DNA of 64,000 nucleotides. Origin: Bradyrhizobium algeriense (GTDB lineage: Bacteria; Pseudomonadota; Alphaproteobacteria; Rhizobiales; Xanthobacteraceae). Both the position numbers and the translations under genes were made by a program. The DNA is taken from NCBI RefSeq assembly GCF_036924595.1, contig NZ_JAZHRV010000001.1:930001-994000 (forward strand), written 5' to 3'. This document shows, in pieces, positions 1 to 64,000 of the stretch (positions are counted from its first letter, which is position 1; each line of letters begins with the position of its first letter). The notes under the pieces were generated by a model, which was given only the letters and a program-made list of their open reading frames with translations, was not told where the DNA came from and searched no databases.

Positions 1-194
1 TTGTCGAGCGGCCGCGCATGGTGCGGCTCGCACGGCTTCGGGGGCGGTTGCCTTAACCAGGATTCGTTGTTTCGCCCTGCCAAACGCCCCTGCGGCCAAT
101 CTCCCTCGTTGACCGCAGCCCCAATCAGCCGCACCATAACGGCAACTTTGTGCCCCAGGCCCATATCTCAAGTCCATATCTCAAGGGTGCCGCC

Positions 195-1028
195 GTGGCC
201 GGACTGTCCCATCGTCAGACTGAAATCCTCAACATCGCTCGTGCCTTTGGCCGGGTGATGGTGGAGGACCTCGCCAAGCGTTTCGAGGTTTCGGCGCAGA
301 CCATCCGCAAGGATCTCAACGACCTCTGCGACCAGCGCTCGCTGACCCGCATTCACGGTGGCGCCATCATCGCGTCCGGCGTCGAGAACCTAGCCTATGA
401 GGCGCGGCGCTTCGTGGCGGCGGAGGAGAAGCGGGCCATCGGTATCGCCGCCGCGTCGCGGATCCCGAACGGCTGCTCGCTGTTCATCAACATCGGTACC
501 ACGACGGAAGAAGTCGCGAGCGCACTGACCTCGCATGAGGACCTGCTCGTCATCACCAACAACCTCAACGTCGCGATGCTGTTGTATCGGCACCCGCGCA
601 TCGAGGTGATCGTGGCGGGCGGCGCGGTGCGCCGTGCCGACGGCGCCGTGATCGGCTCGACCGCGATCAGCCTGATCGGGCAGTTCAAGGTCGACTACGC
701 CATCATCGGCGCATCCGCGATCGACGAGGAGGGCGCGCTGCTCGACTTCGACTATCGCGAGGTGCAGGCGGCGCAGGCGATCATCGCCAATGCGCGCAGC
801 GTCATGCTGGTCGCGGATTCGACCAAACTTCGCCGCAGCGCGCCGGTGCGCATCGCCCATCTCAGCCAGATCCAGACCTTTGTGACCGACGCGCCGCTGC
901 CGGCGGGCCTTGCCAGCATCTGCAGCCATCGCGGCATCGAGGTAGTCGAGGCGATGGACAAGCCGGCGGCGGATATCGATGAGCCGGGCGAGCCGCTTCC
1001 TCCTCCCGCCGCCGTTCGATTGCGATAG
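195..1028 (+). CDS. glpR: DeoR/GlpR-family transcriptional repressor
   Basis: This is a DeoR-family regulator that probably controls the glycerol operon downstream. The N-terminus has the family's winged helix-turn-helix (LSHRQTEILNIARAFGRV, then VSAQTIRKDLNDL) and the linker motif RIHGGA. The rest is the sugar-phosphate isomerase-like effector domain, with NIGTTTEEVA, TNNLNVA and the VADSTK signature. About 277 residues is normal for the family. I chose the GTG at 195 because AAGGG lies 7 bases upstream and the protein then begins just before the conserved LS-RQ-IL helix. An earlier GTG at 150 is possible. The C-terminal tail (PGEPLPPPAAVRLR) is low complexity. The glpR assignment rests on its position before glpD and is an inference. 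It is separated from glpD by an RNA-repair gene pair. Confidence 0.85.
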   Translation: MAGLSHRQTEILNIARAFGRVMVEDLAKRFEVSAQTIRKDLNDLCDQRSLTRIHGGAIIASGVENLAYEARRFVAAEEKRAIGIAAASRIPNGCSLFINIGTTTEEVASALTSHEDLLVITNNLNVAMLLYRHPRIEVIVAGGAVRRADGAVIGSTAISLIGQFKVDYAIIGASAIDEEGALLDFDYREVQAAQAIIANARSVMLVADSTKLRRSAPVRIAHLSQIQTFVTDAPLPAGLASICSHRGIEVVEAMDKPAADIDEPGEPLPPPAAVRLR

Positions 1029-1409
1029 CGCTTCGCCTCTATTGCGTCGCGCATCGCCATCGCCGTTGCTTTTCGCGATTTCCGCACCCTTTCATGCTGC
1101 ACCATTGCCGACGCCGGCCCTTGCTGGTGTCGAGGTAGTAGACGTCGCAGTCTGAGGCTCCGCATTTGCGAATTCTTTTGCGCGGCTCGTCAACGAGCAG
1201 ACGCTCGATCGCGAGCGCACAGCATGCAAGGGAGTTTCAGGCGCCAGCGCAGGAGACCAGCGGCGGTTGGCCAAGCCGGGAGAGGGCAATGCGACCAGCG
1301 TCCGAGCCGCGTGTGCCGCCCGGATCGCAGCAGATAGTGCGTCGAGATCGGGTTGCCGCGCTGGCCGTTCCGAATTTGCGACATGCCCGCCGGGACGGTA
1401 TGGAAAGGC
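1029..1409. other. Intergenic region before the RNA ligase
   Basis: No convincing gene is seen. Short reading frames on both strands have unnatural arginine- and alanine-rich compositions. It must hold the promoter of the RNA ligase operon, but I could not identify a clear sigma-70 or sigma-54 promoter by eye. Confidence 0.5.
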
Positions 1410-2231
1410 ATGCACGCGATCCTGAAATATCCGCGCACCCGCCACCTGGCCGGGTCGGCGCTGCAGAAGGGCGATGAGGACGACCGTCTGTCGATGGCGT
1501 CGCTGAAGGGTCGCGATCTGTTGTTCGTCTGGGAGGAGAAGGCCGACGGCGCCAATGCCGGGCTGTCGTTCGCCCCCGCCGAGGGCGACATGGTACTGCA
1601 ATCGCGCGGTCACTCGCTGAACGGCGGCAGCCGCGAGCGGCAGTTCGATATGTACAAGGCCTGGGCCCAGACCTTCGAGAGCGATTTTCGCGACGCGCTC
1701 GGCAAGCGCTACGTCCTATATGGGGAATGGATGGCCGCCAAGCACAGCGCGGCGTACGACAACCTGCCGCATTTGCTGCTCACATACGATTTGTACGATC
1801 GCGAACGGAATGTCTTCCTCTCGACGAAGGCCCGCGCGAGCGTGCTCGACGGCTTGCCGATCGTTCCGGTCCACGTCGTTCACGAAGGCTGGGTGGCGGA
1901 CCGTGACGTGCCGAAGCTGGTCCGCAATTCGGTCTACAAGACGCCAAATTGGCGCGAATCGTTGAAGACGGCGGCCACCGCGGCCGGCGTCGATCCCGCC
2001 CGGGCCCTTGCCGAGACCGACGACACCGACCTGTCCGAAGGCGTCTATCTGAAAGTGGAGAACGAGCGAGGCGAAACCCTGGAACGCGGAAAATTCGTTC
2101 GGGCGGCCTTCGTCCAGCACATTCTCGACAGCGGCTCGCACTGGGCCTCGCGACCGATCATCGAGAACCGTCTGGCCCCCGGCGTCGATCTGTTTGCACA
2201 CCCCGGCGCGATCGCAAAGGCTGCGCCATGA
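1410..2231 (+). CDS. RNA ligase of the covalent nucleotidyltransferase superfamily
   Basis: The protein should seal RNA ends via a lysyl-AMP intermediate. All nucleotidyltransferase motifs are readable. Motif I is EEKADGAN, with the adenylated lysine at about residue 44. The following Arg element is LQSRGH, motif III is YVLYGEW, motif IV is EGVYLKVE and motif V is RGKFVR. The conserved N-terminal block KYPRTRHLAGS supports a start at the ATG at 1410 (GGAAAGG just upstream, close spacing). ATGs at 1383 and 1353 are alternatives. At about 273 residues it is a minimal ligase domain without obvious extra modules. The stop overlaps the next start as ATGA, so it is co-translated with an HD-Pnk end-healing enzyme. 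Together they form a heal-and-seal RNA repair pair. The in vivo RNA substrate is unknown. Confidence 0.85.
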   Translation: MHAILKYPRTRHLAGSALQKGDEDDRLSMASLKGRDLLFVWEEKADGANAGLSFAPAEGDMVLQSRGHSLNGGSRERQFDMYKAWAQTFESDFRDALGKRYVLYGEWMAAKHSAAYDNLPHLLLTYDLYDRERNVFLSTKARASVLDGLPIVPVHVVHEGWVADRDVPKLVRNSVYKTPNWRESLKTAATAAGVDPARALAETDDTDLSEGVYLKVENERGETLERGKFVRAAFVQHILDSGSHWASRPIIENRLAPGVDLFAHPGAIAKAAP

Positions 2232-3469
2232 GCATCGACTGGAAGACCTTCGGAATAGACGGCGCCGTCGAGTGGCGCGCGATCGAGGCGGAATTTCCGT
2301 ACGCCAGCGACATGGCCGCGTGCATCCAGGACAAGATTTACCACGCCGAAGGGGACGTTCTGACCCACACCCGCCTGGTGATGGACAGTTTGCTCGCCGA
2401 CCCCGAATTCCAGGTGCTGCCGCCGGACCGGCGCAACGTCATGGCCCTGGCGGTGCTGTGGCACGACGTATCGAAGCCAGAAACCCGCACGGAAGTCTTC
2501 GACGAGGAACTCGGGCGCCTACGGGTGTCGCATCCACATCACGCCTCCAAGGGCGCCTACCGCGCCTGGCGAGACCTGTGGCGCGCTGGCGTCCCGGTTC
2601 ACGCCCGGTTCGATGTGTTCGCGCACGTGCTCGGCCATCAGCAGATCTTTCGCGTCCTCAAAACCGACGGTGATCACCGGCCCGCGCTGGCTCGACTGTC
2701 GACCCTCAGCTCTCTCTACGAACTGACGATGCTGGCGAAGGCTGACAACAGGGGGCGTATCTGCGCCGATCCTTTGACGGCAGAGGACGAGATGGATCTG
2801 GTGCGTTTGGCGGCGGCTGAATGCGAATGCCTGGACGGGCCGTGGCCGTTCGCCTCGAGCCAGGCGCGCCTGCGTTTCGCCCGCGGCGTGGCCGACAGCC
2901 TGTTCTTTGAGCCTCGGCCGCCGAAGGGCTCCCGTGTGATCGTGCTGTCTGGACTGCCGGGATCCGGCAAGGATACCTACGTCCGCAGCGTCCTGAAGGA
3001 TTACGGCCATGTCTCGTTCGATGTGACGCGGGAGGCAATGGACGTCGCCCCGACCGACAACCAGGGGCGCGTCGCCCAGGCCACAGTGGAGGCCTGCCGT
3101 GTTCACTTCCGCGCCAAGGCGCCCTTCGTTTTTAACGCCACCAACCTGACGAGGCTTCAGCGGTCCAAAATTACGAAGCTCGCGATAGCTTACGACGCCC
3201 ACGTCACGGTCCACGCGTTCGACGTGCCCGAGGCAAGGATCCGCAAACAGAACCGGGAGCGTGAGGCGTCCGTTCCGGAAAAGGTGCTGGATTCGATGAT
3301 CGAGAAATGGGAACCACCAACACTGCTCGAGGCCCATGACGTGGTCTGGATCGGGTCCGATTTCCGCCCGGTGCCAAAGCCCGAGATGGTCGCTCCCGAG
3401 GCTGCCCCCGACCTCCTGAAAGGGCCTGCCGGAGATAAGCGAGAGAAAGAAGGCTCGTGCCCGCGCTAG
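2228..3469 (+). CDS. HD-Pnk: HD phosphohydrolase fused to polynucleotide 5'-kinase
   Basis: This 413-residue protein prepares broken RNA ends for ligation. The N-terminal half (about 1-230) is an HD-superfamily phosphohydrolase, with histidine in LTHTRL (H47), the HD pair in LWHDVSKPETR (H79/D80), SHPHHASKGA, and a distal aspartate in KADNRGR. The C-terminal half (about 235-390) is a P-loop kinase: Walker A is SGLPGSGKDT at about 241-250, followed by SFDVTREAM and VFNATNLTR. This order matches the HD-Pnk enzymes characterised from Runella, in which HD removes 2',3'-cyclic phosphate or 3'-phosphate and the kinase phosphorylates 5'-OH. The start is the ATG at 2228, overlapping the ligase stop. 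The tail after about residue 395 is charged and low complexity. The assignment is from domain order and motifs; activity is inferred. Confidence 0.82.
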   Translation: MSIDWKTFGIDGAVEWRAIEAEFPYASDMAACIQDKIYHAEGDVLTHTRLVMDSLLADPEFQVLPPDRRNVMALAVLWHDVSKPETRTEVFDEELGRLRVSHPHHASKGAYRAWRDLWRAGVPVHARFDVFAHVLGHQQIFRVLKTDGDHRPALARLSTLSSLYELTMLAKADNRGRICADPLTAEDEMDLVRLAAAECECLDGPWPFASSQARLRFARGVADSLFFEPRPPKGSRVIVLSGLPGSGKDTYVRSVLKDYGHVSFDVTREAMDVAPTDNQGRVAQATVEACRVHFRAKAPFVFNATNLTRLQRSKITKLAIAYDAHVTVHAFDVPEARIRKQNREREASVPEKVLDSMIEKWEPPTLLEAHDVVWIGSDFRPVPKPEMVAPEAAPDLLKGPAGDKREKEGSCPR

Positions 3470-3654
3470 CAAATTCTGGGGAGTGGCCTGCGGCAATGGA
3501 CTGGATCGCGATATCAGGCACTTCCGTCGGTGTTTACGTCCCGAGCGGATGTCCCGCTGCCACGTCGCGGGAGCTGACCACGCCGGCCAATTTGTAGCCG
3601 TTCTGCGCCGACTCACCGGTTTCGAGCTGCTTTCGGCTCCGTTTCCACCGCTCC

Positions 3655-3710
3655 CGTCTTGCTTTCGTTTTTGTTTGTGATTAACTCCCATCCGAAAGTG
3701 AAATCGCCGA
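3655..3710 (+). promoter_or_regulatory. Candidate GlpR operator/promoter region of glpD
   Basis: An AT-richer stretch before glpD carries TTTCG (in GCTTTCGTTTTTG) and an inverted CGAAA (in ATCCGAAAGTGAAA) about 25 bases apart. DeoR-type GlpR proteins commonly bind TTTCGTTT-like half sites. This is a by-eye candidate only. A control region is needed here because glpR is two genes away. Confidence 0.3.
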
Positions 3711-3742
3711 AGTGAAGAGGCGATCGCCGGGGAAGCGTTTCG

Positions 3743-5287
3743 GTGGATAGGGTATTCGACCTCGCCATTATCGGAGGCGGCATCAATGGCTGCGGCATCG
3801 CGCGCGATGCGGCGGGCCGGGGCAATTCCGTTTTCCTTTGTGAAATGAATGACTTGGCGAGCGGGACGTCGTCCTGGTCGACCAAGCTGGTGCATGGCGG
3901 GCTGCGTTATCTCGAATATTATGAGTTCCGGCTGGTCCGAGAGGCGCTGATCGAGCGCGAGATCCTCTGGCAGATTGCGCCCCACATTATCCGTCCGCTG
4001 CGTTTCGTTTTGCCGCACCACTCCGGCTTGCGCCCAGCCTGGCTGCTCAGGCTGGGGCTGTTTCTGTACGACCATATCGGCGGCCGACATCTGCTGCCGC
4101 CGACGCGCTCGGTCGATCTCGTCCATGACGAGGTGGGCAAGCCTCTGATTGCCAACCGCTACACTAGGGGCTTTGAATATTCCGATTGCTTTGTCGATGA
4201 CGCGCGCCTCGTCGTGCTGACCGCGCGCGACGCCGCCGATCGCGGCGCCGAAATCCATACCCGCTCGCGCGCGGTCGAGATCAGGCAGGTCGACGGCATC
4301 TGGCAGGTCACCGTCGAGAATACGACCAGTGGAGAGCGCACGACCATCCAGGCGCGCGCGCTGGTCAACGCCGGAGGGCCGTGGGTCGAACAGGTGCTGT
4401 CCGCGGGCTCCGGCGTCAATGCGCGCGCAAAAGTGCGGCTGGTGCAGGGCTCGCACATCGTGGTGCGCAAGCTCTATGAGCATGACCGCGCCTACATGTT
4501 CCAGAACGCCGACGGCCGCATCATCTTCGTCATTCCCTATCAGGACGACTTTACGCTGATCGGCACCACCGATCGCGATTACGACGGCGATCCGGCCAAG
4601 GTGAAGGCCTCACCTGAGGAGATTCAATACCTCTGCGCGTCGGCCAGTGAGTACCTGAAAAAGCCGGTGCTGCCTGCGGACGTGGTCTGGACTTATTCCG
4701 GCGTCCGTCCGCTGTATGATGACGGCGCCAGCGAAGCGAAAGCTGCGACGCGCGACTACGTGTTCGAACTCGATACGCCCGGCGGTGCGCCGCTGCTGTC
4801 AATCTATGGCGGCAAGATCACGACCTATCGGCGCCTGGCGGAAGAAGCGCTGGAGCGGCTCGCGCCCTATTTGCGTAGCGCCAAAGCGAAAGAAGGCTGG
4901 ACCGGCAAGTCGCCGCTGCCCGGCGGCGACATGGATGTTTCGGCGGTCGCCGCGCTGACGGCGGAACTGACGCGGAAATATCCGTTCCTTAGCCATGCGC
5001 ATGCCAACCGGCTCGCGCATGCCTATGGCACGCGTGCGACAAAATTGCTCGGCAGCGCGAAATCTTTTGCCGACCTCGGCCAGTCGTTCGGCGCTACCCT
5101 GACGGAAAGCGAAGTCAGGTATCTGATGTCGAACGAATGGGCCTGCACCGCCGATGACGTGGTATGGCGAAGGTCCAAGCTCGGGCTGCGGCTGTCGCCG
5201 GATGAAATTGCCGCGCTCGATGAGTGGATTAAAGCCCATCGCGCCCCCGGCGAACGTCCCTTGCGTGAAGCGGGAGGGCGGACATGA
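3743..5287 (+). CDS. glpD: Aerobic glycerol-3-phosphate dehydrogenase
   Basis: This FAD enzyme oxidises sn-glycerol 3-phosphate to dihydroxyacetone phosphate at the inner face of the cytoplasmic membrane and feeds electrons to quinone. It begins with the Rossmann dinucleotide-binding motif IIGGGINGCGIARDAAGRG, followed by the GlpD/DAO signature LASGTSSWSTKLVHGGLRYLEYYEF. The conserved GTTDRDYDGDP and YSGVRPLYDDG blocks are also present. The length of 514 residues is typical. Translation starts at a GTG at 3743 with GGGGAAG upstream. The stop overlaps the glpS start (ATGA), so it heads the glycerol uptake operon. Glycerol kinase is not in this window and must be encoded elsewhere. Confidence 0.95.
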   Translation: MDRVFDLAIIGGGINGCGIARDAAGRGNSVFLCEMNDLASGTSSWSTKLVHGGLRYLEYYEFRLVREALIEREILWQIAPHIIRPLRFVLPHHSGLRPAWLLRLGLFLYDHIGGRHLLPPTRSVDLVHDEVGKPLIANRYTRGFEYSDCFVDDARLVVLTARDAADRGAEIHTRSRAVEIRQVDGIWQVTVENTTSGERTTIQARALVNAGGPWVEQVLSAGSGVNARAKVRLVQGSHIVVRKLYEHDRAYMFQNADGRIIFVIPYQDDFTLIGTTDRDYDGDPAKVKASPEEIQYLCASASEYLKKPVLPADVVWTYSGVRPLYDDGASEAKAATRDYVFELDTPGGAPLLSIYGGKITTYRRLAEEALERLAPYLRSAKAKEGWTGKSPLPGGDMDVSAVAALTAELTRKYPFLSHAHANRLAHAYGTRATKLLGSAKSFADLGQSFGATLTESEVRYLMSNEWACTADDVVWRRSKLGLRLSPDEIAALDEWIKAHRAPGERPLREAGGRT

Positions 5288-6423
5288 GCGTCACGCTCGA
5301 ACATGTCACGCGAACCGTCGACGGCATGGCGACCATTCGCGATGTCTCGCTGACGCTTGAGCGTGGTACGCTGAGCGTGCTGCTCGGACCGACGCTGTCA
5401 GGCAAGACCTCGATCATGCGGCTGCTTGCCGGCCTCGATCGGCCGACGACCGGCCGCGTGCTTGTCGAGGGCAAGGATGTCACCGGGTTCGACGTGCGGC
5501 AGCGCTCGGTCGCGATGGTCTATCAGCAGTTCATCAATTATCCCTCGCTGACGGTCTACGAGAACATTGCCTCGCCCCTGCGGGTGCAGGGCAGGCCGCG
5601 CGAGGAGATCGACCGGCGCGTCCAGGAAGCCGCAAAGTTGCTGCGGCTCGAGCCCTATCTGAGGCGCACGCCGCTGCAGCTTTCCGGCGGCCAGCAGCAG
5701 CGCACCGCGATCGCGCGTGCACTGGTCAAGGGCGCCGATCTGGTTCTGCTGGACGAGCCGCTCGCCAACCTCGATTACAAACTGCGCGAGGAGCTGCGCA
5801 CCGAACTGCCGCGCATCTTCGAGGCGTCGGGCGCGATCTTCGTCTATGCGACGACCGAGCCCTCGGAAGCGCTTCTGCTTGGCGGCAACACCGTCTGCAT
5901 GTGGGAAGGCAAGGTTCTGCAGGCCGGCGACACCTCAAAAGTCTATCGCCAGCCCGATACGCTGCGGGTCGCGCAGGTGTTCTCCGATCCGCCGCTCAAC
6001 ATTGTCGGTATCGAGAAGAAGAGCGGTTCAGTGCAATATGCCGGCGGCAGCCAGGCGCCGGCCACCGGCCTCTATGCGTCGCTCGCCGACGGCCCCTATC
6101 GCGTCGGTTTCCGCGCCCATCAGCTCGAAGTGGCGAATGGTGTCGCCGGCCGCCACGCGTTTCACGCCACCGTCACCGTGACCGAGATCACCGGTTCTGA
6201 AAGTTTTGTGCATCTCAACCGCGGTGCCTCCAACTGGGTAGCAGTGCTGCCGGGCGTGCATGAATACGAGCCCGGCCATTTGCTCGATGCCGTGCTTGAT
6301 CCCGACAATGTTTTCGTGTTCGACGCCGCCGACCGTCTGGTCGCCGCGCCGGAAATAGCGTTTTCAAGCGAAGTGCGTAGCGGTTCGCGTGAAGAAAACG
6401 CGTCAAAAAATAAAAGCAATTGA
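5284..6423 (+). CDS. glpS: Glycerol ABC transporter ATP-binding subunit 1
   Basis: This is an ABC ATPase of the MalK/UgpC type, 379 residues. Walker A is degenerate: GPTLSGKTS instead of GxxGxGKS/T, keeping the GK pair. The signature is LSGGQQQRTAIARAL, Walker B is LVLLDEPLANLD, and a C-terminal TOBE-like regulatory region follows from about residue 240. The usual H-loop position reads YATTEPSEAL, so the histidine is replaced by threonine. That suggests an ATPase site with altered chemistry in a heterodimer with GlpT. The name follows the rhizobial glpD-glpSTPQUV order. The start overlaps the glpD stop. Confidence 0.88.
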   Translation: MSVTLEHVTRTVDGMATIRDVSLTLERGTLSVLLGPTLSGKTSIMRLLAGLDRPTTGRVLVEGKDVTGFDVRQRSVAMVYQQFINYPSLTVYENIASPLRVQGRPREEIDRRVQEAAKLLRLEPYLRRTPLQLSGGQQQRTAIARALVKGADLVLLDEPLANLDYKLREELRTELPRIFEASGAIFVYATTEPSEALLLGGNTVCMWEGKVLQAGDTSKVYRQPDTLRVAQVFSDPPLNIVGIEKKSGSVQYAGGSQAPATGLYASLADGPYRVGFRAHQLEVANGVAGRHAFHATVTVTEITGSESFVHLNRGASNWVAVLPGVHEYEPGHLLDAVLDPDNVFVFDAADRLVAAPEIAFSSEVRSGSREENASKNKSN

Positions 6424-6435
6424 GGGAGATGCGAC

Positions 6436-7520
6436 ATGGCACGCATTGACCTCGTCGATCTCGCGCATTCCTACGGCGGCAATGGCGCTGCCCTCGAATC
6501 GTTTGCGCTGAAGCCGGTGACCATGACCTGGCGGCAGGGCGGCGCCTACGCGCTGCTCGGCCCGTCGGGCTGCGGCAAGACCACGCTGCTCAACCTGATT
6601 TCCGGAATCGTCACGCCCTCGCGCGGCAAAATCCTGTTCGACGGCGCTGATATCACACCGTTGTCAACCCAGAAGCGCAACATCGCGCAGGTGTTCCAGT
6701 TTCCGGTGATCTACGACACCATGACGGTCGGGCAGAATCTCGCATTCCCGCTGCAGAACCGCGGCGTGCCGAAGGCCGAGGTCGAGGCGCGGGTGAGGAA
6801 GATCGCCGATCTGCTCGACCTCACGTTCTATCTCGACCGCAAGGCGACGCGCCTGACCGCGGACGCCAAGCAGAAGATTTCGCTCGGCCGCGGCCTGGTC
6901 CGTTCCGACGTCGCGGCTGTTCTATTCGACGAGCCGCTGACGGTGATCGATCCCGAACTGAAATGGCAGTTGCGCTCGAAACTGAAGGCGCTGCACCGCG
7001 AACTCGATCTCACGATGATCTACGTCACCCATGACCAGACCGAGGCGCTGACTTTTGCCGACACCGTCGTCGTCATGCACGACGGCCGCGTGGTGCAGAG
7101 CGGCACGCCGGCAGAACTGTTCGATAAGCCGGCCCATACCTTCGTCGGCTATTTCATCGGCTCGCCCGGCATGAACATCGTGCCGGCCCTCGTGAGCGGG
7201 CATGAGGCGCGCATCGATGGCCATGTCATCGGCCTGCACCGCAATTACGGCGTACTGCCGGCGGGTGCGAAGATCGAGATCGGCGTGCGGCCGGAATTCG
7301 TCAATATCGCCGCTCCCGCATCGGGCCTGCTGTTGACCAATATCGAGCGCATCGATGACCTCGGCAGGGCGCGTTTTGCCCGCGTGCGGATCGGCGATGC
7401 CAAATTCGCCGCGCGCGTGCCGCCGGGATTCTCGGTGTCCGACAACTCGGTCGGGCTCGTGTTCGATCCCGCTCATGTTCACGTCTATGCCGACAGCCGT
7501 CTGGTCGAGGGGGTTGCCTG

Positions 7521-7521
<1 letters not shown>
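6436..7521 (+). CDS. glpT: Glycerol ABC transporter ATP-binding subunit 2
   Basis: The second ATPase of the importer, 361 residues. Walker A is canonical (LGPSGCGKTTLLN), Walker B is AAVLFDEPLTVID and the H-loop is IYVTHDQTEAL. The signature motif is degenerate: the LSGGQ position reads LTADAKQKISLGRGL. GlpS has a good signature but a poor Walker A and no H-loop histidine. The two proteins therefore look complementary, consistent with an obligate heterodimer with one fully competent site. A TOBE-like domain lies at about 280-350. A GGGAGATG ribosome binding region precedes the ATG at 6436. The stop shares one base with the glpP start (TGATG). Confidence 0.88.
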
Positions 7522-8422
<901 letters not shown>

Positions 8423-8423
<1 letters not shown>

Positions 8424-9229
8424 TGCATTCGATTCCCGGCCGGCGCCTCATCATCTCGCTGTTCCTGATCTTCCTGCTGTTGCCGATCTACTGGCTCGTC
8501 AACATGAGCTTCAAGACCAATACCGAGATCGTCACTACCATGACGCTGTGGCCGCACCAGCCTACGCTGGAGAACTACAAGCGCATCTTCACCGACGAGA
8601 GCTGGTATTCCGGCTACATCAACTCGCTGACCTATGTGCTGATCAACACCGTGATATCGATCGCGGTAGCGTTGCCGGCGGCCTACGGCTTCTCGCGCTA
8701 CCGCTTCCTCGGCGACAAGCATCTGTTCTTCTGGCTGCTGTCGAACCGGATGGCGCCGGCCGCGGTGTTCGCGCTGCCGTTCTTCAATCTCTATTCGGCG
8801 ATCAACCTGTTCGATACGCCATGGGCGGTCGCGCTCGCGCATTGCATCTTCAATGTGCCGCTGGCGGTCTGGATTCTCGAAGGCTTCGTCTCGGGCGTGC
8901 CGCGCGAGATCGACGAGACCGCGTTCCTCGACGGCTATTCGTTCCCACGCTTTTTCGTCAAGATCCTGGTGCCCCTGATCGCGAGCGGCATCGGTGTCGC
9001 CGCGTTCTTCTGCTTCATGTTCTCCTGGGTCGAACTGCTGCTGGCGCGCACGTTGACCTCGGTGAACGCCAAGCCGATCTCGGCGATCATGACCCGCACG
9101 GTCTCGGCCGCCGGCATGGATTGGGGCCTGCTGGCGGCCGCCGGCGTGCTCACGATCATCCCCGGCGCCCTGGTGATCTGGTTCGTCCGCAACTACATCG
9201 CGCGCGGTTTCGCGCTGGGACGGGTGTAG
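8423..9229 (+). CDS. glpQ: Glycerol ABC transporter permease 2
   Basis: Second permease, MalG/UgpE type, 268 residues and about six transmembrane segments. The EAA loop reads EIDETAFLDGYSFPRFFVKILVPL. I chose the ATG at 8423 because GGAGGG lies six bases upstream; the GTG at 8420, which makes a GTGA overlap with glpP, is the alternative. The name glpQ here is the rhizobial transporter nomenclature and not the periplasmic phosphodiesterase of E. coli. Confidence 0.88.
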
Positions 9230-9231
9230 CC

Positions 9232-9558
9232 ATGGAACACATCGCATGGATGGCCTGGACGCTGCCGACCGCGATCTTCTTCGTGATGCTGGCGCTGACG
9301 CTCGGTGTCATGACGTGGCTTGCGGTCGCCTATCCCGAAGCCGAACGCGTCGGCGTGCTGCGCATTCCGACCACGCGCGGCGACCGCCTGTTCATTTCGC
9401 TGGTACTCGCCGCCGTCATCCATCTGCTGTGGATCGCCTTTGTCGGCATCGATCCGCTTCTGACGCTTCCGATCGGAGAGGGTGTTGAAATATCGAGCCT
9501 GTGGCTCGCAACCGTGATTTCGCTCGTCTCGGCCGTTGCGATTTTTCGCATCGTCTGA
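9232..9558 (+). CDS. glpU: Small membrane subunit of the glycerol transporter (DUF2160)
   Basis: A 108-residue protein with three hydrophobic segments: TLPTAIFFVMLALTLGVMTW near the N-terminus, a central LVLAAVIHLLWIAFVGI, and LATVISLVSAVAIFRIV at the C-terminus. A DUF2160 protein at this place between glpQ and glpV is a hallmark of rhizobial glycerol ABC operons. Its exact role is not established, though it is thought to be part of the transporter. The ATG at 9232 follows the glpQ stop by two bases, so it is tightly coupled. Confidence 0.85.
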   Translation: MEHIAWMAWTLPTAIFFVMLALTLGVMTWLAVAYPEAERVGVLRIPTTRGDRLFISLVLAAVIHLLWIAFVGIDPLLTLPIGEGVEISSLWLATVISLVSAVAIFRIV

Positions 9559-9632
9559 ACAGCGGAAAAAGACAGATCCGGGATCAACCCGGGCCTGAGT
9601 TTGTGTTTGTCGCTGCAACCGGAGGATCCAAC

Positions 9633-11429
9633 ATGCGACGCTTGAGAGGAAGAAACGGTCCGTTGACCAAGGAGAGCTTTCTGACGATGACCAGCGCGGC
9701 TGCGCTGATCGCGGCTTCCGTCACCATCGCCGCACCCGCTCGTGCGGACGACGCCGTCAATCAAAGGTGGATCGACAGCGAATTCCAGCCCTCGACGCTG
9801 TCGAAGGCCGACCAGTTGAAGGAGCTGCAGTGGTTCGAAAAGGCCGCCGCACCCTTCAAGGGCATGGAAATCAACGTCGTCTCGGAAACGATCACGACGC
9901 ATGAATACGAATCGCGGACGCTGGCGAAGGCCTTCACCGAGATTACCGGCATCAAGGTCAAGCACGACCTGATCCAGGAAGGCGACGTGGTCGAAAAGCT
10001 GCAGACCCAGATGCAGTCCGGCAAGAACGTCTATGACGGCTGGATCAACGATAGCGACCTGATCGGAACGCACTTCCGCTACGGCCAGACCGTGATCCTG
10101 TCGGATTACATGACCGGCGAAGGCAAGGACGTCACCAACCCGCAGCTCGACGTCAACGACTTCATCGGAAAATCCTTCACCACTGGCCCGGACGGCAAGC
10201 TCTATCAGCTTCCCGACCAGCAGTTCGCGAACCTCTATTGGTTCCGCTACGACTGGTTCTCCAATCCGGACTACAAGGCCAAGTTCAAGGCCAAGTACGG
10301 TTACGAGCTCGGCGTTCCCGTGAACTGGTCGGCCTATGAAGACATCGCCGAGTTCTTCACCAACGACATCAAGGAGATCAACGGCGTCAAGGTCTATGGC
10401 CACATGGACTACGGCAAGAAGGATCCCTCGCTCGGCTGGCGTTTCACCGACGCCTGGCTGTCGATGGCCGGCAACGGCGACAAGGGCATCCCGAACGGCA
10501 AGCCGGTCGACGAATGGGGCATCCGCATGGAAGGCTGCCGTCCCGTCGGTTCGTCCGTCGAGCGCGGCGGCGACACCAACGGCCCGGCGGCGGTCTATTC
10601 GATCGTCAAATATCTCGACTGGATGAAGAAGTATGCCCCGCCGCAGGCGCTGGGCATGACCTTCTCCGAGTCGGGACCGGTGCCGGCACAAGGTGCGATC
10701 GCGCAGCAGATCTTCTGGTACACCGCCTTCACCGCCGACATGGTGAAGCCCGGTATCCCGGTCGTGAATGCGGACGGCACGCCGAAGTGGCGCATGGCGC
10801 CGTCGCCGCACGGCTCGTACTGGAAAGAGGGCATGAAGCTCGGCTACCAGGACGCCGGCTCCTCGACGCTCCTGAAGTCGACCCCGCCCGATCGCCGCAA
10901 GGCGGCCTGGCTCTATCTGCAGTTCATCAACTCCAAGACTGTCAGCTTGAAGAAGAGCCATGTCGGTCTCACCTTTGTTCGTGAATCCGACATCTGGGAT
11001 AAGTCGTTCACCGAGCGTGCGCCCAAGCTCGGCGGCCTGATCGAGTTCTACCGCTCGCCCGCGCGCGTGCAGTGGACCCCGACCGGCAACAACGTGCCTG
11101 ACTATCCGAAGCTCGCGCAATTGTGGTGGCAGAACATCGGCGATGCGTCGTCCGGTGCGAAGACCCCGCAGGCGGCGATGGATGCGCTGGCCGCAGCCCA
11201 GGACTCGGTGCTCGAGCGTCTTGAGAAGTCCGGCGTGCAGAAGGAGTGCGGGCCGAAGCTGAACAAGAAGGAGACGGCCGAGTTCTGGTTCGCCAAGTCC
11301 GAAAAGGACGGCAACATCGCTCCCCAGCGCAAGTTGGCGAACGAAAAGCCGAAGGGCGAAACCGTCGACTACGACACGCTGGTGAAGTCGTGGCCGGCAA
11401 CGCCTCCGAAGCGGGCCGAGGCGAAGTAA
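9633..11429 (+). CDS. glpV: Glycerol ABC transporter periplasmic binding protein
   Basis: A large (598-residue) periplasmic solute-binding protein of the extracellular family 1 type. The N-terminus is a long signal peptide with hydrophobic core FLTMTSAAALIAASVTIAAP and the cleavage-like site ARADDAV. GlpV proteins of this size are typical of rhizobial glycerol importers and larger than ordinary sugar-binding proteins. A strong GGAGGA lies seven bases before the ATG at 9633. It is the last gene of the operon and is followed by a rho-independent terminator. Binding of glycerol is inferred from the operon and from studies of rhizobial glpSTPQUV. Confidence 0.9.
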   Translation: MRRLRGRNGPLTKESFLTMTSAAALIAASVTIAAPARADDAVNQRWIDSEFQPSTLSKADQLKELQWFEKAAAPFKGMEINVVSETITTHEYESRTLAKAFTEITGIKVKHDLIQEGDVVEKLQTQMQSGKNVYDGWINDSDLIGTHFRYGQTVILSDYMTGEGKDVTNPQLDVNDFIGKSFTTGPDGKLYQLPDQQFANLYWFRYDWFSNPDYKAKFKAKYGYELGVPVNWSAYEDIAEFFTNDIKEINGVKVYGHMDYGKKDPSLGWRFTDAWLSMAGNGDKGIPNGKPVDEWGIRMEGCRPVGSSVERGGDTNGPAAVYSIVKYLDWMKKYAPPQALGMTFSESGPVPAQGAIAQQIFWYTAFTADMVKPGIPVVNADGTPKWRMAPSPHGSYWKEGMKLGYQDAGSSTLLKSTPPDRRKAAWLYLQFINSKTVSLKKSHVGLTFVRESDIWDKSFTERAPKLGGLIEFYRSPARVQWTPTGNNVPDYPKLAQLWWQNIGDASSGAKTPQAAMDALAAAQDSVLERLEKSGVQKECGPKLNKKETAEFWFAKSEKDGNIAPQRKLANEKPKGETVDYDTLVKSWPATPPKRAEAK

Positions 11430-11464
11430 GCTTCGCACGTTACGAGTGATGCAAACAGGCGAAG

Positions 11465-11490
11465 GGCCGGGAGCGATCCCGGCCTTTTTT
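11465..11490 (+). terminator. Rho-independent terminator of the glp operon
   Basis: An 8-bp perfect stem (GGCCGGGA/TCCCGGCC) with a four-base loop GCGA is followed by six T residues, 35 bases after the glpV stop. Confidence 0.9.
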
Positions 11491-11529
11491 CTTTCTTACC
11501 TCGCCCCGCCTGCGGGGAGAGGGAGGAGA

Positions 11530-12630
11530 TCACTCCGCCGCCTGCGCAGCCCCGAGCGTCGGGTAGTCCGTATACCCCTTGGCGCCGCCGCCGTAGAACG
11601 TCGCCTTGTCGAACGGGTTCAGCGGGGCGCCCTTCTTCAGGCGCTCGACCAGATCGGGGTTCGAGATGAACGGCTTGCCGAATGCGATCAGGTCGGCCGC
11701 GTCGGCCTCAAGCACCTTGGTCGCGAGATCGAAATCATAGCCGTTGTTGGCGATATAGGCGCCGCCAAAGCGCTTGCGCAAGCTTGCATAGTCGAACGGC
11801 GCGATATCGCGCGGGCCGCCGGTGGCGCCTTCGATGACGTGGATATAGGTCAGCTTCAGGGCGTTGAGGCCGTCCACGATATAATCGAACAGCGGCTGCG
11901 GATTGCTATCGGAGACGTCGTTGGAGGGCGTCACCGGCGAGATGCGGATGCCGGTGCGCTCGGGGCCGGCGACGGCCGCCACCACCTTGGAAACTTCCAG
12001 CATCAGCTTCGCACGGTTCTCGATCGATCCGCCATAGGCATCGGTGCGCTTGTTGGTGCCGTCTTTCGCGAACTGATCCAGCAGATAGCCGTTGGCCCCA
12101 TGAATTTCGACGCCGTCGAAACCGGCCGCCAGCGCATTCTCGGTGCCGCGCTTGAAATCCTCGATGATCCCTGGAATCTCCGACAGCTCCAGCGCGCGCG
12201 GCTCGGAGATATCGGTGAAGGTGCCGTTCACAAACGTCTTGCCCTTGGCGCGGATCGCCGACGGCGCCACCGGCTTGCCGCCGCCGGGCTGCAGCGTCGT
12301 GTGCGAGATGCGGCCGACATGCCAGACTTGGATGAAGATGCGCCCGCCCTTTTCGTGCACGCGGTCGGTGACCTTGCGCCAACCTGCGACCTGCTCCTTC
12401 GAGTAGATACCGGGCGTATCCTGATAGCCCTGGCCCTGCTGCGAAACCTGGCTGGCTTCGGTGATCAGGAGGCCTGCGGAGGCGCGCTGCCCGTAATAGT
12501 CGATCGCCAGCGGGCTCGGCACCATGCCGGGCGGCACCGCGCGGTTGCGGGTCAGCGGCGCCATTGCGAGGCGGTTCGGCAGCGTGATCGGGCCAAGCTT
12601 GAAGGGCTCGAACAGTCTGGTCTGGCTCAT
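11530..12630 (-). CDS. Old Yellow Enzyme family alkene reductase (NADH:flavin oxidoreductase)
   Basis: An FMN TIM-barrel ene-reductase of 366 residues. It reduces activated C=C bonds such as those in unsaturated carbonyls and nitro compounds with NAD(P)H. The N-terminus LFEPFKLGPITLPNRLAMAPLTR is the OYE signature. IFIQVWHVGRISH and the substrate-anion-binding motif VEIHGANGYLLDQF are conserved, and GGSIENRAKL follows. The closest named type is NemA/N-ethylmaleimide reductase. I set the start at the ATG at 12630 (MSQTRLFEPF) because the open frame upstream of it is not family-like. It is monocistronic and convergent with the glp operon. Confidence 0.9.
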   Translation of the reverse strand: MSQTRLFEPFKLGPITLPNRLAMAPLTRNRAVPPGMVPSPLAIDYYGQRASAGLLITEASQVSQQGQGYQDTPGIYSKEQVAGWRKVTDRVHEKGGRIFIQVWHVGRISHTTLQPGGGKPVAPSAIRAKGKTFVNGTFTDISEPRALELSEIPGIIEDFKRGTENALAAGFDGVEIHGANGYLLDQFAKDGTNKRTDAYGGSIENRAKLMLEVSKVVAAVAGPERTGIRISPVTPSNDVSDSNPQPLFDYIVDGLNALKLTYIHVIEGATGGPRDIAPFDYASLRKRFGGAYIANNGYDFDLATKVLEADAADLIAFGKPFISNPDLVERLKKGAPLNPFDKATFYGGGAKGYTDYPTLGAAQAAE

Positions 12631-12976
12631 GTCTGATATGTCCGGGTGGATGATGATAGGGAACAGTTGGGCATTGCGGGCAATTCTCACAATCCCGGAA
12701 GCCATTCGGCTTGCGCAGACGAGCTGCGCCCGATCCTAGCCGTGCGGCCAGCGCCGGGAAACGGCGTATGCGCATAGCGTAGCAGGATTCACTCGAAACC
12801 ACGAACCGCACAGCGCGGGCTGCCTCCATGCCCGCGCCCTGGTGGTCGAACGGCGCTGTCGGCGCATGATCGAGCCGCCGGGCCGGCACCACGGTCGATC
12901 GGGGAATCGATGAGGCGGGGCGCGATCACATTGCCGCGAATTTTTTTCACCGCCACGCCTGCCGGCGCGCCACAAG
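12631..12976. other. Intergenic region between the OYE and SPFH genes
   Basis: No gene supported. It should contain the promoter of the OYE gene. It holds no obvious repeat element. Confidence 0.5.
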
Positions 12977-13579
12977 CTATTCCGCTGCAAATCCCATTCG
13001 CCTGTGGTCCAATTCCGCGATGGGGCCTGCGGAATCGACCTGCAGCAGTTCGAATGTCAGGCATTCACAGCCGATGGCGCGGAGCACCTGGCTGGCGGCC
13101 TTCTGCGCGCTGTTGCTGAAGCTCTGGTGGTCCAATTGAATTTCGAGGCGGGGTTTTCGGCTGCACACCGCCTTCACCACCGATTGTAGCCGGATCGATA
13201 CCTCGTCCCGGTAGTTTTGCGTGCTTTCGAAAGCTGCCCTGGGATCGACGATTTGCGCCCGGACGACATAGACGAGGTTGATCGCAATCCGGTCCGCGGA
13301 AACGGCGCCTTGCGCAAATCGAAACACCTCGGGGCGTCGGTCAATCCGCGCCAGTTGGCGGCTGCCGGCGCGGATCCGGTGCCGGCCGGGCGGCAGCGCC
13401 TTTTCAAAACGGCCGTTCCGGTAGAGCAGGACGGTTTCAAACTGTTGCACACAGACCCGGTCGAAGCCGAGCAGCGCCATGGCCCCCTTCCTGAACAGCG
13501 TCGAAATCCAGGCCCACGCGCCGGCGATCACGGCGATGACGATCAAGGAGAATGCTATTGACCCCAGAAGTTCACCCAC
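12977..13579 (-). CDS. SPFH/band-7 domain membrane protein
   Basis: A 200-residue protein with one N-terminal transmembrane helix (SIAFSLIVIAVIAGAWAWI). An SPFH/prohibitin-like domain follows: VYVVRAQIVDPRAAFES and the YRDEVSIRLQSVVKAV helix are typical. SPFH proteins form membrane-associated oligomers that scaffold proteases or other partners. This one is shorter than HflK/HflC or QmcA and lacks a long coiled-coil tail. No partner gene is adjacent. Confidence 0.75.
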   Translation of the reverse strand: MGELLGSIAFSLIVIAVIAGAWAWISTLFRKGAMALLGFDRVCVQQFETVLLYRNGRFEKALPPGRHRIRAGSRQLARIDRRPEVFRFAQGAVSADRIAINLVYVVRAQIVDPRAAFESTQNYRDEVSIRLQSVVKAVCSRKPRLEIQLDHQSFSNSAQKAASQVLRAIGCECLTFELLQVDSAGPIAELDHRRMGFAAE

Positions 13580-13908
13580 GTTCCCCTGCCATGTTTTTTA
13601 TCTCGTCGGCAACACCGCGATATTAGTCATTGTCTTGGCTTTTCGTACGTCGAAATTAAGTCATCCGCATTTCAACCAGAACGGGTAAAAAAATCGGCGC
13701 CATCAGGCCGTTTGCATTTTTAATAGAGTCATTGTGACGCCCGATTGTTCTCCTTTGCCCAAGGCTTTTGCAGGGCGGGCGGTCTCCGGCCGAGGTGTTC
13801 ATTGGCATCCCCGCCATGGCAGTCCGGGCTACAAACTTTCTCCCCGTTATTGCGGGCGGCGCGACTTGTCCCTCCGAAGCGTTGGCGAAGGTGGAAGCAA
13901 TCCATAGC
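13580..13908. other. Intergenic region upstream of a palindromic repeat
   Basis: No gene supported. The segment from about 13600 to 13740 is AT-rich for this genome and probably includes the SPFH gene promoter. Confidence 0.45.
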
Positions 13909-13992
13909 CCGTAGGATGGGTGGAGCGAAGCGATACCCATCAACGTCGGTGCGCGTGATGATGGGTTTCGCTACGCTCTACCCATCCTGTAC
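13909..13992. repeat. Palindromic REP-like element
   Basis: An imperfect inverted repeat. The left arm includes GTAGGATGGGTGGAGCGAAG and the right arm is nearly its complement (CGCTCTACCCATCCTGTAC), around a short spacer. It would fold into a long hairpin. I recognise this as a common dispersed element type in Bradyrhizobium intergenic DNA. Confidence 0.7.
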
Positions 13993-14030
13993 CCTTTTGA
14001 GCGTTCGGCACTAGTCTGGAGATGTAGACT

Positions 14031-14212
14031 GGTCGCACGGGCCGATCCGCCGGGAGCCGCCTGACCCATCTGTGCCATGAGCACCTGCGTAGGACCCGCG
14101 CCCCGGTGGAGCGGCTGCGATCGAGATCCACTAGGAGGTTTGCGCCAAGAGCGCCAGTACAGGGATCGATCGGGATCGCAGTGGCCCGCTTCGCAAGCGA
14201 GGAGGTCGAGCA
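14031..14212 (+). ncRNA. Candidate bridge RNA in the IS110 leader
   Basis: IS110-group elements such as IS621 encode a roughly 170-nt bridge RNA in the noncoding left end, and this 182-bp leader is in the right place. It contains a stem CTGCGATC (14115-14122) / GATCGCAG (14174-14181) enclosing a loop. That loop includes CTAGGAGGT (14131-14139), which is identical to the nine bases right of the element (15661-15669). The match is what a target-binding loop would show. The RNA itself is not demonstrated, and its limits are approximate. Confidence 0.4.
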
Positions 14213-15472
14213 ATGGTCGAGGATGTGCATTGGTTTGTCGGGATCGACTGGGCAACGCAGAACCATCGCGTTTGCCTGTTGGATGCCGAAGGAAGACGCG
14301 TGGGCGAGCGGGAGTTCGTCCATGGCGGAGCCGGCTTGACGGAGCTGCGAGACTGGCTGCTTGAGAAGACCAAGGCCGCGCCGGGGCGGATCGCCGTCGC
14401 GATCGAGATGCCGCACGGTCCCGTGGTGGAGATGCTGCTCGAGCACGGGTTTACGGTCTTTGCCATCAATCCCAAGCAACTCGATCGCTTCCGTGATCGC
14501 TTCACGGTCGCAGGCGCCAAGGATGACAGCCGTGACGCTCTTGTCCTCGGCGACTCGTTGCGCACCGATCGGAAAGCCTTCCGGCAGCTTGCCACCGACG
14601 ATCCGACGGTGATCGAACTGCGCGAGTGGTCGCGCCTTATGGATGAACTGCTGCAGGAACGGACGCGTCTGGCCAATCGCCTGCGCCAGCAGCTATGGCG
14701 TTATTATCCGCAAGCGGCCGAACTGACCGACGATGTCGCAGATGATTGGTTCCTGGCGCTGTGGCAGAAGGTGCCGACCCCCGCTGCGGCCGCCAAGGTA
14801 TCGGAGAAGGCGATTGCGCGCATCCTCAAGGAGCATCGCATCCGCCGTCTCGACGCCACCACCGTGCTGCAGACCTTGCGCAAGGCGGCCTTGTTCGTCG
14901 CACCAGGTACCAGGGAGGCCGCGTGCGTCCATATCCGCAGTCTTGTGGCGCGCATGCACCTGATCAATCAGCAGATCAAGGAAGCCGGCGCCGCCCTGGA
15001 CGGCCTTTGCGACAGCCTCGCAGCACAGGATGAGGAGAACTCGTCGGGGCAGAGCCATGAGCAGTGTGACGTGGCAATCCTGCGCTCCTGGCCGGGAATC
15101 GGCAGGATTGTTCTCGCCACACTGCTCACCGAAGCAGCGCAACCGCTGCAGGCACGAGATTATCACGCCTTGCGTGCTCTGGCAGGGGTTGCTCCGGTAA
15201 CACGGCAAAGCGGCAAGCAACGCTTCGTGATCCGGCGCCTCGCCTGCAACAAGCGGCTGCAGACTGCGGTCCATCACTGGTCACGCGTCGCCATCCAGCG
15301 CGACGCAGCCGCTCGGCGACGCTACGACGCCTTGCGGCAGCGCGGCCATGGCCATGCGCGTGCTTTGCGTGGTGTGGCTGATCGCTTGCTTTCCGCCCTG
15401 TGCGCGACGCTCACCCACCGGACCCTGTATGAGGCAGACCAGAGGAGTGCTCAGACCGTCGCCACGCCGTAA
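14213..15472 (+). CDS. IS110-family DEDD transposase
   Basis: A 419-residue transposase. The N-terminal RuvC-like DEDD domain (Pfam DEDD_Tnp_IS110) starts with GIDWATQNHRV, which contains the first catalytic Asp. AIEMPHG (Glu) and AKDDSRDALVLGD (Asp pair) follow. The C-terminal Transposase_20 domain has LRSWPGIGRIVLATLL and ALAGVAPVTRQSGK. A typical SVAxRHxG-type serine region is replaced here by GVAPVTRQSGKQRF, as is common in the family. A GAGGAGG sits 6 bases before the ATG at 14213. It is full length with no frameshift, so the element may be active. Confidence 0.93.
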   Translation: MVEDVHWFVGIDWATQNHRVCLLDAEGRRVGEREFVHGGAGLTELRDWLLEKTKAAPGRIAVAIEMPHGPVVEMLLEHGFTVFAINPKQLDRFRDRFTVAGAKDDSRDALVLGDSLRTDRKAFRQLATDDPTVIELREWSRLMDELLQERTRLANRLRQQLWRYYPQAAELTDDVADDWFLALWQKVPTPAAAAKVSEKAIARILKEHRIRRLDATTVLQTLRKAALFVAPGTREAACVHIRSLVARMHLINQQIKEAGAALDGLCDSLAAQDEENSSGQSHEQCDVAILRSWPGIGRIVLATLLTEAAQPLQARDYHALRALAGVAPVTRQSGKQRFVIRRLACNKRLQTAVHHWSRVAIQRDAAARRRYDALRQRGHGHARALRGVADRLLSALCATLTHRTLYEADQRSAQTVATP

Positions 15473-15664
15473 AGCCTCATTCCTTTGTTCGGCCGCTTGC
15501 GACCATTCCTTCGTCCCGACCTGCCGAACCCAACAGCGCCGCGCACAGCCGCTGTCCAGGATGCCATCGGCACCGGCGTAGCCGGCGCGAAGCGTCCTGG
15601 ACGGCGGCGAGCACGGCGCTACGCTTGTCACCCAAAGAACGAAAGCCCCTTGACCAAGCCCTAG

Positions 15665-16130
15665 GAGGTCCTACGAATAACATACCTTCGCGATCTCGCG
15701 GCGCATTGCGCCCGAGGTTTGAATTTCTTTTGCCCCTCCTCGAAATCAGAGGGCGCAGGGAAGACCGGGTGCACGCTGCACCCGCGGTCTCATGTGCAAT
15801 TGCGCACAAGGAACGCGCACACGAGCATACAGGTACAGGCGGAGCATCCCGGCCTTCCCTGCGCAATGGCTTTACGGCTTACTTCGTGCTCTCCCCGGTG
15901 AACGGCTTTCTTGCCACCGTCGCCCCCAAGAAGCTTGTTTCTCGAGAACTTAACGCCAGCACCGCGGCGTCCGGACCACACGACTTCGCCGTACGCGTCG
16001 GGCGCCTACGTCTTGCGCGCCTCTCGCGTCCATCGCATCTCACTGCACGTTCGTGACGATCGCGAAGCGCCCCTCATCTGCCGTGAGACGGGCGGAGTTA
16101 TGCGGTTGATTTGGCCTGCGTGTTAAGCGC
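15665..16130. repeat. Dispersed Bradyrhizobium repeat with spurious reading frames
   Basis: Both forward frames carry peptide strings I recognise from many annotated 'hypothetical proteins' in Bradyrhizobium and relatives: LHPRSHVQ, RNAHTSIQVQAEH, LRNGFTAYFVLSP and DHTTSPYASGAYVLR. The same DNA is conserved in more than one frame, which points to a repeated DNA element and not a protein gene. It also holds a hairpin-forming stretch. I annotate no CDS here. Confidence 0.55.
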
Positions 16131-16240
16131 AATATTTTTGCGCGAGGGGCTGGACAGGTTTTAGGTGATTTGCCCGTCGTGTTGCTTTGTCGCAGGCACT
16201 TGAGCGAGATTGCCCTTGCGCGAGAGGCAAATCAGTCCGC

Positions 16241-16377
16241 AGAGCGCAGGGTGGGCAAAGGCGCGTTAGCGCCGTGCCCACCGACTCACGCTGTGCTCGT
16301 GATGGTGGGCACGCTTCCGCCTTCGCTCTTCGAGCGACGGCGAGACAAGTCCGCTTTGCCCAGCCTACGCTCTGCCC
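16241..16377. repeat. Palindromic dispersed repeat, family A, copy 1
   Basis: The left arm reads AGGGTGGGCAAAGGCGCGTT and the right arm CTTTGCCCAGCCTACGCTC, with inner arms GCCGTGCCCACC and GGTGGGCACGC. The same arms occur at 16866-16960 and 30362-30452. This copy carries about 40 extra bases in its right half. Confidence 0.8.
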
Positions 16378-16380
16378 GAC

Positions 16381-16665
16381 CTAGCTGTGCGCGGGAATGT
16401 CGACGCCGTCAGTCGCATACTGCCGGATCTTGTTCCGCATCGTGCGCACCGAAAGTCCGAGCACGCGGGCTGCGTGGGTGCGATTGCCGTGGCAGCGCGC
16501 CAGCGTCTGCAGCACGAGCTCGCGCTCGATCGCCTCGACCGTGGAGCCGATCAGCATCGGCACGATCTGGTGGGGTGAAAGGCCTTGAGAATCCGACAGC
16601 GGAATCTCGGGCACGAGAACACAGTCCGCGCCAAGGTACAGGTCGCCAAGGTAGTCCCGGGGCAT
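16381..16665 (-). CDS. Stand-alone Fis-type DNA-binding protein (FlbD C-terminus-like)
   Basis: A 94-residue protein whose C-terminal half is a Fis/NtrC-type helix-turn-helix: TVEAIERELVLQTLARCHGN, then RTHAARVLGLSVRTMRNKI. This closely resembles the DNA-binding end of FlbD-type sigma-54 activators, which regulate flagellar genes in alphaproteobacteria. Here there is no receiver and no AAA+ domain. The start at 16665 is fixed by a GGGAGGT box five bases upstream. It might compete for FlbD sites or act as a small nucleoid-type regulator; both are guesses. It is bracketed by two copies of repeat family A. Confidence 0.75.
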   Translation of the reverse strand: MPRDYLGDLYLGADCVLVPEIPLSDSQGLSPHQIVPMLIGSTVEAIERELVLQTLARCHGNRTHAARVLGLSVRTMRNKIRQYATDGVDIPAHS

Positions 16666-16865
16666 CAACACCTCCCGATCAACGCTAGCTCCGAAACGCG
16701 GAGCTGAAGCATCAGGAATCAACGGCCCCCAAGCCGTAGACAGAGGGTGGGCGCGTTTGGTTAACGAAAGGTTAATCAGCACGTAAAGATTTTGACGGCG
16801 CGTTGTCACACCCGGAGGTATATGCTCAACAGCAGGCAGATGGACGTATCAGCGCGACGCAGACT

Positions 16866-16960
16866 GTAGGGTAGGCAAAGGCGCGAAGCGCCGTGCCCAC
16901 CAACTCACGTCGCGCTCATGATGGTGGGCACGCTGTCGCTTTGCCCACCCTACGCTCGGC
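16866..16960. repeat. Palindromic dispersed repeat, family A, copy 2
   Basis: The arms are GTAGGGTAGGCAAAGGCGCG and CTTTGCCCACCCTACGCTC, with inner arms GCCGTGCCCACCA and TGGTGGGCACGC. It ends four bases from the stop codon of the minus-strand NTF2-like gene, so it probably also acts as its transcript-end hairpin. Confidence 0.85.
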
Positions 16961-16964
16961 GCTC

Positions 16965-17354
16965 TCAGGCATAGGCCTCCGCGATCGCGGCAGTGTCGGT
17001 GTATTCCCGAAACCTGACGATCCGGCCGTCCCGCACCTCGTGAACCTGCACCCAGTCAACCGCCCATTCCTTGCCGTTGCACTTCACCAGGAAGCGCTCG
17101 CTGCCGAATACGGCGACCGTATCGCCATCGGCGATCATGCACGCCACCTTGAATTCCTTCACCTCGACTGTTGAGCTTATCCGCTCGAAGAACTCCCGGG
17201 CGCCGCCGCGGCCAATCCATCGTCCCGCGAACGGGATTTCTGGCGGGCCGGTGAATTCCCAAATCGCGTCATCGCCGATGACGTCAAGCGCAGCATTCAG
17301 ATCGCGCCGAGCCAGCGCGTCATAATGCGCCTTCACTGCATCGATGGCCGGCAT
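16965..17354 (-). CDS. NTF2-like / SnoaL-type protein
   Basis: A 129-residue single-domain protein of the cystatin-like NTF2 fold, related to ketosteroid isomerase and SnoaL. The N-terminal helix AIDAVKAHYDALARRDLNAAL, the strand DAIWEFTGP, FAGRWIGRGG and the C-terminal VRDGRIVRFREYTDTA are typical. The ATG at 17354 follows AAGGAAAG. Ligand and function cannot be told from sequence. A decayed second copy of its first 45 codons lies at 19090-19247, on the far side of the TIR module. Confidence 0.8.
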   Translation of the reverse strand: MPAIDAVKAHYDALARRDLNAALDVIGDDAIWEFTGPPEIPFAGRWIGRGGAREFFERISSTVEVKEFKVACMIADGDTVAVFGSERFLVKCNGKEWAVDWVQVHEVRDGRIVRFREYTDTAAIAEAYA

Positions 17355-17390
17355 TGTCTTTCCTTGGTCGGAGGAGGTGGGGGAAGCTCA

Positions 17391-17490
17391 GGGCCGTAGC
17401 CTGCATGAGCGTAACGATATGCGGCGGCGACTTGTACCCGGATGTTGCTACGCTCATCCAAGTCACGCTTGCTGTCGCTTTGCTCACCCT
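17391..17490. repeat. Dispersed repeat, family B, copy 1
   Basis: It begins GGCCGTAGCCTGCATGAGCG and has a partly complementary right arm (TTGCTACGCTCATCCAAGTC). The same sequence follows the NTF2-like remnant at 19281-19392, so repeat and gene start were duplicated together. Confidence 0.7.
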
Positions 17491-17519
17491 AGGGTTCTCA
17501 GTGAAAGCAGGAAAGGGCG

Positions 17520-17645
17520 ATGAAAAGTACCCAAAGGGCGGAAAGGGGCTTGACCACTCGGGAAAACCAAAACATCATGAGATCGCTCTTAGGTAGAAAT
17601 ATTGTATTATTTTCCTTCGTCAAACGTGTTCGAGATTTGACGTGA
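17520..17645 (+). CDS. Possible 41-residue leader ORF coupled to the TIR gene
   Basis: An ATG preceded by AGGAAAGGG opens a 41-codon frame (begins MKSTQRAERGLTTRENQN). Its stop overlaps the GTG start of the TIR gene as GTGA. The TIR gene has no good ribosome binding site of its own, so coupling through this frame would make sense. The peptide has no recognisable domain. It is weakly supported and could be chance. Confidence 0.25.
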   Translation: MKSTQRAERGLTTRENQNIMRSLLGRNIVLFSFVKRVRDLT

Positions 17646-18340
17646 ACAGGATCTTTCTCGCTTTTTCATTTCGGCCTGAAAACGATCGACTGGTCAGAGA
17701 TGTTGACCGAGTCATTCGTAGCCATGGGTTGGTGCCCGTGACGGGCGAGATCCTTGGTGGCCAGGGCTTGTCGCAGGAAGTCCAGGCACGCATTCGACAA
17801 TGCGATGCCCTTGTCGCGCTCTTCACACGGGAGTTGCAGATTCAAGGGCAGCAGGACACTTGGTTGCCGACGCAGTGGGTGTCTGACGAGTACGCGTCGG
17901 CGCGGGCAAGAAATCAACTGGCCATCGCCATTGTTGAGGATGGCGTTCAGACGAATGGCGCGTTTGCGCAGCATGAACGTATCAATCTCAATCGGCCGGC
18001 CGCGCCCGAAGCATTTATTCGCCTTTCCGAGACGCTCGGCTATTGGCGAGCAGAAGCCGGGCGCTCCCTTGAGATTCGGCTTCTGCCCCAGGAGGCCGCG
18101 ACCTTCGCATCCAGCGAAAACGCGCGATGTGAATATAGATTGGTCCCACCTAATGGAGGAGTGCCGAGCGAGTGGACGAAAGCGAGGCCGGCACGCAAGC
18201 CTGGCGGCGTTTTTCTGATTGTCCAAGGAGTCAAGACTGACCAATCCATCGAGGTCAAACTCCTGGAAGGGAATAATCCAAAATGGACTTCCCTGGAATC
18301 TCCGCAATGGGTTCACGTTGAACTCGCGAGCGTGCAATGA
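17642..18340 (+). CDS. TIR-domain protein with beta-rich C-terminal domain
   Basis: A 232-residue protein. Residues 1-100 fit a bacterial TIR domain: strand A is RIFLAFSF, helix B is LSQEVQARIRQ, strand C is CDALVALFTRE, then WVSDEYASARA, with E83 at the place of the NADase catalytic glutamate. The next strand is LAIAIVEDGV. Residues about 140-232 are a separate, predicted beta-rich domain (LEIRLLPQEAATF, then CEYRLVPPNGG, FLIVQGVKTDQS) that I do not recognise. The start is a GTG at 17642. The gene overlaps the pYEATS-TIR gene by four bases (ATGA), so the two proteins probably act as a pair. Bacterial TIR proteins often deplete NAD+ or make cyclic ADP-ribose signals in antiphage defence; that role is inferred here. 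Confidence 0.75.
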   Translation: MNRIFLAFSFRPENDRLVRDVDRVIRSHGLVPVTGEILGGQGLSQEVQARIRQCDALVALFTRELQIQGQQDTWLPTQWVSDEYASARARNQLAIAIVEDGVQTNGAFAQHERINLNRPAAPEAFIRLSETLGYWRAEAGRSLEIRLLPQEAATFASSENARCEYRLVPPNGGVPSEWTKARPARKPGGVFLIVQGVKTDQSIEVKLLEGNNPKWTSLESPQWVHVELASVQ

Positions 18341-19089
18341 CGATACGGATTGTACAGGACGCGAAACAGACGAACCCGACGCATTGGCGTTGGTCCGTCT
18401 GGCTCGATGCATCCGCGGAAGAACTCAACGGTGTCGAGGAGGTTGTCTGGAAACTTCATCCCAGCTTCTCGCCGCCTGAGGTGCGCGTGGGCAATCGATC
18501 GACCGCCTTCCGCCTGAAGAGCAGCGGATGGGGCGAATTCGAGATTCAGGCAGAAGTTCGCTTGAAGAATGGGGAGAAGGTTACCCTTCGTCACTGGCTT
18601 AGCTTCAAGCAGAGGGCGCCGAGAAAGGGCCGATCTTCTGCCGGTGAGGTAGAAGGTGGTTCGTCGGAGGCTGTGGCAATCGGCTCTCGTCAGCCCAAGG
18701 TATTCCTGTCCTATACGAGCTCGGATGCCCGACTGGCGGGCGCGTTGGTGGAGGAGCTCAAGCGCGAGCACAATATAGATGTATTTGTTGATGTTGATAT
18801 CCCAATTGGTCAAAATCTCAGGGACTGGGCCTCAGAAAAAATCAGGCTGAGCGATGCGGCCGTGTTTCTGCTTCCCAAGGAGGAATTTGCCCCGCTGAGT
18901 CACAGTTTTACAGGCTACGAACTGGGGCTGGCGCAGCAGACCGGCACGCCGATTATCCCGATCTTGCGATCGGAGACCGATGTGCCGGACCAGTTTAGGG
19001 AAACCAAGGCGATCCGGATATCTGGCAGCCAGCCTTCCGAACTGGAAGCACAAAGTATTGCGCGCTCCATCACCGATATTGTTCGCTGA
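18337..19089 (+). CDS. pYEATS-TIR two-domain protein
   Basis: A 250-residue protein. Residues about 15-92 match the prokaryotic YEATS pattern: WRWSVWLDA, VVWKLHPSFSPPEV and SGWGEFEIQAEV, echoing the eukaryotic LHPSF and GWGEF signatures. A charged linker (93-118) follows, then a TIR domain (119-213) with PKVFLSYTSSDARLAGALV, helix LRDWASEKIRLSDAAVFLL and GYELGLAQQ, where E195 is the putative catalytic glutamate. pYEATS domains are thought to be sensor or adaptor modules in bacterial conflict systems. Pairing one with a second TIR gene in a coupled operon suggests a sensor plus effector arrangement. Function is inferred from domains. No adjacent nuclease, STING or cyclase gene is seen. Confidence 0.78.
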   Translation: MTIRIVQDAKQTNPTHWRWSVWLDASAEELNGVEEVVWKLHPSFSPPEVRVGNRSTAFRLKSSGWGEFEIQAEVRLKNGEKVTLRHWLSFKQRAPRKGRSSAGEVEGGSSEAVAIGSRQPKVFLSYTSSDARLAGALVEELKREHNIDVFVDVDIPIGQNLRDWASEKIRLSDAAVFLLPKEEFAPLSHSFTGYELGLAQQTGTPIIPILRSETDVPDQFRETKAIRISGSQPSELEAQSIARSITDIVR

Positions 19090-19247
19090 CTTCTCCGGAC
19101 CACGCTTGCTGCACCGACCCGCAAACGAGATCGCCAGCGGGTCGGAAATTCCAGATCGCCGCATCGGCGATAACATTGAGCGCAGCGCTGAGGCCACGTC
19201 GCACCAGCGCGTCGTAGTGCGCCTTCACTGTGTCTATTGGCCGGCAT
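19090..19247 (-). pseudogene. Decayed 5' fragment of a second NTF2-like gene
   Basis: The minus strand encodes IDTVKAHYDALVRRGLSAAL and DAAIWNF, clearly related to the start of the intact NTF2-like protein (AIDAVKAHYDALARRD). One extra base just after the ATG at 19247 breaks the frame. Similarity stops at about 19090, right at the end of the pYEATS-TIR gene. The first 45 codons or so survive and the rest is missing. Confidence 0.75.
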
Positions 19248-19280
19248 TGTCCTTCCTTGATCGGAGGAGGGGGGAAGCTC

Positions 19281-19392
19281 ACGGCCGTAGCCCGCATGAA
19301 CGTAGTGATACGCGGGGGTGATTTGAACTCGGATATCGCTTCCGCCTACGCTCCTTAGAGCTACGGCGGACAAGTCGCTCATCCGTCCTACA
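19281..19392. repeat. Dispersed repeat, family B, copy 2
   Basis: It begins CGGCCGTAGCCCGCATGAAC and continues like the copy at 17391-17490, with scattered differences. It lies just upstream of the remnant gene, in the same relative place as copy 1. Confidence 0.65.
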
Positions 19393-19944
19393 CTAAGGTG
19401 CCTTCGTGTAGTTCAGTCTGTCGAATTCCGACGGCGGCGCAGCGCTCGCGGCGGCGGCCTGAACGGAGAAGGTGCTGTGCCCAACGGCAGTTTTCTGCGG
19501 TACGACGACGGAGCCCACCATCGTATACGAGTAACCGGCGTCTTCGGCCCAGCCCTTCGGCAGCAGATAGTAAACCTTGCCGGCCTCGACCGCGAACTTC
19601 GCGGGATGAGGTACCCCCGATATCGCCCGGGTCCATGCCTCATTGGGCGAGCCGACGCTGTGCGGACCGGGCGCCAGCTCGACAGCCGTATACTGCCCGG
19701 GCGGGAGCGACATCAGCGGCTTGTCGTCGACTTGAATGGGAAGCGCGAATACGCTCGTGTGGAAGGTGTACGGGCGCCCAATATACACCGTTGCGTAGCC
19801 GGCCTTGGGCGGGACCGGGACAAAAAGTCCGCCTGCCGCAACTGTTTGATTGTGAATTGACGAACAGGCGGTGAGGAAATGGAGCGCCAGGCCGACAGCA
19901 AGCAAACGCGCGGATAAAGCCGACGCAACATTGAGAAATTTCAC
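19393..19944 (-). CDS. Lipoprotein, DUF2846-like
   Basis: A 183-residue protein with a lipoprotein signal peptide: the hydrophobic core LLAVGLALHFL leads to the lipobox TACSS, so Cys would be lipidated and the protein anchored in the envelope. The body has the beta-sandwich pattern of DUF2846 proteins: YATVYIGRPYTF, IQVDDKPLMSLPPGQYTAVELAPGPH, and KVYYLLPKG. The tail is alanine rich. No operon partner is visible, and function is unknown. Confidence 0.72.
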   Translation of the reverse strand: MKFLNVASALSARLLAVGLALHFLTACSSIHNQTVAAGGLFVPVPPKAGYATVYIGRPYTFHTSVFALPIQVDDKPLMSLPPGQYTAVELAPGPHSVGSPNEAWTRAISGVPHPAKFAVEAGKVYYLLPKGWAEDAGYSYTMVGSVVVPQKTAVGHSTFSVQAAAASAAPPSEFDRLNYTKAP

Positions 19945-20247
19945 AAACGCCCCTCGTCCCCGAGAAACCGCACGGGGAGTGCGGCTCTACGGCCGGTATT
20001 TGCGCGAGCGGTGCCTGCAAGTCAAGGTAATCGGTGAGCGGACTTACACGCCTTGCAGTTGTTTGAAGGAAAGAGCGGCTAATCCAGATTAGCGACGTGC
20101 CCGCTGTCCTGCGGCTTTCAGCGCCGTGACACGCTCGATCTCGATCAGCATCATCGGATTGGGCAGACTTGAACGCCGGATGTCGCTGCGCTTACCCGGG
20201 CGACGCTTGCTTACACGCACGGATGCTATCAATTCGCCAATTCAAGA
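19945..20247. other. Intergenic region with a possible gene remnant
   Basis: No intact gene. The segment 20161-20225 resembles repeat family B (CCGGATGTCGCTGCGCTTAC). The segment 20089-20166 may be the end of a lost gene, listed separately. Confidence 0.5.
20089..20166 (-). pseudogene. Possible C-terminal remnant of a RidA-like gene
   Basis: The minus strand reads LPNPMMLIEIERVTALK followed by about eight residues and a stop. The LPNP..LIEIE..A pattern resembles the last strand of RidA/YjgF-family proteins. Everything upstream is replaced by a dispersed repeat. At 25 codons this is only a suggestion. Confidence 0.25.
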
Positions 20248-20829
20248 CTAGCTTGATGGATCAGTCTTGGATTCCTTGCCTCCCGAAACACGGACCGCCC
20301 TGGCCATTTCTTTCTCATAAATCCCGTCAGTGCAGTGTCCTGTCAAAAGGTCGAGTCTGAACGGCGCCCAGGCGTCGCTGACCGGCGTGTACGCTTCACC
20401 AAAAAGCTCCGTGTGGCGCACGTCGATATTGCGAAAACCGTCCCATGAAATTCGCGGGCTGCGCCATCCGGAATTGTCTGCTCTGACAGCCGTGAAGTCG
20501 GTGAATCCGCGAAATATGACGGACCCAAGCGAGGGAAGGGAAATAACCTCCTCGATGTCCCCACCCAAACTGTCGCGAACAGAGCGATTCTCCAGGTCGA
20601 CAACGCTGGCCTCGCCTCCCGCGACGACGATGACGTCAGTTCCGTTCGGGTGATCCAAGACCGCATTGCAAGCTATGCTGTCCCCAAAGAAGTTGCCTAC
20701 CCACGACTCCGATACTTTCGGGTAGAAGCGGACAACCAACCCTTCACGATGCTCGCGATCGCCATGGATACTGAAGGATATGGCTACCGGACCATACGGC
20801 GGTAGGCCGGGGAGGATTTCAAACCGCAT
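20248..20829 (-). CDS. Hypothetical protein, 193 residues
   Basis: An open frame starting MRFEILPGLPPYGPVAISF at the ATG at 20829. An earlier in-frame ATG at 20883 is possible but adds an unconvincing arginine-rich leader. The composition is natural, with many aromatic residues. The middle shows repeated strand patterns (GTDVIVVAGGEASVVDLENR, then SVIFRGFTDFTAVRAD) that suggest a beta-propeller-like or beta-sheet protein. There is no signal peptide and no family I recognise. Lower G+C codon use than its thi neighbours is compatible with an accessory gene. Confidence 0.55.
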   Translation of the reverse strand: MRFEILPGLPPYGPVAISFSIHGDREHREGLVVRFYPKVSESWVGNFFGDSIACNAVLDHPNGTDVIVVAGGEASVVDLENRSVRDSLGGDIEEVISLPSLGSVIFRGFTDFTAVRADNSGWRSPRISWDGFRNIDVRHTELFGEAYTPVSDAWAPFRLDLLTGHCTDGIYEKEMARAVRVSGGKESKTDPSS

Positions 20830-20984
20830 AAGTCGTCGCTCGCGTTGAGCCGAGGGCAGGGACCATTTTGTGTGAGAAGGCAAGAGCCCGCAGCTTTTAG
20901 TTGCTCAATGATTAGTTTTTACCCAGTTGCGTTGCAACAGCTAGAACGACGGCGTTCACGGACGCGAGGGCTTAAGGCAGCGGA

Positions 20985-21007
20985 AAGCCGGGCCTTCGCC
21001 CGGCCTT
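20985..21007 (-). terminator. Terminator-like hairpin after thiC
   Basis: GCCGGGC/GCCCGGC with a four-base loop lies 60 bases beyond the thiC stop. On the minus strand it is followed by TTTCC, so the U tract is short. Confidence 0.45.
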
Positions 21008-21063
21008 CACTATCGGATGGATGCCCGAGTCAAGCCCGAGCATGACGAGGAGGGAGCGGTGCC

Positions 21064-23083
<2,020 letters not shown>

Positions 23084-23097
23084 GGTTTCGTAATCTT

Positions 23098-23706
23098 TCA
23101 CGCGGCCTCCGCGCTCTGGCCGAGCCATTGCCGCACCCTTGCATCGGGGTCGGCGTGCTGGGTGACATCGCTGACGACGGCGATCGAGTCGGCGCCGGCC
23201 GCAAAAATTTCGGCTGATTGCTCGAACTTGATGCCGCCGATCGCGACCAGCGGGATGTCGCCGATGCGCTTCTTCCACTCGGTGATCTTTGGAATGCCTT
23301 GCGGCGCGAAGCGCATGGATTTCAGCGTGGTCGGGAAAATCGGGCCGAGCGCGATATAGTCCGGCTTCGCTGCCAGCGCGATCGCCAGCTCTTCGTCGTC
23401 ATGGGTGGAGATGCCGAGCGTCAGTCCGGCTTTGCGGATTTCGCTGAGGTCGGCGTCCGCGAGATCTTCCTGGCCGAGATGCAGATGCTTTGCGCCGGCG
23501 ACGATCGCCGCGCGCCAGTAGTCGTTGACCACGAGCTTGGCCTCGGTGCCCTTGATGGCGTCGAGCGCGTCGGTCACGATCTGCAGCGCCTGGGATTCAT
23601 TGAGGTCCTTGGCGCGCAACTGAATGGTGCCGGCGCCGAGCAGCGCCAGCCGCGTCACCCAGGCGACGTTGTGAACCACGGGATAGAATTTATCAGGATA
23701 CGGCAT
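23098..23706 (-). CDS. thiE: Thiamin-phosphate synthase
   Basis: This enzyme couples HMP-pyrophosphate with thiazole phosphate to give thiamin phosphate. It is a 202-residue TIM barrel. QLRAKDLNE is the pyrophosphate-binding strand, [10 protein letters not shown] and LHLGQEDL follow, and IPLVAIGGI and [13 protein letters not shown] are the phosphate-binding ends. It overlaps the end of thiG by 14 bases, so translation is coupled. The QLR...ND pattern matches active enzymes. Confidence 0.93.
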
Positions 23707-24475
23707 GCCAGAACGGTGTCCCGATCACAGGGGTTGAGGGCGAGGCGAAGTCGCGGGCTTCCATCAGGCCGGCTTCGTAGGCGGTGCGGCCGGCTTCCAC
23801 GCCGAGGCGGAAGGCGGTGGCCATCGCAACGGGATCGGCGGCTTTTGCGATCGCGGTATTGAGCAGCACGGCGTCGTAGCCGAGTTCGAGGGCGTGAGCC
23901 GCATGCGACGGTGCGCCGAGGCCGGCGTCGACCACCAGCGTGATGTCGGGCAGGCGCTCGCGCATCAGTTTCAACGCGTCGCGGTTGGTGACGCCTTTTG
24001 CACTTCCTATTGGCGCGGCCCAGGGCATCACGACCTTGCACCCCGCATCGACCAACCGCATCGCGACCGAAAGGTCTTCGGTGCAGTAGGGGAATACTTC
24101 AAAACCGTCCTTGATCAGGATGGCGGCGGCTTCGACCAGGCCAACCACGTCGGGCTGCAGCGTGTCGTTGTCGGCAATCACCTCCAGCTTGATCCAGGGC
24201 GTGGAGAACAATTCACGCGCCAGTTTTGCCGTGGTCACCGCCTCGCGCACGCTGCGGCAGCCGGCGGTGTTCGGCAGGACCGTGACATCAAGCTCGCGGA
24301 TCAGCGACCAGAACGCGTCGCCCGTCTTGCCGCCAGCGGCCTCGCGCCGCAGCGACACGGTGACGATGTTGGCCCCCGACGCGCGGATCGCGTCCTGCAT
24401 GATCGCCGGCGAGGGGTAGAGCGCGCTGCCGATCAGGAGGCGGGAGGAGAAGGTTTTGCCGTAGAAGTTCAGCAT
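23693..24475 (-). CDS. thiG: Thiazole synthase
   Basis: ThiG forms the thiazole ring from deoxyxylulose phosphate, dehydroglycine and ThiS thiocarboxylate. The 260-residue barrel has the Schiff-base lysine region [35 protein letters not shown] and [17 protein letters not shown]. Since dehydroglycine here would come from ThiO, the cluster follows the aerobic glycine-oxidase route. It is separated from thiS by a 187-bp gap filled with a palindromic repeat. Confidence 0.95.
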
Positions 24476-24504
24476 TGCGCGTCTCCGCGATTCCGGTTTG
24501 CTCC

Positions 24505-24650
24505 CTCGCCCCGCGCTTGCGGGGAGAGGGTTGGGGTGAGGGGCTCTCTCCGCGATTGTGATCTATTGATGGACCTGTACCCCCTCACCCGGATCGTAAA
24601 CGCGATCCGACCTCTCGCCGCAAGCGGGGCGAGGTTAAGAAGGAGGGAGC
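24505..24650. repeat. Palindromic dispersed repeat, family D, inside the thi operon
   Basis: CTCGCCCCGCGCTTGCGGGG and GAGAGGGTTGGGGTGAGG on the left are mirrored by CCCCTCACCCGGATCG and CCTCTCGCCGCAAGCGGGG on the right. The same core (CTCGCCCCGCCTGCGGGGAG) occurs once more at about 11502-11522. Its place between thiS and thiG means the operon transcript must cross a strong hairpin. Confidence 0.8.
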
Positions 24651-24662
24651 GCGCGCCCATCC

Positions 24663-24860
24663 TCACCCTCCCTGCCGAGGCGTGATGATCTCGATCTCGT
24701 CACCGCTCTTGAGCGTCGTCTCGGCCCAGCGGCTTTTCGGCAGCACGTCGTAATTCAGCGCGATCGCGAAATGCGTGCCCTCATATTCGAGCTCGTTAAG
24801 CAGGGCGTCGACGCGGGAAGAAGCGATCTCCCTTTCTTCGCCGTTGACGGTCACACGCAT
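24663..24860 (-). CDS. thiS: Sulfur carrier protein ThiS
   Basis: A 65-residue ubiquitin-fold carrier ending in the required Gly-Gly (ITPRQGG), which is adenylated and thiocarboxylated to deliver sulfur to ThiG. MRVTVNGEEREI and FAIALNYDVLPKSRW are the usual beta-grasp strands. It overlaps the end of thiO by ten bases. No thiF is present in the window, so the activating enzyme must come from elsewhere. Confidence 0.95.
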   Translation of the reverse strand: MRVTVNGEEREIASSRVDALLNELEYEGTHFAIALNYDVLPKSRWAETTLKSGDEIEIITPRQGG

Positions 24861-25861
24861 CGCATCACCTCATTGTCGATCGCGCCGCGCTGGACATAGC
24901 CGAGCGTCAGCTCGGCGAGCGCAGGGGCCAGCAGGAAGCCGTGGCGATAGAGCCCGTTCACCGCGATCTTCTTGTCGACCGTGATGCGCGGCAGATTATC
25001 CGGGTAGGCCGGACGAAGGCCCGAGCCGAACTCGACGATGCGCGCTTCGGCGAAGGCCGGATGCACCGCATAGGCGGCGCCTAGCAGCTCCAGCGCCGAG
25101 CGCACGCTGACGCCGGTGTCCTCGGCCTCGATCGAGGTCGCGCCCAGCATGAACTTGTTGTCGCCCCGCGGGATCACGTAGAGCGGCCAGCGCGGATGGA
25201 TCAGCCGCACAGGGCGCGACAGTTCGACCTCGCTTGTCTCAATGATGATCATCTCGCCCTTGACGCCGCGCAGCTCGGGCTGCTCGTCGCGCGCCGACAG
25301 CCCGCGGCAGTCGATCACGATGCCGTCGAGGTCGTCGGCATCGGCATCGCAGTCGAACTTGATGATGCCGCCGGCGGCTTCGATGCGGGCATGCAGTTCG
25401 GGCAGCACGCGGCGCGGCTCGACATGGCCCTCGCCGGCATAGAACAGGCCGTCGCGGAAACGGCCGTCCAGCGACGGTTCGAGGTCGCGTAAACCGCCCG
25501 CGTCGAGCCTGACATGGCCGGTGGTCAGCTTCGCAAACCGTTCGAAATCGGCGCGGTCGCGCGCATGCGCCACGACCAGCGAACCGTTGAAGGGGGTATT
25601 GGGAAAATGCTCGCGCCACAGATCGAGCGAGCGGATGCCGAGCCGGCCGATCACGGGCTCGGAGGTCTCGGCCTCGCACCAGGGGGCCAGCATGCCGCCG
25701 GCCCAGTGGCTGGTGGAAAGCGTCATATCGGCGTCACTGCGCTCATACAAGGTGACGGCATGGCCGGCTTGGGCGAACAGCAGCGCCTGCCATGCGCCAG
25801 CAATGCCCGCGCCGATGATGGAAACGGGAGAATCCCCCCGCGGATCTGACTTCTGGTACAT
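24851..25861 (-). CDS. thiO: Glycine oxidase ThiO
   Basis: A 336-residue FAD-dependent amine oxidase of the DAO family that makes dehydroglycine from glycine with oxygen for thiazole synthesis. The N-terminus has the dinucleotide-binding motif VSIIGAGIAGAWQALLFAQAG. HWAGGMLAPWCEAE and IDCRGLSA are also present, and the C-terminal FAD region GSGLRPAYPDNLPR is conserved. It is the first gene of the thi operon. Its ATG follows the TPP riboswitch almost directly, and the AAGGGACAGGG ribosome binding site is part of the riboswitch's closing stem. Confidence 0.92.
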   Translation of the reverse strand: MYQKSDPRGDSPVSIIGAGIAGAWQALLFAQAGHAVTLYERSDADMTLSTSHWAGGMLAPWCEAETSEPVIGRLGIRSLDLWREHFPNTPFNGSLVVAHARDRADFERFAKLTTGHVRLDAGGLRDLEPSLDGRFRDGLFYAGEGHVEPRRVLPELHARIEAAGGIIKFDCDADADDLDGIVIDCRGLSARDEQPELRGVKGEMIIIETSEVELSRPVRLIHPRWPLYVIPRGDNKFMLGATSIEAEDTGVSVRSALELLGAAYAVHPAFAEARIVEFGSGLRPAYPDNLPRITVDKKIAVNGLYRHGFLLAPALAELTLGYVQRGAIDNEVMRCV

Positions 25862-25862
25862 C

Positions 25863-25987
25863 CCTGTCCCTTCGCCGGCATGACCCGGATCAGGTTCAAA
25901 GGGTCACCGCGGTCCTGGGCGCCTCAGTAGAGCTGCCCAAGCTTGCGGTATCTCAGCTCCTCATCGGAGCACCCCTCGGAACAGGGC
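25863..25987 (-). promoter_or_regulatory. TPP riboswitch (THI element)
   Basis: Reading the minus strand, GAGGGGTGCTCC, GCTGAGATACC, GAACCTGATCCGGGTCATG and CCGGCGAAGGGACAGGG are the conserved blocks of the thiamin pyrophosphate aptamer. CCCTGTTCCG at the start pairs with GGGACAGGG at the end to close P1. The end of P1 is only a few bases from the thiO ATG, so binding TPP should hide the ribosome binding site directly. No separate expression platform or terminator is needed. Confidence 0.95.
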
Positions 25988-26082
25988 TAATGTAGGCAGT
26001 TGGGCGGAGGTGTCAACGCGGCTTTGCGGGAACTGCACCGCTGCCGTGCCCCGGACGCGGCGCAGCCGGGCCCAAAACCGCG

Positions 26083-26607
26083 CTACTGGGAGGTCTGCAT
26101 TGCGTTCGCCTCAGCGGGCGTTTTCGCCGTTTCGACGGGCTTGGCGACGATTTTCGGCGGCGCACCACTCGCGAGCACCGGCGCGGTGAGCTTCGGCTGC
26201 TCGAGCCGCTGGCGCTTTGCAGCGTAGTAATAGCCGCCCGCATAATAACGCACGGCTCGGCTGTGATCGCCGTTGGCGGCGCGGTAGGCGCCGGCCAGAT
26301 ATTTGATGCCCCAGGCGAGATTGGTGTCGGGATCGCGCAGGCCCGCGGCGTCGCCGGTGTAGCCGAGGCCGCGCGCGGTCGGCAGCTTGATCTGCATCAG
26401 CCCGATGGTGCCGCCGCGCCCGACGAGGCTTGGATGATACTTGCTCTCGCGCACGATCACCCGGTGCACCAGCGCTTCCGGCACGTTGTTTGCTCGCGCA
26501 TGGCTTGCGACCATGCTCTCATACTGCGCGCGGCTCTGCGCCATCGCATCAGGTGACATCAGCAGCGCCGCCATGCTGGCGAGCGCAAATTTCGGCAAAC
26601 TTTTCAT
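26083..26607 (-). CDS. Lytic transglycosylase, SLT domain
   Basis: A 174-residue secreted goose-lysozyme-like murein transglycosylase. The signal peptide is MKSLPKFALASMAALLMSP, then AMAQ. The SLT domain has the catalytic glutamate in HRVIVRESKYHPS, then GTIGLMQIKLPTARGLGY and DPDTNLAWGIKYLAGAYRAA. It is a compact single-domain form with a short, threonine/alanine-rich C-terminus. I chose the ATG at 26607 because it begins the signal peptide. It may help remodel peptidoglycan for envelope assembly. Confidence 0.88.
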   Translation of the reverse strand: MKSLPKFALASMAALLMSPDAMAQSRAQYESMVASHARANNVPEALVHRVIVRESKYHPSLVGRGGTIGLMQIKLPTARGLGYTGDAAGLRDPDTNLAWGIKYLAGAYRAANGDHSRAVRYYAGGYYYAAKRQRLEQPKLTAPVLASGAPPKIVAKPVETAKTPAEANAMQTSQ

Positions 26608-26923
26608 GAAAACAAATCTCGGCGGAGAGGGCGCGTTAACGATCGGCTTTTCGGTAGTTCCATTACCGGGCACAGATGTGGCGAAAAACCGACGATATCG
26701 CGGCGGGATGTCCGTAGCTGGCGCACGCGTTAACGGACCCGGGCGATCGTGACGCCGAAATTGTCAGTGCGATGCATCGCTTCTGTTACGTGAATCTGCG
26801 TCATGCGGACGCGCATGATTGTCGTGCAAATGAATCGATGAAAGCGTACAAGCGTTGCCGCCAGAATGTTCAATTTCGACAGCAATCCTGTCTCATTCAA
26901 AGACATAACCAATCATCGATTAA
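26608..26923. other. Intergenic region between divergent genes
   Basis: No gene supported. It holds the promoters of the lytic transglycosylase and of the zinc-ribbon gene. The stretch 26780-26920 is AT-rich for this genome. Confidence 0.45.
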
Positions 26924-26965
26924 GCAAAACGTCGTCAGCAAGACGTCGAAAGCAAGACGTCAAAA
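26924..26965. repeat. Three tandem 14-bp repeats
   Basis: GCAAAACGTCGTCA, GCAAGACGTCGAAA and GCAAGACGTCAAAA lie head to tail, ending 12 bases before the start of the zinc-ribbon gene and overlapping the approach to its AAGGGAG ribosome binding site. Each unit contains ACGTC. Confidence 0.8.
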
Positions 26966-26977
26966 GGGAGATGCGTC

Positions 26978-27172
26978 ATGGCTCGACTCGATACCAGCTA
27001 TCTGCCTCACGGCAATCCCTGCGCCCAGTGCGGCAAGCCGATCGCAAGACCCGATTGGGTCGAGAGCAGTCCGGGCCGCACATCCTTCCTCTGGTTCTGC
27101 CGCGCCTGCGACTATCGCTTCGAGGCGATCGCAATCTACGAGGAAGCGGATCCCGACGCGCTCGCAGCCTGA
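26978..27172 (+). CDS. Zinc-ribbon mini-protein
   Basis: A 64-residue protein with two CxxC knuckles, CAQCGKPIARPDW and WFCRACDYRFEAI, which should hold one zinc ion. Aromatic residues between them fit a rubredoxin-like or zinc-ribbon fold. The acidic C-terminus is EEADPDALAA. A good AAGGGAG box precedes the ATG. The function is unknown. Confidence 0.75.
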   Translation: MARLDTSYLPHGNPCAQCGKPIARPDWVESSPGRTSFLWFCRACDYRFEAIAIYEEADPDALAA

Positions 27173-27181
27173 AGCAATGAT

Positions 27182-28087
27182 CTAGGCCGCAGCGCGGCCG
27201 CTGTTCTGGTGAATCGGCAATCGCATCCGAACCACCAGTCCATGCGGCTGCCGGTCGTGCAGCGACAGCGTGCCGCCATGCGCCGTTGCGATGGCGTTGG
27301 TGATCGATAGACCAAGGCCGAAGCCCGCCGCTTCGTCCATATTGCGGGCCTCGTCGCCGCGCACGAACGGCTCCAGCACATTCTGCTTTTGCGCATCCGA
27401 AATGCCGGGGCCGTCGTCTTCGACGTCGATGGTGAGTTGATCCGCCGAGACGCGAAGGCGGATCACCGCTTCGGCGCCGAATCTCACGGCATTCTCCACC
27501 AGATTGGTGACGGCGCGGTGCAGGTCGTCGGGCCGCACCGTGGCCATGGCATGCGCGGGGCCGTCATAGGCGACCTTGCGGCCTATGTCGGCGAACTGGT
27601 CGGTGATGAGCTGCAGCGTGCTGGCGATGTCGGCCAGCGTCATGGCCTCTAACCTGCGGCCGTTGCGCAGGAACGACAGCACGGACTCAAGCATCGAGCG
27701 CATCTGGTCGAGATCGTCGAGCATGCGGCTGCGATGGGTCTCGTCCTCGATGAACTCGGAGCGCAGACGCATTCTCGTAATCGGCGTGCGCAGATCGTGG
27801 CTGATCGCGGCGAGCATTTTTGTGCGGTCGTCGATCAGGCCGGTGATGCGCTGGCGCATGCGATTGAGCGCGCGCGCGACCGAGCGGATTTCCTCCGGCC
27901 CGCGTTCGGGCAGCGGCGCCGCGGCGCTGTTGAGGCTGAAGTTCTCGGCGGCCTTTGCGAATGACGACAACGGCGCGGTCAACGCCCGCGCCGCCCACAG
28001 GCCAAGCAAAGTGACGCTGATGACGGCAAACAGCAGCGTCATCATCCAGGGGCCGCCGAGAAACGGCGGCCGCGGCCGATCCGGCAT
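27182..28087 (-). pseudogene. Sensor histidine kinase missing its sensor half
   Basis: What remains is one transmembrane helix (MMTLLFAVISVTLLGLWAA), a HAMP region, the phospho-acceptor motif AAISHDLRTPITRMRLRSE and the ATP-binding N, G1 and G2 boxes (NLVENAVRFG, DDGPGIS, GFGLGLSI). A full EnvZ-type kinase would have a first transmembrane helix and periplasmic domain, about 150 residues more. Upstream it runs into a response-regulator gene that is itself cut off, so a deletion joined the two. The kinase core is intact and could be translated from the ATG at 28087, but loss of the sensor makes normal function unlikely. Confidence 0.7.
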
Positions 28088-28525
28088 GTTCGGAGCAGGT
28101 CGAACTCGGCGCTGGTCATCGCCACGTGCGCGCCCTCGGGATTGCGCAATTCGCGCAGCTGGACATCGATCCGCCAGCCGGCAAACGCCAGCACGGTCGC
28201 GCCCTCAGTGGCGCTGGCGGTGTAGGCGGCGGCCTGCCGGCGCAGCACCGCGTTGATCCGGGCCAGCAATTCGCGCGGGTTGAACGGTTTTGCCAGATAG
28301 TCGTCGGCGCCCATTTCGAGGCCGAGGATGCGATCGATGTCCTCGCCGCGCGCGGTCAGCATGATGATCGGGGTCTGCGATTGCGCGCGCACCTTGCGGC
28401 AGAGGGTGAGGCCGTCCTCGCCGGGCAGCATGACGTCGAGGATCAGGAGATCGACCCTGCGGTCGGTCATGGCGCGGGCCATCTCGCGGCCGTCGGCTGC
28501 AGTCGTGACGTTGCAGGCGTTGGCG
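28088..28525 (-). pseudogene. OmpR-type response regulator truncated at both ends
   Basis: The receiver is present from about its second helix: TTAADGREMARAM, LLILDVMLPGEDGL with the phosphorylated Asp, PIIMLTARGED and GADDYLAKPF with the conserved Lys. The winged-helix output domain begins (GWRIDVQLRELRNPEG, MTSAEFDLLR) and then stops after about 30 residues, where the sequence changes to the kinase in another frame. The first 20 or so residues, including the acidic pair, are also missing. There, at about 28525, the DNA switches to an unrelated gene tail on the other strand. Confidence 0.75.
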
Positions 28526-28761
28526 GTCCCGGCGGCGCCGGCGGTCCCCCTCCCGGCGGTCCGCTGCCTGCGGATGGCGCGTCCTCCAGCGACGACTCCT
28601 CCTCGTCGAGCACGACTTCGATCGACGACATTCTCAAGCAGTTCCTGCAATCGCTGCAGGAATCGCTGTCGGCTTCGGCGTCGACGAGCTACGGCGCGAC
28701 CGGCACTTCGAGCAGCAGCAGCGCGTCGTTCTCGGCGCTGCTGATCGACTATCAGAGCTGA
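28526..28761 (+). pseudogene. Orphan C-terminal tail of a serine-rich protein
   Basis: The plus strand carries about 78 codons: a Gly/Pro stretch, then a Ser/Asp run, then DDILKQFLQSLQESLSASAS and a Ser/Thr-rich end closing with FSALLIDYQS. It reads as the end of a larger gene whose 5' part was lost at the same junction that cut the response regulator. It is followed by a good terminator, consistent with the end of a real transcription unit. I do not know the parent family's function. Confidence 0.55.
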
Positions 28762-28787
28762 TTTTCCCCGCGCAGCTCCGTACCTTG

Positions 28788-28828
28788 CAACCATCCTTTC
28801 CGACAGGGAAGGATGGTTGTCCTTTTTT
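28788..28828 (+). terminator. Rho-independent terminator
   Basis: CAACCATCCTTTCC pairs with GGAAGGATGGTTG (one bulge) and is followed by CCTTTTTTG. It lies 27 bases after the orphan tail's stop codon. Confidence 0.85.
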
Positions 28829-28888
28829 GCGGCTGGAACCGCGCGGTTGCTGCGGCGTTGATTCACCTGTTCATTTGTGGAGGGTGCG

Positions 28889-29266
28889 ATGGCAATCGAC
28901 GTCATGGCCATGCCGCATCAGTTGATCGCGAGCGACCGTGTCGAGGGGACCGCGGTGCGCCGGCCGAACGGGGACATGATCGGCCATATCGAACGGCTGA
29001 TGATCGACAAGGTCACCGGTAAAGTATCCTATGCAATCCTGAGTTTCGGCGGCTTTCTCGGCATCGGCGCCAATCTGATTCCGTTGCCGTGGGGACGGCT
29101 TCGCTACAACATGAAGTTCGAAGCCTATGAACTCGACATCGACGATGAAGAGCTGAAGCGCGCGCCGTCGTTCCGTGCCGACAAGGATTTCGACTGGGGC
29201 GATCGCGCAAAGGAAGCCGAGCTGCATCGCTATTACGGCATGCCGCCTTATTGGGGCGGCTTCTGA
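28889..29266 (+). CDS. PRC-barrel domain protein, cytoplasmic
   Basis: A 125-residue protein with an N-terminal PRC-barrel: GTAVRRPNGDMIGHIERLMID, then GKVSYAILSFGGFLGIGANLIPLPW. The C-terminus is charged and ends HRYYGMPPYWGGF. PRC-barrels bind proteins or RNA in photosynthetic reaction centres and RimM, but in this stand-alone group the partner is unknown. A GGAGGG box precedes the ATG at 28889. It has no signal peptide, unlike the next gene. Confidence 0.85.
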   Translation: MAIDVMAMPHQLIASDRVEGTAVRRPNGDMIGHIERLMIDKVTGKVSYAILSFGGFLGIGANLIPLPWGRLRYNMKFEAYELDIDDEELKRAPSFRADKDFDWGDRAKEAELHRYYGMPPYWGGF

Positions 29267-29368
29267 CCGCAGTGCGGCGCACGTTTCCGTGCGAAAAGCG
29301 TGGAACACTTGTTGAAGTGACGGGTTCTTCCAGAGCGTTTCTGAAATGAGGAGATGAGGAGAACCGAT

Positions 29369-29914
29369 ATGTTAACCAAAACTGCCGTTGCCGGCCTCGC
29401 GGCTTCCGCGCTGCTGGCAAGTGTCGCGTTCGCGCAACAAAGTCCTTCGGCAACGACTGACAGCGCCACCACCGCCGCGCCTGCGGCTGCGTCCGATACC
29501 TCGTCGTTCAAGGGCAACTGGCGTACGTCGAAGATGGTCGGCCTGAATGTGTACAACGACAGCAACGAAAGCCTCGGGTCGATCAACGATCTTTTGGCCG
29601 ACAAGAGCGGCGACATCAAAGCCGTGGTGATCGGCGTCGGCGGGTTCCTCGGGGTCGGCGAGCATCTGGTTGCGGTACCGATCGACAAGGTGAAGTTCGT
29701 CGATGAGCCGATTGCCTATACCGGCACGGCCGGCGCGCCTGCCACCGGTGGCGCAAGGCCTGGGACGACAGGCACGGGTACGACGACGGGTGCCGCTCCG
29801 CCCGCGCCTGCCGCCGCGCCCAAGAAGAATCCGTGGTATCCGGACCATGCCGTGTTCAGCGCGACCAAGGATCAGCTGAAGTCGATGCCGGAGTTCAAGT
29901 ACTCGACCGAGTGA
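29369..29914 (+). CDS. PRC-barrel domain protein, secreted
   Basis: A 181-residue protein with a signal peptide (MLTKTAVAGLAASALLASVAF, then AQQ) and a PRC-barrel at about 50-110: KMVGLNVYNDSNESLGSIND, KAVVIGVGGFLGVGEHLVAVP. A Gly/Thr/Ala-rich spacer and a short conserved end follow (WYPDHAVFSATKDQLKSMPEF). I chose the ATG at 29369 because AGGAG lies six bases upstream. Bradyrhizobium has many such periplasmic PRC-barrel proteins of unknown role. The IGVGGFLGVG block is very like that of the previous gene, suggesting a tandem duplication with later gain of export. Confidence 0.85.
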   Translation: MLTKTAVAGLAASALLASVAFAQQSPSATTDSATTAAPAAASDTSSFKGNWRTSKMVGLNVYNDSNESLGSINDLLADKSGDIKAVVIGVGGFLGVGEHLVAVPIDKVKFVDEPIAYTGTAGAPATGGARPGTTGTGTTTGAAPPAPAAAPKKNPWYPDHAVFSATKDQLKSMPEFKYSTE

Positions 29915-29940
29915 GGTGTCGGTCGCGCAGCAATGACTCT

Positions 29941-29980
29941 CACAAATGGCCGGACGGCGTAAGCCGCCCGGCCATTGTGT
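29941..29980 (+). terminator. Terminator-like hairpin
   Basis: AATGGCCGG pairs with CCGGCCATT around an inner GGCG/CGCC, followed by GTGTTTATG. The stem is strong and the T tract weak. Confidence 0.6.
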
Positions 29981-30134
29981 TTATGGGCGTGTGTTTTATG
30001 GGCGCATGCTGGCGTAAACGCTCGCAATGGTGCAGCGCATCCTATTCACGATGCGCGTCCCGATGTTAGGTTGTATCTGGCAGGAGCACCTGCGTCCTGC
30101 CTTGCATAGACCCTTGCATCAACGGGAGGACGAC

Positions 30135-30350
30135 ATGGCTGATAGCGTCTACAAGGTCATCGAGCTGATCGGCACCAGCACGGAATCCTGGGAGAAGGCC
30201 GCCGCCACCGCGGTCAGTCGCGCTGGAGAGTCGCTGCGCGATCTGCGCGTCGCCGAGGTCATGAAGCTCGATCTGCAACTGGACGCCAGCGGCAAGGTCG
30301 AAGCCTACCGTGCCAAGCTGAGCCTTTCGTTCAAGTTCGAGGGGTCGTAG
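30135..30350 (+). CDS. Dodecin flavin-binding protein
   Basis: A 71-residue protein with the dodecin pattern: VYKVIELIGTSTESWEKAAA, AVSRAGESLRDLRVAEVMKLD and a closing strand YRAKLSLSFKFE. Dodecins assemble into hollow dodecamers that store or buffer riboflavin and FMN. The size is exactly typical. GGGAGGA lies six bases before the ATG at 30135. It is followed by a palindromic repeat instead of an ordinary terminator. Confidence 0.92.
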   Translation: MADSVYKVIELIGTSTESWEKAAATAVSRAGESLRDLRVAEVMKLDLQLDASGKVEAYRAKLSLSFKFEGS

Positions 30351-30361
30351 CGGCGGCGTGA

Positions 30362-30452
30362 AGCGTAGGGTGCGCAAAGGCGCGCACGCGCCGTGCCCAC
30401 CATCTTCATGAGAAAGAAAACGTTGGGCACGCTTCGCTTTGCCCACCCTACA
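30362..30452. repeat. Palindromic dispersed repeat, family A, copy 3
   Basis: The arms are GCGTAGGGTGCGCAAAGGCG and CTTTGCCCACCCTACAG, with inner arms GCCGTGCCCACC and TTGGGCACGC. It lies between two convergent genes, where a hairpin would end both transcripts. Confidence 0.85.
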
Positions 30453-30459
30453 GATCTCA

Positions 30460-32028
30460 TCACAGCCCCGGCAGCGCGCTCACGTAGACGTTGATCGCGC
30501 CTTCGGCTTCCGCGATCACGCGCAGCGTTTTGGAATCGAAGGCGATGTCGGCGAGGCGCAGCTTGCTGATCTCGGCCGAGACCCGCAGGCCCTCCTCGTT
30601 CTTCTGGAAATCGGCGATCACGGCCGCAATCTTTTTCTGGGCGTTGGCGGCGAACGGCTTGAGGTCGACGGTCGCCTTTTCCGCCAGCGTCTTTTGCAGG
30701 TGCGGGATGGCCGCGCGCGCCGCGGCGCCCAATAGCCCGAAGGCGGCTTCCGACTCGACGGCGAGTTCGATATCGGTCAGCCGCAGCGTCTGCTCGGCGT
30801 GATCGAGCACCGGCCTTCCCCAGATATGCACATTGGCCTCGCCGCCCAGCCCCAGGAAGCTCTTCTTTTCCTTGGCGCTCACCAGCAGCGAAATCAGCAG
30901 GCGATTGCCCGACGCCGCGACGCTGGCGCGCTTGACGGTGACGCCGACCGAGCCGGAACCATCTTCCGGAAAAGTCTTTCCGGCGAACTGCGCTTCCACG
31001 ATTCTGTTGATATCGGTGAAGGGCATGTCGATGGGAACGCCGATCGCGACCCGTCCCGGCGTCGGCGGCACGGTGACGATCTCAGCGGGGAACGGGCAGG
31101 ACGGCTTGGTCTCACCCGGCGTGATGCGGGTCTCCGCCTCGATGCCGAGCGTCAGCGTAAGGTTCGAAGCGTCGATGCGCGGCTGCGCGGCGATCGCCCG
31201 TGTGGGGCGCAATTCCAGCCACAGCGTCGGCATCGTCGAGCCGGCCGTCGTGCCCTGCAGCGGGATCGAGCGGCAGGCCTTGGCCCACTGCACGCGCGCG
31301 TTCTGTTCGAAGGTCGGATCGTTGCGCATGCGCGCCTGCACCAGCGCGATCTGCTCGGCGACATTTTTGTCGATCAACGGCTTCACCTGCGCGGGCACGT
31401 TGACGCGCGCGCCGGCCACGCTGAGGCTGGTGTCGCCGAGATTGACCTGTGCCGCCAAATTTGGATCGATGCGCCAGTTCGCGGCGATCTTCGGCCGCGC
31501 TGATATGACGACGTTGCCCTTGATCTCGGCGCTGGCGTTGAGGTTCTTGATGTTCACGCTGCCGATTTGTTTCGCGACATTGCCGCCGAGCAGGCCGCCG
31601 AGCGCGTCGCCAACAGCACCGGTCGCCTTCGCCGACAGCGAGCCGGTTACGTTCAATGTGCCGGTTAGCGGCGTCGTCAGCGACAGCACGTCCTGCGCGC
31701 CGGTCGCTGCGATCGGCCCGCGCGAGGCGGTCCAGCCGATATCGGCGTTCTGCAGGATCTGCGATATCGGATTGTCGGCTTTGCCGGTGAACGATCGCGG
31801 CGCGCCGCGATCGGCGGCGTCGCGGATCGCCGACAGCGTCACCGCAATCGGCGCCATCACGGTGGATGCGCGCGGTGCCGGCGGCAGCGGCGGCAACTCG
31901 GCGAGCGGCGGCGGCCGGTTCGTGGCGCGCGGCGCGACGAAGTCCATCACCTTCAGGCTGGCCACAAACGAGACGATGACGACCGCGAGCGCAATCAAAA
32001 TCGTCTTGAGATGCATCGGCAGACGCAT
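30460..32028 (-). CDS. DUF4403 family envelope protein
   Basis: A 522-residue protein with an N-terminal membrane anchor or signal (LKTILIALAVVIVSFVASL), a Pro-rich linker, and a long beta-rich body matching DUF4403. That family is built of repeated tubular lipid-binding-like modules: ITVTLSAIRD-like openings, RVAIGVPIDMPFTDINRIVEA, and NVHIWGRPVLDHAEQTLRL. The C-terminal INVYVSALPGL is typical. A role in moving lipids or other hydrophobic molecules is possible from fold resemblance but unproven. It stands alone on the minus strand. Confidence 0.75.
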   Translation of the reverse strand: MRLPMHLKTILIALAVVIVSFVASLKVMDFVAPRATNRPPPLAELPPLPPAPRASTVMAPIAVTLSAIRDAADRGAPRSFTGKADNPISQILQNADIGWTASRGPIAATGAQDVLSLTTPLTGTLNVTGSLSAKATGAVGDALGGLLGGNVAKQIGSVNIKNLNASAEIKGNVVISARPKIAANWRIDPNLAAQVNLGDTSLSVAGARVNVPAQVKPLIDKNVAEQIALVQARMRNDPTFEQNARVQWAKACRSIPLQGTTAGSTMPTLWLELRPTRAIAAQPRIDASNLTLTLGIEAETRITPGETKPSCPFPAEIVTVPPTPGRVAIGVPIDMPFTDINRIVEAQFAGKTFPEDGSGSVGVTVKRASVAASGNRLLISLLVSAKEKKSFLGLGGEANVHIWGRPVLDHAEQTLRLTDIELAVESEAAFGLLGAAARAAIPHLQKTLAEKATVDLKPFAANAQKKIAAVIADFQKNEEGLRVSAEISKLRLADIAFDSKTLRVIAEAEGAINVYVSALPGL

Positions 32029-32181
32029 CGTCCCCCCGGATCCCCAATGAATCGCCCCGAAGCATTTTACAGTGAACGGTGGAGGTACGCTAGTGCAGGA
32101 GCTTATGTCCTTAGAGACGCCATACTTCGTCTCGGCACGATAATCCCAACACCGCTTCGCCGGCCAATGAATCGCGAGGAA

Positions 32182-33787
32182 TTATTGTTCGGGCACTCCG
32201 GCCATGCCCATGCCCTCGCAAAGGCGCCTGCGCCTAGCGAGAAAAACTTGATTATCGCTCGATGCGTTGAGACGGAAGCGGCGGACTGTGAAGGTCGGCT
32301 CGAGCGCCAGCCCTGCCTGCGTGGCGGCCCGCGCCTGGTCCAGTTGACCGGTCAGTGCGAGAGCGGCAGCGAGATGGAAATGAGCCAGAGGGTAACCGCG
32401 ATTGGTCTCGATGCTGCGACGTAGCCATGTGATTCCTTCGCCATCGGCACCAAGCTGCAGCTTGGCGAGAGCACGGAAGTACAGCCACCGAAAGCTGAAA
32501 GTATCCCGCGGCGAGAGCCGCAGTGCCTCGTTGATGTGAGCCTCGGTTTCCTCGCTGCGGCCGATATAGACCTTCGCCAAGCCGATCATTCCATGGGCGT
32601 CGGCCAGGTTTCGATCCAGCGCCAATGCCCGCTCGCATTCGGCAATGCCTTGAGCTGCGCGATTGGTCAGGTTTTGTACGACCCCAAGCAACATATGCGC
32701 CCGCGCATGCTGAGGAGCCATGTTCAATACCTTGATCAAGCCATGCTCGGCAGCCTCAAGGTATCCGGTTCGATCATCAGTAAAAAAGGAAGCGCCGATC
32801 GCAATATTGGCCTGCGCCAAGCCCGCCATCGCCTCGATATTGCCGGGGTCAAGCGTCAGCGCACGATCGAAGAACCCGCAGGCTTGCGCCATATATTCGG
32901 GAGTTATCCCTTTGTTGACATGAACCCTGCCCTGGAAATACAGGTCCATCGCATCGGGATGCTGCGAACGTTCTGCTCGTCGCGCCTCAGCTTCAATGAA
33001 TTGGGCATTTAATGTATTGGCGAGCCGGGAGACGATTTCGTCCTGCATGTCGAACAGATCAGTGATGGTTTTATCGAATCGTTCGGCCCAAAGATGGTTA
33101 CCGGTTTCAACGTCTATAAGTTGCACATTTATCCGCAGCCGGTTGTCGCCACGTTGCGGAGCCCTCGAGGACATAGCGAACGTTCAGTTCAGTACCGAGC
33201 TTGCGTACATCGATAGTTTTCGCTTTGAATGTGAAGGCCGTATTGCGAGCAATCACGAATGAGCCGGCGATCCGCGACAAGTCCGTGGTGAGGCTCTCGG
33301 TGATACCATCGACGAAATAATCCTGTTCCGGTCCACCGCCGAGATTGATGAACGGAAGCACCACGATGGAAAGGCGCTCCGGTGAGTTCATCGCGATTGG
33401 CGCGTTACCGGGCAGTGCAGGAGCGGGTTCGGACGGTTCTATCCTGTCGTTTGCTGATGCGGCGGATTCGGACGTCTGCGCTTCCAGCACCCGTCCGACG
33501 AAACGAAAGCCTTTGCGCGGCAGCGTCTTGATAAGACGCTGTTCTGAGCCGGAATCGCCGATCGTGCTCCGGGCGGCATTCAGGCGGGTCGTCACTGCCA
33601 CCTCAGACACGGCACGCCCGTTCCAAATAGCCTTGACCAGTTCATCTTTGCTGACGACACGCTCCCTGTTGCGGATCAGGTAATCGAGAAGGTCGAATAC
33701 CTGTGGCGCGACGGAGAGGATCTCCGCCCCGCGATACAACTCGCGCCGGTCAGTATCGAATGCGAACTCCTCGAAGAGGTAACGCAA
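32182..33787 (-). pseudogene. Frameshifted winged-helix / TPR regulator
   Basis: Two frames together make one known architecture. The first (from 33787) has an OmpR-like winged helix: DYLIRNRERVVSKDELVKAI, then NAARSTIGDSG and GKGFRFVGRV-like. An adenylate-cyclase-associated domain follows (VVLPFINLGG, FVDGITESLTTDLSRI, LNVRYVLEGS). The second frame resumes with QRGDNRLRINVQLIDVETG and continues through at least six TPR helices to 32182. At about 33165 the normal join VLEGS-x-QRG is broken by the loss of two bases or gain of one. The TPR half has no good start of its own, so the gene is probably inactive, unless this is a sequencing error. Confidence 0.8.
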
Positions 33788-33981
33788 GCTGCCACTCCCT
33801 TCGCTGGCCTAAGATCATCGGGCTCCAGCGTCGTTGCAGCGAAGAATAGGCCGCCGGTAAGGAAAATGTAAGCCGACCGTAAAGCGTGTCGGCCAATGTT
33901 CTGGCACTCTCGCGTGGGTGGAAGTGCTGTTCTCAGGGTGGTGGCGCAATGAACCCCCCGGGAGCGACAAAGGAGGTGATC

Positions 33982-34959
33982 ATGCGGCTGCTGCGAGCGA
34001 CACTATTCTCGATCATTCTTGCTGGTGCGCCGGTGACCACCGGATCTACGGCCGACGGGAACGGAGCTTGGCCGGTTCGTCCCGTACGGATCATCGTCCC
34101 GATTGGCACCGGCTCGGCGCCGGATGCAGTCGCGCGGCTCGTCGGCGATGGTCTTCGCCAGCGATGGGGCCAGCCGGTCGTCATCGAGAACCGCGCAGGT
34201 GCTGATGCGAGTGTGGGCACAGGAGCGTTTGCCAACGCCAACGACGATCATACGTTGCTCTATGGGTTCGCTTCCGCGCTCACCGTCAACCCGCTGATCC
34301 AGGAGAAGGTGCCTTTCGATCCCGCGCGCGATTTTGTCTCCATTTCTCCCGTAGCCAACACCGTCATTGCCGTGGCCGTACATCGCGATCTCCCCGTTTA
34401 CTCCCTTGCCGATCTCGCGCGGGTTGCGCAGGACATGCCAGGAAAAATTCTATGGGGTTCCGGTCCCAGCCTGCCGCGCTTCATCTTTGCCGCGTTTCTG
34501 AAGCGGCGGAAGCTTGAGATGCTATACGTCCCGTATCGGGACGTGGCGGCCCCGCCAATCGATCTGGCCGAAGGCCGGATACAGGTGCTCATCACTTCTC
34601 TGCAGGCGACCATTGGGCCCGTGCAGTCCGGCAAAGCCCGTGTCATCGCAATTACGAACACGCGCCGGGCCGCGACGCTGCCCGATGTGCCGATCGCCTC
34701 CGAGGCCGGCCATCCGGAGATGTCGATCGACGGTCTTGCCGGGTTCTTTGGCTGGCGCGGCATGCCAACGAAGCTGCGCGACAGGATTTCAGCCGACATT
34801 GCGGAGGTCCTTAGAGACCCCGAGATACGTGCGCGGATTGAGGCTTCAGGACAGCTTGTGCTTGGCGGCACACCAGAGGAATTCGCCGCTGCGATCGAAC
34901 AGCAACGCGCCCGAATCGCCGAAATTGCAGCGCTCATCGATCTCAAGGACGTGAAGTGA
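33982..34959 (+). CDS. Bug-family tripartite tricarboxylate transporter binding protein
   Basis: A 325-residue periplasmic solute-binding protein of the Bug/TctC family. The signal peptide is MRLLRATLFSIILAGAPVTT. The body has the family pattern PVRPVRIIVPIGTGSAPDAV, VIENRAGADASVG, VNPLIQEKVPFDPARDFVSIS and ITNTRRAATLPDVPIASEAG. These proteins bind carboxylates or aromatic acids. No TctA/TctB membrane genes are adjacent, as is common for Bug proteins. An excellent AGGAGGTGAT precedes the ATG. It probably forms a unit with the VOC gene that follows. Confidence 0.9.
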   Translation: MRLLRATLFSIILAGAPVTTGSTADGNGAWPVRPVRIIVPIGTGSAPDAVARLVGDGLRQRWGQPVVIENRAGADASVGTGAFANANDDHTLLYGFASALTVNPLIQEKVPFDPARDFVSISPVANTVIAVAVHRDLPVYSLADLARVAQDMPGKILWGSGPSLPRFIFAAFLKRRKLEMLYVPYRDVAAPPIDLAEGRIQVLITSLQATIGPVQSGKARVIAITNTRRAATLPDVPIASEAGHPEMSIDGLAGFFGWRGMPTKLRDRISADIAEVLRDPEIRARIEASGQLVLGGTPEEFAAAIEQQRARIAEIAALIDLKDVK

Positions 34960-35048
34960 GCATAATCTGCGCCGCTGCTCGCGCCAACGGGCCGAAAGCT
35001 TCAGAACTCCGATTTTCTCTGCTTCGAACCTTGTTGGAGGTGTTCCAG

Positions 35049-35951
35049 ATGACACGATACCGGAAGCTTGGTTACGTCGAGTTGAACGTTGAGAGCATCG
35101 CGCGGTCGGCAACTTTCTACAGGGATGTTGCAGGGCTTCAGCATGTGCGGCAGCGACAGGATGGCTCCGTTCTCTTGCGCTGTGACATGGACGCTTATTC
35201 CGTCGTTCTTCATGAGAAGGCCCCAGCAGGGCTCAAGTGCGTCGGATTGATGCTCGAAGATGCTTCGCAATTCGAGGCCCTTCACGTTCAGCTTCGTGAG
35301 CACGGGACGGCTTATAAGGAACTCTCGGCATCGGAGTGCAAATTGCGGCAAATCGCGCGAGCCACGCGCATCACCGAACCGAACACGCAGGCCACCCTCG
35401 AGTTCTATATCCCCGCCGATGATGCGTCCGATCGGACCTTCCAACCGACCCACACCAGGATTCAGCGGCTCGGCCACATCGTTCTCGGCACGCAGCGCAG
35501 CAGCGAAGCGGTTGTCTTCTTCCGTGACGTGCTGAACTTCCGCGTTTCCGACAGTATTGGTGAAACGGTGACGTTCATGCGTCCGTATCCCAATCCGTTT
35601 CATCACGGCATCGGGGTGGTATGTAGTGGGCATCCAATGCTCCATCACGTCAACTTCATGGTCACGGAAATTGATGACATCGGCCGCGCTTTGCACCGGC
35701 TCCGGGCACAGGGCGCTGCGATCGTCCACGGGCCGGGAAGGCACCCGACATCTGGCAGCGTCTTCCTTTATTTCCTCGACCCGGATGGGATTACGCTTGA
35801 ATACAGCTTCGGTATGGAGGAGTTCCTCGAAATCCACGCGCGCGAGCCGCGCGTGCTTCCCGCCGCACCCGAATCGATCGACAGCTGGGGCGCCACGCGT
35901 GACCCCAGAATGGGGAGCGTCGGCGAGATCGAGGTCGCCACGATTGCATGA
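35049..35951 (+). CDS. VOC-family protein, extradiol-dioxygenase-like
   Basis: A 300-residue protein with two vicinal-oxygen-chelate modules: KLGYVELNVESIARSATFYR opens the first and RLGHIVLGTQRSSEAVVFFR the second. Candidate metal ligands are H and E in HHVNFMVTEIDDIG and FLDPDGITLEYSFGMEE. The layout resembles 2,3-dihydroxybiphenyl or catechol-type extradiol dioxygenases, so it may cleave or isomerise an aromatic compound whose binding protein is encoded just upstream. GGAGG lies 9 bases before the ATG at 35049. The substrate is unknown. Confidence 0.78.
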   Translation: MTRYRKLGYVELNVESIARSATFYRDVAGLQHVRQRQDGSVLLRCDMDAYSVVLHEKAPAGLKCVGLMLEDASQFEALHVQLREHGTAYKELSASECKLRQIARATRITEPNTQATLEFYIPADDASDRTFQPTHTRIQRLGHIVLGTQRSSEAVVFFRDVLNFRVSDSIGETVTFMRPYPNPFHHGIGVVCSGHPMLHHVNFMVTEIDDIGRALHRLRAQGAAIVHGPGRHPTSGSVFLYFLDPDGITLEYSFGMEEFLEIHAREPRVLPAAPESIDSWGATRDPRMGSVGEIEVATIA

Positions 35952-36117
35952 AGCAAACGATGGGTTGTTTTCCCGGCTCACAATCCCACCGCCTTGTCAG
36001 AAGCCTGTGGAACGCGCAGACAATCGTCGCGTTGACCATCGACGAGAACGTCCGCCATTGTCAGATCAATATTGGCTCAGCAAAGTCAATTCCTACCCCC
36101 GATACCATGGCCGATTG

Positions 36118-36147
36118 CAAAAACGGCCCCGGCGAATGCCGGGGCCG
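36118..36147 (-). terminator. Rho-independent terminator of the L,D-transpeptidase gene
   Basis: On the minus strand CGGCCCCGGC pairs with GCCGGGGCCG across a short loop and is followed by TTTTTGC. Confidence 0.85.
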
Positions 36148-36173
36148 CGTTCCGCGTTCGAAACCTTGTCGGC

Positions 36174-36854
36174 TTACCGGATGGTGCCGCCGAGATCGGC
36201 GCGGCGATCCGTCATCGGCAGCACGATCACCTTGGTTCCGACGCTGACCCGCGAATAGAGATCGCTGACGTCTTCGTTGGTGAGGCGGAGGCAGCCTGAG
36301 GAAACACGGGTACCGATCGTCTCCGGCGCGTTAGTGCCGTGGATGCGGTAGATGGTGCCGCCGAGATACATCGCGCGGGCGCCGAGCGGGTTGCCGGGGC
36401 CGCCGGCCATGTGGCGCGGCAGATAGGGCTGGCGGGCGATCATTTGCGGGGGCGGGGTCCAGGCCGGCCACTCGGCCTTGCGGCTGATCGTTTGCGTGCC
36501 GGACCAGGTGAACCCGTCGCGGCCGATGCCGATGCCATAGCGCATCGCCTGGCCGTTACCGAGCACGAGGTAGAGATAGGTGTTCGGGGTATCGATGATA
36601 ACAGTGCCCGGCGCCTCGCGGGTCGGGTAGCTCACGACCTGGCGACGCAGGCGCGCCGGCAGTTCGATCGAGCGGTCTTCTTCGTCCCGGGGCGCAGCCT
36701 GCACCGGCGGGGCCGCTTCGATCTGCGGCAGGAAAAACGGAAACAGCGGCAGCGGAGCCGCGGCGGCGGGTGCGGAAAATCCGGTCGCGCCGATCGCCAG
36801 CGCGCCAAAAATGGCGGCAGCAAAGCGGGTATTGAGGCCAAATGAATTAAACAT
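36174..36854 (-). CDS. L,D-transpeptidase (ErfK/YbiS/YnhG)
   Basis: A 226-residue secreted cell-wall enzyme that cross-links peptidoglycan or attaches proteins to it. The signal peptide is MFNSFGLNTRFAAAIFGALA, ending in SAPAAAAP. The YkuD catalytic region is clear: YLGGTIYRIHGTNAPETIG, then VSSGCLRLTNEDVSDLY with the catalytic Cys. GTVIIDTPNTYLYLVLGNG is the N-terminal strand pair. Such enzymes are numerous in Rhizobiales. A terminator follows 27 bases after the stop. Confidence 0.93.
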   Translation of the reverse strand: MFNSFGLNTRFAAAIFGALAIGATGFSAPAAAAPLPLFPFFLPQIEAAPPVQAAPRDEEDRSIELPARLRRQVVSYPTREAPGTVIIDTPNTYLYLVLGNGQAMRYGIGIGRDGFTWSGTQTISRKAEWPAWTPPPQMIARQPYLPRHMAGGPGNPLGARAMYLGGTIYRIHGTNAPETIGTRVSSGCLRLTNEDVSDLYSRVSVGTKVIVLPMTDRRADLGGTIR

Positions 36855-37200
36855 TGGTCGTCCCCTGTTCTACGCCCAGTCGCGCCGTTTTCGGCGCGTC
36901 GTTGGGGAAACGTGTACAGGTGAACCGTTTCAGGACATTTGCACAAAATCGCCAAAATGGTTTCGTCGCGTTAGGGAATTGTTTCATTAAGGTTTCGTTG
37001 ACGGCCGCGGCCCTCTTCTTGAGCCCAGCGCAGCCGGCTTTTGGGGATCGGTGCCTCAAAGCAGCGGCGAGATGGGTGAGGGGTTTTTCCGCGGAGAAAG
37101 AACTCTCATTCGCCCGCGAATCGATCGACTGCCTGTCTCCGGCAGGCATAGCCCTTGCCCAGGCTTTCTTCGCTTGACCAACGGCGCATTGACCAGCGCG
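36855..37200. other. Intergenic region
   Basis: No gene supported. It should contain the promoter of the L,D-transpeptidase gene. Sequence around 36940-37010 is AT-rich for the genome. Confidence 0.45.
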
Positions 37201-37376
37201 CTAGCTCCTGTTCTGCCGTTGTCGCCGCTCGAGGCGAAGTCTTTGCGCTCTCATGCGTTTGATGTCCTCTTCGAGCGCTTCCATCTCCGCGTTGCGCCGC
37301 TCGTCTTTTGACTCCGGATCGGCGGAGCGGATTTTTTCAGAGCCTTCTAGACGGAGAGTTTGGTTGTTTTAGCCAT
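37201..37376 (-). pseudogene. Possible small charged protein gene with a frameshift
   Basis: An ATG at 37376 with GAGAGGA upstream starts MAKTTKLSV and stops after nine codons. The overlapping frame continues with RLEGSEKIRSADPESKDERR and a charged helix (EALEEDIKRMRAQRLRLERR) to a stop at 37201. Joining the frames gives a natural-looking protein of about 58 residues with a coiled-coil end. A one-base change near 37350 would restore it. Evidence is modest. Confidence 0.35.
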
Positions 37377-37579
37377 GGCGATCCTCTCGATCCCAGAACA
37401 TGCAGAGCGGGAACCTGTCAAATTCATGGGTGCTGACCAAGGCGCTTCCTTGATTTGAGTCAATGTCCATAAAGAGACAGTGGCCTTATGCTCTTCCACG
37501 TCACGGATAACGGTTCGTCGATCTGATGCTGCTGGTCCGGTCGACGGAGTACTCACCACCAGTGTGGAGGGAAGGAGGC
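37377..37579. other. Intergenic region
   Basis: No gene supported. It should hold the promoter of the following secreted protein. Confidence 0.4.
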
Positions 37580-38110
37580 ATGAAATGTCTGACTGCGGTG
37601 CTCGCGGCAATGCTCTTGCTTGCGCGAGCGGAAGCAAGCCATGCGCTGGTTCGAATTACTGATGACCGGGGCGGTCAGATCGGCCGCTACGTAGATCGAT
37701 ATGAAAAATTGCGAGCGTCAGGACACGCGATCGTCATCGATGGCCTTTGCGCCTCCGCCTGCACAATTGTCCTCGGCACGATCCCCTACAACAAGATCTG
37801 TGTAACTCCGAATGCCGAGTTCGCCTTCCACGCCGCCTGGGATCTCGGAAGGCGCGGACGGGTTATTCCGAACCCGGAAGCAACCAGAGAGCTCTTTTCA
37901 ATGTATCCATCGCAGGTCCAGCGCTGGATCGCCAGTCGCGGCGGCTTGTCTGCGCGCACGATCTTTCTGCGAGGCAGGCAGCTCGCAGCGATGTATCCTG
38001 CCTGCTACGGGGGCACGCAAGCTGCTACGACGCGGCGCATCGAGGGTTCTGCCTTAGGCAATCCCGGCCGACGGGAGCGGCCACCGGGAGCGGCGTTGCT
38101 ACCACGCTGA
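37580..38110 (+). CDS. Secreted ClpP/crotonase-like hypothetical protein
   Basis: A 176-residue protein with a signal peptide (MKCLTAVLAAMLLLARAEAS) and a core resembling the COG3904-type periplasmic ClpP-like proteins. GRYVDRYEKLRASGHAIVID is followed by GLCASACTIVLGTIP, where the Ser would take the nucleophile position, then AEFAFHAAWD. The C-terminal 40 residues are arginine- and glycine-rich and look less natural, so the real end may have been changed by a frameshift. GGGAAGGAGG precedes the ATG at 37580. Function is unknown. Confidence 0.6.
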   Translation: MKCLTAVLAAMLLLARAEASHALVRITDDRGGQIGRYVDRYEKLRASGHAIVIDGLCASACTIVLGTIPYNKICVTPNAEFAFHAAWDLGRRGRVIPNPEATRELFSMYPSQVQRWIASRGGLSARTIFLRGRQLAAMYPACYGGTQAATTRRIEGSALGNPGRRERPPGAALLPR

Positions 38111-38155
38111 CAATCTACCTGATCGAAGGAAAAGCCGGCTGGAGCCAATCAGGCT

Positions 38156-39553
38156 TTAGCCGGCGCGCATTCGCGGTGTCCCGGCAGCGCCGGCGCCGAG
38201 CACGACCCGGCGGTCGGTGACCGCATGGTGGAATTGCTCGAGCGTCAGCGCGATCACCGACAGATCGCTTTCCTCGACGGTGCCGTCGTCATAGCAATCC
38301 AGCGTCTCGCGCAACATGCCGTCGGCCGCGGTTTGCATTTCGGCCAGTTCCTCCGGCGTTTCGGCCTTCCTCACTCTGGAAATCAGCTCGAGCAAATGAT
38401 CGCGATGGGCGATGTACTGCTCGCGCTCGTCCCTGTTCCAGTAATGCCTCAGCCAGGCGCCGGCCGACCCCAGGCCCGAAAGCGCCAGGACCACAAACCA
38501 GATGTAGTCGGTGTATTTTTCGAGGAACGTTCGCTCGTTGCCGTCGATATAGGCGGCCGCTCCCGCATGCGCCGGCAACGCGGCATCCTTGTCGGTATCA
38601 GGCTTTTCGATCTGCGAGGCGGTCGGCAATTCACGCGCGAGCTGCTGGCGGTTGGTGAAGAGCTGGCGGGCGAAGGCGGCGACCGCCGTGTCCGACAACG
38701 ACTTCGGCGCGATGATCAGATGGTTGACGGCAACCGTATCGACCTTGTCTTCCGGCCGCTGCGGCGATGAGCCGAAGATGCTGGCGGGAATTTCCTCGGA
38801 TTCGTAGATCGGGTTCTTCTTCGCGATGGCATCGGCGACGTCGATCGGCAGGAACTTCGGCTCGCCGCGGGCCGCAGCCGTCAACGCGATGGCGTCGACC
38901 GTGATCTTGCTCTTGAGTGGGCCGACGGCCATGAACGCGTCGATCGTCTGGTCGCGCGCCATTTCGCCGATCTTGTCAGTGGCGAACTGGCTGATCGTGA
39001 CCTTGTCGGGATTGATGCCGGACTCTTTCAGGACATTACGCAGCAGCGTGACATTGGCCTGCGTCCGCCCGATCACGCCGACGCGGTGGCCGGCGAGTTC
39101 ATCGAGACTCTTGATCTTGGGCGTCGGCTGCTTCTTCGAGCCTTTGGCGGGAAGACCTGAAGGCGCCCACAGCACGACGACATTCTTGCGCAGGATGGCG
39201 ACCGACTCGGCGTTCTCCGGCAGGTTGAGGTCGCCGCGGGCGACCGCGAGATCGGCCTTGCCGGCGGTGAACAACGCGATGCTTTCCGCCGCCCCTTCTG
39301 TCGTGACCAGCGACAGCCGCACCGAGCTGCCCTCGCGCGCGAACGTCTGCGCCATCAGCTGGACCAGTTTCTGGTCCTCGCTGCCGGCAGGTCCCACCGC
39401 GATCCGCAGCGTCGTCGGCCGCAGCACGTAATACAGCGCGCCGGCGGCAACGCCGAAGGCGAGCATGCCGGCGGCAAGGATCAGAAGCGCGTAGCTCCGC
39501 CGCTGTCGCCGGCGGCGGGATCGTGCTGGATTGTCGTTCGGGTCTGACATCAT
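38156..39553 (-). CDS. TAXI-family TRAP-type binding protein with two membrane anchors
   Basis: A 465-residue protein. An N-terminal anchor (SYALLILAAGMLAFGVAAGAL) follows an arginine-rich cytoplasmic start. The body is a TAXI solute-binding domain: TLRIAVGPAGSEDQKLVQLM, AGKADLAVARGDLNLP, and DELAGHRVGVIGRTQANVTL. A second transmembrane helix (YTDYIWFVVLALSGLGSAG) and a coiled cytoplasmic tail follow. TAXI proteins usually feed TRAP-T permeases; here no permease is adjacent and the two anchors suggest a membrane-bound sensor-like or tethered form. The ligand is unknown. Confidence 0.8.
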   Translation of the reverse strand: MMSDPNDNPARSRRRRQRRSYALLILAAGMLAFGVAAGALYYVLRPTTLRIAVGPAGSEDQKLVQLMAQTFAREGSSVRLSLVTTEGAAESIALFTAGKADLAVARGDLNLPENAESVAILRKNVVVLWAPSGLPAKGSKKQPTPKIKSLDELAGHRVGVIGRTQANVTLLRNVLKESGINPDKVTISQFATDKIGEMARDQTIDAFMAVGPLKSKITVDAIALTAAARGEPKFLPIDVADAIAKKNPIYESEEIPASIFGSSPQRPEDKVDTVAVNHLIIAPKSLSDTAVAAFARQLFTNRQQLARELPTASQIEKPDTDKDAALPAHAGAAAYIDGNERTFLEKYTDYIWFVVLALSGLGSAGAWLRHYWNRDEREQYIAHRDHLLELISRVRKAETPEELAEMQTAADGMLRETLDCYDDGTVEESDLSVIALTLEQFHHAVTDRRVVLGAGAAGTPRMRAG

Positions 39554-39681
39554 TCTGTCACGTTACATGAAAAGCGTGGAGTTGGGTTTAAAAAACAACC
39601 TTACAGAACGATGACGTCATACGCTTGAAATATCCATGTCCCAACGTCGGATTTGAGAATCATTAATCTCGGGTCCGGGAC

Positions 39682-40737
39682 ATGAAGATACTGATCGCGA
39701 CCGACGCGTGGCATCCGCAGGTGAACGGCGTCGTGCGCACACTGACGTCGCTTAAGCGCAGCGCCTCAGCGCTTGGCGCCGACATCAGCTTTCTCACGCC
39801 TGACGGGTTTCCGTCGATGCCCCTGCCGACCTATCCCGGCTTGCGCATCGCGCTGCCGAACCGCCGCGAGATCGCGCGCCGGATCGAGGAAGCCGTGCCG
39901 GACGCCATCCACATCGCGACTGAAGGACCAATCGGCTGGGCGGCGCGCGCCTATTGCCGCCGCCGCAAGCTTGCGTTTACCACGTCCTATACGACGCGCT
40001 TTCCCGAATATGTCGCCGTCCGCACTGGGCTCCCGCTCGGCGTCGGCTATGCGGTGATGCGGCACTTTCATGCCGCGTCTGCCACGACCATGGTCGCGAC
40101 CGATTCGCTGCGCCAGGAACTTTCCGCGCGGGGGTTCCGCAAGCTCGGCTTCTGGACGCGCGGCGTCGACACCGAACTGTTCAACCCGCATGCGCCGGCG
40201 GCGCTCGATCTGCCGCGGCCGATCTTCATGACGATGGGCCGCGTCGCGGTGGAAAAGAATCTCGAAGCGTTTCTGTCGCTCGACCTGCCGGGCTCGAAAG
40301 TGGTCGTCGGCGACGGGCCGCAGAAGGCACAACTCGCAAAGCAATACCCTGGCGCGATCTTCCTCGGCGAGAAGAAGGGCGCGGACCTGACCGCGCTTCT
40401 TGCGGCTGCCGACGTCTTCGTGTTTCCGAGCCTCACCGATACGTTCGGCGTCGTACAGCTCGAGGCATTGGCCTGCGGGACGCCGGTCGCGGCGTTTCCG
40501 GTCACCGGCCCGAAGGACGTCATCGCCGATCATCCGATCGGCGCGATCGACACCGATCTGCGCAGCGCGTGCCTGCGCGCGCTGACGATGTCGCGCGAGG
40601 CCTGCCGGAATTTTGCGCTTTCGCGTTCCTGGGAAAACAGCGCGCGGCAGTTCATCGGCAATTTGACGGCGCTGCAGCCAAGCCGCGCGCTGCGGCCGGT
40701 GCGCCGGGCGCCCGCCGCGAGCGCCGTGCAGGGTTGA
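39682..40737 (+). CDS. GT4-family glycosyltransferase
   Basis: A 351-residue GT-B fold glycosyltransferase. The N-terminal donor/acceptor loop reads MKILIATDAWHPQVNGVVRT, with GPIGWAARAYCRRRKLAF and YTTRFPEYVAVR. The C-terminal EX7E motif is FPSLTDTFGVVQLEALACG, typical of GT4 retaining enzymes. Proteins of this size act on lipids in several bacteria, for example mannosyl or glucuronosyl transfer to diacylglycerol. Its place 44 bases upstream of a phospholipid methyltransferase favours a lipid acceptor, by inference. Confidence 0.85.
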   Translation: MKILIATDAWHPQVNGVVRTLTSLKRSASALGADISFLTPDGFPSMPLPTYPGLRIALPNRREIARRIEEAVPDAIHIATEGPIGWAARAYCRRRKLAFTTSYTTRFPEYVAVRTGLPLGVGYAVMRHFHAASATTMVATDSLRQELSARGFRKLGFWTRGVDTELFNPHAPAALDLPRPIFMTMGRVAVEKNLEAFLSLDLPGSKVVVGDGPQKAQLAKQYPGAIFLGEKKGADLTALLAAADVFVFPSLTDTFGVVQLEALACGTPVAAFPVTGPKDVIADHPIGAIDTDLRSACLRALTMSREACRNFALSRSWENSARQFIGNLTALQPSRALRPVRRAPAASAVQG

Positions 40738-40781
40738 ATATCAAACCAGTCATACGAGTGAGACGAGAAGGCAGGACCACC

Positions 40782-41471
40782 ATGGCAGACATCATCAAGC
40801 TTGACGGTACGAGGCAGCTCGATTTTGACCGCGAAACGGTCGAGCAGGCCTATGATCGCTGGGCGCCGGTTTACGACCTCGTGTTCGGCGGCGTGTTCAG
40901 CAAGGGCCGCAAGGCGGCGATCCAGGCGACCAACAACATCGGTGGCCGCGTGCTCGAGGTCGGCGTCGGTACCGGCATTTCGCTGCCGCTATACGCGCCG
41001 CATCTGCGCATCTTCGGCACCGACATTTCGGAGGCGATGCTGCAGAAGGCGAAGAAGCGCGTCGACGAGTTCGGCCTGAAGAACGTCGAGGGGCTTGCGG
41101 TGATGGACGCCGAAAACCTCGAATTCCCCGACGATTCGTTCGACGTGGTGATGGCGCAGTATGTCGTCACCGCGGTACCGAACCCGGAAAAGGCGCTCGA
41201 CGAATTCGCTCGCGTGCTGCGGCCGGGCGGCGAACTCATCATCCTGACCCGCGTCAGCGCCGACGCCGGCATGCGCCGCTTCATCGAGCAGCGGCTGCAG
41301 CCGGTGGTGCGTCCGCTCGGTTTCCGCACGGCTGAATTCGCCTGGTCGCGCTATGCGCAATGGCTGGCCGGCGCGGGCGGCATCGAACTGGCGGAGCGCC
41401 GCCTGGTGCCGCCGCTCGGCCATTTCTCCCTGGTGCGTTTTCGCAAAGTCGACGTCGCTGCGGCAGCCTGA
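40782..41471 (+). CDS. pmtA: Phosphatidylethanolamine N-methyltransferase, PmtA-like
   Basis: A 229-residue SAM-dependent methyltransferase that should methylate phosphatidylethanolamine towards phosphatidylcholine. The class I core is clear: VLEVGVGTGISLPLY (motif I), IFGTDISEAMLQKAKKRV and FDVVMAQYVVTAVPNPEKAL. The opening VEQAYDRWAPVYDLVFGGVF is typical of Rhodobacter/Bradyrhizobium-type PmtA. The start is the ATG at 40782. Bradyrhizobium carries several such enzymes with different preferences; which step this one does cannot be told from sequence. Confidence 0.8.
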   Translation: MADIIKLDGTRQLDFDRETVEQAYDRWAPVYDLVFGGVFSKGRKAAIQATNNIGGRVLEVGVGTGISLPLYAPHLRIFGTDISEAMLQKAKKRVDEFGLKNVEGLAVMDAENLEFPDDSFDVVMAQYVVTAVPNPEKALDEFARVLRPGGELIILTRVSADAGMRRFIEQRLQPVVRPLGFRTAEFAWSRYAQWLAGAGGIELAERRLVPPLGHFSLVRFRKVDVAAAA

Positions 41472-41512
41472 CACGTAGCGGCTGCTGTTGCGTCATCGCG
41501 TCGCTGCAAGCC

Positions 41513-41541
41513 GTCACATGTCAACATGATGATGTCACATG
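41513..41541. promoter_or_regulatory. Direct repeat GTCACATG pair, candidate operator
   Basis: GTCACATG occurs at 41513-41520 and again at 41534-41541, 21 bases apart, that is two helical turns. CATGTCAACATG lies across the first copy as an inverted repeat. The pair is 53 bases before the start of the next membrane protein gene. Confidence 0.35.
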
Positions 41542-41593
41542 CCGGACATCGAATCTCAGTAGACACAAACCCGAAAGCATTTGGGGGTAGAGA

Positions 41594-42211
41594 ATGATCA
41601 AGAACTTCCTGCAGGAACTGCGAACCCAGCGCTGGGACGACCATCGCTACTATCACCACAGCCGCATCAACCAATCGCTGCACTTCGTCAGCGCCGCGAG
41701 CTTCCTGTTCGCCTATGCGATGCTGTTCTTCGATCCCGTGGTGTCGGCTCTGGTCGGCTGGCTGGTCTCGATGACGACGCGGCAGGCCGGTCACTTCTTC
41801 TTCGAGCCGCGCGGTTACGACCACGTCAACCACGCGACCCACGAGCACAAGGAAGAGATCAAGGTCGGTTACAATTTGCAGCGCAAGGTCGTGCTGATGG
41901 CGATCTGGGCGCTGTCGCCGCTGGTGCTGTATCTCGATCCGACGCTGTTCGGCCTGTTCACGCCCTGGACCTCGACGGCGGACTTCATGCGCCAGGTGGC
42001 GAAGATCTGGCTCGCGGTCGGCATCGGCGGGCTGCTGTTCCGCACCGTGCACCTGTTCTTCATCCGCGACGTCGAGACCGGTCTGGTCTGGATGACGAAG
42101 ATCCTCACCGACCCCTTCAGCGACCTCAAGCTGTACTACAAGGCGCCGCTGGCGCTGATGAAGGGCGAACTGATTGATCCGGGCTTAGAGAAGCACGTCA
42201 AGCACGCGTGA
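41594..42211 (+). CDS. Multi-pass membrane protein with histidine-rich motifs
   Basis: A 205-residue membrane protein with about four hydrophobic segments (SLHFVSAASFLFAYAMLFF, VVSALVGWLVSMTT, LMAIWALSPLVLYL, IWLAVGIGGLLF). Histidines cluster at membrane borders: RYYHHSRINQSLHF, QAGHFFFEPRGYDHVNHATH and HEHK. That pattern recalls Mpo1/DUF962 or fatty acid hydroxylase-type di-iron proteins, but I cannot place it firmly in either. Its position after pmtA hints at lipid modification. Confidence 0.65.
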   Translation: MIKNFLQELRTQRWDDHRYYHHSRINQSLHFVSAASFLFAYAMLFFDPVVSALVGWLVSMTTRQAGHFFFEPRGYDHVNHATHEHKEEIKVGYNLQRKVVLMAIWALSPLVLYLDPTLFGLFTPWTSTADFMRQVAKIWLAVGIGGLLFRTVHLFFIRDVETGLVWMTKILTDPFSDLKLYYKAPLALMKGELIDPGLEKHVKHA

Positions 42212-42235
42212 GTGTTGGGCAAGCGAAGAAGCCGA

Positions 42236-42412
42236 CATGCCCGGCCTTGTGCCGGGCATCCACGTTTTTGGGCACCAGTTGTGAAGCCGTCATTGCGAGC
42301 GAAGCGGAGCAACCCACCTCTCCGCGCGGGAATAGATGGACTGCTTCGTAGCTTCGCTCCTTTGCGCAAACGCTTCGCGTTTGTCGCGGGCAATGACGAA
42401 GCGGGCAGTACG
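42236..42412. repeat. Dispersed repeat cluster, family F
   Basis: GCCCGGCCTTGTGCCGGGC is a compact hairpin. It is followed by GTCATTGCGAGCGAAGCGGA and a distant partner CTTCGTAGCTTCGCTCC and GGGCAATGACG. This is a widespread intergenic palindrome type in Rhizobiales. It separates convergent genes. Confidence 0.75.
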
Positions 42413-42439
42413 ACCGTGATGGTTATCGAAAGTGCGCCC

Positions 42440-44104
42440 TTAGCGCCCGAACCTCTTGGCGAGCAGCTCTTTCAAAATCTGCCGCTTGATACTCTTGTTG
42501 GTGAGGGAAGCATCATGCCACCACCAGCCGTCGCGCTTCATCTTTTCGGCGGCCGCGACAAAGCGGTCGGCGACTTCAGTGAAATCCGCGTCCGTGTAGT
42601 TGAGGCTGAAGATCAGCCGGCCGGTGCCGACCCAGCTCAGCGCCAGCCCTTCGGCGCGCAGATAATATTGAAGCATCCAGTTGTAGCGGGACGGCTCGGT
42701 ATATTGCACCATCCAGATCGAGGAGATGTTGCTGACGCGGACGGGCAGATCGTTTGCCGCCAGCCGCGCGTTCAGCGCTTCGGCGCGGCCGTTCCAGGTC
42801 TCGTCGAGGCCCTGATAGACGGCGTTGAAATTGGGGCTAGCGAGGCGGCTGAGGAATTCGTCCATCGCCGTCATCACGTAGGGGTGCGAATTGAAGGTGC
42901 CGCGGGCGAAGCAGACGTCGGCGGGGCGGTCGTCGCGAAAACGCCGCATCAGCTCCTTGCGGCCGCAGACGACGCCGACCGGAAGTCCGCCGGCAAGGCT
43001 CTTGCCGTAGGTCACCATGTCGGCGCGAACGCCAAAGTATTCCTGGGCGCCTTTGGCGGCGAGGCGGAAGCCGACGAAGACTTCATCGAAGATCAGCACG
43101 ATGCCGCGCTGGTTACAGACCTCGCGCAGCTTCTTCAGCCATTCGGTGTAGGCCGCGCGATCGAAATTGCCTTTTCGCGAACTGTCGACCAGCGCGGAGT
43201 CGCCGGGCGCGTTGGCGTTCGGATGCAGTGCCTGCAGCGGATTGACCAGCACGCAGGCGATGTCCTTGCGCGTGCGCAGCACATGCAGCGTCCGCTCCGA
43301 CATGTCGGCCAGCGTATAGGTCTCGTGCGGCGAAACGGGATTGCCGACGCCGGGCTGCACGTCGCCCCACCAGCCGTGATAGGCGCCGGCGAAGCGAACC
43401 AGGTGCGAGCGCTTGGTGTGGTAGCGCGCCAGCCGCACCGCCTGCATGACGGCTTCGGTGCCGGACATGTGGAACGAGACTTCGTCGAGTCCGGAAATCT
43501 CGCACAGCCGGCGGACGTTGTCGGTGATGACGGGGTGATAGGGACCGAGCACGGGCCCAAGCGCGCCGGCGCGCTTTTCGGCTTCCGTGATGCACTCCTT
43601 GTAGAAGTCATTGCCAAAGATGTTGACGCCGTAGGAGCCGGTCAGGTCGTGGAACACATTGCCGTCGACATCGGTGACGGTGACGCCGGCGGAAGACTGC
43701 ATGAAGGCGCCGGTGCCGAGATTTTCCCGGACCAGGCGGCTGTACTGGAACGGCACCCGGTAGCTTTCGGTGAACCGCAGATCGGATATGTGCGCAGCCG
43801 CCTCCGCCGTCATCTGCCGGCCCTTGGCGTAGCGCTCCTGATAGAGGCGGGCGAGGCGGAAGAAGGCGTCCTGGCGCTGCATGGCGACGTTGCCGGGCGC
43901 GCCGTCGGAACAGAAGAAGCCGTCGATATCGAACTCGTAATGCGGCAGCAGCCGCGCGACCATTTTGGACATTTTGGAATGTCCGGTCAGCGAACGGTGC
44001 TTGGCGCGCGACAGCGCCAGCCGCGCCTGCAATTTGGGGAAGACTGCCGCGGCGCCAGCAACCGCAGCGGCGGACAGCGAAAGAATCGGAAGGGACGAAT
44101 CCAT
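42440..44104 (-). CDS. Class III PLP aminotransferase-like protein (glutamate-1-semialdehyde aminomutase family)
   Basis: A 554-residue protein with an N-terminal hydrophobic helix (LPILSLSAAAVAGAAAVFPK) and a large class III aminotransferase domain: FHDLTGSYGVNIFGNDFY, SFHMSGTEAVMQAVRLARYH, LIFDEVFVGFR, and the PLP lysine in DMVTYGKSLAGGLPVG. It is about 120 residues longer than HemL and has a membrane-type start, so it is a paralogue and not the haem-pathway enzyme. Its ATG (44104-44102) overlaps the ATG of the divergent decarboxylase gene. A lipid-linked amino-group reaction is an inference from the neighbourhood. Confidence 0.8.
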   Translation of the reverse strand: MDSSLPILSLSAAAVAGAAAVFPKLQARLALSRAKHRSLTGHSKMSKMVARLLPHYEFDIDGFFCSDGAPGNVAMQRQDAFFRLARLYQERYAKGRQMTAEAAAHISDLRFTESYRVPFQYSRLVRENLGTGAFMQSSAGVTVTDVDGNVFHDLTGSYGVNIFGNDFYKECITEAEKRAGALGPVLGPYHPVITDNVRRLCEISGLDEVSFHMSGTEAVMQAVRLARYHTKRSHLVRFAGAYHGWWGDVQPGVGNPVSPHETYTLADMSERTLHVLRTRKDIACVLVNPLQALHPNANAPGDSALVDSSRKGNFDRAAYTEWLKKLREVCNQRGIVLIFDEVFVGFRLAAKGAQEYFGVRADMVTYGKSLAGGLPVGVVCGRKELMRRFRDDRPADVCFARGTFNSHPYVMTAMDEFLSRLASPNFNAVYQGLDETWNGRAEALNARLAANDLPVRVSNISSIWMVQYTEPSRYNWMLQYYLRAEGLALSWVGTGRLIFSLNYTDADFTEVADRFVAAAEKMKRDGWWWHDASLTNKSIKRQILKELLAKRFGR

Positions 44105-45002
44105 GCCTGAAGCGCTAGCCAATCCTGCTGACAGATTGATGACAATAAGGGGCCTGATCGCCCGCTTCACCCAGCAGGAGGATCTGAATTTCCTCCTGAC
44201 CAACCGCATCCCGCGGGCGGCGCTGACGCGGTTCATGGGTTGGTTCAGCAAGATCGAGAACCCGTTCGTGCGCGATGCCTCGATCGCGTGCTGGCGGCTG
44301 TTTTCAGATCTCGATCTGTCGGAAGCCAAGAAGACCGAGTTCAAGAGCCTGCACGATTGTTTTACGCGCGAACTCCGTCCCGGCCTGCGGCCGGCCAATC
44401 CTGACCCCGCCGTCGTGGTCAGCCCCTCCGACGGCATCATCGGCGCCTTCGGCAAAATCGCCGATACCGAACTGTTCCAGATCAAGGGCGCACCTTATTC
44501 GCTGTTGGATCTGCTCGGCGATCCCGCGCTGGTGGAGAGCCATCGCAACGGCCGCTTCCTGACGCTGCGGCTGACATCGAGTATGTATCACCGCTTTCAT
44601 GCGCCGTATGACGGCAAGATCGAGCGCGTGACGTTCATCCATGGCGACGTCTGGAACGTCAATCCGATCGCGCTGAAGCGGGTCGAGCGGCTGTTCTGCA
44701 AGAACGAGCGCGCGGTGCTCGAGATGCGCCTGCCGTCGGGCGAAGCGCTGACGCTGGTGCCGGTTGCCGCGATTCTAGTGGCCAGCATCCGGCTGCATTT
44801 CCTCGACGTCACGCTCAACGCGCAGAGCAAAGGCCCGACCGTGTTTCCCTGCGATGCCAATGTGCGCAAGGGCGACGAACTCGGCTGGTTCGAGCACGGC
44901 TCGACCATCATCGTGCTGACGCCGGAACATTTCGAATTCGCCGACAATGTCGTGGAAGGCGGGCGCATTCACGCAGGCGAGCCGCTGCTGCGAAAACCGT
45001 AA
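44103..45002 (+). CDS. psd: Phosphatidylserine decarboxylase
   Basis: A 299-residue PSD that should convert phosphatidylserine to phosphatidylethanolamine, using a pyruvoyl group made by self-cleavage. Conserved blocks are VVSPSDGIIGAFGKI, the catalytic-site SSMYHRFHAPYDGKIE, GDVWNVNP and the cleavage motif in LGWFEHGSTIIVL, where the usual LGST reads HGST but keeps the Gly-Ser bond. The ATG at 44103 has GGAAGGGA nine bases upstream, inside the divergent gene's coding sequence. It is longer than the short rhizobial Psd form, so the genome may also have another copy. Confidence 0.87.
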   Translation: MPEALANPADRLMTIRGLIARFTQQEDLNFLLTNRIPRAALTRFMGWFSKIENPFVRDASIACWRLFSDLDLSEAKKTEFKSLHDCFTRELRPGLRPANPDPAVVVSPSDGIIGAFGKIADTELFQIKGAPYSLLDLLGDPALVESHRNGRFLTLRLTSSMYHRFHAPYDGKIERVTFIHGDVWNVNPIALKRVERLFCKNERAVLEMRLPSGEALTLVPVAAILVASIRLHFLDVTLNAQSKGPTVFPCDANVRKGDELGWFEHGSTIIVLTPEHFEFADNVVEGGRIHAGEPLLRKP

Positions 45003-45074
45003 TTCCTGATCTCGATTTTGCGGCCGCTTGCCGCTATATGGTCGCGAGATTCGAAATCGGGAAACGGAAGAGAG

Positions 45075-45824
45075 ATGGCGCGAACGCCCGTGCTGGCGGC
45101 GGGAGGCATTGTGCTGCGACCGGCGGAGACGCCGCTGGTCGCCGTGGTGCGCCTGCGCAAACGCAATGAATGGGTGCTGCCCAAGGGCAAGCTCGACGAC
45201 GGCGAGACGCCGCGCGCCGCCGCCGAACGCGAGGTGATGGAAGAAACCGGGCACGATGTTTCCGTGCACGAGTTTCTGGGCACGCTGGTCTATGAGACCA
45301 GCGGCGGGTCGAAGGTCGTGCACTACTGGCGCATGGAAGCGCGCGGCGGCGCGGTTCATGAGCTGATGCGTGACGTGAAGGCCGTGGACTGGCTGCCGCT
45401 TGCGGACGCCGTCGACCGGCTCTCCCGCGATTACGAGCGCGCGTTTCTTGAAAATGTAGGCCCGATTGCACTCTCCGCGGCGGCGCATGCCGCGACCACC
45501 CGGAAAGCACGGGCCAGACAACCGGCGCCGGAAAAGCGCCGGACGCGGCGAGCCGACGTCACAGCGCCTCCCGCAGTCACTGCTACGCCTGCTTCGTCCC
45601 CAACCGATCAGCCCTTGCCGCAGCTTGCGCAGCAAGAGGATGTGACTGACGTGATCGATGCGACCGCGGGTGCATCCGTCGAGGAAGCGCAGCCGGCCGT
45701 CACGCCGTCATTTGCGCCAGAGATAGAGCCGGTAGCCGTCGAACCGGCCGAGATGCAGAGGCGAGAGCAGCCGGGCAGAAACCTGCTTCAGCGCGTACGG
45801 GACTGGCTGCGGGGCGCGGCCTGA
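45075..45824 (+). CDS. Nudix hydrolase with long C-terminal tail
   Basis: A 249-residue protein. Residues 1-140 are a Nudix domain with the full box GKLDDGETPRAAAEREVMEE (then TGHD), matching GX5EX7REUXEEXGU. Residues about 145-249 are an Ala/Pro/Arg-rich low-complexity extension that ends with a possible amphipathic helix (NLLQRVRDWLRGAA). Nudix enzymes hydrolyse nucleoside diphosphates linked to another moiety; the substrate is unknown. GGAAGAGAG precedes the ATG at 45075. The tail may tether it to a partner or membrane. Confidence 0.88.
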   Translation: MARTPVLAAGGIVLRPAETPLVAVVRLRKRNEWVLPKGKLDDGETPRAAAEREVMEETGHDVSVHEFLGTLVYETSGGSKVVHYWRMEARGGAVHELMRDVKAVDWLPLADAVDRLSRDYERAFLENVGPIALSAAAHAATTRKARARQPAPEKRRTRRADVTAPPAVTATPASSPTDQPLPQLAQQEDVTDVIDATAGASVEEAQPAVTPSFAPEIEPVAVEPAEMQRREQPGRNLLQRVRDWLRGAA

Positions 45825-45840
45825 TCCCATCTTCTGCGCA

Positions 45841-47379
45841 CTACCGCAATTCCTTTGGCAGCGGCTTGCTTCGTTGCGGCGCGGTGGCTGGCCGCCTCGG
45901 CGCGGCGGGCAGTCCCGGGCGCTGTATGGCGGGCGCGCCCTGAACGCCGGGCGCGCGCTGCAGTCCGGGCACGCCGTACCGGTTAGGCAATCCCGGCCGC
46001 CCCTGTGGTGCGGATTGCGCAGGCGCTGAGGGCTGTTGCGGTTGGCCTGCGCGCGGTGGCAGGCCGGGTTGCGGTGGCAGATCGGATCGTGACGGCTGTC
46101 CCGCACGCGGCGGCACTCCGGGCTGTGCCGGCAGACCGGGGCGTGACGGTTGTCCGGCCCGCGGCGGCGTGCTGGGTTGATTGGGTGAGCCTGGCTGCTG
46201 TTGTCCCTGGCGGTTCGGCGCGCCTGGCTGTTGCTGCTGACCGGGCCGGTTCAATTGACCCGGCTGTTGCGGCTGTCCAGGACGATTGAGCCGATCAGGC
46301 TGCTGTCCTTGGTTCTGTCCCTGGTTCTGTCCTTGGCGGTTCGGTACGGCCGGCAGCGGCGGCTGACCGGGTTGCCCCGGCAGGCCGTTCTGTCGCGGCT
46401 GGCCGGGACGGTTCAACTGACCGGGCTGCTGTTGTTGTCCGGGCCTGACTTGTCCAGGCAGGCCATTCTGCCGCTGCTGGCCAGGCTGGAATTGCCGGAT
46501 CGGCCGGTTCGGATTGACGAAGGTGGGATTGGCGCGGCGGAATTCGCGCTGCTGGAACACGACCTGCCGGCCGACATTCTGCACCGAGTGAAGCTGACGC
46601 ACAAAGCCCTGGTCGCGCAGCATCACCGCTTGCGGAATCGCCAGCGGCACCGCTGCGAAGCGCACGCCGCCGCTACCTGGCCGGATGGTGAAGCCGCTCG
46701 CGCCTTGCGTGAGAAAGCCGAGCCGCGCGCCGGCGCGGTCGTTGACCTCGATGCGGCCGACGCGCCCGTCGGCGTCGGGATAAAGCTTGACCGCGACGTT
46801 GTTCGGATTGTTGGCGGCAGCGCCCTCCGGCACTTCGACGAGGCCGGTGGTGCCGCGAATGCCCAGCGTTGCCGTCGGCGTCGTGATCTTCATGTCGCCG
46901 GTTTTTGCCACCGAGGCGGCGACGAATGCGGCGGTGCCCTTGGCGACGTCGAAGATCGCCGCGTTGCTCTTGCCGCCGTCCTCATAGACGTAATTGTCGA
47001 TGGTGATCTTCGTGCTCGCCTTGAGATTAAAGGTGGTGGCGTCGATGAAGGTGATGCCGAGCGCGGAATTCGCTCCAGTCTGCACCACGTCGTTGAGATA
47101 GATGTCGTCCTTGACCTTGAGCGGCGTGGTCTTGTCGTTGCGGATCACGCTGGCGCTGCCGGTCACGGTGGCGACGTTGCCGACCGGCTCCTCGGGCGCG
47201 TCCGCTGTGGTCGCGTTAGGCGTGGCGGAATCGGTCGTCGCCGGTGCGGCCGGCTGCGAAGGCTCGGTCTGTGCCTGCGCCAGTTGCGTCAGCTCGGGCG
47301 GGCCTGCGAAAACTTCCGTCGCGCCCACCGTCGTGCCGCAGGCCAGCAGCGCAAGCGCGTAGGAAAGTTGGCGCGACAT
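45841..47379 (-). CDS. FecR-domain secreted protein with collagen-like repeat tail
   Basis: A 512-residue secreted protein. The signal peptide is MSRQLSYALALLACGTTVGA. A FecR-type domain follows (about 70-190): VGNVATVTGSASVIRNDKTT, LNDVVQTGANSALGITFIDA, ITTPTATLGIRGTTGLVEV. From about residue 285 to the end it is a Pro/Gln/Gly/Arg repeat region (units such as NRPGQPRQNGLPGQ and PPRAGQPSRPG) of roughly 220 residues. FecR domains in secreted proteins of this type resemble LysM/adhesin-associated modules rather than iron sensors. The tail suggests a wall- or surface-binding role. Confidence 0.75.
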   Translation of the reverse strand: MSRQLSYALALLACGTTVGATEVFAGPPELTQLAQAQTEPSQPAAPATTDSATPNATTADAPEEPVGNVATVTGSASVIRNDKTTPLKVKDDIYLNDVVQTGANSALGITFIDATTFNLKASTKITIDNYVYEDGGKSNAAIFDVAKGTAAFVAASVAKTGDMKITTPTATLGIRGTTGLVEVPEGAAANNPNNVAVKLYPDADGRVGRIEVNDRAGARLGFLTQGASGFTIRPGSGGVRFAAVPLAIPQAVMLRDQGFVRQLHSVQNVGRQVVFQQREFRRANPTFVNPNRPIRQFQPGQQRQNGLPGQVRPGQQQQPGQLNRPGQPRQNGLPGQPGQPPLPAVPNRQGQNQGQNQGQQPDRLNRPGQPQQPGQLNRPGQQQQPGAPNRQGQQQPGSPNQPSTPPRAGQPSRPGLPAQPGVPPRAGQPSRSDLPPQPGLPPRAGQPQQPSAPAQSAPQGRPGLPNRYGVPGLQRAPGVQGAPAIQRPGLPAAPRRPATAPQRSKPLPKELR

Positions 47380-47488
47380 CGGGATTCCGTTCACGGGGGA
47401 GGCAGTAGGCGGGGCTCTGATTTCAGCGCCGTTAGCCTGAATGCGGGATGAACGCCGCGTTTGTTGTCACGGGAGGCCGAAACGAGAA

Positions 47489-47524
47489 AGCGCCACGTCC
47501 GGGATATACCGGTGACATGGCGCT
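47489..47524 (-). terminator. Terminator-like hairpin
   Basis: On the minus strand AGCGCCA pairs with TGGCGCT with an inner CACCGG/CCGGACG partial stem, followed by TTTCTCG. It lies 22 bases after the stop of the cysteine-rich protein gene. Confidence 0.55.
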
Positions 47525-47545
47525 ATGACTTTAATAAGGAAATGC

Positions 47546-47869
47546 TCAGCCGCGCTTGTGCGGCGTCAGGTTGAGCGGCCTGGAGGGCTTTGCCGCGGGC
47601 GCGTAGTTCACGGGCGTGGCGGCGGCCGGCGGTGCGTACTGAAAGACGGCCTTGCAGCCGTCGCTGAGCTGCGCGCGCTTCTGGACCATGCAGGTGGTAA
47701 CGCGCTCGACATCGGGGATCTCCGATGAGCAAAGCCGCATCGCATCGCCGGTGCACATCTGCTCCTGTTCCGGCGTGTGGGCCTGGGCAGCCGTGCTCAG
47801 CGCGGCCAGCGCAATGGTGGTCGCGATCAGCATCTTGCAGGCGCGCATGCTCGAAGCGGCGAAGGCCAT
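47546..47869 (-). CDS. Small secreted cysteine-rich-repeat protein
   Basis: A 107-residue protein with a signal peptide (MLIATTIALAALSTAAQAHT, after a short N-terminal extension) and a four-cysteine motif: EQMCTGDAMRLCSSEIPDVE, VTTCMVQKRAQLSDGCKAVF. This is the cysteine-rich repeat seen singly in many Bradyrhizobium exported proteins. The C-terminus is Pro/Ala-rich and basic. AAAGGGA precedes the ATG at 47869. Function is unknown. Confidence 0.75.
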   Translation of the reverse strand: MAFAASSMRACKMLIATTIALAALSTAAQAHTPEQEQMCTGDAMRLCSSEIPDVERVTTCMVQKRAQLSDGCKAVFQYAPPAAATPVNYAPAAKPSRPLNLTPHKRG

Positions 47870-48273
47870 TGAGTGTCCCTTTTTCGGATGGTGTGGCAGC
47901 GGATGCTGCGGTCCGAACTCTCGCGCCGGAGTGGCGCCTCGTTGGAGGAACTACGCGGCGTCGGTTTCGGGAATTTGTCGTCGCAAGCGCAAATGTGTTT
48001 CGTCGCAGGGAGATTTGTTTCGTCGCTGGAGCGCGGTCCCCCCGCATGGCTGCCGGTCGAGCCCGTTTCCACTACTTTTCCGCAACCTCGCCCAACGTTG
48101 GCAATGTCTGTCCGGCACGGATCGGCTATAATCTGATTCTGGCGCGGCCCATGCCTCCCCCCTCCGTCGGGAAAGCATCATTCATGCGGGGCCATTGCGA
48201 TCATCGAACCAACTGTTCGAGCACCAAGCATAAGGAGGGGTTGTGATCATTGCTCGCAATAGGAGGTTCTTCG
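47870..48273. other. Intergenic region between divergent genes
   Basis: No convincing gene. It holds promoters for both flanking genes. A perfect sigma-70 -10 box TATAAT lies at 48127-48132 on the plus strand, with only a weak -35 candidate. CATTGCGATCATCG and TGATCATTGCTCGCAAT near 48190-48260 form a loose inverted repeat. Confidence 0.5.
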
Positions 48274-48987
48274 ATGAAGCTTTCTGCGCCCCTTTATCAC
48301 TTGAAGCGTAAGGCCAAACTTCTATCCCGTGCAGAAAATATCCCGCTGCACGAGGCGCTCGACCGCGTTGCCAGGCAAGAGGGTTTTAGCGGCTGGAGTT
48401 TGCTCGCAGCCAAGGTGACTGCCACCGCACCCACCGAAAAACTGTTTGCGCGGCTGGCTCCCGGCGACCTGGTGCTGGTGGGTGCGCGCCCGGGCCAGGG
48501 CAAGACCCTGATGAGCCTTGAACTCGCCGTGCAGGCCATGAAGTCCGGCAGTCGAGGCGTGTTCTTCACGCTGGAGTACACGGAAAAGGACATGCTGGAT
48601 CGTTTCCGTGCCATCGGCGTGGCGCGCGAGGATTTTGCCGGCCTGTTTGAATTCGACAGCTCCGACGAAATAAGTTCGGATTACATCGTCAAGCGGTTGG
48701 CAGGCGCGCCTCGCGGCACCCTGGTGGTCGTTGACTATCTGCAGCTGCTCGACCAGAAGCGCGAGAATCCGGAATTGATGGTTCAGGTTCGCACCCTGCA
48801 GTCGTTCGCTCGCGATCGAGGGCTGATCTTCGTCTTTATCTCCCAGATCGATCGCTCATACGATCCGTTGAAGAAACCATGCCCTGATCTGGAAGATGTC
48901 AGATTGCCGAATCCGCTGGATCTGAGCCTCTTCACCAAGACATGTTTTCTGAACAACGGCGAGGTTCAGTTCCGGGCGGCAAGCTAG
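48274..48987 (+). CDS. DnaB-like RecA-fold ATPase
   Basis: A 237-residue protein consisting almost only of a replicative-helicase C-terminal ATPase core. Walker A is GARPGQGKT (about 70-78), then the DnaB-like FFTLEYTEKDMLDRF, and Walker B is TLVVVDYLQLLDQ (149-161). FVFISQIDRSYD is the sensor-like strand. It lacks DnaB's N-terminal domain and linker helix and is half its size. The first 45 residues form a helical region (AENIPLHEALDRVARQEGFS). AGGAGG precedes the ATG at 48274. It may regulate or load something by itself, or be a phage-derived remnant; neither is shown. Confidence 0.78.
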   Translation: MKLSAPLYHLKRKAKLLSRAENIPLHEALDRVARQEGFSGWSLLAAKVTATAPTEKLFARLAPGDLVLVGARPGQGKTLMSLELAVQAMKSGSRGVFFTLEYTEKDMLDRFRAIGVAREDFAGLFEFDSSDEISSDYIVKRLAGAPRGTLVVVDYLQLLDQKRENPELMVQVRTLQSFARDRGLIFVFISQIDRSYDPLKKPCPDLEDVRLPNPLDLSLFTKTCFLNNGEVQFRAAS

Positions 48988-49322
48988 GCCGCGGACTCGT
49001 TAGCGCGAAGCCATAGTCGTATCGACGCAAGCTGCATGGCCATGCTCCTCGGCTGAGTTACAGAGCACGAGAAGCATGCGTCAGCGGGCAGGCATTGGAA
49101 TCAGGTCGGTATTCGGGCCGACTCGGACATGCCTTGATCTAGATCAACCGGGAAATGTGCCACTCCGTTTCCGTACGCCTCAGCATCCGTCAAAGGACCT
49201 TACTGAAAAACGCTCAACAAGCCATGTCGGCTTCGGCGCGCTAGCAAGTAGAACGAGCAGGAGAGTGGCGGCGCGCATGGTCTAGTCGATCCGACGTTTT
49301 CTACTGGACGGAAGGAGAAACC
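48988..49322. other. Regulatory region with FixK box
   Basis: No gene is supported before 49323. A FixK-type box sits in the middle and is listed separately. The 175 bases between the box and the small gene would be a long 5' untranslated leader if transcription starts about 41 bases after the box centre. Confidence 0.55.
49134..49147 (+). promoter_or_regulatory. FixK/FNR-type binding site
   Basis: TTGATCTAGATCAA is a perfect palindrome matching the TTGAT-N4-ATCAA consensus of FNR, Anr and rhizobial FixK proteins. These activate genes under low oxygen. The nearest downstream gene on the plus strand encodes the 32-residue peptide at 49323. Confidence 0.75.
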
Positions 49323-49421
49323 ATGAAGACAGCTATGGATTCCAAGTACCGCAGGGAGATTTCCTCCGTACCGTTGCTGGATATGAAGAATCCGCCACGA
49401 GTCGAACCCGGCGGCGGCTAG
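49323..49421 (+). CDS. 32-residue peptide gene
   Basis: An ATG with a strong GGAAGGAG box six to seven bases upstream opens a 32-codon frame: MKTAMDSKYRREISSVPLLD, then MKNPPRVEPGGG and a stop. The peptide is polar with a Pro/Gly end and no transmembrane segment or signal. It is too short for usual gene finders. A FixK box 180 bases upstream and a hairpin after it suggest a real transcription unit controlled by oxygen. Function is unknown. A precursor-type role cannot be judged since no modifying enzyme is next to it. Confidence 0.55.
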   Translation: MKTAMDSKYRREISSVPLLDMKNPPRVEPGGG

Positions 49422-49490
49422 TCGCGGCGGGCGGGTCGAGCGGGGCGTGCGCAGTTGCACGTCCCGCTGTCATTAAAGAAAGGACATCCC

Positions 49491-49874
49491 ATGCACCCAG
49501 TAATCATGGCAATTGCGGTAAGCACTCAATTGGCGAGTACTCAATTGTTGACGCCCATTTCCGATGCCATCCCAAAACTCAACGTCGAAGCTACCTGCAG
49601 AGGATCGGTAGAAGCCGATAAAGCGATGGGTTTGGCCTTACCTCAAGGTTTCGACAAGTGCATGAGCGATGAGCATTCAGCGCGACAACAATTGGACCCG
49701 ATTTGGTCTTCGTATTCCCCGGCTGTCAGAGCCCAGTGTGAGGGAGAGGCGACGGTTGCCGGCGAAGCGAGTTATGTCGATCTCTTGACCTGTCTTCAAA
49801 TGAATGATGGATCAGTGACGACCTCGGCAAGTGCTTTGAAGGGCGCGAGCCGAAAGAAAAGGGCCCCAAACTAA
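49491..49874 (+). CDS. Small cysteine-containing exported protein
   Basis: A 127-residue protein starting MHPVIMAIAVSTQLASTQLL, a weak signal-like segment. Four cysteines are spaced as CRGSVEA, DKCMSDE, AQCEGEA and LLTCLQM, enough for two disulfides. The pattern occurs in many Bradyrhizobium hypothetical proteins. AAAGAAAGGA precedes the ATG at 49491. It follows the 32-residue peptide gene by 69 bases and may share its FixK-linked promoter. Confidence 0.65.
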   Translation: MHPVIMAIAVSTQLASTQLLTPISDAIPKLNVEATCRGSVEADKAMGLALPQGFDKCMSDEHSARQQLDPIWSSYSPAVRAQCEGEATVAGEASYVDLLTCLQMNDGSVTTSASALKGASRKKRAPN

Positions 49875-50072
49875 CCCGTATTATTGCCGCAACGCCGAAA
49901 CGCCGGTCTTGTTGGGAGATAGCTGAGCGTGGCCGAGCCTTCAGATCGGCGCCTCCACCAGTAAGTTCGTTGGCAGGGCACTGAACTTGCGGCGCCCCGG
50001 CGATCTTGCCGTCGCCAGCGCAGGCGGTGCGATCGCCGCGCAAATTCTTGCATCACATTTGGGAGCTCAATG

Positions 50073-50522
50073 ATGAAGTGTACCAAATCGACGAAAGAGA
50101 AGCGAAACGCTGCCATTAGAAATGGCCTAATCGCACTTGCTGGCATGGGTGCGGCGTTCGGCAGCGGTGCACTGGCGCAGACACCGCCGGTCGCGCCCAC
50201 CGGCTCGGCAGTACCGGCATTTGGCGTACTGGTTGGCCGGTGGGCGCGAACCGAAGGCCCATATGTAATCAACATCAGTGGGGTTGATGAAAACGGCAAG
50301 CTTGACGCCAGTTATGCCAATCCGAGGCCGCTACCTTTTCACACTGCAGAAGTTACCCGCGACGGAAACGCGCTCAAGCTATTCTTTGAATTACGCGCTG
50401 CCGGTTACGGCGGCTCCACTTACACACTCAAATATGATGCCGCGAGCGACAGTCTGAGAGGCGTCTACGACCAAGTTGTCGTAATGCAAAAGTTCGACGT
50501 GGTTTTTAATCGTACGAAGTGA
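50073..50522 (+). CDS. Secreted hypothetical protein, 149 residues
   Basis: The N-terminus is a basic region and a hydrophobic segment (AAIRNGLIALAGMGAAFGSG) ending ALAQ, a signal peptide, possibly Tat-like though without a twin-arginine pair. The mature part is a small beta-barrel-like domain: VGRWARTEGPYVINISGVDE, LDASYANPRPL, LRGVYDQVVVMQKFDVVFNR. It resembles lipocalin-type DUF2147-like folds. Function is unknown. It converges on a terminator shared with the DUF2147 gene. Confidence 0.6.
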   Translation: MKCTKSTKEKRNAAIRNGLIALAGMGAAFGSGALAQTPPVAPTGSAVPAFGVLVGRWARTEGPYVINISGVDENGKLDASYANPRPLPFHTAEVTRDGNALKLFFELRAAGYGGSTYTLKYDAASDSLRGVYDQVVVMQKFDVVFNRTK

Positions 50523-50557
50523 CGGTACCCGGCGTAATTTGACGATGCGCATAAAGA

Positions 50558-50583
50558 AGGCCCTGTGGCGAACCACAGGGCCT
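50558..50583 (-). terminator. Rho-independent terminator
   Basis: AGGCCCTGTGG pairs perfectly with CCACAGGGCCT around CGAA. On the minus strand it is followed by TCTTTAT, so it mainly serves the DUF2147 gene. On the plus strand it lies 36 bases after the preceding stop. Confidence 0.75.
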
Positions 50584-50604
50584 CAAGTCTCGGGGAGAAA
50601 GTAA

Positions 50605-51336
50605 TCAGCTCACGCGTTTCCAGGTCTGGCCGCCGCAGAACATGCCGCCGAAGGCGCAGCCCTGGACCTTGAGCGTATTGCTGCTCTTCAGCGCGATCGT
50701 CGAGTCGTAGTTGCGGTCGCTGTCGGGATCATTAATTCGGCCGGTCCACTTGCTGCCCTGCGGCTTCATGTTGATCAGGATCCTTGCGCCGGTGTTGACG
50801 GAATAGCCGCACAGATTGGCGCCGCATTCCTCGATGCGCACGTTGCCCTTGTTCTCTTCCGTCGCCCAGATGCCGATCGGCGAGTTTGGATCGGTCGCGG
50901 CGGTTGCGGCCACCGGGGCCGGCTGGGGCGCGGGCGCGGTAGCGATCGGCGCGGGCGGCGGAGGCGGAGCGGGCGGTGCAGCTTCGGTCCGTGCCGGTGT
51001 CGCGGCCGCAACGGTCGTTGGAGCGGGCGCGGGCGTGACCGCAGTCACGGCGGGAGCGGGGGGCTGCGGCGCGGCGGCCTGGGCCGGAGCGGGTGCCGCC
51101 GGCGCGGTCGCCACGGCGTCATCGTCGTCCTTGCGCTTGGAGCCCATGCCCTTGAGATCGACATTGCCGAGCGTGCCGTTATAGCCGGGCGCGGTGATCT
51201 TGACGCAGGAGATGGCGTTGCAGTTGCGCGGCGCTTCAACGCGAACGCGCTCGCCGTTGATCTGGAGCGTAATTCCGCCGGCATGCGCCGAGGTGGTGGC
51301 CATCAACAATGCGGCGAGTATGTAGAGCTTCTTCAT
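50605..51336 (-). CDS. DUF2147 secreted protein, copy 1
   Basis: A 243-residue protein. The signal peptide is MKKLYILAALLMATTSAHAG. A short N-terminal module with two cysteines (VEAPRNCNAISCVKITAPGY) is followed by an 80-residue Ala/Pro linker. The C-terminal DUF2147 domain follows: SPIGIWATEENKGNVRIEEC, GARILINMKPQGSKWTGRIN, NTLKVQGCAFGGMFCGGQTW. DUF2147 proteins are exported small beta-barrels of unknown function. It is divergent from a paralogue with the same architecture. Confidence 0.85.
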   Translation of the reverse strand: MKKLYILAALLMATTSAHAGGITLQINGERVRVEAPRNCNAISCVKITAPGYNGTLGNVDLKGMGSKRKDDDDAVATAPAAPAPAQAAAPQPPAPAVTAVTPAPAPTTVAAATPARTEAAPPAPPPPPAPIATAPAPQPAPVAATAATDPNSPIGIWATEENKGNVRIEECGANLCGYSVNTGARILINMKPQGSKWTGRINDPDSDRNYDSTIALKSSNTLKVQGCAFGGMFCGGQTWKRVS

Positions 51337-51544
51337 GACAGGCTCCTGAGCGGCTTGTGAGCGCGTGGCGGTGAATGTGCGCGGACCCTATGCGGCGCGA
51401 GGGAGGCGTTCTGTGATGTACGTCACAAGACGCCTCGGGAGCGCCACAGCCGGAAGCACCGCGACGGCGCGGCTCGGTGATTCAAATCACATCCAGTCAA
51501 GGCTCCCGCGGCTAGTTTTCCGCGTCACCTGCGGGGAGGCTTCG

Positions 51545-52429
51545 ATGAAACGATTTTGTTTTCTCGCCGTGCTGATCACGCTCAGTTCTTCGGCCTATGC
51601 CGCCGGGATTTCATTCAACGTCGGCCGCCATCGGGTGCAGATCGAATCCTCCAGGCATTGCCGTTCGGTCTCGTGTGCCAGGATGTCGATCTCCAGAAAC
51701 CTCGACTGGCGCCGCAAGCGTGACCGCTACGACGATGAGCGCGACGCGGCCGTACCGGCGAAGCCGGTGCCGTCCGCGCCGCAGACGGTCGCGCCAACTG
51801 CGCCGCAGACGATTTCGCCGCCCGCACCGCCGGCGATCACGGCGCCGGCCAAGACCATCGTTGCCGTGCCGCCGCCGGCCGTTTACACGGTGGCCGCATC
51901 GAGAGGCCAGATCGTCGATGCGCCTCCGCCACCTCCGCCGCCAGCACCGCCACCCGTTCAACAGGTTTCGATTCCGGTGCCGCCGCCCCCGCAGGCCGCG
52001 CAACCGGTCGAGACCGCGCAGCCTGCGCCGCAGGTCGAGCGCGTCGCGCATCGGGCCGAGGAAGAGCCGTCTGATTCTCCTGATTCTCCGATCGGCGATT
52101 GGCAGACCGAAGGCAAGGGAACGGTGCGGATCGCCAAGTGCGGCAATGCGCTGTGCGGCTTTGTGCTCGGTTCATCGAACGAGAAGGGCGAAGCGATCCT
52201 GATCAACATGAAGCCGAAAACGGACAGGCAATGGACCGGGGGCGTATACAGCCAGGGTTCTGGCGAGACCTATTACGGCACGATATCGATGAAGGGGACC
52301 AACACGCTGCGCGTCGAAGCCTGCGCGCTTGGCCGCTTCTACTGCTCCGGCAACAATTGGAGCCGCATCACGCGCCGCGCCGACAGCCTGGTGACGTCAT
52401 GGCAGACATTGTCCGGGCAGCGCTCTTAG
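51545..52429 (+). CDS. DUF2147 secreted protein, copy 2
   Basis: A 294-residue protein with the same plan as its divergent neighbour: signal peptide MKRFCFLAVLITLSSSAYAA, cysteine module (IESSRHCRSVSCARMSIS), a long Pro/Ala linker, and a DUF2147 domain (SPIGDWQTEGKGTVRIAKC, AILINMKPKTDRQWTGGVY, NTLRVEACALGRFYCSGNNW). GGGGAGG precedes the ATG at 51545. The two genes share a 208-bp promoter region and look like an inverted duplication. Confidence 0.85.
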   Translation: MKRFCFLAVLITLSSSAYAAGISFNVGRHRVQIESSRHCRSVSCARMSISRNLDWRRKRDRYDDERDAAVPAKPVPSAPQTVAPTAPQTISPPAPPAITAPAKTIVAVPPPAVYTVAASRGQIVDAPPPPPPPAPPPVQQVSIPVPPPPQAAQPVETAQPAPQVERVAHRAEEEPSDSPDSPIGDWQTEGKGTVRIAKCGNALCGFVLGSSNEKGEAILINMKPKTDRQWTGGVYSQGSGETYYGTISMKGTNTLRVEACALGRFYCSGNNWSRITRRADSLVTSWQTLSGQRS

Positions 52430-52474
52430 AGCCTTCATCAATTCTTCGCTCTTGACGCTAAGTCAGCTCACGAA

Positions 52475-52503
52475 AACGCCCGATGACATGGTCACCGGGC
52501 GTT
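52475..52503. terminator. Terminator-like hairpin
   Basis: AACGCCCG pairs with CGGGCGTT across a 13-base loop. On the minus strand it is followed by TTCG, and it lies 24 bases after the stop of the small membrane peptide gene. Confidence 0.5.
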
Positions 52504-52527
52504 CAGGTCCATCTCTGGACGAGAATT

Positions 52528-52623
52528 CTAGAACACGCCAAGCACAATCGCGCCGACGAAGGCGAGTGCAAGATACGCAGTGACAACGCTAAGTCTGCTC
52601 ACGAGAGGACTTGCGAAATCCAT
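52528..52623 (-). CDS. 31-residue single-pass membrane peptide
   Basis: An ATG at 52623, with AGGGAG upstream, encodes MDFASPLVSRLSVVTAYLAL followed by AFVGAIVLGVF. One hydrophobic helix covers residues 12-30 and the N-terminus is short and polar. Such mini-membrane proteins are often missed by gene finders. I have a memory of similar short peptides annotated in Bradyrhizobium but cannot name one. It is flanked by a terminator-like hairpin. Confidence 0.5.
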   Translation of the reverse strand: MDFASPLVSRLSVVTAYLALAFVGAIVLGVF

Positions 52624-52818
52624 TGGGGACAGCTCCCTGGGTTCACGTCGTGCCCGCACATAACACTTTAGGCTAGCAAAGCGTTCCCGGTCCAAAAAGT
52701 CAGCGTTGCTGTCCCTCCATCGGCTCTCCACAGGCGGCAGCTCCCGGAAACATGGTAAAAAATTCGTAAAATCAACATGTTGAAGAGTCTTTAAATAAAT
52801 TAGTTGAACGTGCGGGCG

Positions 52819-54096
52819 ATGACGCGCGGAGTTCGTTTGTATCTCGTCGGCTCCTTCGTCCTCGTCTCGCTAGCGGGTTGTGGCCGCGGATTTTTTCAGT
52901 CCGCCGAGCGCGAACCGTGGCGCGCCGAGGCCGAAGTCGCTTGCCTGAAGTCCGGCGCGGTCAAGGAGAGCCCGGAATTGGTCCGGATCGACCCGATCTC
53001 CGGTCCCGGCGTGTGCGGCGCGGAATATCCGCTGAAAGTGGCGGCGCTCGGCGAAAACATCACCAGCTTCGGCTTTGCCGACGAAAGCCTGCGGCCTCCA
53101 GGCAATATCGGCAACCAGCCGCGCTGGCCGATCACGCGCGCGCCGGCGGCGGCTCAGCCCCAAGGAAACTATCAAGGAAACTATCAAGGAAACTATCAGG
53201 GAAGCCATTCGGGTAACTATCCGGCTCCGGCACCGCGGCAGCCGACCTATGCCGCGCCGTCGAACGGTCCGATCTCGCTCTCCGCGCCGGGCGTCGGCCC
53301 GCAGGAGGATGACGTCGACCTGCCGCCCGAAGGCACGCCGACATCGCGCGACAGCGGCTATATGGCGGCGCCGTCCTATCCGCCGCGCGAGCGCTATACT
53401 GCACCTTCTTCCACGCCGTATCCGCAGCCATCCTATTCGCCATCGCCGGCAACGCCGGCCGCGCCGCGGCTCGGGCCGGCGCAGGGCAATTCCGTCAGCG
53501 CCTTCGGGCAGGTCTCGATGAAACCGGCGGCGACGCTGGCGTGCCCGATCGTCTCGGCGCTCGACCGCTGGCTCACCGATTCCGTGCAGCCGGCGGCGAT
53601 GCGCTGGTTCGGCGCGCGCGTCGTCGAGATCAAGCAGATCTCGGCCTATTCGTGCCGCGGCATGAATGGCAATCCGCACGGGCATATTTCCGAGCACGCC
53701 TTCGGCAACGCGCTCGACATCGCGGCCTTCACGCTCGCCGACGGCCGTCGCATCACGGTCAAGGGCGGCTGGCGCGGCATGCCCGAAGAGCAGGGCTTTC
53801 TGCGCGACGTGCAGGGGGCCGCCTGTCAGCAGTTCAACACCGTGCTGGCCCCGGGCTCGAATTCCCATCACGAGGATCACATCCACGTCGACCTGATGCG
53901 CCGTGCCTCCCGCCGCACCATCTGTCAGCCCGCGGCGGTGTCGGGCGATCAGGTCGCCGCGCGCGCCGGGCAGCGTAACCCTTACGGGTCACGCGATCCC
54001 TACTCGACCGGATCGGTCGGAGCCAAGAAGTCGGTGTCGCGCTGGTTCAGGGGCAACAGCAAGGTCAACGAGGAAGACGAGTTCGAGGATCATTGA
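52819..54096 (+). CDS. Extensin-family lipoprotein
   Basis: A 425-residue protein. A lipoprotein signal (YLVGSFVLVSLAGCGRG) anchors the N-terminus. A Pro/Gly/Asn-Tyr-rich linker contains tandem NYQG repeats. The C-terminal 190 residues are an extensin-like_C domain: LACPIVSALDRWLTDSVQPA, SAYSCRGMNGNPHGHISEHA, FGNALDIAAFTLADGR and SHHEDHIHVDLM. The histidine pattern of the last motif resembles D-Ala-D-Ala metallopeptidases. A cell-wall role is likely. I chose the ATG at 52819; a TTG at 52804 is in frame. Confidence 0.85.
   Translation: MTRGVRLYLVGSFVLVSLAGCGRGFFQSAEREPWRAEAEVACLKSGAVKESPELVRIDPISGPGVCGAEYPLKVAALGENITSFGFADESLRPPGNIGNQPRWPITRAPAAAQPQGNYQGNYQGNYQGSHSGNYPAPAPRQPTYAAPSNGPISLSAPGVGPQEDDVDLPPEGTPTSRDSGYMAAPSYPPRERYTAPSSTPYPQPSYSPSPATPAAPRLGPAQGNSVSAFGQVSMKPAATLACPIVSALDRWLTDSVQPAAMRWFGARVVEIKQISAYSCRGMNGNPHGHISEHAFGNALDIAAFTLADGRRITVKGGWRGMPEEQGFLRDVQGAACQQFNTVLAPGSNSHHEDHIHVDLMRRASRRTICQPAAVSGDQVAARAGQRNPYGSRDPYSTGSVGAKKSVSRWFRGNSKVNEEDEFEDH
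53161..53196. repeat. 12-bp tandem repeat within the extensin-family gene
   Basis: Three perfect copies of CAAGGAAACTAT encode QGNY units, followed by a diverged fourth unit. It is in frame, so copy-number change would alter linker length without breaking the protein. Confidence 0.9.
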
Positions 54097-54688
54097 GGCG
54101 TTCGCGGCTTCGTGAGACAGATCAGCAGAAGACGTAATCCGCCGACCTCAATGCCATCGTCCGAAAAGCCTGTCGGTGGGTAGCTGTGGCCGCAACCCTC
54201 CGCCCACACGATCATCCAAAAATTGTGGATTAGCTTCTCTAGTCCGTCCTGCTTTGAGCGTGCGCTCATAAATCGGGACGTTCGGATTTGCGATAAAATG
54301 TCCGGCTTGTCCCGAATAACGACGCAAGAGCTGACACGCCCGCAGACCAAGGTTTGGGCGAAGAGCGGCTCATGGATGAGCAAGTCTCCAGTTCTGAAAT
54401 TCTCCCGATTGAATAGACCGCCTCGTAGACCGTCCAGGAGACCTCTCGGCGGCGCTCAACGGTCCGATTAGTTCGTGCGAGGCATTAAGGGAGTGGGCTC
54501 TGTCCCAGTCAAAGCCAGCGCATGCGCGCCCGGCACGGTTACAATGTCAGCGAAGCTCTAATGCCGTCAGACAGATCTCGGCGGCTCTGGATCGACTGGG
54601 GCCGTCGGCGTAGCCGGTCGGCCCAAAATACCAGCTTGTTGACAATGGTGTTCGACGGTACCGTGGTCACGATTTTTCAGGGACCTAA
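54097..54688. other. Long intergenic region with a weak minus-strand reading frame
   Basis: G+C is lower than around it. A minus-strand frame at 54090-54383 (97 codons, TTG start with GGAG upstream) has a fairly natural composition (GLEKLIHNFWMIVWAEGCGH and onward) but no recognised family, and it overlaps the end of the extensin-family gene. I do not call it as a gene. Nothing else is seen apart from the promoter of the cyclase gene. Confidence 0.4.
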
Positions 54689-57600
54689 ATGATTTGCCAG
54701 AGTTGCCAGCACGAAAACGGCCCGGCGGCGAAGTTCTGCGAACAATGTGCTTCTGTGCTGGCACGCGTTTGCACGAACTGCGGCACTCAAATTGCGCCGA
54801 CGGCGAGGTTTTGTTCACATTGCGGTCATTCAACGAGCCAGAGCGTCGCAAATCAGAGCGTCGCAAACTACCTGTCTGCGCGCTCTGAGGCGTTGAAGCC
54901 ACAGACTGCCCAGCCCCTCACAGCGAACATTCTCACCTCCACCGCCGAGCTTGGGGGTGAACGAAAACAGGTGAGCGTGCTGTTCGCAGACATCACGGGC
55001 TCACTGGCCCTGATATCCGGCCAGGATCCGGAGAGCGCGCAGGCGATCCTCAATCCTGTGCTCGAGCAGATGATCGATGCCGTCCACCGTTATGAGGGGA
55101 CCGTCAACAGGATCCTGGGTGACGGCATCATGGCGATCTTTGGCGCGCCGCTCGCCCATGAGGATCACGCCGTGCGCGCCTGTTCCGCCGCCCTGATGAT
55201 GCAGGACGCCGTGGCCAAACTGGCGGACCGCGCCAATACGCCGCTCAAAATTCGCGTTGGGCTCAACTCGGGCGAAGTTGTCATCTGTGCCATCAGCAGC
55301 GAGCTCGACATGGAATACACCGTTGTTGGTGAGGCTGTGCACGTGGCCGCTCGCATGGAGCAGATGGCGGAGCCCGGCACGATCCTGACGACAAAGAAAA
55401 CCATTCGGTTGGCCGAGGAATACGTCACGGCGCGGTCGCTCGGTCCGCTGCCGGTTAAAGGGCTTGCCGAACCCGAGGAGGTCTATGAGCTCATCGGAGC
55501 GGGTCCCGCGCGCACCCGTTTGCAGGCCGCAACGATTCGCGGCCTGACCTTGTTTGTCGGCCGCGAGGCAGAACTCGATAAGCTGCGCCACGTACAGCAA
55601 CTGGCCGATACGGGGTCGGGCCAATTGGCGGCGATCATCGGCGAGGCCGGCATCGGCAAGTCACGGCTTGTCTATGAGTTCACGCATACAAGCCGGCTGC
55701 CTGGCCTGCTTGGCTGGCTCGTGCTTGAGAGCACGTCGCTCTCGCACGAAAGAGCGACCAGCTATTTGCCCGTGATCGAGCTTCTCAAGAGCTACTTTGG
55801 AATCCAGGATCGGGACGAGCTTGATGAGATCCGCCAAAAGGTGGTCCAGAAAACCATCGCGCTCGACGAAAGGCTGGAAGCGACGCTTCCCGCGCTATTG
55901 GCGTTGCTCGATATCCCCGTTGATGACCAGGGCTGGCAGGCGCTCGATCCAGCTCAGCGTCGGCGTCGCAACATCGACGCCGTAAAGGCTTTGTTGCTGC
56001 GGGAAGCGCGCAAGCAGCCGGTCCTCCTGATCTTCGATGACCTCCATTGGGTGGATAACGAAACGCAGGAATTGCTCGATGCCCTGGTGAGCGCCATGGG
56101 CTCGGCATCCCTCATGCTGCTCGTCAGTTACCGCCCGGGCTACCAGCACAACTGGGGGAGCAGGGAGAACTACCATCAGATCCGGCTAAGCGCGTTGCCC
56201 AGGCGTGACACCGGCTATCTGCTGGAGGCGCTGCTTGGCGAGGATTCCGGCATTGCGCCACTCAAGCGGTTTCTGATCGCGCGGGGTGGCAACCCTTTTT
56301 TTATCGAAGAAACCGTCCGCTCTCTGGTGGAAACCCAATATCTCGTCGGCGAACGCAGTCGTTATCGACTGATGAGTCCGACCGCGACCATTCAGGTTCC
56401 ACCGACTGTCCAGGCCATCTTGGCGGCGCGAATAGATCGCCTTCTTCCCGGTGACAAGAATCTTCTGCAGATCACTTCCGTTATAGGCCGGGAGATTCCG
56501 TTTGCCGTGCTCCGGGCGATGGCCGATCTGACGGAAGGCGCTCTGGATGGCGCGCTCGATCGGTTGCAGGCGGCCGGCTTTCTCCATGAGACCAGGTTTT
56601 TTCCGGACGTTGAATACGCGTTCGTACACGCGATCACCCACGAGGTGACATACGAGGGCCTGCTGCGGACGCGACGGCGCGCGCTGCACGCGCGACTGGT
56701 CGACACTATCGAGACTCTCTATCGGGATCGGATCGGCGAGCACATTGAGCGTCTCGCGCAACATGCGGTTCGCGGGGAGTTGCCGGACAAGGCTGTTCGA
56801 TACCTGCGACAGGCCGGACTGAAGGCGCTCTCGCGGTCGGCCCTTGAGAACGGGCGAGGCTGGTTCGAACAGGCGCTCGCCGTCCTTGAGAAGCTGCCCG
56901 AAAGCAAAGAAAGTATCGAACTTGCTATCGATATTCGCTTCGATCTGCGAAACGCCCTTCACCCCCTGGGCCACCTCGATAAATGCCTGGGGCACCTGCA
57001 GAAGGTGCAGGCGCTGGCTGCTCAACTCGCTGACAAACGGCGGCTCGGACAAGCTTCGTCATTCCTGTGCCAGTACTACCGGCTCATGGCGGATCTCGGC
57101 CCTGCCATCGAGGCCGGCGAAAAGGCAATGGCTATTGCAGACGAGTTAGACGACTTGCGCCTCCATATAGTGGCTGCCGGACATTTGGGGCCAGCTCTGA
57201 CTGCAAGAGGGGACCATCATCGCGCGTCACAAATATTGGGCGCGGGCGTTGAGCGTCTCCGAGACGATCTCGCGGCCGACACGATGGGCACAACCGGCGT
57301 TCTTGGCGTATTCACGCGCGTATATCTGATTTCCTCGCTTGTCGAACTCGGAGAGTTTGATCGGGCGCTGCGCGTTGCGGAGGAGGCCGTGGAAATTGCC
57401 CGAGCCGCCAACCACGTTTACAGCCTTGCGTTCTCCTATTACGGACTCGGCACTGTTCTTGCCCTTCGGGGCGAGGTTTCGCGGGGCATCACGGTCCTCG
57501 AGCAGGGCCTTGAGCTTTGCCGCTCGTGGATTCTTCCATTGATGCTGCCGCTGCTCGGCACCTCGCTTGGACACGCTTATCGCCTGGCTGATCGCATCGA

Positions 57601-58057
57601 TGAGGCCATTGTCCTCCTTGAGGAAACGGAACGTGAGTCGAGCGCGATGCACCGCATGAGCGGGCTCGCCATGACGGTGGTCCGGTTGGGTGAAGCTTAC
57701 CTTCGGAAGCTCCGCACGGCTGACGCCGAGCAATGCGCTCGACGGGCGCTCGGACTTGCGCGCAAACATGGTGAGCGCGGCCACGAAGCTTACGCGCTGC
57801 GATTGATCGCCGAACTCGGCGTGACGGACGCGCCTCTCCTCGATGAAAGCGAGACGAATTTTCTCCAGGCCCTCCGAAGGGCCGAGGAGCTCGATCTGCG
57901 ACCGCTGGCGGCGCAGTGCTATCTCGGGCTTGGAAAACGCTACCGGCGTATTGGCAAGCAGGCGAGCGCGGAGCAGCACTTCAGCGCCGGCGCAGCCCTG
58001 TTTCGGCAGCTCGGTCTGCAATTCTCCCTGGAGGATCACGCTACGTGCAACAGCTAG
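54689..58057 (+). CDS. Zinc-ribbon / nucleotidyl cyclase / AAA ATPase / TPR signalling protein
   Basis: A 1122-residue multidomain protein. Residues 1-48 are a double zinc ribbon with eight cysteines in CxxC pairs (CQSC, CEQC, CTNC, CSHC). Residues about 90-260 are a class III cyclase homology domain: VSVLFADITGSLAL and ILGDGIMAIFGAPLAHEDHA hold the metal aspartates, then EYTVVGEAVHVAARME. From about 285 an AAA ATPase follows (LFVGREAELDKL, Walker A IIGEAGIGKSRL, Walker B LIFDDLHWVD). From about 650 to the end are TPR-like helices. This combination is widespread in Bradyrhizobium. It probably makes cAMP or senses a ligand through the ATPase/TPR part. No effector gene is adjacent. Confidence 0.9.
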   Translation: MICQSCQHENGPAAKFCEQCASVLARVCTNCGTQIAPTARFCSHCGHSTSQSVANQSVANYLSARSEALKPQTAQPLTANILTSTAELGGERKQVSVLFADITGSLALISGQDPESAQAILNPVLEQMIDAVHRYEGTVNRILGDGIMAIFGAPLAHEDHAVRACSAALMMQDAVAKLADRANTPLKIRVGLNSGEVVICAISSELDMEYTVVGEAVHVAARMEQMAEPGTILTTKKTIRLAEEYVTARSLGPLPVKGLAEPEEVYELIGAGPARTRLQAATIRGLTLFVGREAELDKLRHVQQLADTGSGQLAAIIGEAGIGKSRLVYEFTHTSRLPGLLGWLVLESTSLSHERATSYLPVIELLKSYFGIQDRDELDEIRQKVVQKTIALDERLEATLPALLALLDIPVDDQGWQALDPAQRRRRNIDAVKALLLREARKQPVLLIFDDLHWVDNETQELLDALVSAMGSASLMLLVSYRPGYQHNWGSRENYHQIRLSALPRRDTGYLLEALLGEDSGIAPLKRFLIARGGNPFFIEETVRSLVETQYLVGERSRYRLMSPTATIQVPPTVQAILAARIDRLLPGDKNLLQITSVIGREIPFAVLRAMADLTEGALDGALDRLQAAGFLHETRFFPDVEYAFVHAITHEVTYEGLLRTRRRALHARLVDTIETLYRDRIGEHIERLAQHAVRGELPDKAVRYLRQAGLKALSRSALENGRGWFEQALAVLEKLPESKESIELAIDIRFDLRNALHPLGHLDKCLGHLQKVQALAAQLADKRRLGQASSFLCQYYRLMADLGPAIEAGEKAMAIADELDDLRLHIVAAGHLGPALTARGDHHRASQILGAGVERLRDDLAADTMGTTGVLGVFTRVYLISSLVELGEFDRALRVAEEAVEIARAANHVYSLAFSYYGLGTVLALRGEVSRGITVLEQGLELCRSWILPLMLPLLGTSLGHAYRLADRIDEAIVLLEETERESSAMHRMSGLAMTVVRLGEAYLRKLRTADAEQCARRALGLARKHGERGHEAYALRLIAELGVTDAPLLDESETNFLQALRRAEELDLRPLAAQCYLGLGKRYRRIGKQASAEQHFSAGAALFRQLGLQFSLEDHATCNS

Positions 58058-58266
58058 AGCATGATCCGGAAAAGCGGACACTGGTTTTCCCTCGCGACGC
58101 GGAACGCGTTTGCGCGGAGATCATGCTCAAATCAAAGAGATAGAGTGGGATGGCGCTTCGAAGAAACGTCATCCCGCTCTAGCTCAACCTTCCGAGAAAA
58201 GGTCTGCCGGATCGTGTAGCGGACGATCGTGCGGCAGACTTTGGAAACTGCGGGCTGAATTGCCGG

Positions 58267-58392
58267 CTAGCCGCGATTAGAAGTTTCGACCTCGATGCCG
58301 CTGACTTCCAGCCCGCAAGAGAGGGCAAGAGCTCGCAGCTGGAGCTGGATTGTCTCTAGCTGATGGGTATCGAGGTCGCGGTCAATCGTCAC
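58267..58392 (-). CDS. Possible 41-residue protein downstream of the lysine-rich gene
   Basis: From a GTG at 58392 the minus strand encodes a natural-looking sequence: TIDRDLDTHQLETIQLQLRA, then LALSCGLEVSGIEVETSNRG. No good ribosome binding site is visible, but it starts 20 bases after the preceding stop. The frame stays open further upstream, but that part is only the basic shadow of the lysine-rich gene. Weak support. Confidence 0.3.
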   Translation of the reverse strand: MTIDRDLDTHQLETIQLQLRALALSCGLEVSGIEVETSNRG

Positions 58393-58411
58393 CGTAGCGA
58401 CAACGGCGTTC

Positions 58412-58621
58412 TCAGCTTCCCTTCTTTTTTGCGGCTTTCTTTTTCTTGGCCTTGTTGGCGTCTTGATAGGCCTTGGTCGCTTTCCAGCTTTTCTCAAAAT
58501 CCTTCACTCCGGCCTGAAATTTACGAAGCAGCGCGCGTGTCTCTGGACTCTTGGGTGTGACCGCTACCCGAATTTGGGTTCGCCCTTTGCTCAAACGTTT
58601 GAATATTTTGATGTTTGCCAT
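58412..58621 (-). CDS. Small lysine-rich basic protein
   Basis: A 69-residue protein starting MANIKIFKRLSKGRTQIRVA at the ATG at 58621 with AGGGGC upstream. A helical middle (SPETRALLRKFQAGVKDFEK) is followed by a tail with about 15 lysines, which resembles histone-H1-like or nucleic-acid-binding tails. It overlaps the end of the ATP-grasp gene by 31 bases, so the two are co-transcribed and probably coupled. Possible substrate or partner of that enzyme; unproven. Confidence 0.6.
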   Translation of the reverse strand: MANIKIFKRLSKGRTQIRVAVTPKSPETRALLRKFQAGVKDFEKSWKATKAYQDANKAKKKKAAKKKGS

Positions 58622-59745
58622 AAGTTTTTGCCCCTTTTCGTTGCTTTCAAGCGGCCTCGACGAGAGGTTGCCCCTTGCCAAGCGTTCATGATGTTATCTG
58701 AGAAATCGGACGCGTGGAAGATGCGCGGCGCTCCGTCGAGGTCTCGCAGCATGTACCAATCCGGTGCGGCGTCGTAGCTGTCCTCGATGTCGACCGGCAG
58801 ATCTCGCGCCAGGCGGACGAAAGTTTTCGCCATGTTGTGTTTTCCCACCAGATCAAAAATATTGGTCGCCGACGAAAACCGGCCCGCGTTGATTTCCGTG
58901 ATGCAGGGAATGCCGCGCGTATTCTCCTTGAGATCCACGCTGAAGACGCCGGATGCTTTTGCATCGAGCAACCTGATGGCCCGGACGCAGGTGTCGACGA
59001 TTTTCGGTTCGACGACTGTTTTTGCAAGGGCTGCCACCGAAGAGACTTGCGACGGTTGACTGCCCATCCCGAGATAGGAAAGCCGTTCATACGTCTTGAT
59101 CAGTACCAACTCGCCATCCTTCCAAAGGCTTTGACAGCCGAAATCGCGGCCTGGCAGGTACTCTGAAAGTACAAACGAAGTCACGGGTATGCCGCGCATT
59201 TCTTTCCAGTACCGAATCCAGCCGCGCGCTTGCTCGGGCGTCCGTACCGGCAGGGCGCCAAGCGCGCCGGCTCCGCTTCGAACGCGGCACCAAAGGGGTC
59301 GCTTCCCGCCAAGTTGGCGGAAAATCCCGGTGATGTGCCTCATATCCTTCACCGGGTAGCTCGCGGGCGCGTCGATGCCGTTGCTGCGCAGGCGCTCAAT
59401 GAGACGATACTTGTCCCGGCAGATGTCGACCACGGACGCCCGCGGCAGGAACAGGTACTCACCAAGGCGGTTACGCGCGCGCGACAAGTCATCTACATCG
59501 GAATCAACGGTCGGAATAATGAGATCCAGGCATTCGGTCTCGGCGATCCATTGCAGTGTCTCGGCCCACTCCGGATGGTTCGCGGGCGGAACGAGATAAT
59601 GTCTGTCCGCGTCGGATTTCTTCAGCGCGAACTGGTCGTCATTGCAGCCGACTATGAAGACAGGCCCGTCACCCGTTCGCAGGCTGCGGGCCAGATTGTT
59701 GCTCGGAGCGTTACCAGCGTTCGTAAAAAGCAATCGCGCAGCCAA
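58591..59745 (-). CDS. ATP-grasp ligase, carbamoyl-phosphate-synthase-like
   Basis: A 384-residue ATP-grasp enzyme. The N-terminal pre-grasp domain reads LLFTNAGNAPSNNLARSL and VFIVGCNDDQFALKKSDADR. The ATP-binding region has DKYRLIERLRSNGIDAPAS and VRSGAGALG, and the metal-binding end shows VFSVDLKENTRGIPCITEIN. Such enzymes join a carboxylate to an amine or thiol. The start is the TTG at 59745: an AGGAGAAGTGAG site lies just before it and the protein then begins at the conserved strand. Its 3' end overlaps a small basic protein gene. The substrate is unknown. Confidence 0.82.
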   Translation of the reverse strand: MAARLLFTNAGNAPSNNLARSLRTGDGPVFIVGCNDDQFALKKSDADRHYLVPPANHPEWAETLQWIAETECLDLIIPTVDSDVDDLSRARNRLGEYLFLPRASVVDICRDKYRLIERLRSNGIDAPASYPVKDMRHITGIFRQLGGKRPLWCRVRSGAGALGALPVRTPEQARGWIRYWKEMRGIPVTSFVLSEYLPGRDFGCQSLWKDGELVLIKTYERLSYLGMGSQPSQVSSVAALAKTVVEPKIVDTCVRAIRLLDAKASGVFSVDLKENTRGIPCITEINAGRFSSATNIFDLVGKHNMAKTFVRLARDLPVDIEDSYDAAPDWYMLRDLDGAPRIFHASDFSDNIMNAWQGATSRRGRLKATKRGKNLWQTSKYSNV

Positions 59746-59944
59746 CTCACTTCTCCTGCGTCTGCCAGCGAGAGGTCGCCGACAGGAAGACACTATGGAT
59801 AATAAGAACAGGAAGACACTATGGAACATAAGACATGAAAAAGACATTCAATTTCCGCCGGCGCTTCGCCGGCGTCACACCGGCGCCTCCCGGCGATCGA
59901 TGCATCCACTCCCTTATGGTCCTGCGGGGAGCTTAGGTTCGCGC

Positions 59945-60886
59945 TTATGAGTCCGTGGCCTGGTTACCCGCCAGCCGCTCCAGCAAGTCCTGCACGAGCC
60001 CCTTCAGCAGATCGAGTTTATATCCCGTCATCGGCAACGGCTTTGCACCTGATGTCGCGCGTTCTGCGGCAACGGCAATCGCTGCTACATTGGCCGGCTT
60101 CCCCTGCAATGCCGCTTCCGCTGCGACGAGCCGCAGCGGCACCGATGCGATGCCGCCGGCGGCGAGGCGGACGAACTGGAACGCGCCGTCCTTGATCACG
60201 GCGCGGGCGCAGATCTCGACCAGCGGCCATTCCGCATGGGTGCGGCTGATCGCGCGCTTGTACAGCGCGTGCTCGCCTTGCAGCGGAACGGGAAGCTCGA
60301 TGCTCTTGATCATCTCGCCCGGCTGTAGCGCGTTGTCGGCGCTGCCGTTGGAGCCGTCGCCGAGGAGGTCGCCGATCGTCAGCGAGCTCCTGCAGTCGGT
60401 CGTCACTTTCGCCTCATAGGCCAGCAGCGCCGCCGCCATCGTCGAGGGATGCGGCGCCACGCAGGGACCGAGGTCGAAGGCGACATGATAGAGATGATTG
60501 CCGGACCGGGCCGGACAGTCGGACCCGCCTTTCTTCAGGCAGGCGATGTGCGGATTTCGAAAATACCAGCAGCGCGAACGCTGCGCGAGATTGCCGCCGA
60601 GGGTGGCGAGGTGGCGGATCTGCGGCGTCGCCAGACCTTGCGCGGACGTGGCAATGCCCGGATACGCCGCGGCGAGGCGCGCGTCCGCAGCGATGGCGGC
60701 AATGGTGGTGAAGGCGCCGATGCGCAAACTCCCCTCAGTGTCCCAATGCATCCCGATCGTGTCGGGCGTGGCTGATATGTCGATCAGCGGTCCAGTCGAG
60801 ACGCCGCTGCGCCGCCGCTCGGAGAGGTCGGTGCCGGCGGCGCGGAATTCGCCTGCTTGCGTGGCGGTCATGGCTGATGGTGTCAT
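59945..60886 (-). CDS. FAD-binding subunit of a molybdenum hydroxylase (xanthine dehydrogenase family)
   Basis: A 313-residue subunit. It lacks the very first strand of the usual FAD domain but has RIGAFTTIAAIAADARL, TPQIRHLATLGGNLAQRSRC and GEMIKSIELPVP. The insert RCWYFRNPHIACLKKGGSDC has cysteines at 106, 116 and 124, with another at 142. This resembles the [4Fe-4S]-binding loop of PaoB or hydroxybenzoyl-CoA reductase beta subunits. The ATG overlaps the stop of the large subunit (ATGA). It passes electrons from the [2Fe-2S] clusters to FAD. Substrate is probably an aldehyde or N-heterocycle, by analogy. Confidence 0.85.
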   Translation of the reverse strand: MTPSAMTATQAGEFRAAGTDLSERRRSGVSTGPLIDISATPDTIGMHWDTEGSLRIGAFTTIAAIAADARLAAAYPGIATSAQGLATPQIRHLATLGGNLAQRSRCWYFRNPHIACLKKGGSDCPARSGNHLYHVAFDLGPCVAPHPSTMAAALLAYEAKVTTDCRSSLTIGDLLGDGSNGSADNALQPGEMIKSIELPVPLQGEHALYKRAISRTHAEWPLVEICARAVIKDGAFQFVRLAAGGIASVPLRLVAAEAALQGKPANVAAIAVAAERATSGAKPLPMTGYKLDLLKGLVQDLLERLAGNQATDS

Positions 60887-63573
60887 GCGGCGGCCCTCCC
60901 TTTGAGCGCGGCGACGAGACGGTCGGGACGGATCGGCAGTTCGGTCAGCCGAACGCCGGTCGCATTGTAAATCGCGTTGGCGACCGCGGGCGAGGTCGGT
61001 ACGGTTGCGACTTCGCCGATGCCGACGCTGCCGCCGAGCACGTGGTCGAAGCCGCTCTGGTCGAAATGCACGTCGATCATTGGCGTGTCCGCGATGCCGG
61101 GAATGCGATAATCCTCCATGCCGCCGCTGAGCACATCGCCGGTGCGGGAATCGACTTCGCGTGCTTCATAGAGCGCGTAGCCGATGCCCTGGATGACGGC
61201 GCCCGCCGCCTGGCTGTGCGCCAGCGCGGGCGCCGCGATTTTGCCCACCGCAATGCCGGTATGGACGTTGACGACGCGTACATGACCGAGCCAGGTATCG
61301 ACTTCGACCTCGATCACCTGTACCGAACTCGGCACGCCGGCGCCGATCGCAAGGTTGGAGAAGCGCCGCATCATCCAGCCGAAGATCATCCCCATGAAGC
61401 CGGCCTGCTTGAGCGGCGACTGGACGCCCGGCGCCATCGGCTTGGAGTCTTCCGGCCGTACGCTGGAAACGCTGAGATCGGGTGAGGCCGCGAGCATTTC
61501 ACGCCACGGCGCGTTGGAGCCGGGGACCGGCTGCCGCTTGGCGTTTTGCTGGATCGCGGCTTTCAACTGCTCGATCGCCAGCAGCATCGGCGGGATCACC
61601 GAAGCGGTGACGCGGCTGCCGCCCGAGCCCGGACCTTCCGGCAGTTTTGAATCGCCGATCCTGACCTCGATCTCATGCGGCTCCAGCCCGAATTCGCGCG
61701 CGACCGTATTGGCGATCACGGTGCGGGTGCCGGTGCCGATATCCTGCGTCGCGGTGCTGGCGACGAGGCGTCCGGCCTTCACCGCCACCTCGACCTTCGA
61801 GCCGGGCTGCCACAGATAAAGCCAGTAGCCGGTGGCGACGCCGACGCCGCGGCGATAACGGCCGCTCTGCGCGGCGATCGGTTTCCGGTTGCGCCACACC
61901 TCCAGGCCGAAGGCCCAATCGTACAGCCGCTGCCGGTTGGGATCGGGATCCCAGCGCTTGCGCAGCGCGATCGGATCGACCTTCATGCGCAGCGCCGCTT
62001 CGTCGATCGCCTGTTCCAGCGCAAACGCCATCGGCGGCCCGCCGGGTCCGCGGAACGGAGCGCCGGCCGGCAAATTGCTGATGACGTCGAAATCGGCGAG
62101 CTCTTTTGCTTCCGCCGGATAGATCAGGCGCGCCAGTGCGGCGATGGTCGAATTGGTCGCGGCGCCGGTGTCGGCATAGGCGGTTAGCGACAGCGCTTTC
62201 AATTCGCCTTGCTCGGAAGGCAGTAGTGCGATCTTCATTTCCGTCGCCGGCCGATAGCCGGTCACCGAAAGTTCCTCGTGCCGGTCGTAGGCTATTCTGA
62301 CCGGCGCCTTCGCTTCGCGCGCCAGTTCGATCGCGGTGGTCGTTTCCACGCCGAGTGCTGCCTTCGAACCAAAACCGCCGCCGACATGATCGGCAATCAC
62401 GCGTACCTTGTCGTGGCCGAGCTTGTAGCGCTTGGCGATCAGCTCCATCACATGAAACACCGCCTGCGTCGAAACATGCACGGTCAGCCGGTCGCCGTCG
62501 AAACGCGCCACCGCCGCATGCGGCTCGAGGCAGGCATGCTGTTGCGTGCCGGTGCGGAAGATAGCCTCCACCAGCAGCGGATTATTCGCCGCGCGTGCGC
62601 CCTCGACCCAGCTCCGCACCTTCTTCGGCTTTTTGGAAAAAGCTGCCGACGGTCCGCGGATGTTGCCTTTCCAGGAGGCCGGCGCGCCGCCGCCTTCGGA
62701 GACGTTGCCGGCCATCTTGCGCGCGGATTTTTCGAATACGACCGGCGCATCGGCCTTGCGGGCTTCGTCGAGCCCGATCGCCGACGGCAGGCGTTCGCTG
62801 CCGAGTTTGATGGCGGCGATCGCGGCCAGCGCGGTCTTGCGGTTCTTTGCTGCGACGGCGGCGATCGGTTCGCCGACATAGCGGACGATGCGATCGTCGC
62901 GGAGCAGCGAGATCACAGCGCTCACCCCCGGCATCGCGCGCGCCGGCGCCAGGTCGAGTTCGCTGATGCGCGCATGCGCGAACGGCGAACGCAGGATCAC
63001 GCCTTCGAGCTGGCCGTCATGATGGATGTCGACGGTATACTTCGCCGATCCCGTCACCTTGTCGCGCGCTTCCATGCGCGGTGGCAGGATATCGTTGCCG
63101 TCGAAGCGGCCGGCACAGGCATCCGCCACGGCGCGGAAGATGCCGTCATAGGCGCCGCAGCGGCAGAGATGGCCCGACAGCGCCGCGCCGATTTCCTCGC
63201 GCGACGGCACGGCTGTCCCCTTTGCCGCCCTCCAGGAATCGTGAAACGCCGCGGCCTCGACGATGAAGCCCGGCGTGCAGAAGCCGCATTGCAGGGCATC
63301 GTGCGCCATGAAGGCCTTCTGCACCGGGTGCAATGCCTTGGCGCCGATGCCCTCGACAGTTGTGATCGACTTGTTCGCAGCCGATCCCGCCGGCATCAGG
63401 CAGCTCACGGCGGGCTCGCCATCGACCAGCACGGTGCAGGCGCCGCAGACGCCGGCCCCGCAGACCAGCTTGGTGCCGGTAAGGTCGAGCGCGTCGCGCA
63501 CGACGTCGACCAGCAGCGCATCGGGATCGTCGGGGAGGGGAGCAAGCTTGCCGTTGATCGTCATCGTGCTCAT
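60883..63573 (-). CDS. Fused [2Fe-2S] and molybdopterin subunit of an aldehyde/xanthine oxidoreductase
   Basis: An 896-residue fusion. Residues 1-150 are a ferredoxin-like small subunit with cysteines C38, C43, C46, C58 (VCGAGVCGACTVLVDGEPAV) and C96, C99, C137, C139 (CGFCTPGF, LCRCGAYDG). The remainder is a molybdenum-binding large subunit: VEGVILRSPFAHARI, DHVGGGFGSKAALGVET, and the C-terminal GIGEVATVPTSPAVANAIYN with the catalytic-site Glu. In E. coli PaoABC these are separate proteins, so this is a gene fusion. It sits between a TetR gene and the FAD subunit, with ATGA overlaps on both sides. A molybdopterin cofactor chaperone gene is not in the window. Confidence 0.9.
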   Translation of the reverse strand: MSTMTINGKLAPLPDDPDALLVDVVRDALDLTGTKLVCGAGVCGACTVLVDGEPAVSCLMPAGSAANKSITTVEGIGAKALHPVQKAFMAHDALQCGFCTPGFIVEAAAFHDSWRAAKGTAVPSREEIGAALSGHLCRCGAYDGIFRAVADACAGRFDGNDILPPRMEARDKVTGSAKYTVDIHHDGQLEGVILRSPFAHARISELDLAPARAMPGVSAVISLLRDDRIVRYVGEPIAAVAAKNRKTALAAIAAIKLGSERLPSAIGLDEARKADAPVVFEKSARKMAGNVSEGGGAPASWKGNIRGPSAAFSKKPKKVRSWVEGARAANNPLLVEAIFRTGTQQHACLEPHAAVARFDGDRLTVHVSTQAVFHVMELIAKRYKLGHDKVRVIADHVGGGFGSKAALGVETTTAIELAREAKAPVRIAYDRHEELSVTGYRPATEMKIALLPSEQGELKALSLTAYADTGAATNSTIAALARLIYPAEAKELADFDVISNLPAGAPFRGPGGPPMAFALEQAIDEAALRMKVDPIALRKRWDPDPNRQRLYDWAFGLEVWRNRKPIAAQSGRYRRGVGVATGYWLYLWQPGSKVEVAVKAGRLVASTATQDIGTGTRTVIANTVAREFGLEPHEIEVRIGDSKLPEGPGSGGSRVTASVIPPMLLAIEQLKAAIQQNAKRQPVPGSNAPWREMLAASPDLSVSSVRPEDSKPMAPGVQSPLKQAGFMGMIFGWMMRRFSNLAIGAGVPSSVQVIEVEVDTWLGHVRVVNVHTGIAVGKIAAPALAHSQAAGAVIQGIGYALYEAREVDSRTGDVLSGGMEDYRIPGIADTPMIDVHFDQSGFDHVLGGSVGIGEVATVPTSPAVANAIYNATGVRLTELPIRPDRLVAALKGRAAA

Positions 63574-64000
63574 CTGCGATCTCCAGATTTGCGAGGAGTG
63601 GATTTCCTTGCCGGCTTCGGCTTCGCCGCGGGCTTCCGCGGCGCCGGGCTCACCGCGCCAGCCACCAGCGTCCGCAGCATGATCTCCAGATCCCTCAGGA
63701 AAGCGCCGGCCGGCTGCAGCGCCGGATAAGCGGATTTGGTGCCGTTAATCGCCATCTCGATGTGCCGTGCAAAATCACGCGGCGTCGTGGCATTGAGCGT
63801 GAGGTCCTGTTTGCGGCAGACGCGCGTGATCGTTTCCGCGAGCTGCTCGGTATAGGCGGTGGTGTATTTCTGGTAGAGGTCGCGGGCCTGCAGCAAATGT
63901 TCGGAGAACAGTTCCTCGACATGGGGCGAGCCATCGAGCGAGGCGGCCAGTTGCCCGAGCTTGGCGCTGACCGAAGCGACGAGGATGTCGGCGAGGCTGC
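63570..64000 (-). CDS. TetR-family regulator, C-terminal part (runs off the window)
   Basis: The visible 142 codons belong to the effector-binding domain of a TetR/AcrR-type repressor: SLADILVASVSAKLGQLAAS, ELFSEHLLQARDLYQKYTTA, and LRDLEIMLRTLVAG, ending in a Lys/Pro/Arg-rich tail. The DNA-binding N-terminus lies beyond position 64000. The stop overlaps the start of the molybdenum enzyme gene, so it probably regulates that operon. Family assignment without the helix-turn-helix is moderate. Confidence 0.65.
   Translation of the reverse strand, partial: SLADILVASVSAKLGQLAASLDGSPHVEELFSEHLLQARDLYQKYTTAYTEQLAETITRVCRKQDLTLNATTPRDFARHIEMAINGTKSAYPALQPAGAFLRDLEIMLRTLVAGAVSPAPRKPAAKPKPARKSTPRKSGDRR

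What the first reader, a model, noticed from the sequence alone, without database searches (positions are those of the whole stretch)
17642..19089. Coupled TIR / pYEATS-TIR gene pair, a candidate conflict or antiphage system
Two genes overlap by ATGA. The first is a TIR domain (putative catalytic E83) with an unrecognised beta-rich C-terminal domain. The second fuses a prokaryotic YEATS-like domain (LHPSF and GWGEF signatures) to a TIR domain (putative E195). Two TIR proteins in one operon, one with a reader-type domain, suggest a sensor and an effector, or a mixed TIR filament. pYEATS domains have been described in predicted conflict systems by comparative genomics, but I know of no experimental work on a pair like this. 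The region lies among mobile-DNA signs (IS110, repeats, duplicated flank).
Basis: partly seen in the sequence, partly recalled or inferred. Interest (0 to 1): 0.78.

Follow-up and report, generated by a model that had tools for sequence, protein, structure and literature searches.

The report
Paired TIR and YEATS-TIR conflict genes
Two overlapping bacterial genes encode a pair of TIR-fold proteins, one carrying a YEATS domain that keeps most of the residues a human relative uses to hold acetylated lysine, and the same gene pair recurs in distant bacteria, sometimes among predicted immune genes.

Summary
ORF1 (17642-18340) and ORF2 (18337-19089) overlap by ATGA. ORF1 is a TIR-like fold plus a conserved, unassigned beta-sandwich tail. 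ORF2 is pYEATS (Pfam, above cut-off) plus TIR. The two glutamates align and are conserved (E83 in 109 of 110 aligned rows; E195 is E in 36 and D in 2 of 38). Of eight YEATS2 residues reported to contact an acetyl-lysine peptide, six are identical in ORF2. In 11 of 11 full-length loci whose downstream DNA I read, from five phyla, the next gene encodes pYEATS; in one it lacks the second TIR. In 4 of 10 genomes a TPR-S gene lies within 9 kb, and patatin, SLATT, SIR2-like, STAND, caspase or TIR genes occur near some pairs. In Bradyrhizobium ORF1 is rare (2 of 195 genomes), lies near thiC with no such neighbour recognised, and is absent downstream of thiC in 12 of 12 relatives examined. Best reading: a conflict module in which pYEATS senses a ligand and licenses TIR NAD+ cleavage. 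Ligand, enzyme activity and antiphage effect are untested.

The parts
17642..18340 (+). ORF1, 232 aa, GTG start: TIR-like fold plus C-terminal beta-sandwich
   Evidence: model pLDDT 92.4; aligned with 110 other rows, fragments included
17642..18055 (+). ORF1 TIR-like domain, residues 1-138
   Evidence: TIR_2 23.2 bits, under cut-off 28; Foldseek SARM1 TIR 1.7e-5
17888..17890 (+). ORF1 E83, putative catalytic glutamate
   Evidence: E in 109 of 110 aligned rows of 111; aligned with ORF2 E195
18056..18337 (+). ORF1 C-terminal beta-sandwich, residues 139-232, no assigned family
   Evidence: strands; R166 and P149 in 110 of 110 aligned rows; no Pfam hit
18337..18340 (+). ATGA overlap of ORF1 and ORF2
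   Evidence: in the 11 loci the junction is an overlap or a gap of at most 9 nt
18337..19089 (+). ORF2, 250 aa: pYEATS plus TIR
18337..18618 (+). ORF2 pYEATS domain, residues 1-94; pocket residues H41, S43, F44, W65, G66, E67, F68
18619..18687 (+). ORF2 variable linker, residues 95-117
   Evidence: pLDDT under 50 at 93-116; 17-30% identity to L001 and L002
18688..19086 (+). ORF2 TIR domain, residues 118-250
18919..18921 (+). ORF2 E195, putative catalytic glutamate
   Evidence: 36 E, 2 D, 3 gaps in 41 rows
17218..17449 (.). left copy of a duplicated flank (start of a SnoaL-like gene and the DNA before it)
19112..19340 (.). right copy of the duplicated flank, truncated SnoaL-like gene

Best explanation
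The pair is a two-gene conflict (probably antiphage) module. The pYEATS domain of ORF2 uses its aromatic YEATS pocket to bind a ligand, most likely an acylated lysine on a protein. Binding lets ORF2 bring together or release ORF1, whose TIR domain then cleaves NAD+. The outcome is either NAD+ depletion or an NAD+-derived signal; where a TPR-S gene is present, TPR-S would read that signal and switch on a killer such as a patatin. Shown here: the domains, their conserved residues, the conserved gene pair and the neighbourhoods. Inferred: ligand, NAD+ cleavage, contact between the two proteins, and defence.
For: Pair conserved in 11 of 11 readable full-length loci over five phyla. E83 conserved in 109 of 110 aligned rows; pocket residues H41, F44, W65 and F68 in 41 of 41 rows, matching YEATS2 residues reported to hold acetyl-lysine (PMC5651844, passages; alignment). 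The two TIRs are homologous with glutamates aligned. A Nitrospira protein fuses an ORF1-type TIR to a canonical TIR. TPR-S lies near the pair in 4 of 10 genomes. Neighbours of some pairs include patatin, SLATT, SIR2-like, nSTAND1, caspase and other TIR genes. Patchy presence, absence downstream of thiC in 12 relatives, purifying selection (whole-gene dN/dS 0.07-0.25 for window against L001 and L002, rough because dS is near saturation; 0.19-0.30 between L001 and L002).
Against: No conflict gene among the six window neighbours scanned. In the own genome the three TPR-S matches are at least 2.7 Mb from the pair by either path. TPR-S is not specific: all 10 genomes have it, and 5 of 14 control genomes do (2 over the cut-off). 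No ORF1 match in plasmids, no ORF2 match in phages, none in viral contigs. ORF1 is below the Pfam TIR cut-off and its fold matches deoxyribosyltransferases equally well. Y313, the eighth YEATS2 contact, is not kept. pYEATS is less conserved than the second TIR within Bradyrhizobium. The DNA after thiC in 12 relatives does not look like a defence island by eye (one FRG gene, L040). No assay was possible.
Confidence: 0.45

Rival explanations
1. Messenger system: the TIR pair makes an NAD+-derived signal and pYEATS binds a nucleotide-like product or regulator, not acyl-lysine. TPR-S or a distant receptor triggers the killing.
For: TPR-S near the pair in 4 of 10 genomes; patatin or SLATT neighbours; a TPR-S plus patatin module elsewhere in the own genome.
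Against: No receptor gene recognised beside the pair in the three Bradyrhizobium loci (window genes scanned, the other two read by eye); pocket residues match acyl-lysine readers closely.
Confidence: 0.25
2. Toxin-antitoxin-like pair: ORF2 holds ORF1 inactive until a cue is bound, and the locus mainly maintains itself or acts as a stress switch.
For: Tight junction in the same gene order; a second TIR that is variable over long distances and could be an inhibitor.
Against: E195 is retained in 36 of 38 readable rows, which a pure inhibitor would not need.
Confidence: 0.15
3. Physiological acylation sensor: a regulator that reads protein acylation as a metabolic cue, with TIR domains as scaffolds, unrelated to defence.
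For: Stands near thiC among ordinary genes in Bradyrhizobium.
Against: ORF1 in 2 of 195 genomes of the genus, and conflict-type neighbours in distant genomes.
Confidence: 0.1

Closest known systems
pYEATS (PF20305) and TPR-S (PF20308) conflict components, predicted by Burroughs and Aravind 2020 (recalled; paper not held)
   Same: Same domains, with TIR; TPR-S near the pair in 4 of 10 genomes
   Different: The window pair has no TPR-S near it; whether that paper describes ORF1 and its tail could not be checked
Eukaryotic YEATS acyl-lysine readers (YEATS2, Taf14, AF9, ENL)
   Different: Bacterial, joined to TIR, ligand unknown; F44 for Y262, Y313 not kept
Thoeris ThsB and type III ThcB4 TIR proteins
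   Same: TIR domain in a small operon
   Different: Only weak partial matches; no ThsA-type effector among the genes scanned
TIR NADases SARM1, AbTir, SPARTA TIR-APAZ, Cat1
   Same: TIR fold; that the glutamate is the same one is recalled, not aligned here
   Different: Different sensor domains; activity here not shown

Membership tests
pYEATS / YEATS | Profile match above curated cut-off | tested here: met
   PF20305 75.4 vs 26.9 bits; PF03366 51.9 vs 22
pYEATS / YEATS | YEATS fold | tested here: met
pYEATS / YEATS | Aromatic acyl-lysine pocket residues (YEATS2 Y262 and W282) | tested here: met
   F44 and W65 in 41 of 41 rows; F replaces Y262; Y313 not kept, at the frayed end of the alignment
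pYEATS / YEATS | Binds acylated lysine | not testable with these tools
   needs a peptide binding assay
TIR domain (ORF2) | Profile above cut-off and fold | tested here: met
TIR domain (ORF1) | Profile above curated cut-off | tested here: not met
   23.2 vs 28 bits; some homologues do carry PF13676, e.g. P0002 and P0003
TIR domain (ORF1) | TIR fold | tested here: inconclusive
   SARM1 TIR top in Foldseek, deoxyribosyltransferases score as well by Z; profile aligns with the ORF2 TIR
TIR NADase | NAD+ cleavage | not testable with these tools
   needs an assay
Thoeris | ThsB-type or ThcB4 profile match | tested here: not met
   ThsB models at most 16.5 bits; ThcB4 22.2 vs cut-off 220
Thoeris | ThsA-type effector beside it | tested here: inconclusive
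   none among six window neighbours scanned; not all window genes scanned
TIR/TPR-S conflict system (predicted, recalled) | TPR-S gene beside the TIR genes | tested here: not met
   own genome: three matches, at least 2.7 Mb away; near the pair in 4 of 10 genomes searched

The most novel reading that the evidence does not exclude
A bacterial immune system that reads protein lysine acylation: pYEATS recognises acylated proteins that appear or change during infection and licenses a partner TIR enzyme to destroy NAD+, a bacterial counterpart of chromatin acyl readers turned into a death switch.
Probability: 0.25. Interest if true: 0.88.

Novelty: new variant of a known kind. Interest (0 to 1): 0.6.

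Why it matters
It gives a compact, testable two-protein module in which a YEATS domain with a nearly intact acyl-lysine pocket is coupled to TIR proteins. If confirmed, it would show what prokaryotic YEATS domains sense and add a protein-modification cue to the triggers of TIR immunity. The conserved C-terminal domain of ORF1 is a target for structural work.

Tried and rejected
Fusion of ORF1 and pYEATS: P0038 runs through both, but its junction reads in the ORF2 frame where relatives read in the ORF1 frame, so I take it for an indel or sequencing error, not a true fusion.

Homology between the ORF1 tail and YEATS: hhalign gave nothing (probability 0.2%). The tail gave no credible solved relative by sequence; designed TIM-barrel hits look spurious.

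Co-evolution by distances: ORF1 and ORF2 correlate (r 0.78, 15 pairs; 0.89-0.93 by domain, 14 pairs), but in a set of 10 mostly distant pairs r is 0.22 and P 0.11. The signal is mostly one split, so I do not use it. Two of eight shared-contig pairs (fragments), L001 and L002 were left out.

Mobile carriage: no ORF1 match in plasmids; one weak pYEATS match in a Stanieria plasmid; no ORF2 match in phages; none in viral contigs. ORF1 was not searched in the phage collection. Rfam: no match at 14000-24500. Promoter and terminator scans were at chance level. thiC flank as a defence hotspot: ORFs of 12 relatives listed, not convincing.

Row drops: A1 holds the window and 35 of 43 ORF1 homologues; A3 the window, 34 of 43 and five loci; A4 the window, 25 of 32 and five loci. 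In one search only the 7999 candidates sharing most words were scored. The genome search scored only part of its first-look candidates with the alignments (for example 14 of 66 and 7 of 62 in the own genome), so those tallies are lower bounds.

Full report
What is there. ORF1 (17642-18340, 232 aa, GTG start) and ORF2 (18337-19089, 250 aa) overlap by ATGA. The window lies at 930001-994000 of an 8,102,604-base single-contig genome. It is Bradyrhizobium: the closest ORF2 homologue, 94% identical, is named Bradyrhizobium sp. AZCC 1678, and a genome called 'same genus' (G046) has the contig length of Bradyrhizobium sp. AT1 (L002). ORF2 carries pYEATS, YEATS and TIR_2 above their Pfam cut-offs; ORF1 reaches only 23.2 of the 28 bits needed for TIR_2.

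Conserved residues. In an alignment of 111 ORF1 rows, E83 is E in 109 of 110 aligned rows; the two rows without it, P0040 (not E) and P0041 (gap), are fragments. W79 is 109 of 109, and in the tail P149 and R166 are 110 of 110. In 41 ORF2 rows H41, F44, G64, W65 and F68 are invariant, S43 is S in 20 and T in 21, G66 is 40 of 41, E67 39 of 41, and E195 is 36 E, 2 D and 3 gaps. [quoted passage not shown] The profile alignment places LHPSY and GWGEF of YEATS2 over LHPSF and GWGEF here. Six of the eight are identical, F44 replaces Y262, and Y313, which by counting falls on the last low-confidence columns, is not kept.

Conserved pair. Of nine loci found in named genome contigs, eight have the pair; the ninth, Nitrospira L009, has an ORF1-type TIR fused to a canonical TIR. 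The same Nitrospira genome has a true pair elsewhere (L027), and a genome of the window's order has an ORF1 homologue followed by a 100-aa pYEATS with no TIR (L013/L031). Counting the window, pYEATS directly follows ORF1 in 11 of 11 full-length members whose downstream DNA I read. Their records name Pseudomonadota, Chloroflexota, Planctomycetota, Desulfobacterota and Nitrospirota (phyla from the record titles; several are metagenome-assembled). The junction is ATGA in six of the eleven, TGATG in two, and a gap of 1, 3 or 9 nt in three. Eight contig lengths are shared between the two homologue lists (43 and 32 proteins), which fits linkage in metagenomes but was not checked by sequence.

Which domain is the core. 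Between the window and six distant loci the second TIR is lowest in identity in each (21-30%), against 22-34% for the ORF1 tail, 33-45% for pYEATS and 40-47% for TIR1. Within Bradyrhizobium the order differs: against L001 and L002, pYEATS is 56% and the second TIR 62-67%. With the TIR-less pair in L013 I still lean to TIR1 plus pYEATS as the core, but weakly.

Neighbours. TPR-S lies near the pair in 4 of 10 genomes: the only match of one genome, both of another, all three of a third, and the best of five in a fourth; a simple placement estimate gives 1.6e-3, 7e-6, 9e-8 and 1.2e-2. Distances were chosen after seeing the data, so these are rough. Against it: all 10 genomes and 5 of 14 controls have TPR-S matches, and in six of the ten it is not near the pair. 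Other neighbours: patatin, pentapeptide and TIR genes (L031); TPR-S-patatin, TIR-nSTAND1 and TIR-WD40-type genes (L032); SIR2-like, SLATT, TPR-S and TIR (L006); TPR-S (L004); TIR and nSTAND1-WD40 (L005), with a similar nSTAND1-like ORF by eye in L007; caspase and TIR (L008, a 4.2-kb contig). L003 shows none by eye, nor do L001 and L002 or the six window neighbours scanned.

Place in the genome. ORF1 is found in 2 of 195 Bradyrhizobium genomes and in 2 of 385 of the class, one of them a partial hit (E 2.8e-5) that I do not count as a member. pYEATS is in 14 of 195; twelve of these genomes showed no ORF1, and of five such proteins scanned two are FRG-pYEATS and none has a TIR match. pYEATS is in 2 of 398 genomes of the phylum. 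In the window, L001 and L002 the pair lies 2.0-2.6 kb from thiC. The pair is 69% identical in DNA where thiC is 89%. Synonymous divergence of the pair is 1.3-2.6 (near saturation) against about 0.4 for thiC. This argues for horizontal replacement or separate acquisition at one site. In 12 of 12 relatives examined the pair is missing downstream of thiC; further window flank was recognisable in 6 of these 12 (L036-L039, L041, L047), and in L037 the matching flanks are 190 bases apart.

Mechanism. I consider it most likely that pYEATS is the sensor and TIR1 the enzyme, with the second TIR as adaptor or second enzyme. Nothing here shows NAD+ cleavage, ligand binding, contact or phage protection. 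Literature searches in the held library, which lacks most subscription journals: 'pYEATS' and 'prokaryotic YEATS' gave no paper, nor did YEATS with Thoeris or TPR-S with TIR and defense. YEATS domain with antiphage gave one phage-therapy review (listing only). YEATS with TIR and conflict systems gave PMC7159879, where the passages show YEATS only as an author name. Wider searches I saw as listings, 20 of 70. That pYEATS and TPR-S were predicted as conflict sensors by Burroughs and Aravind in 2020 is recalled, not read; so the kind is known by prediction and I call this a variant.

Noticed in passing
L009 7998-9023: Nitrospira protein joining an ORF1-type TIR domain to a canonical TIR, next to another TIR gene.
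   Followed up: partly
L015 505-1746, L019 511-1752, L020 547-1752: Other Bradyrhizobium carry pYEATS behind an FRG domain (Pfam-scanned in L015 and L020, by eye in L019), a different architecture.
   Followed up: partly
L035 7656-10246 (own genome near 6.34 Mb): TPR-S gene overlapping a patatin-like phospholipase gene; a possible partner in trans.
   Followed up: partly
window 17218-17449 and 19112-19340: Diverged duplication of the start of a SnoaL-like gene flanks the pair.
   Followed up: yes
window 16857-19375 vs L037 3877-4068: The segment with the pair and the SnoaL-like gene is absent in a close relative, with flanks conserved.
   Followed up: yes
L040 4489-5286: An FRG-domain gene a few kb downstream of thiC in a relative lacking the pair.
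   Followed up: partly
L031 10634-10936: Standalone 100-aa pYEATS after an ORF1 homologue, without a TIR domain.
   Followed up: yes
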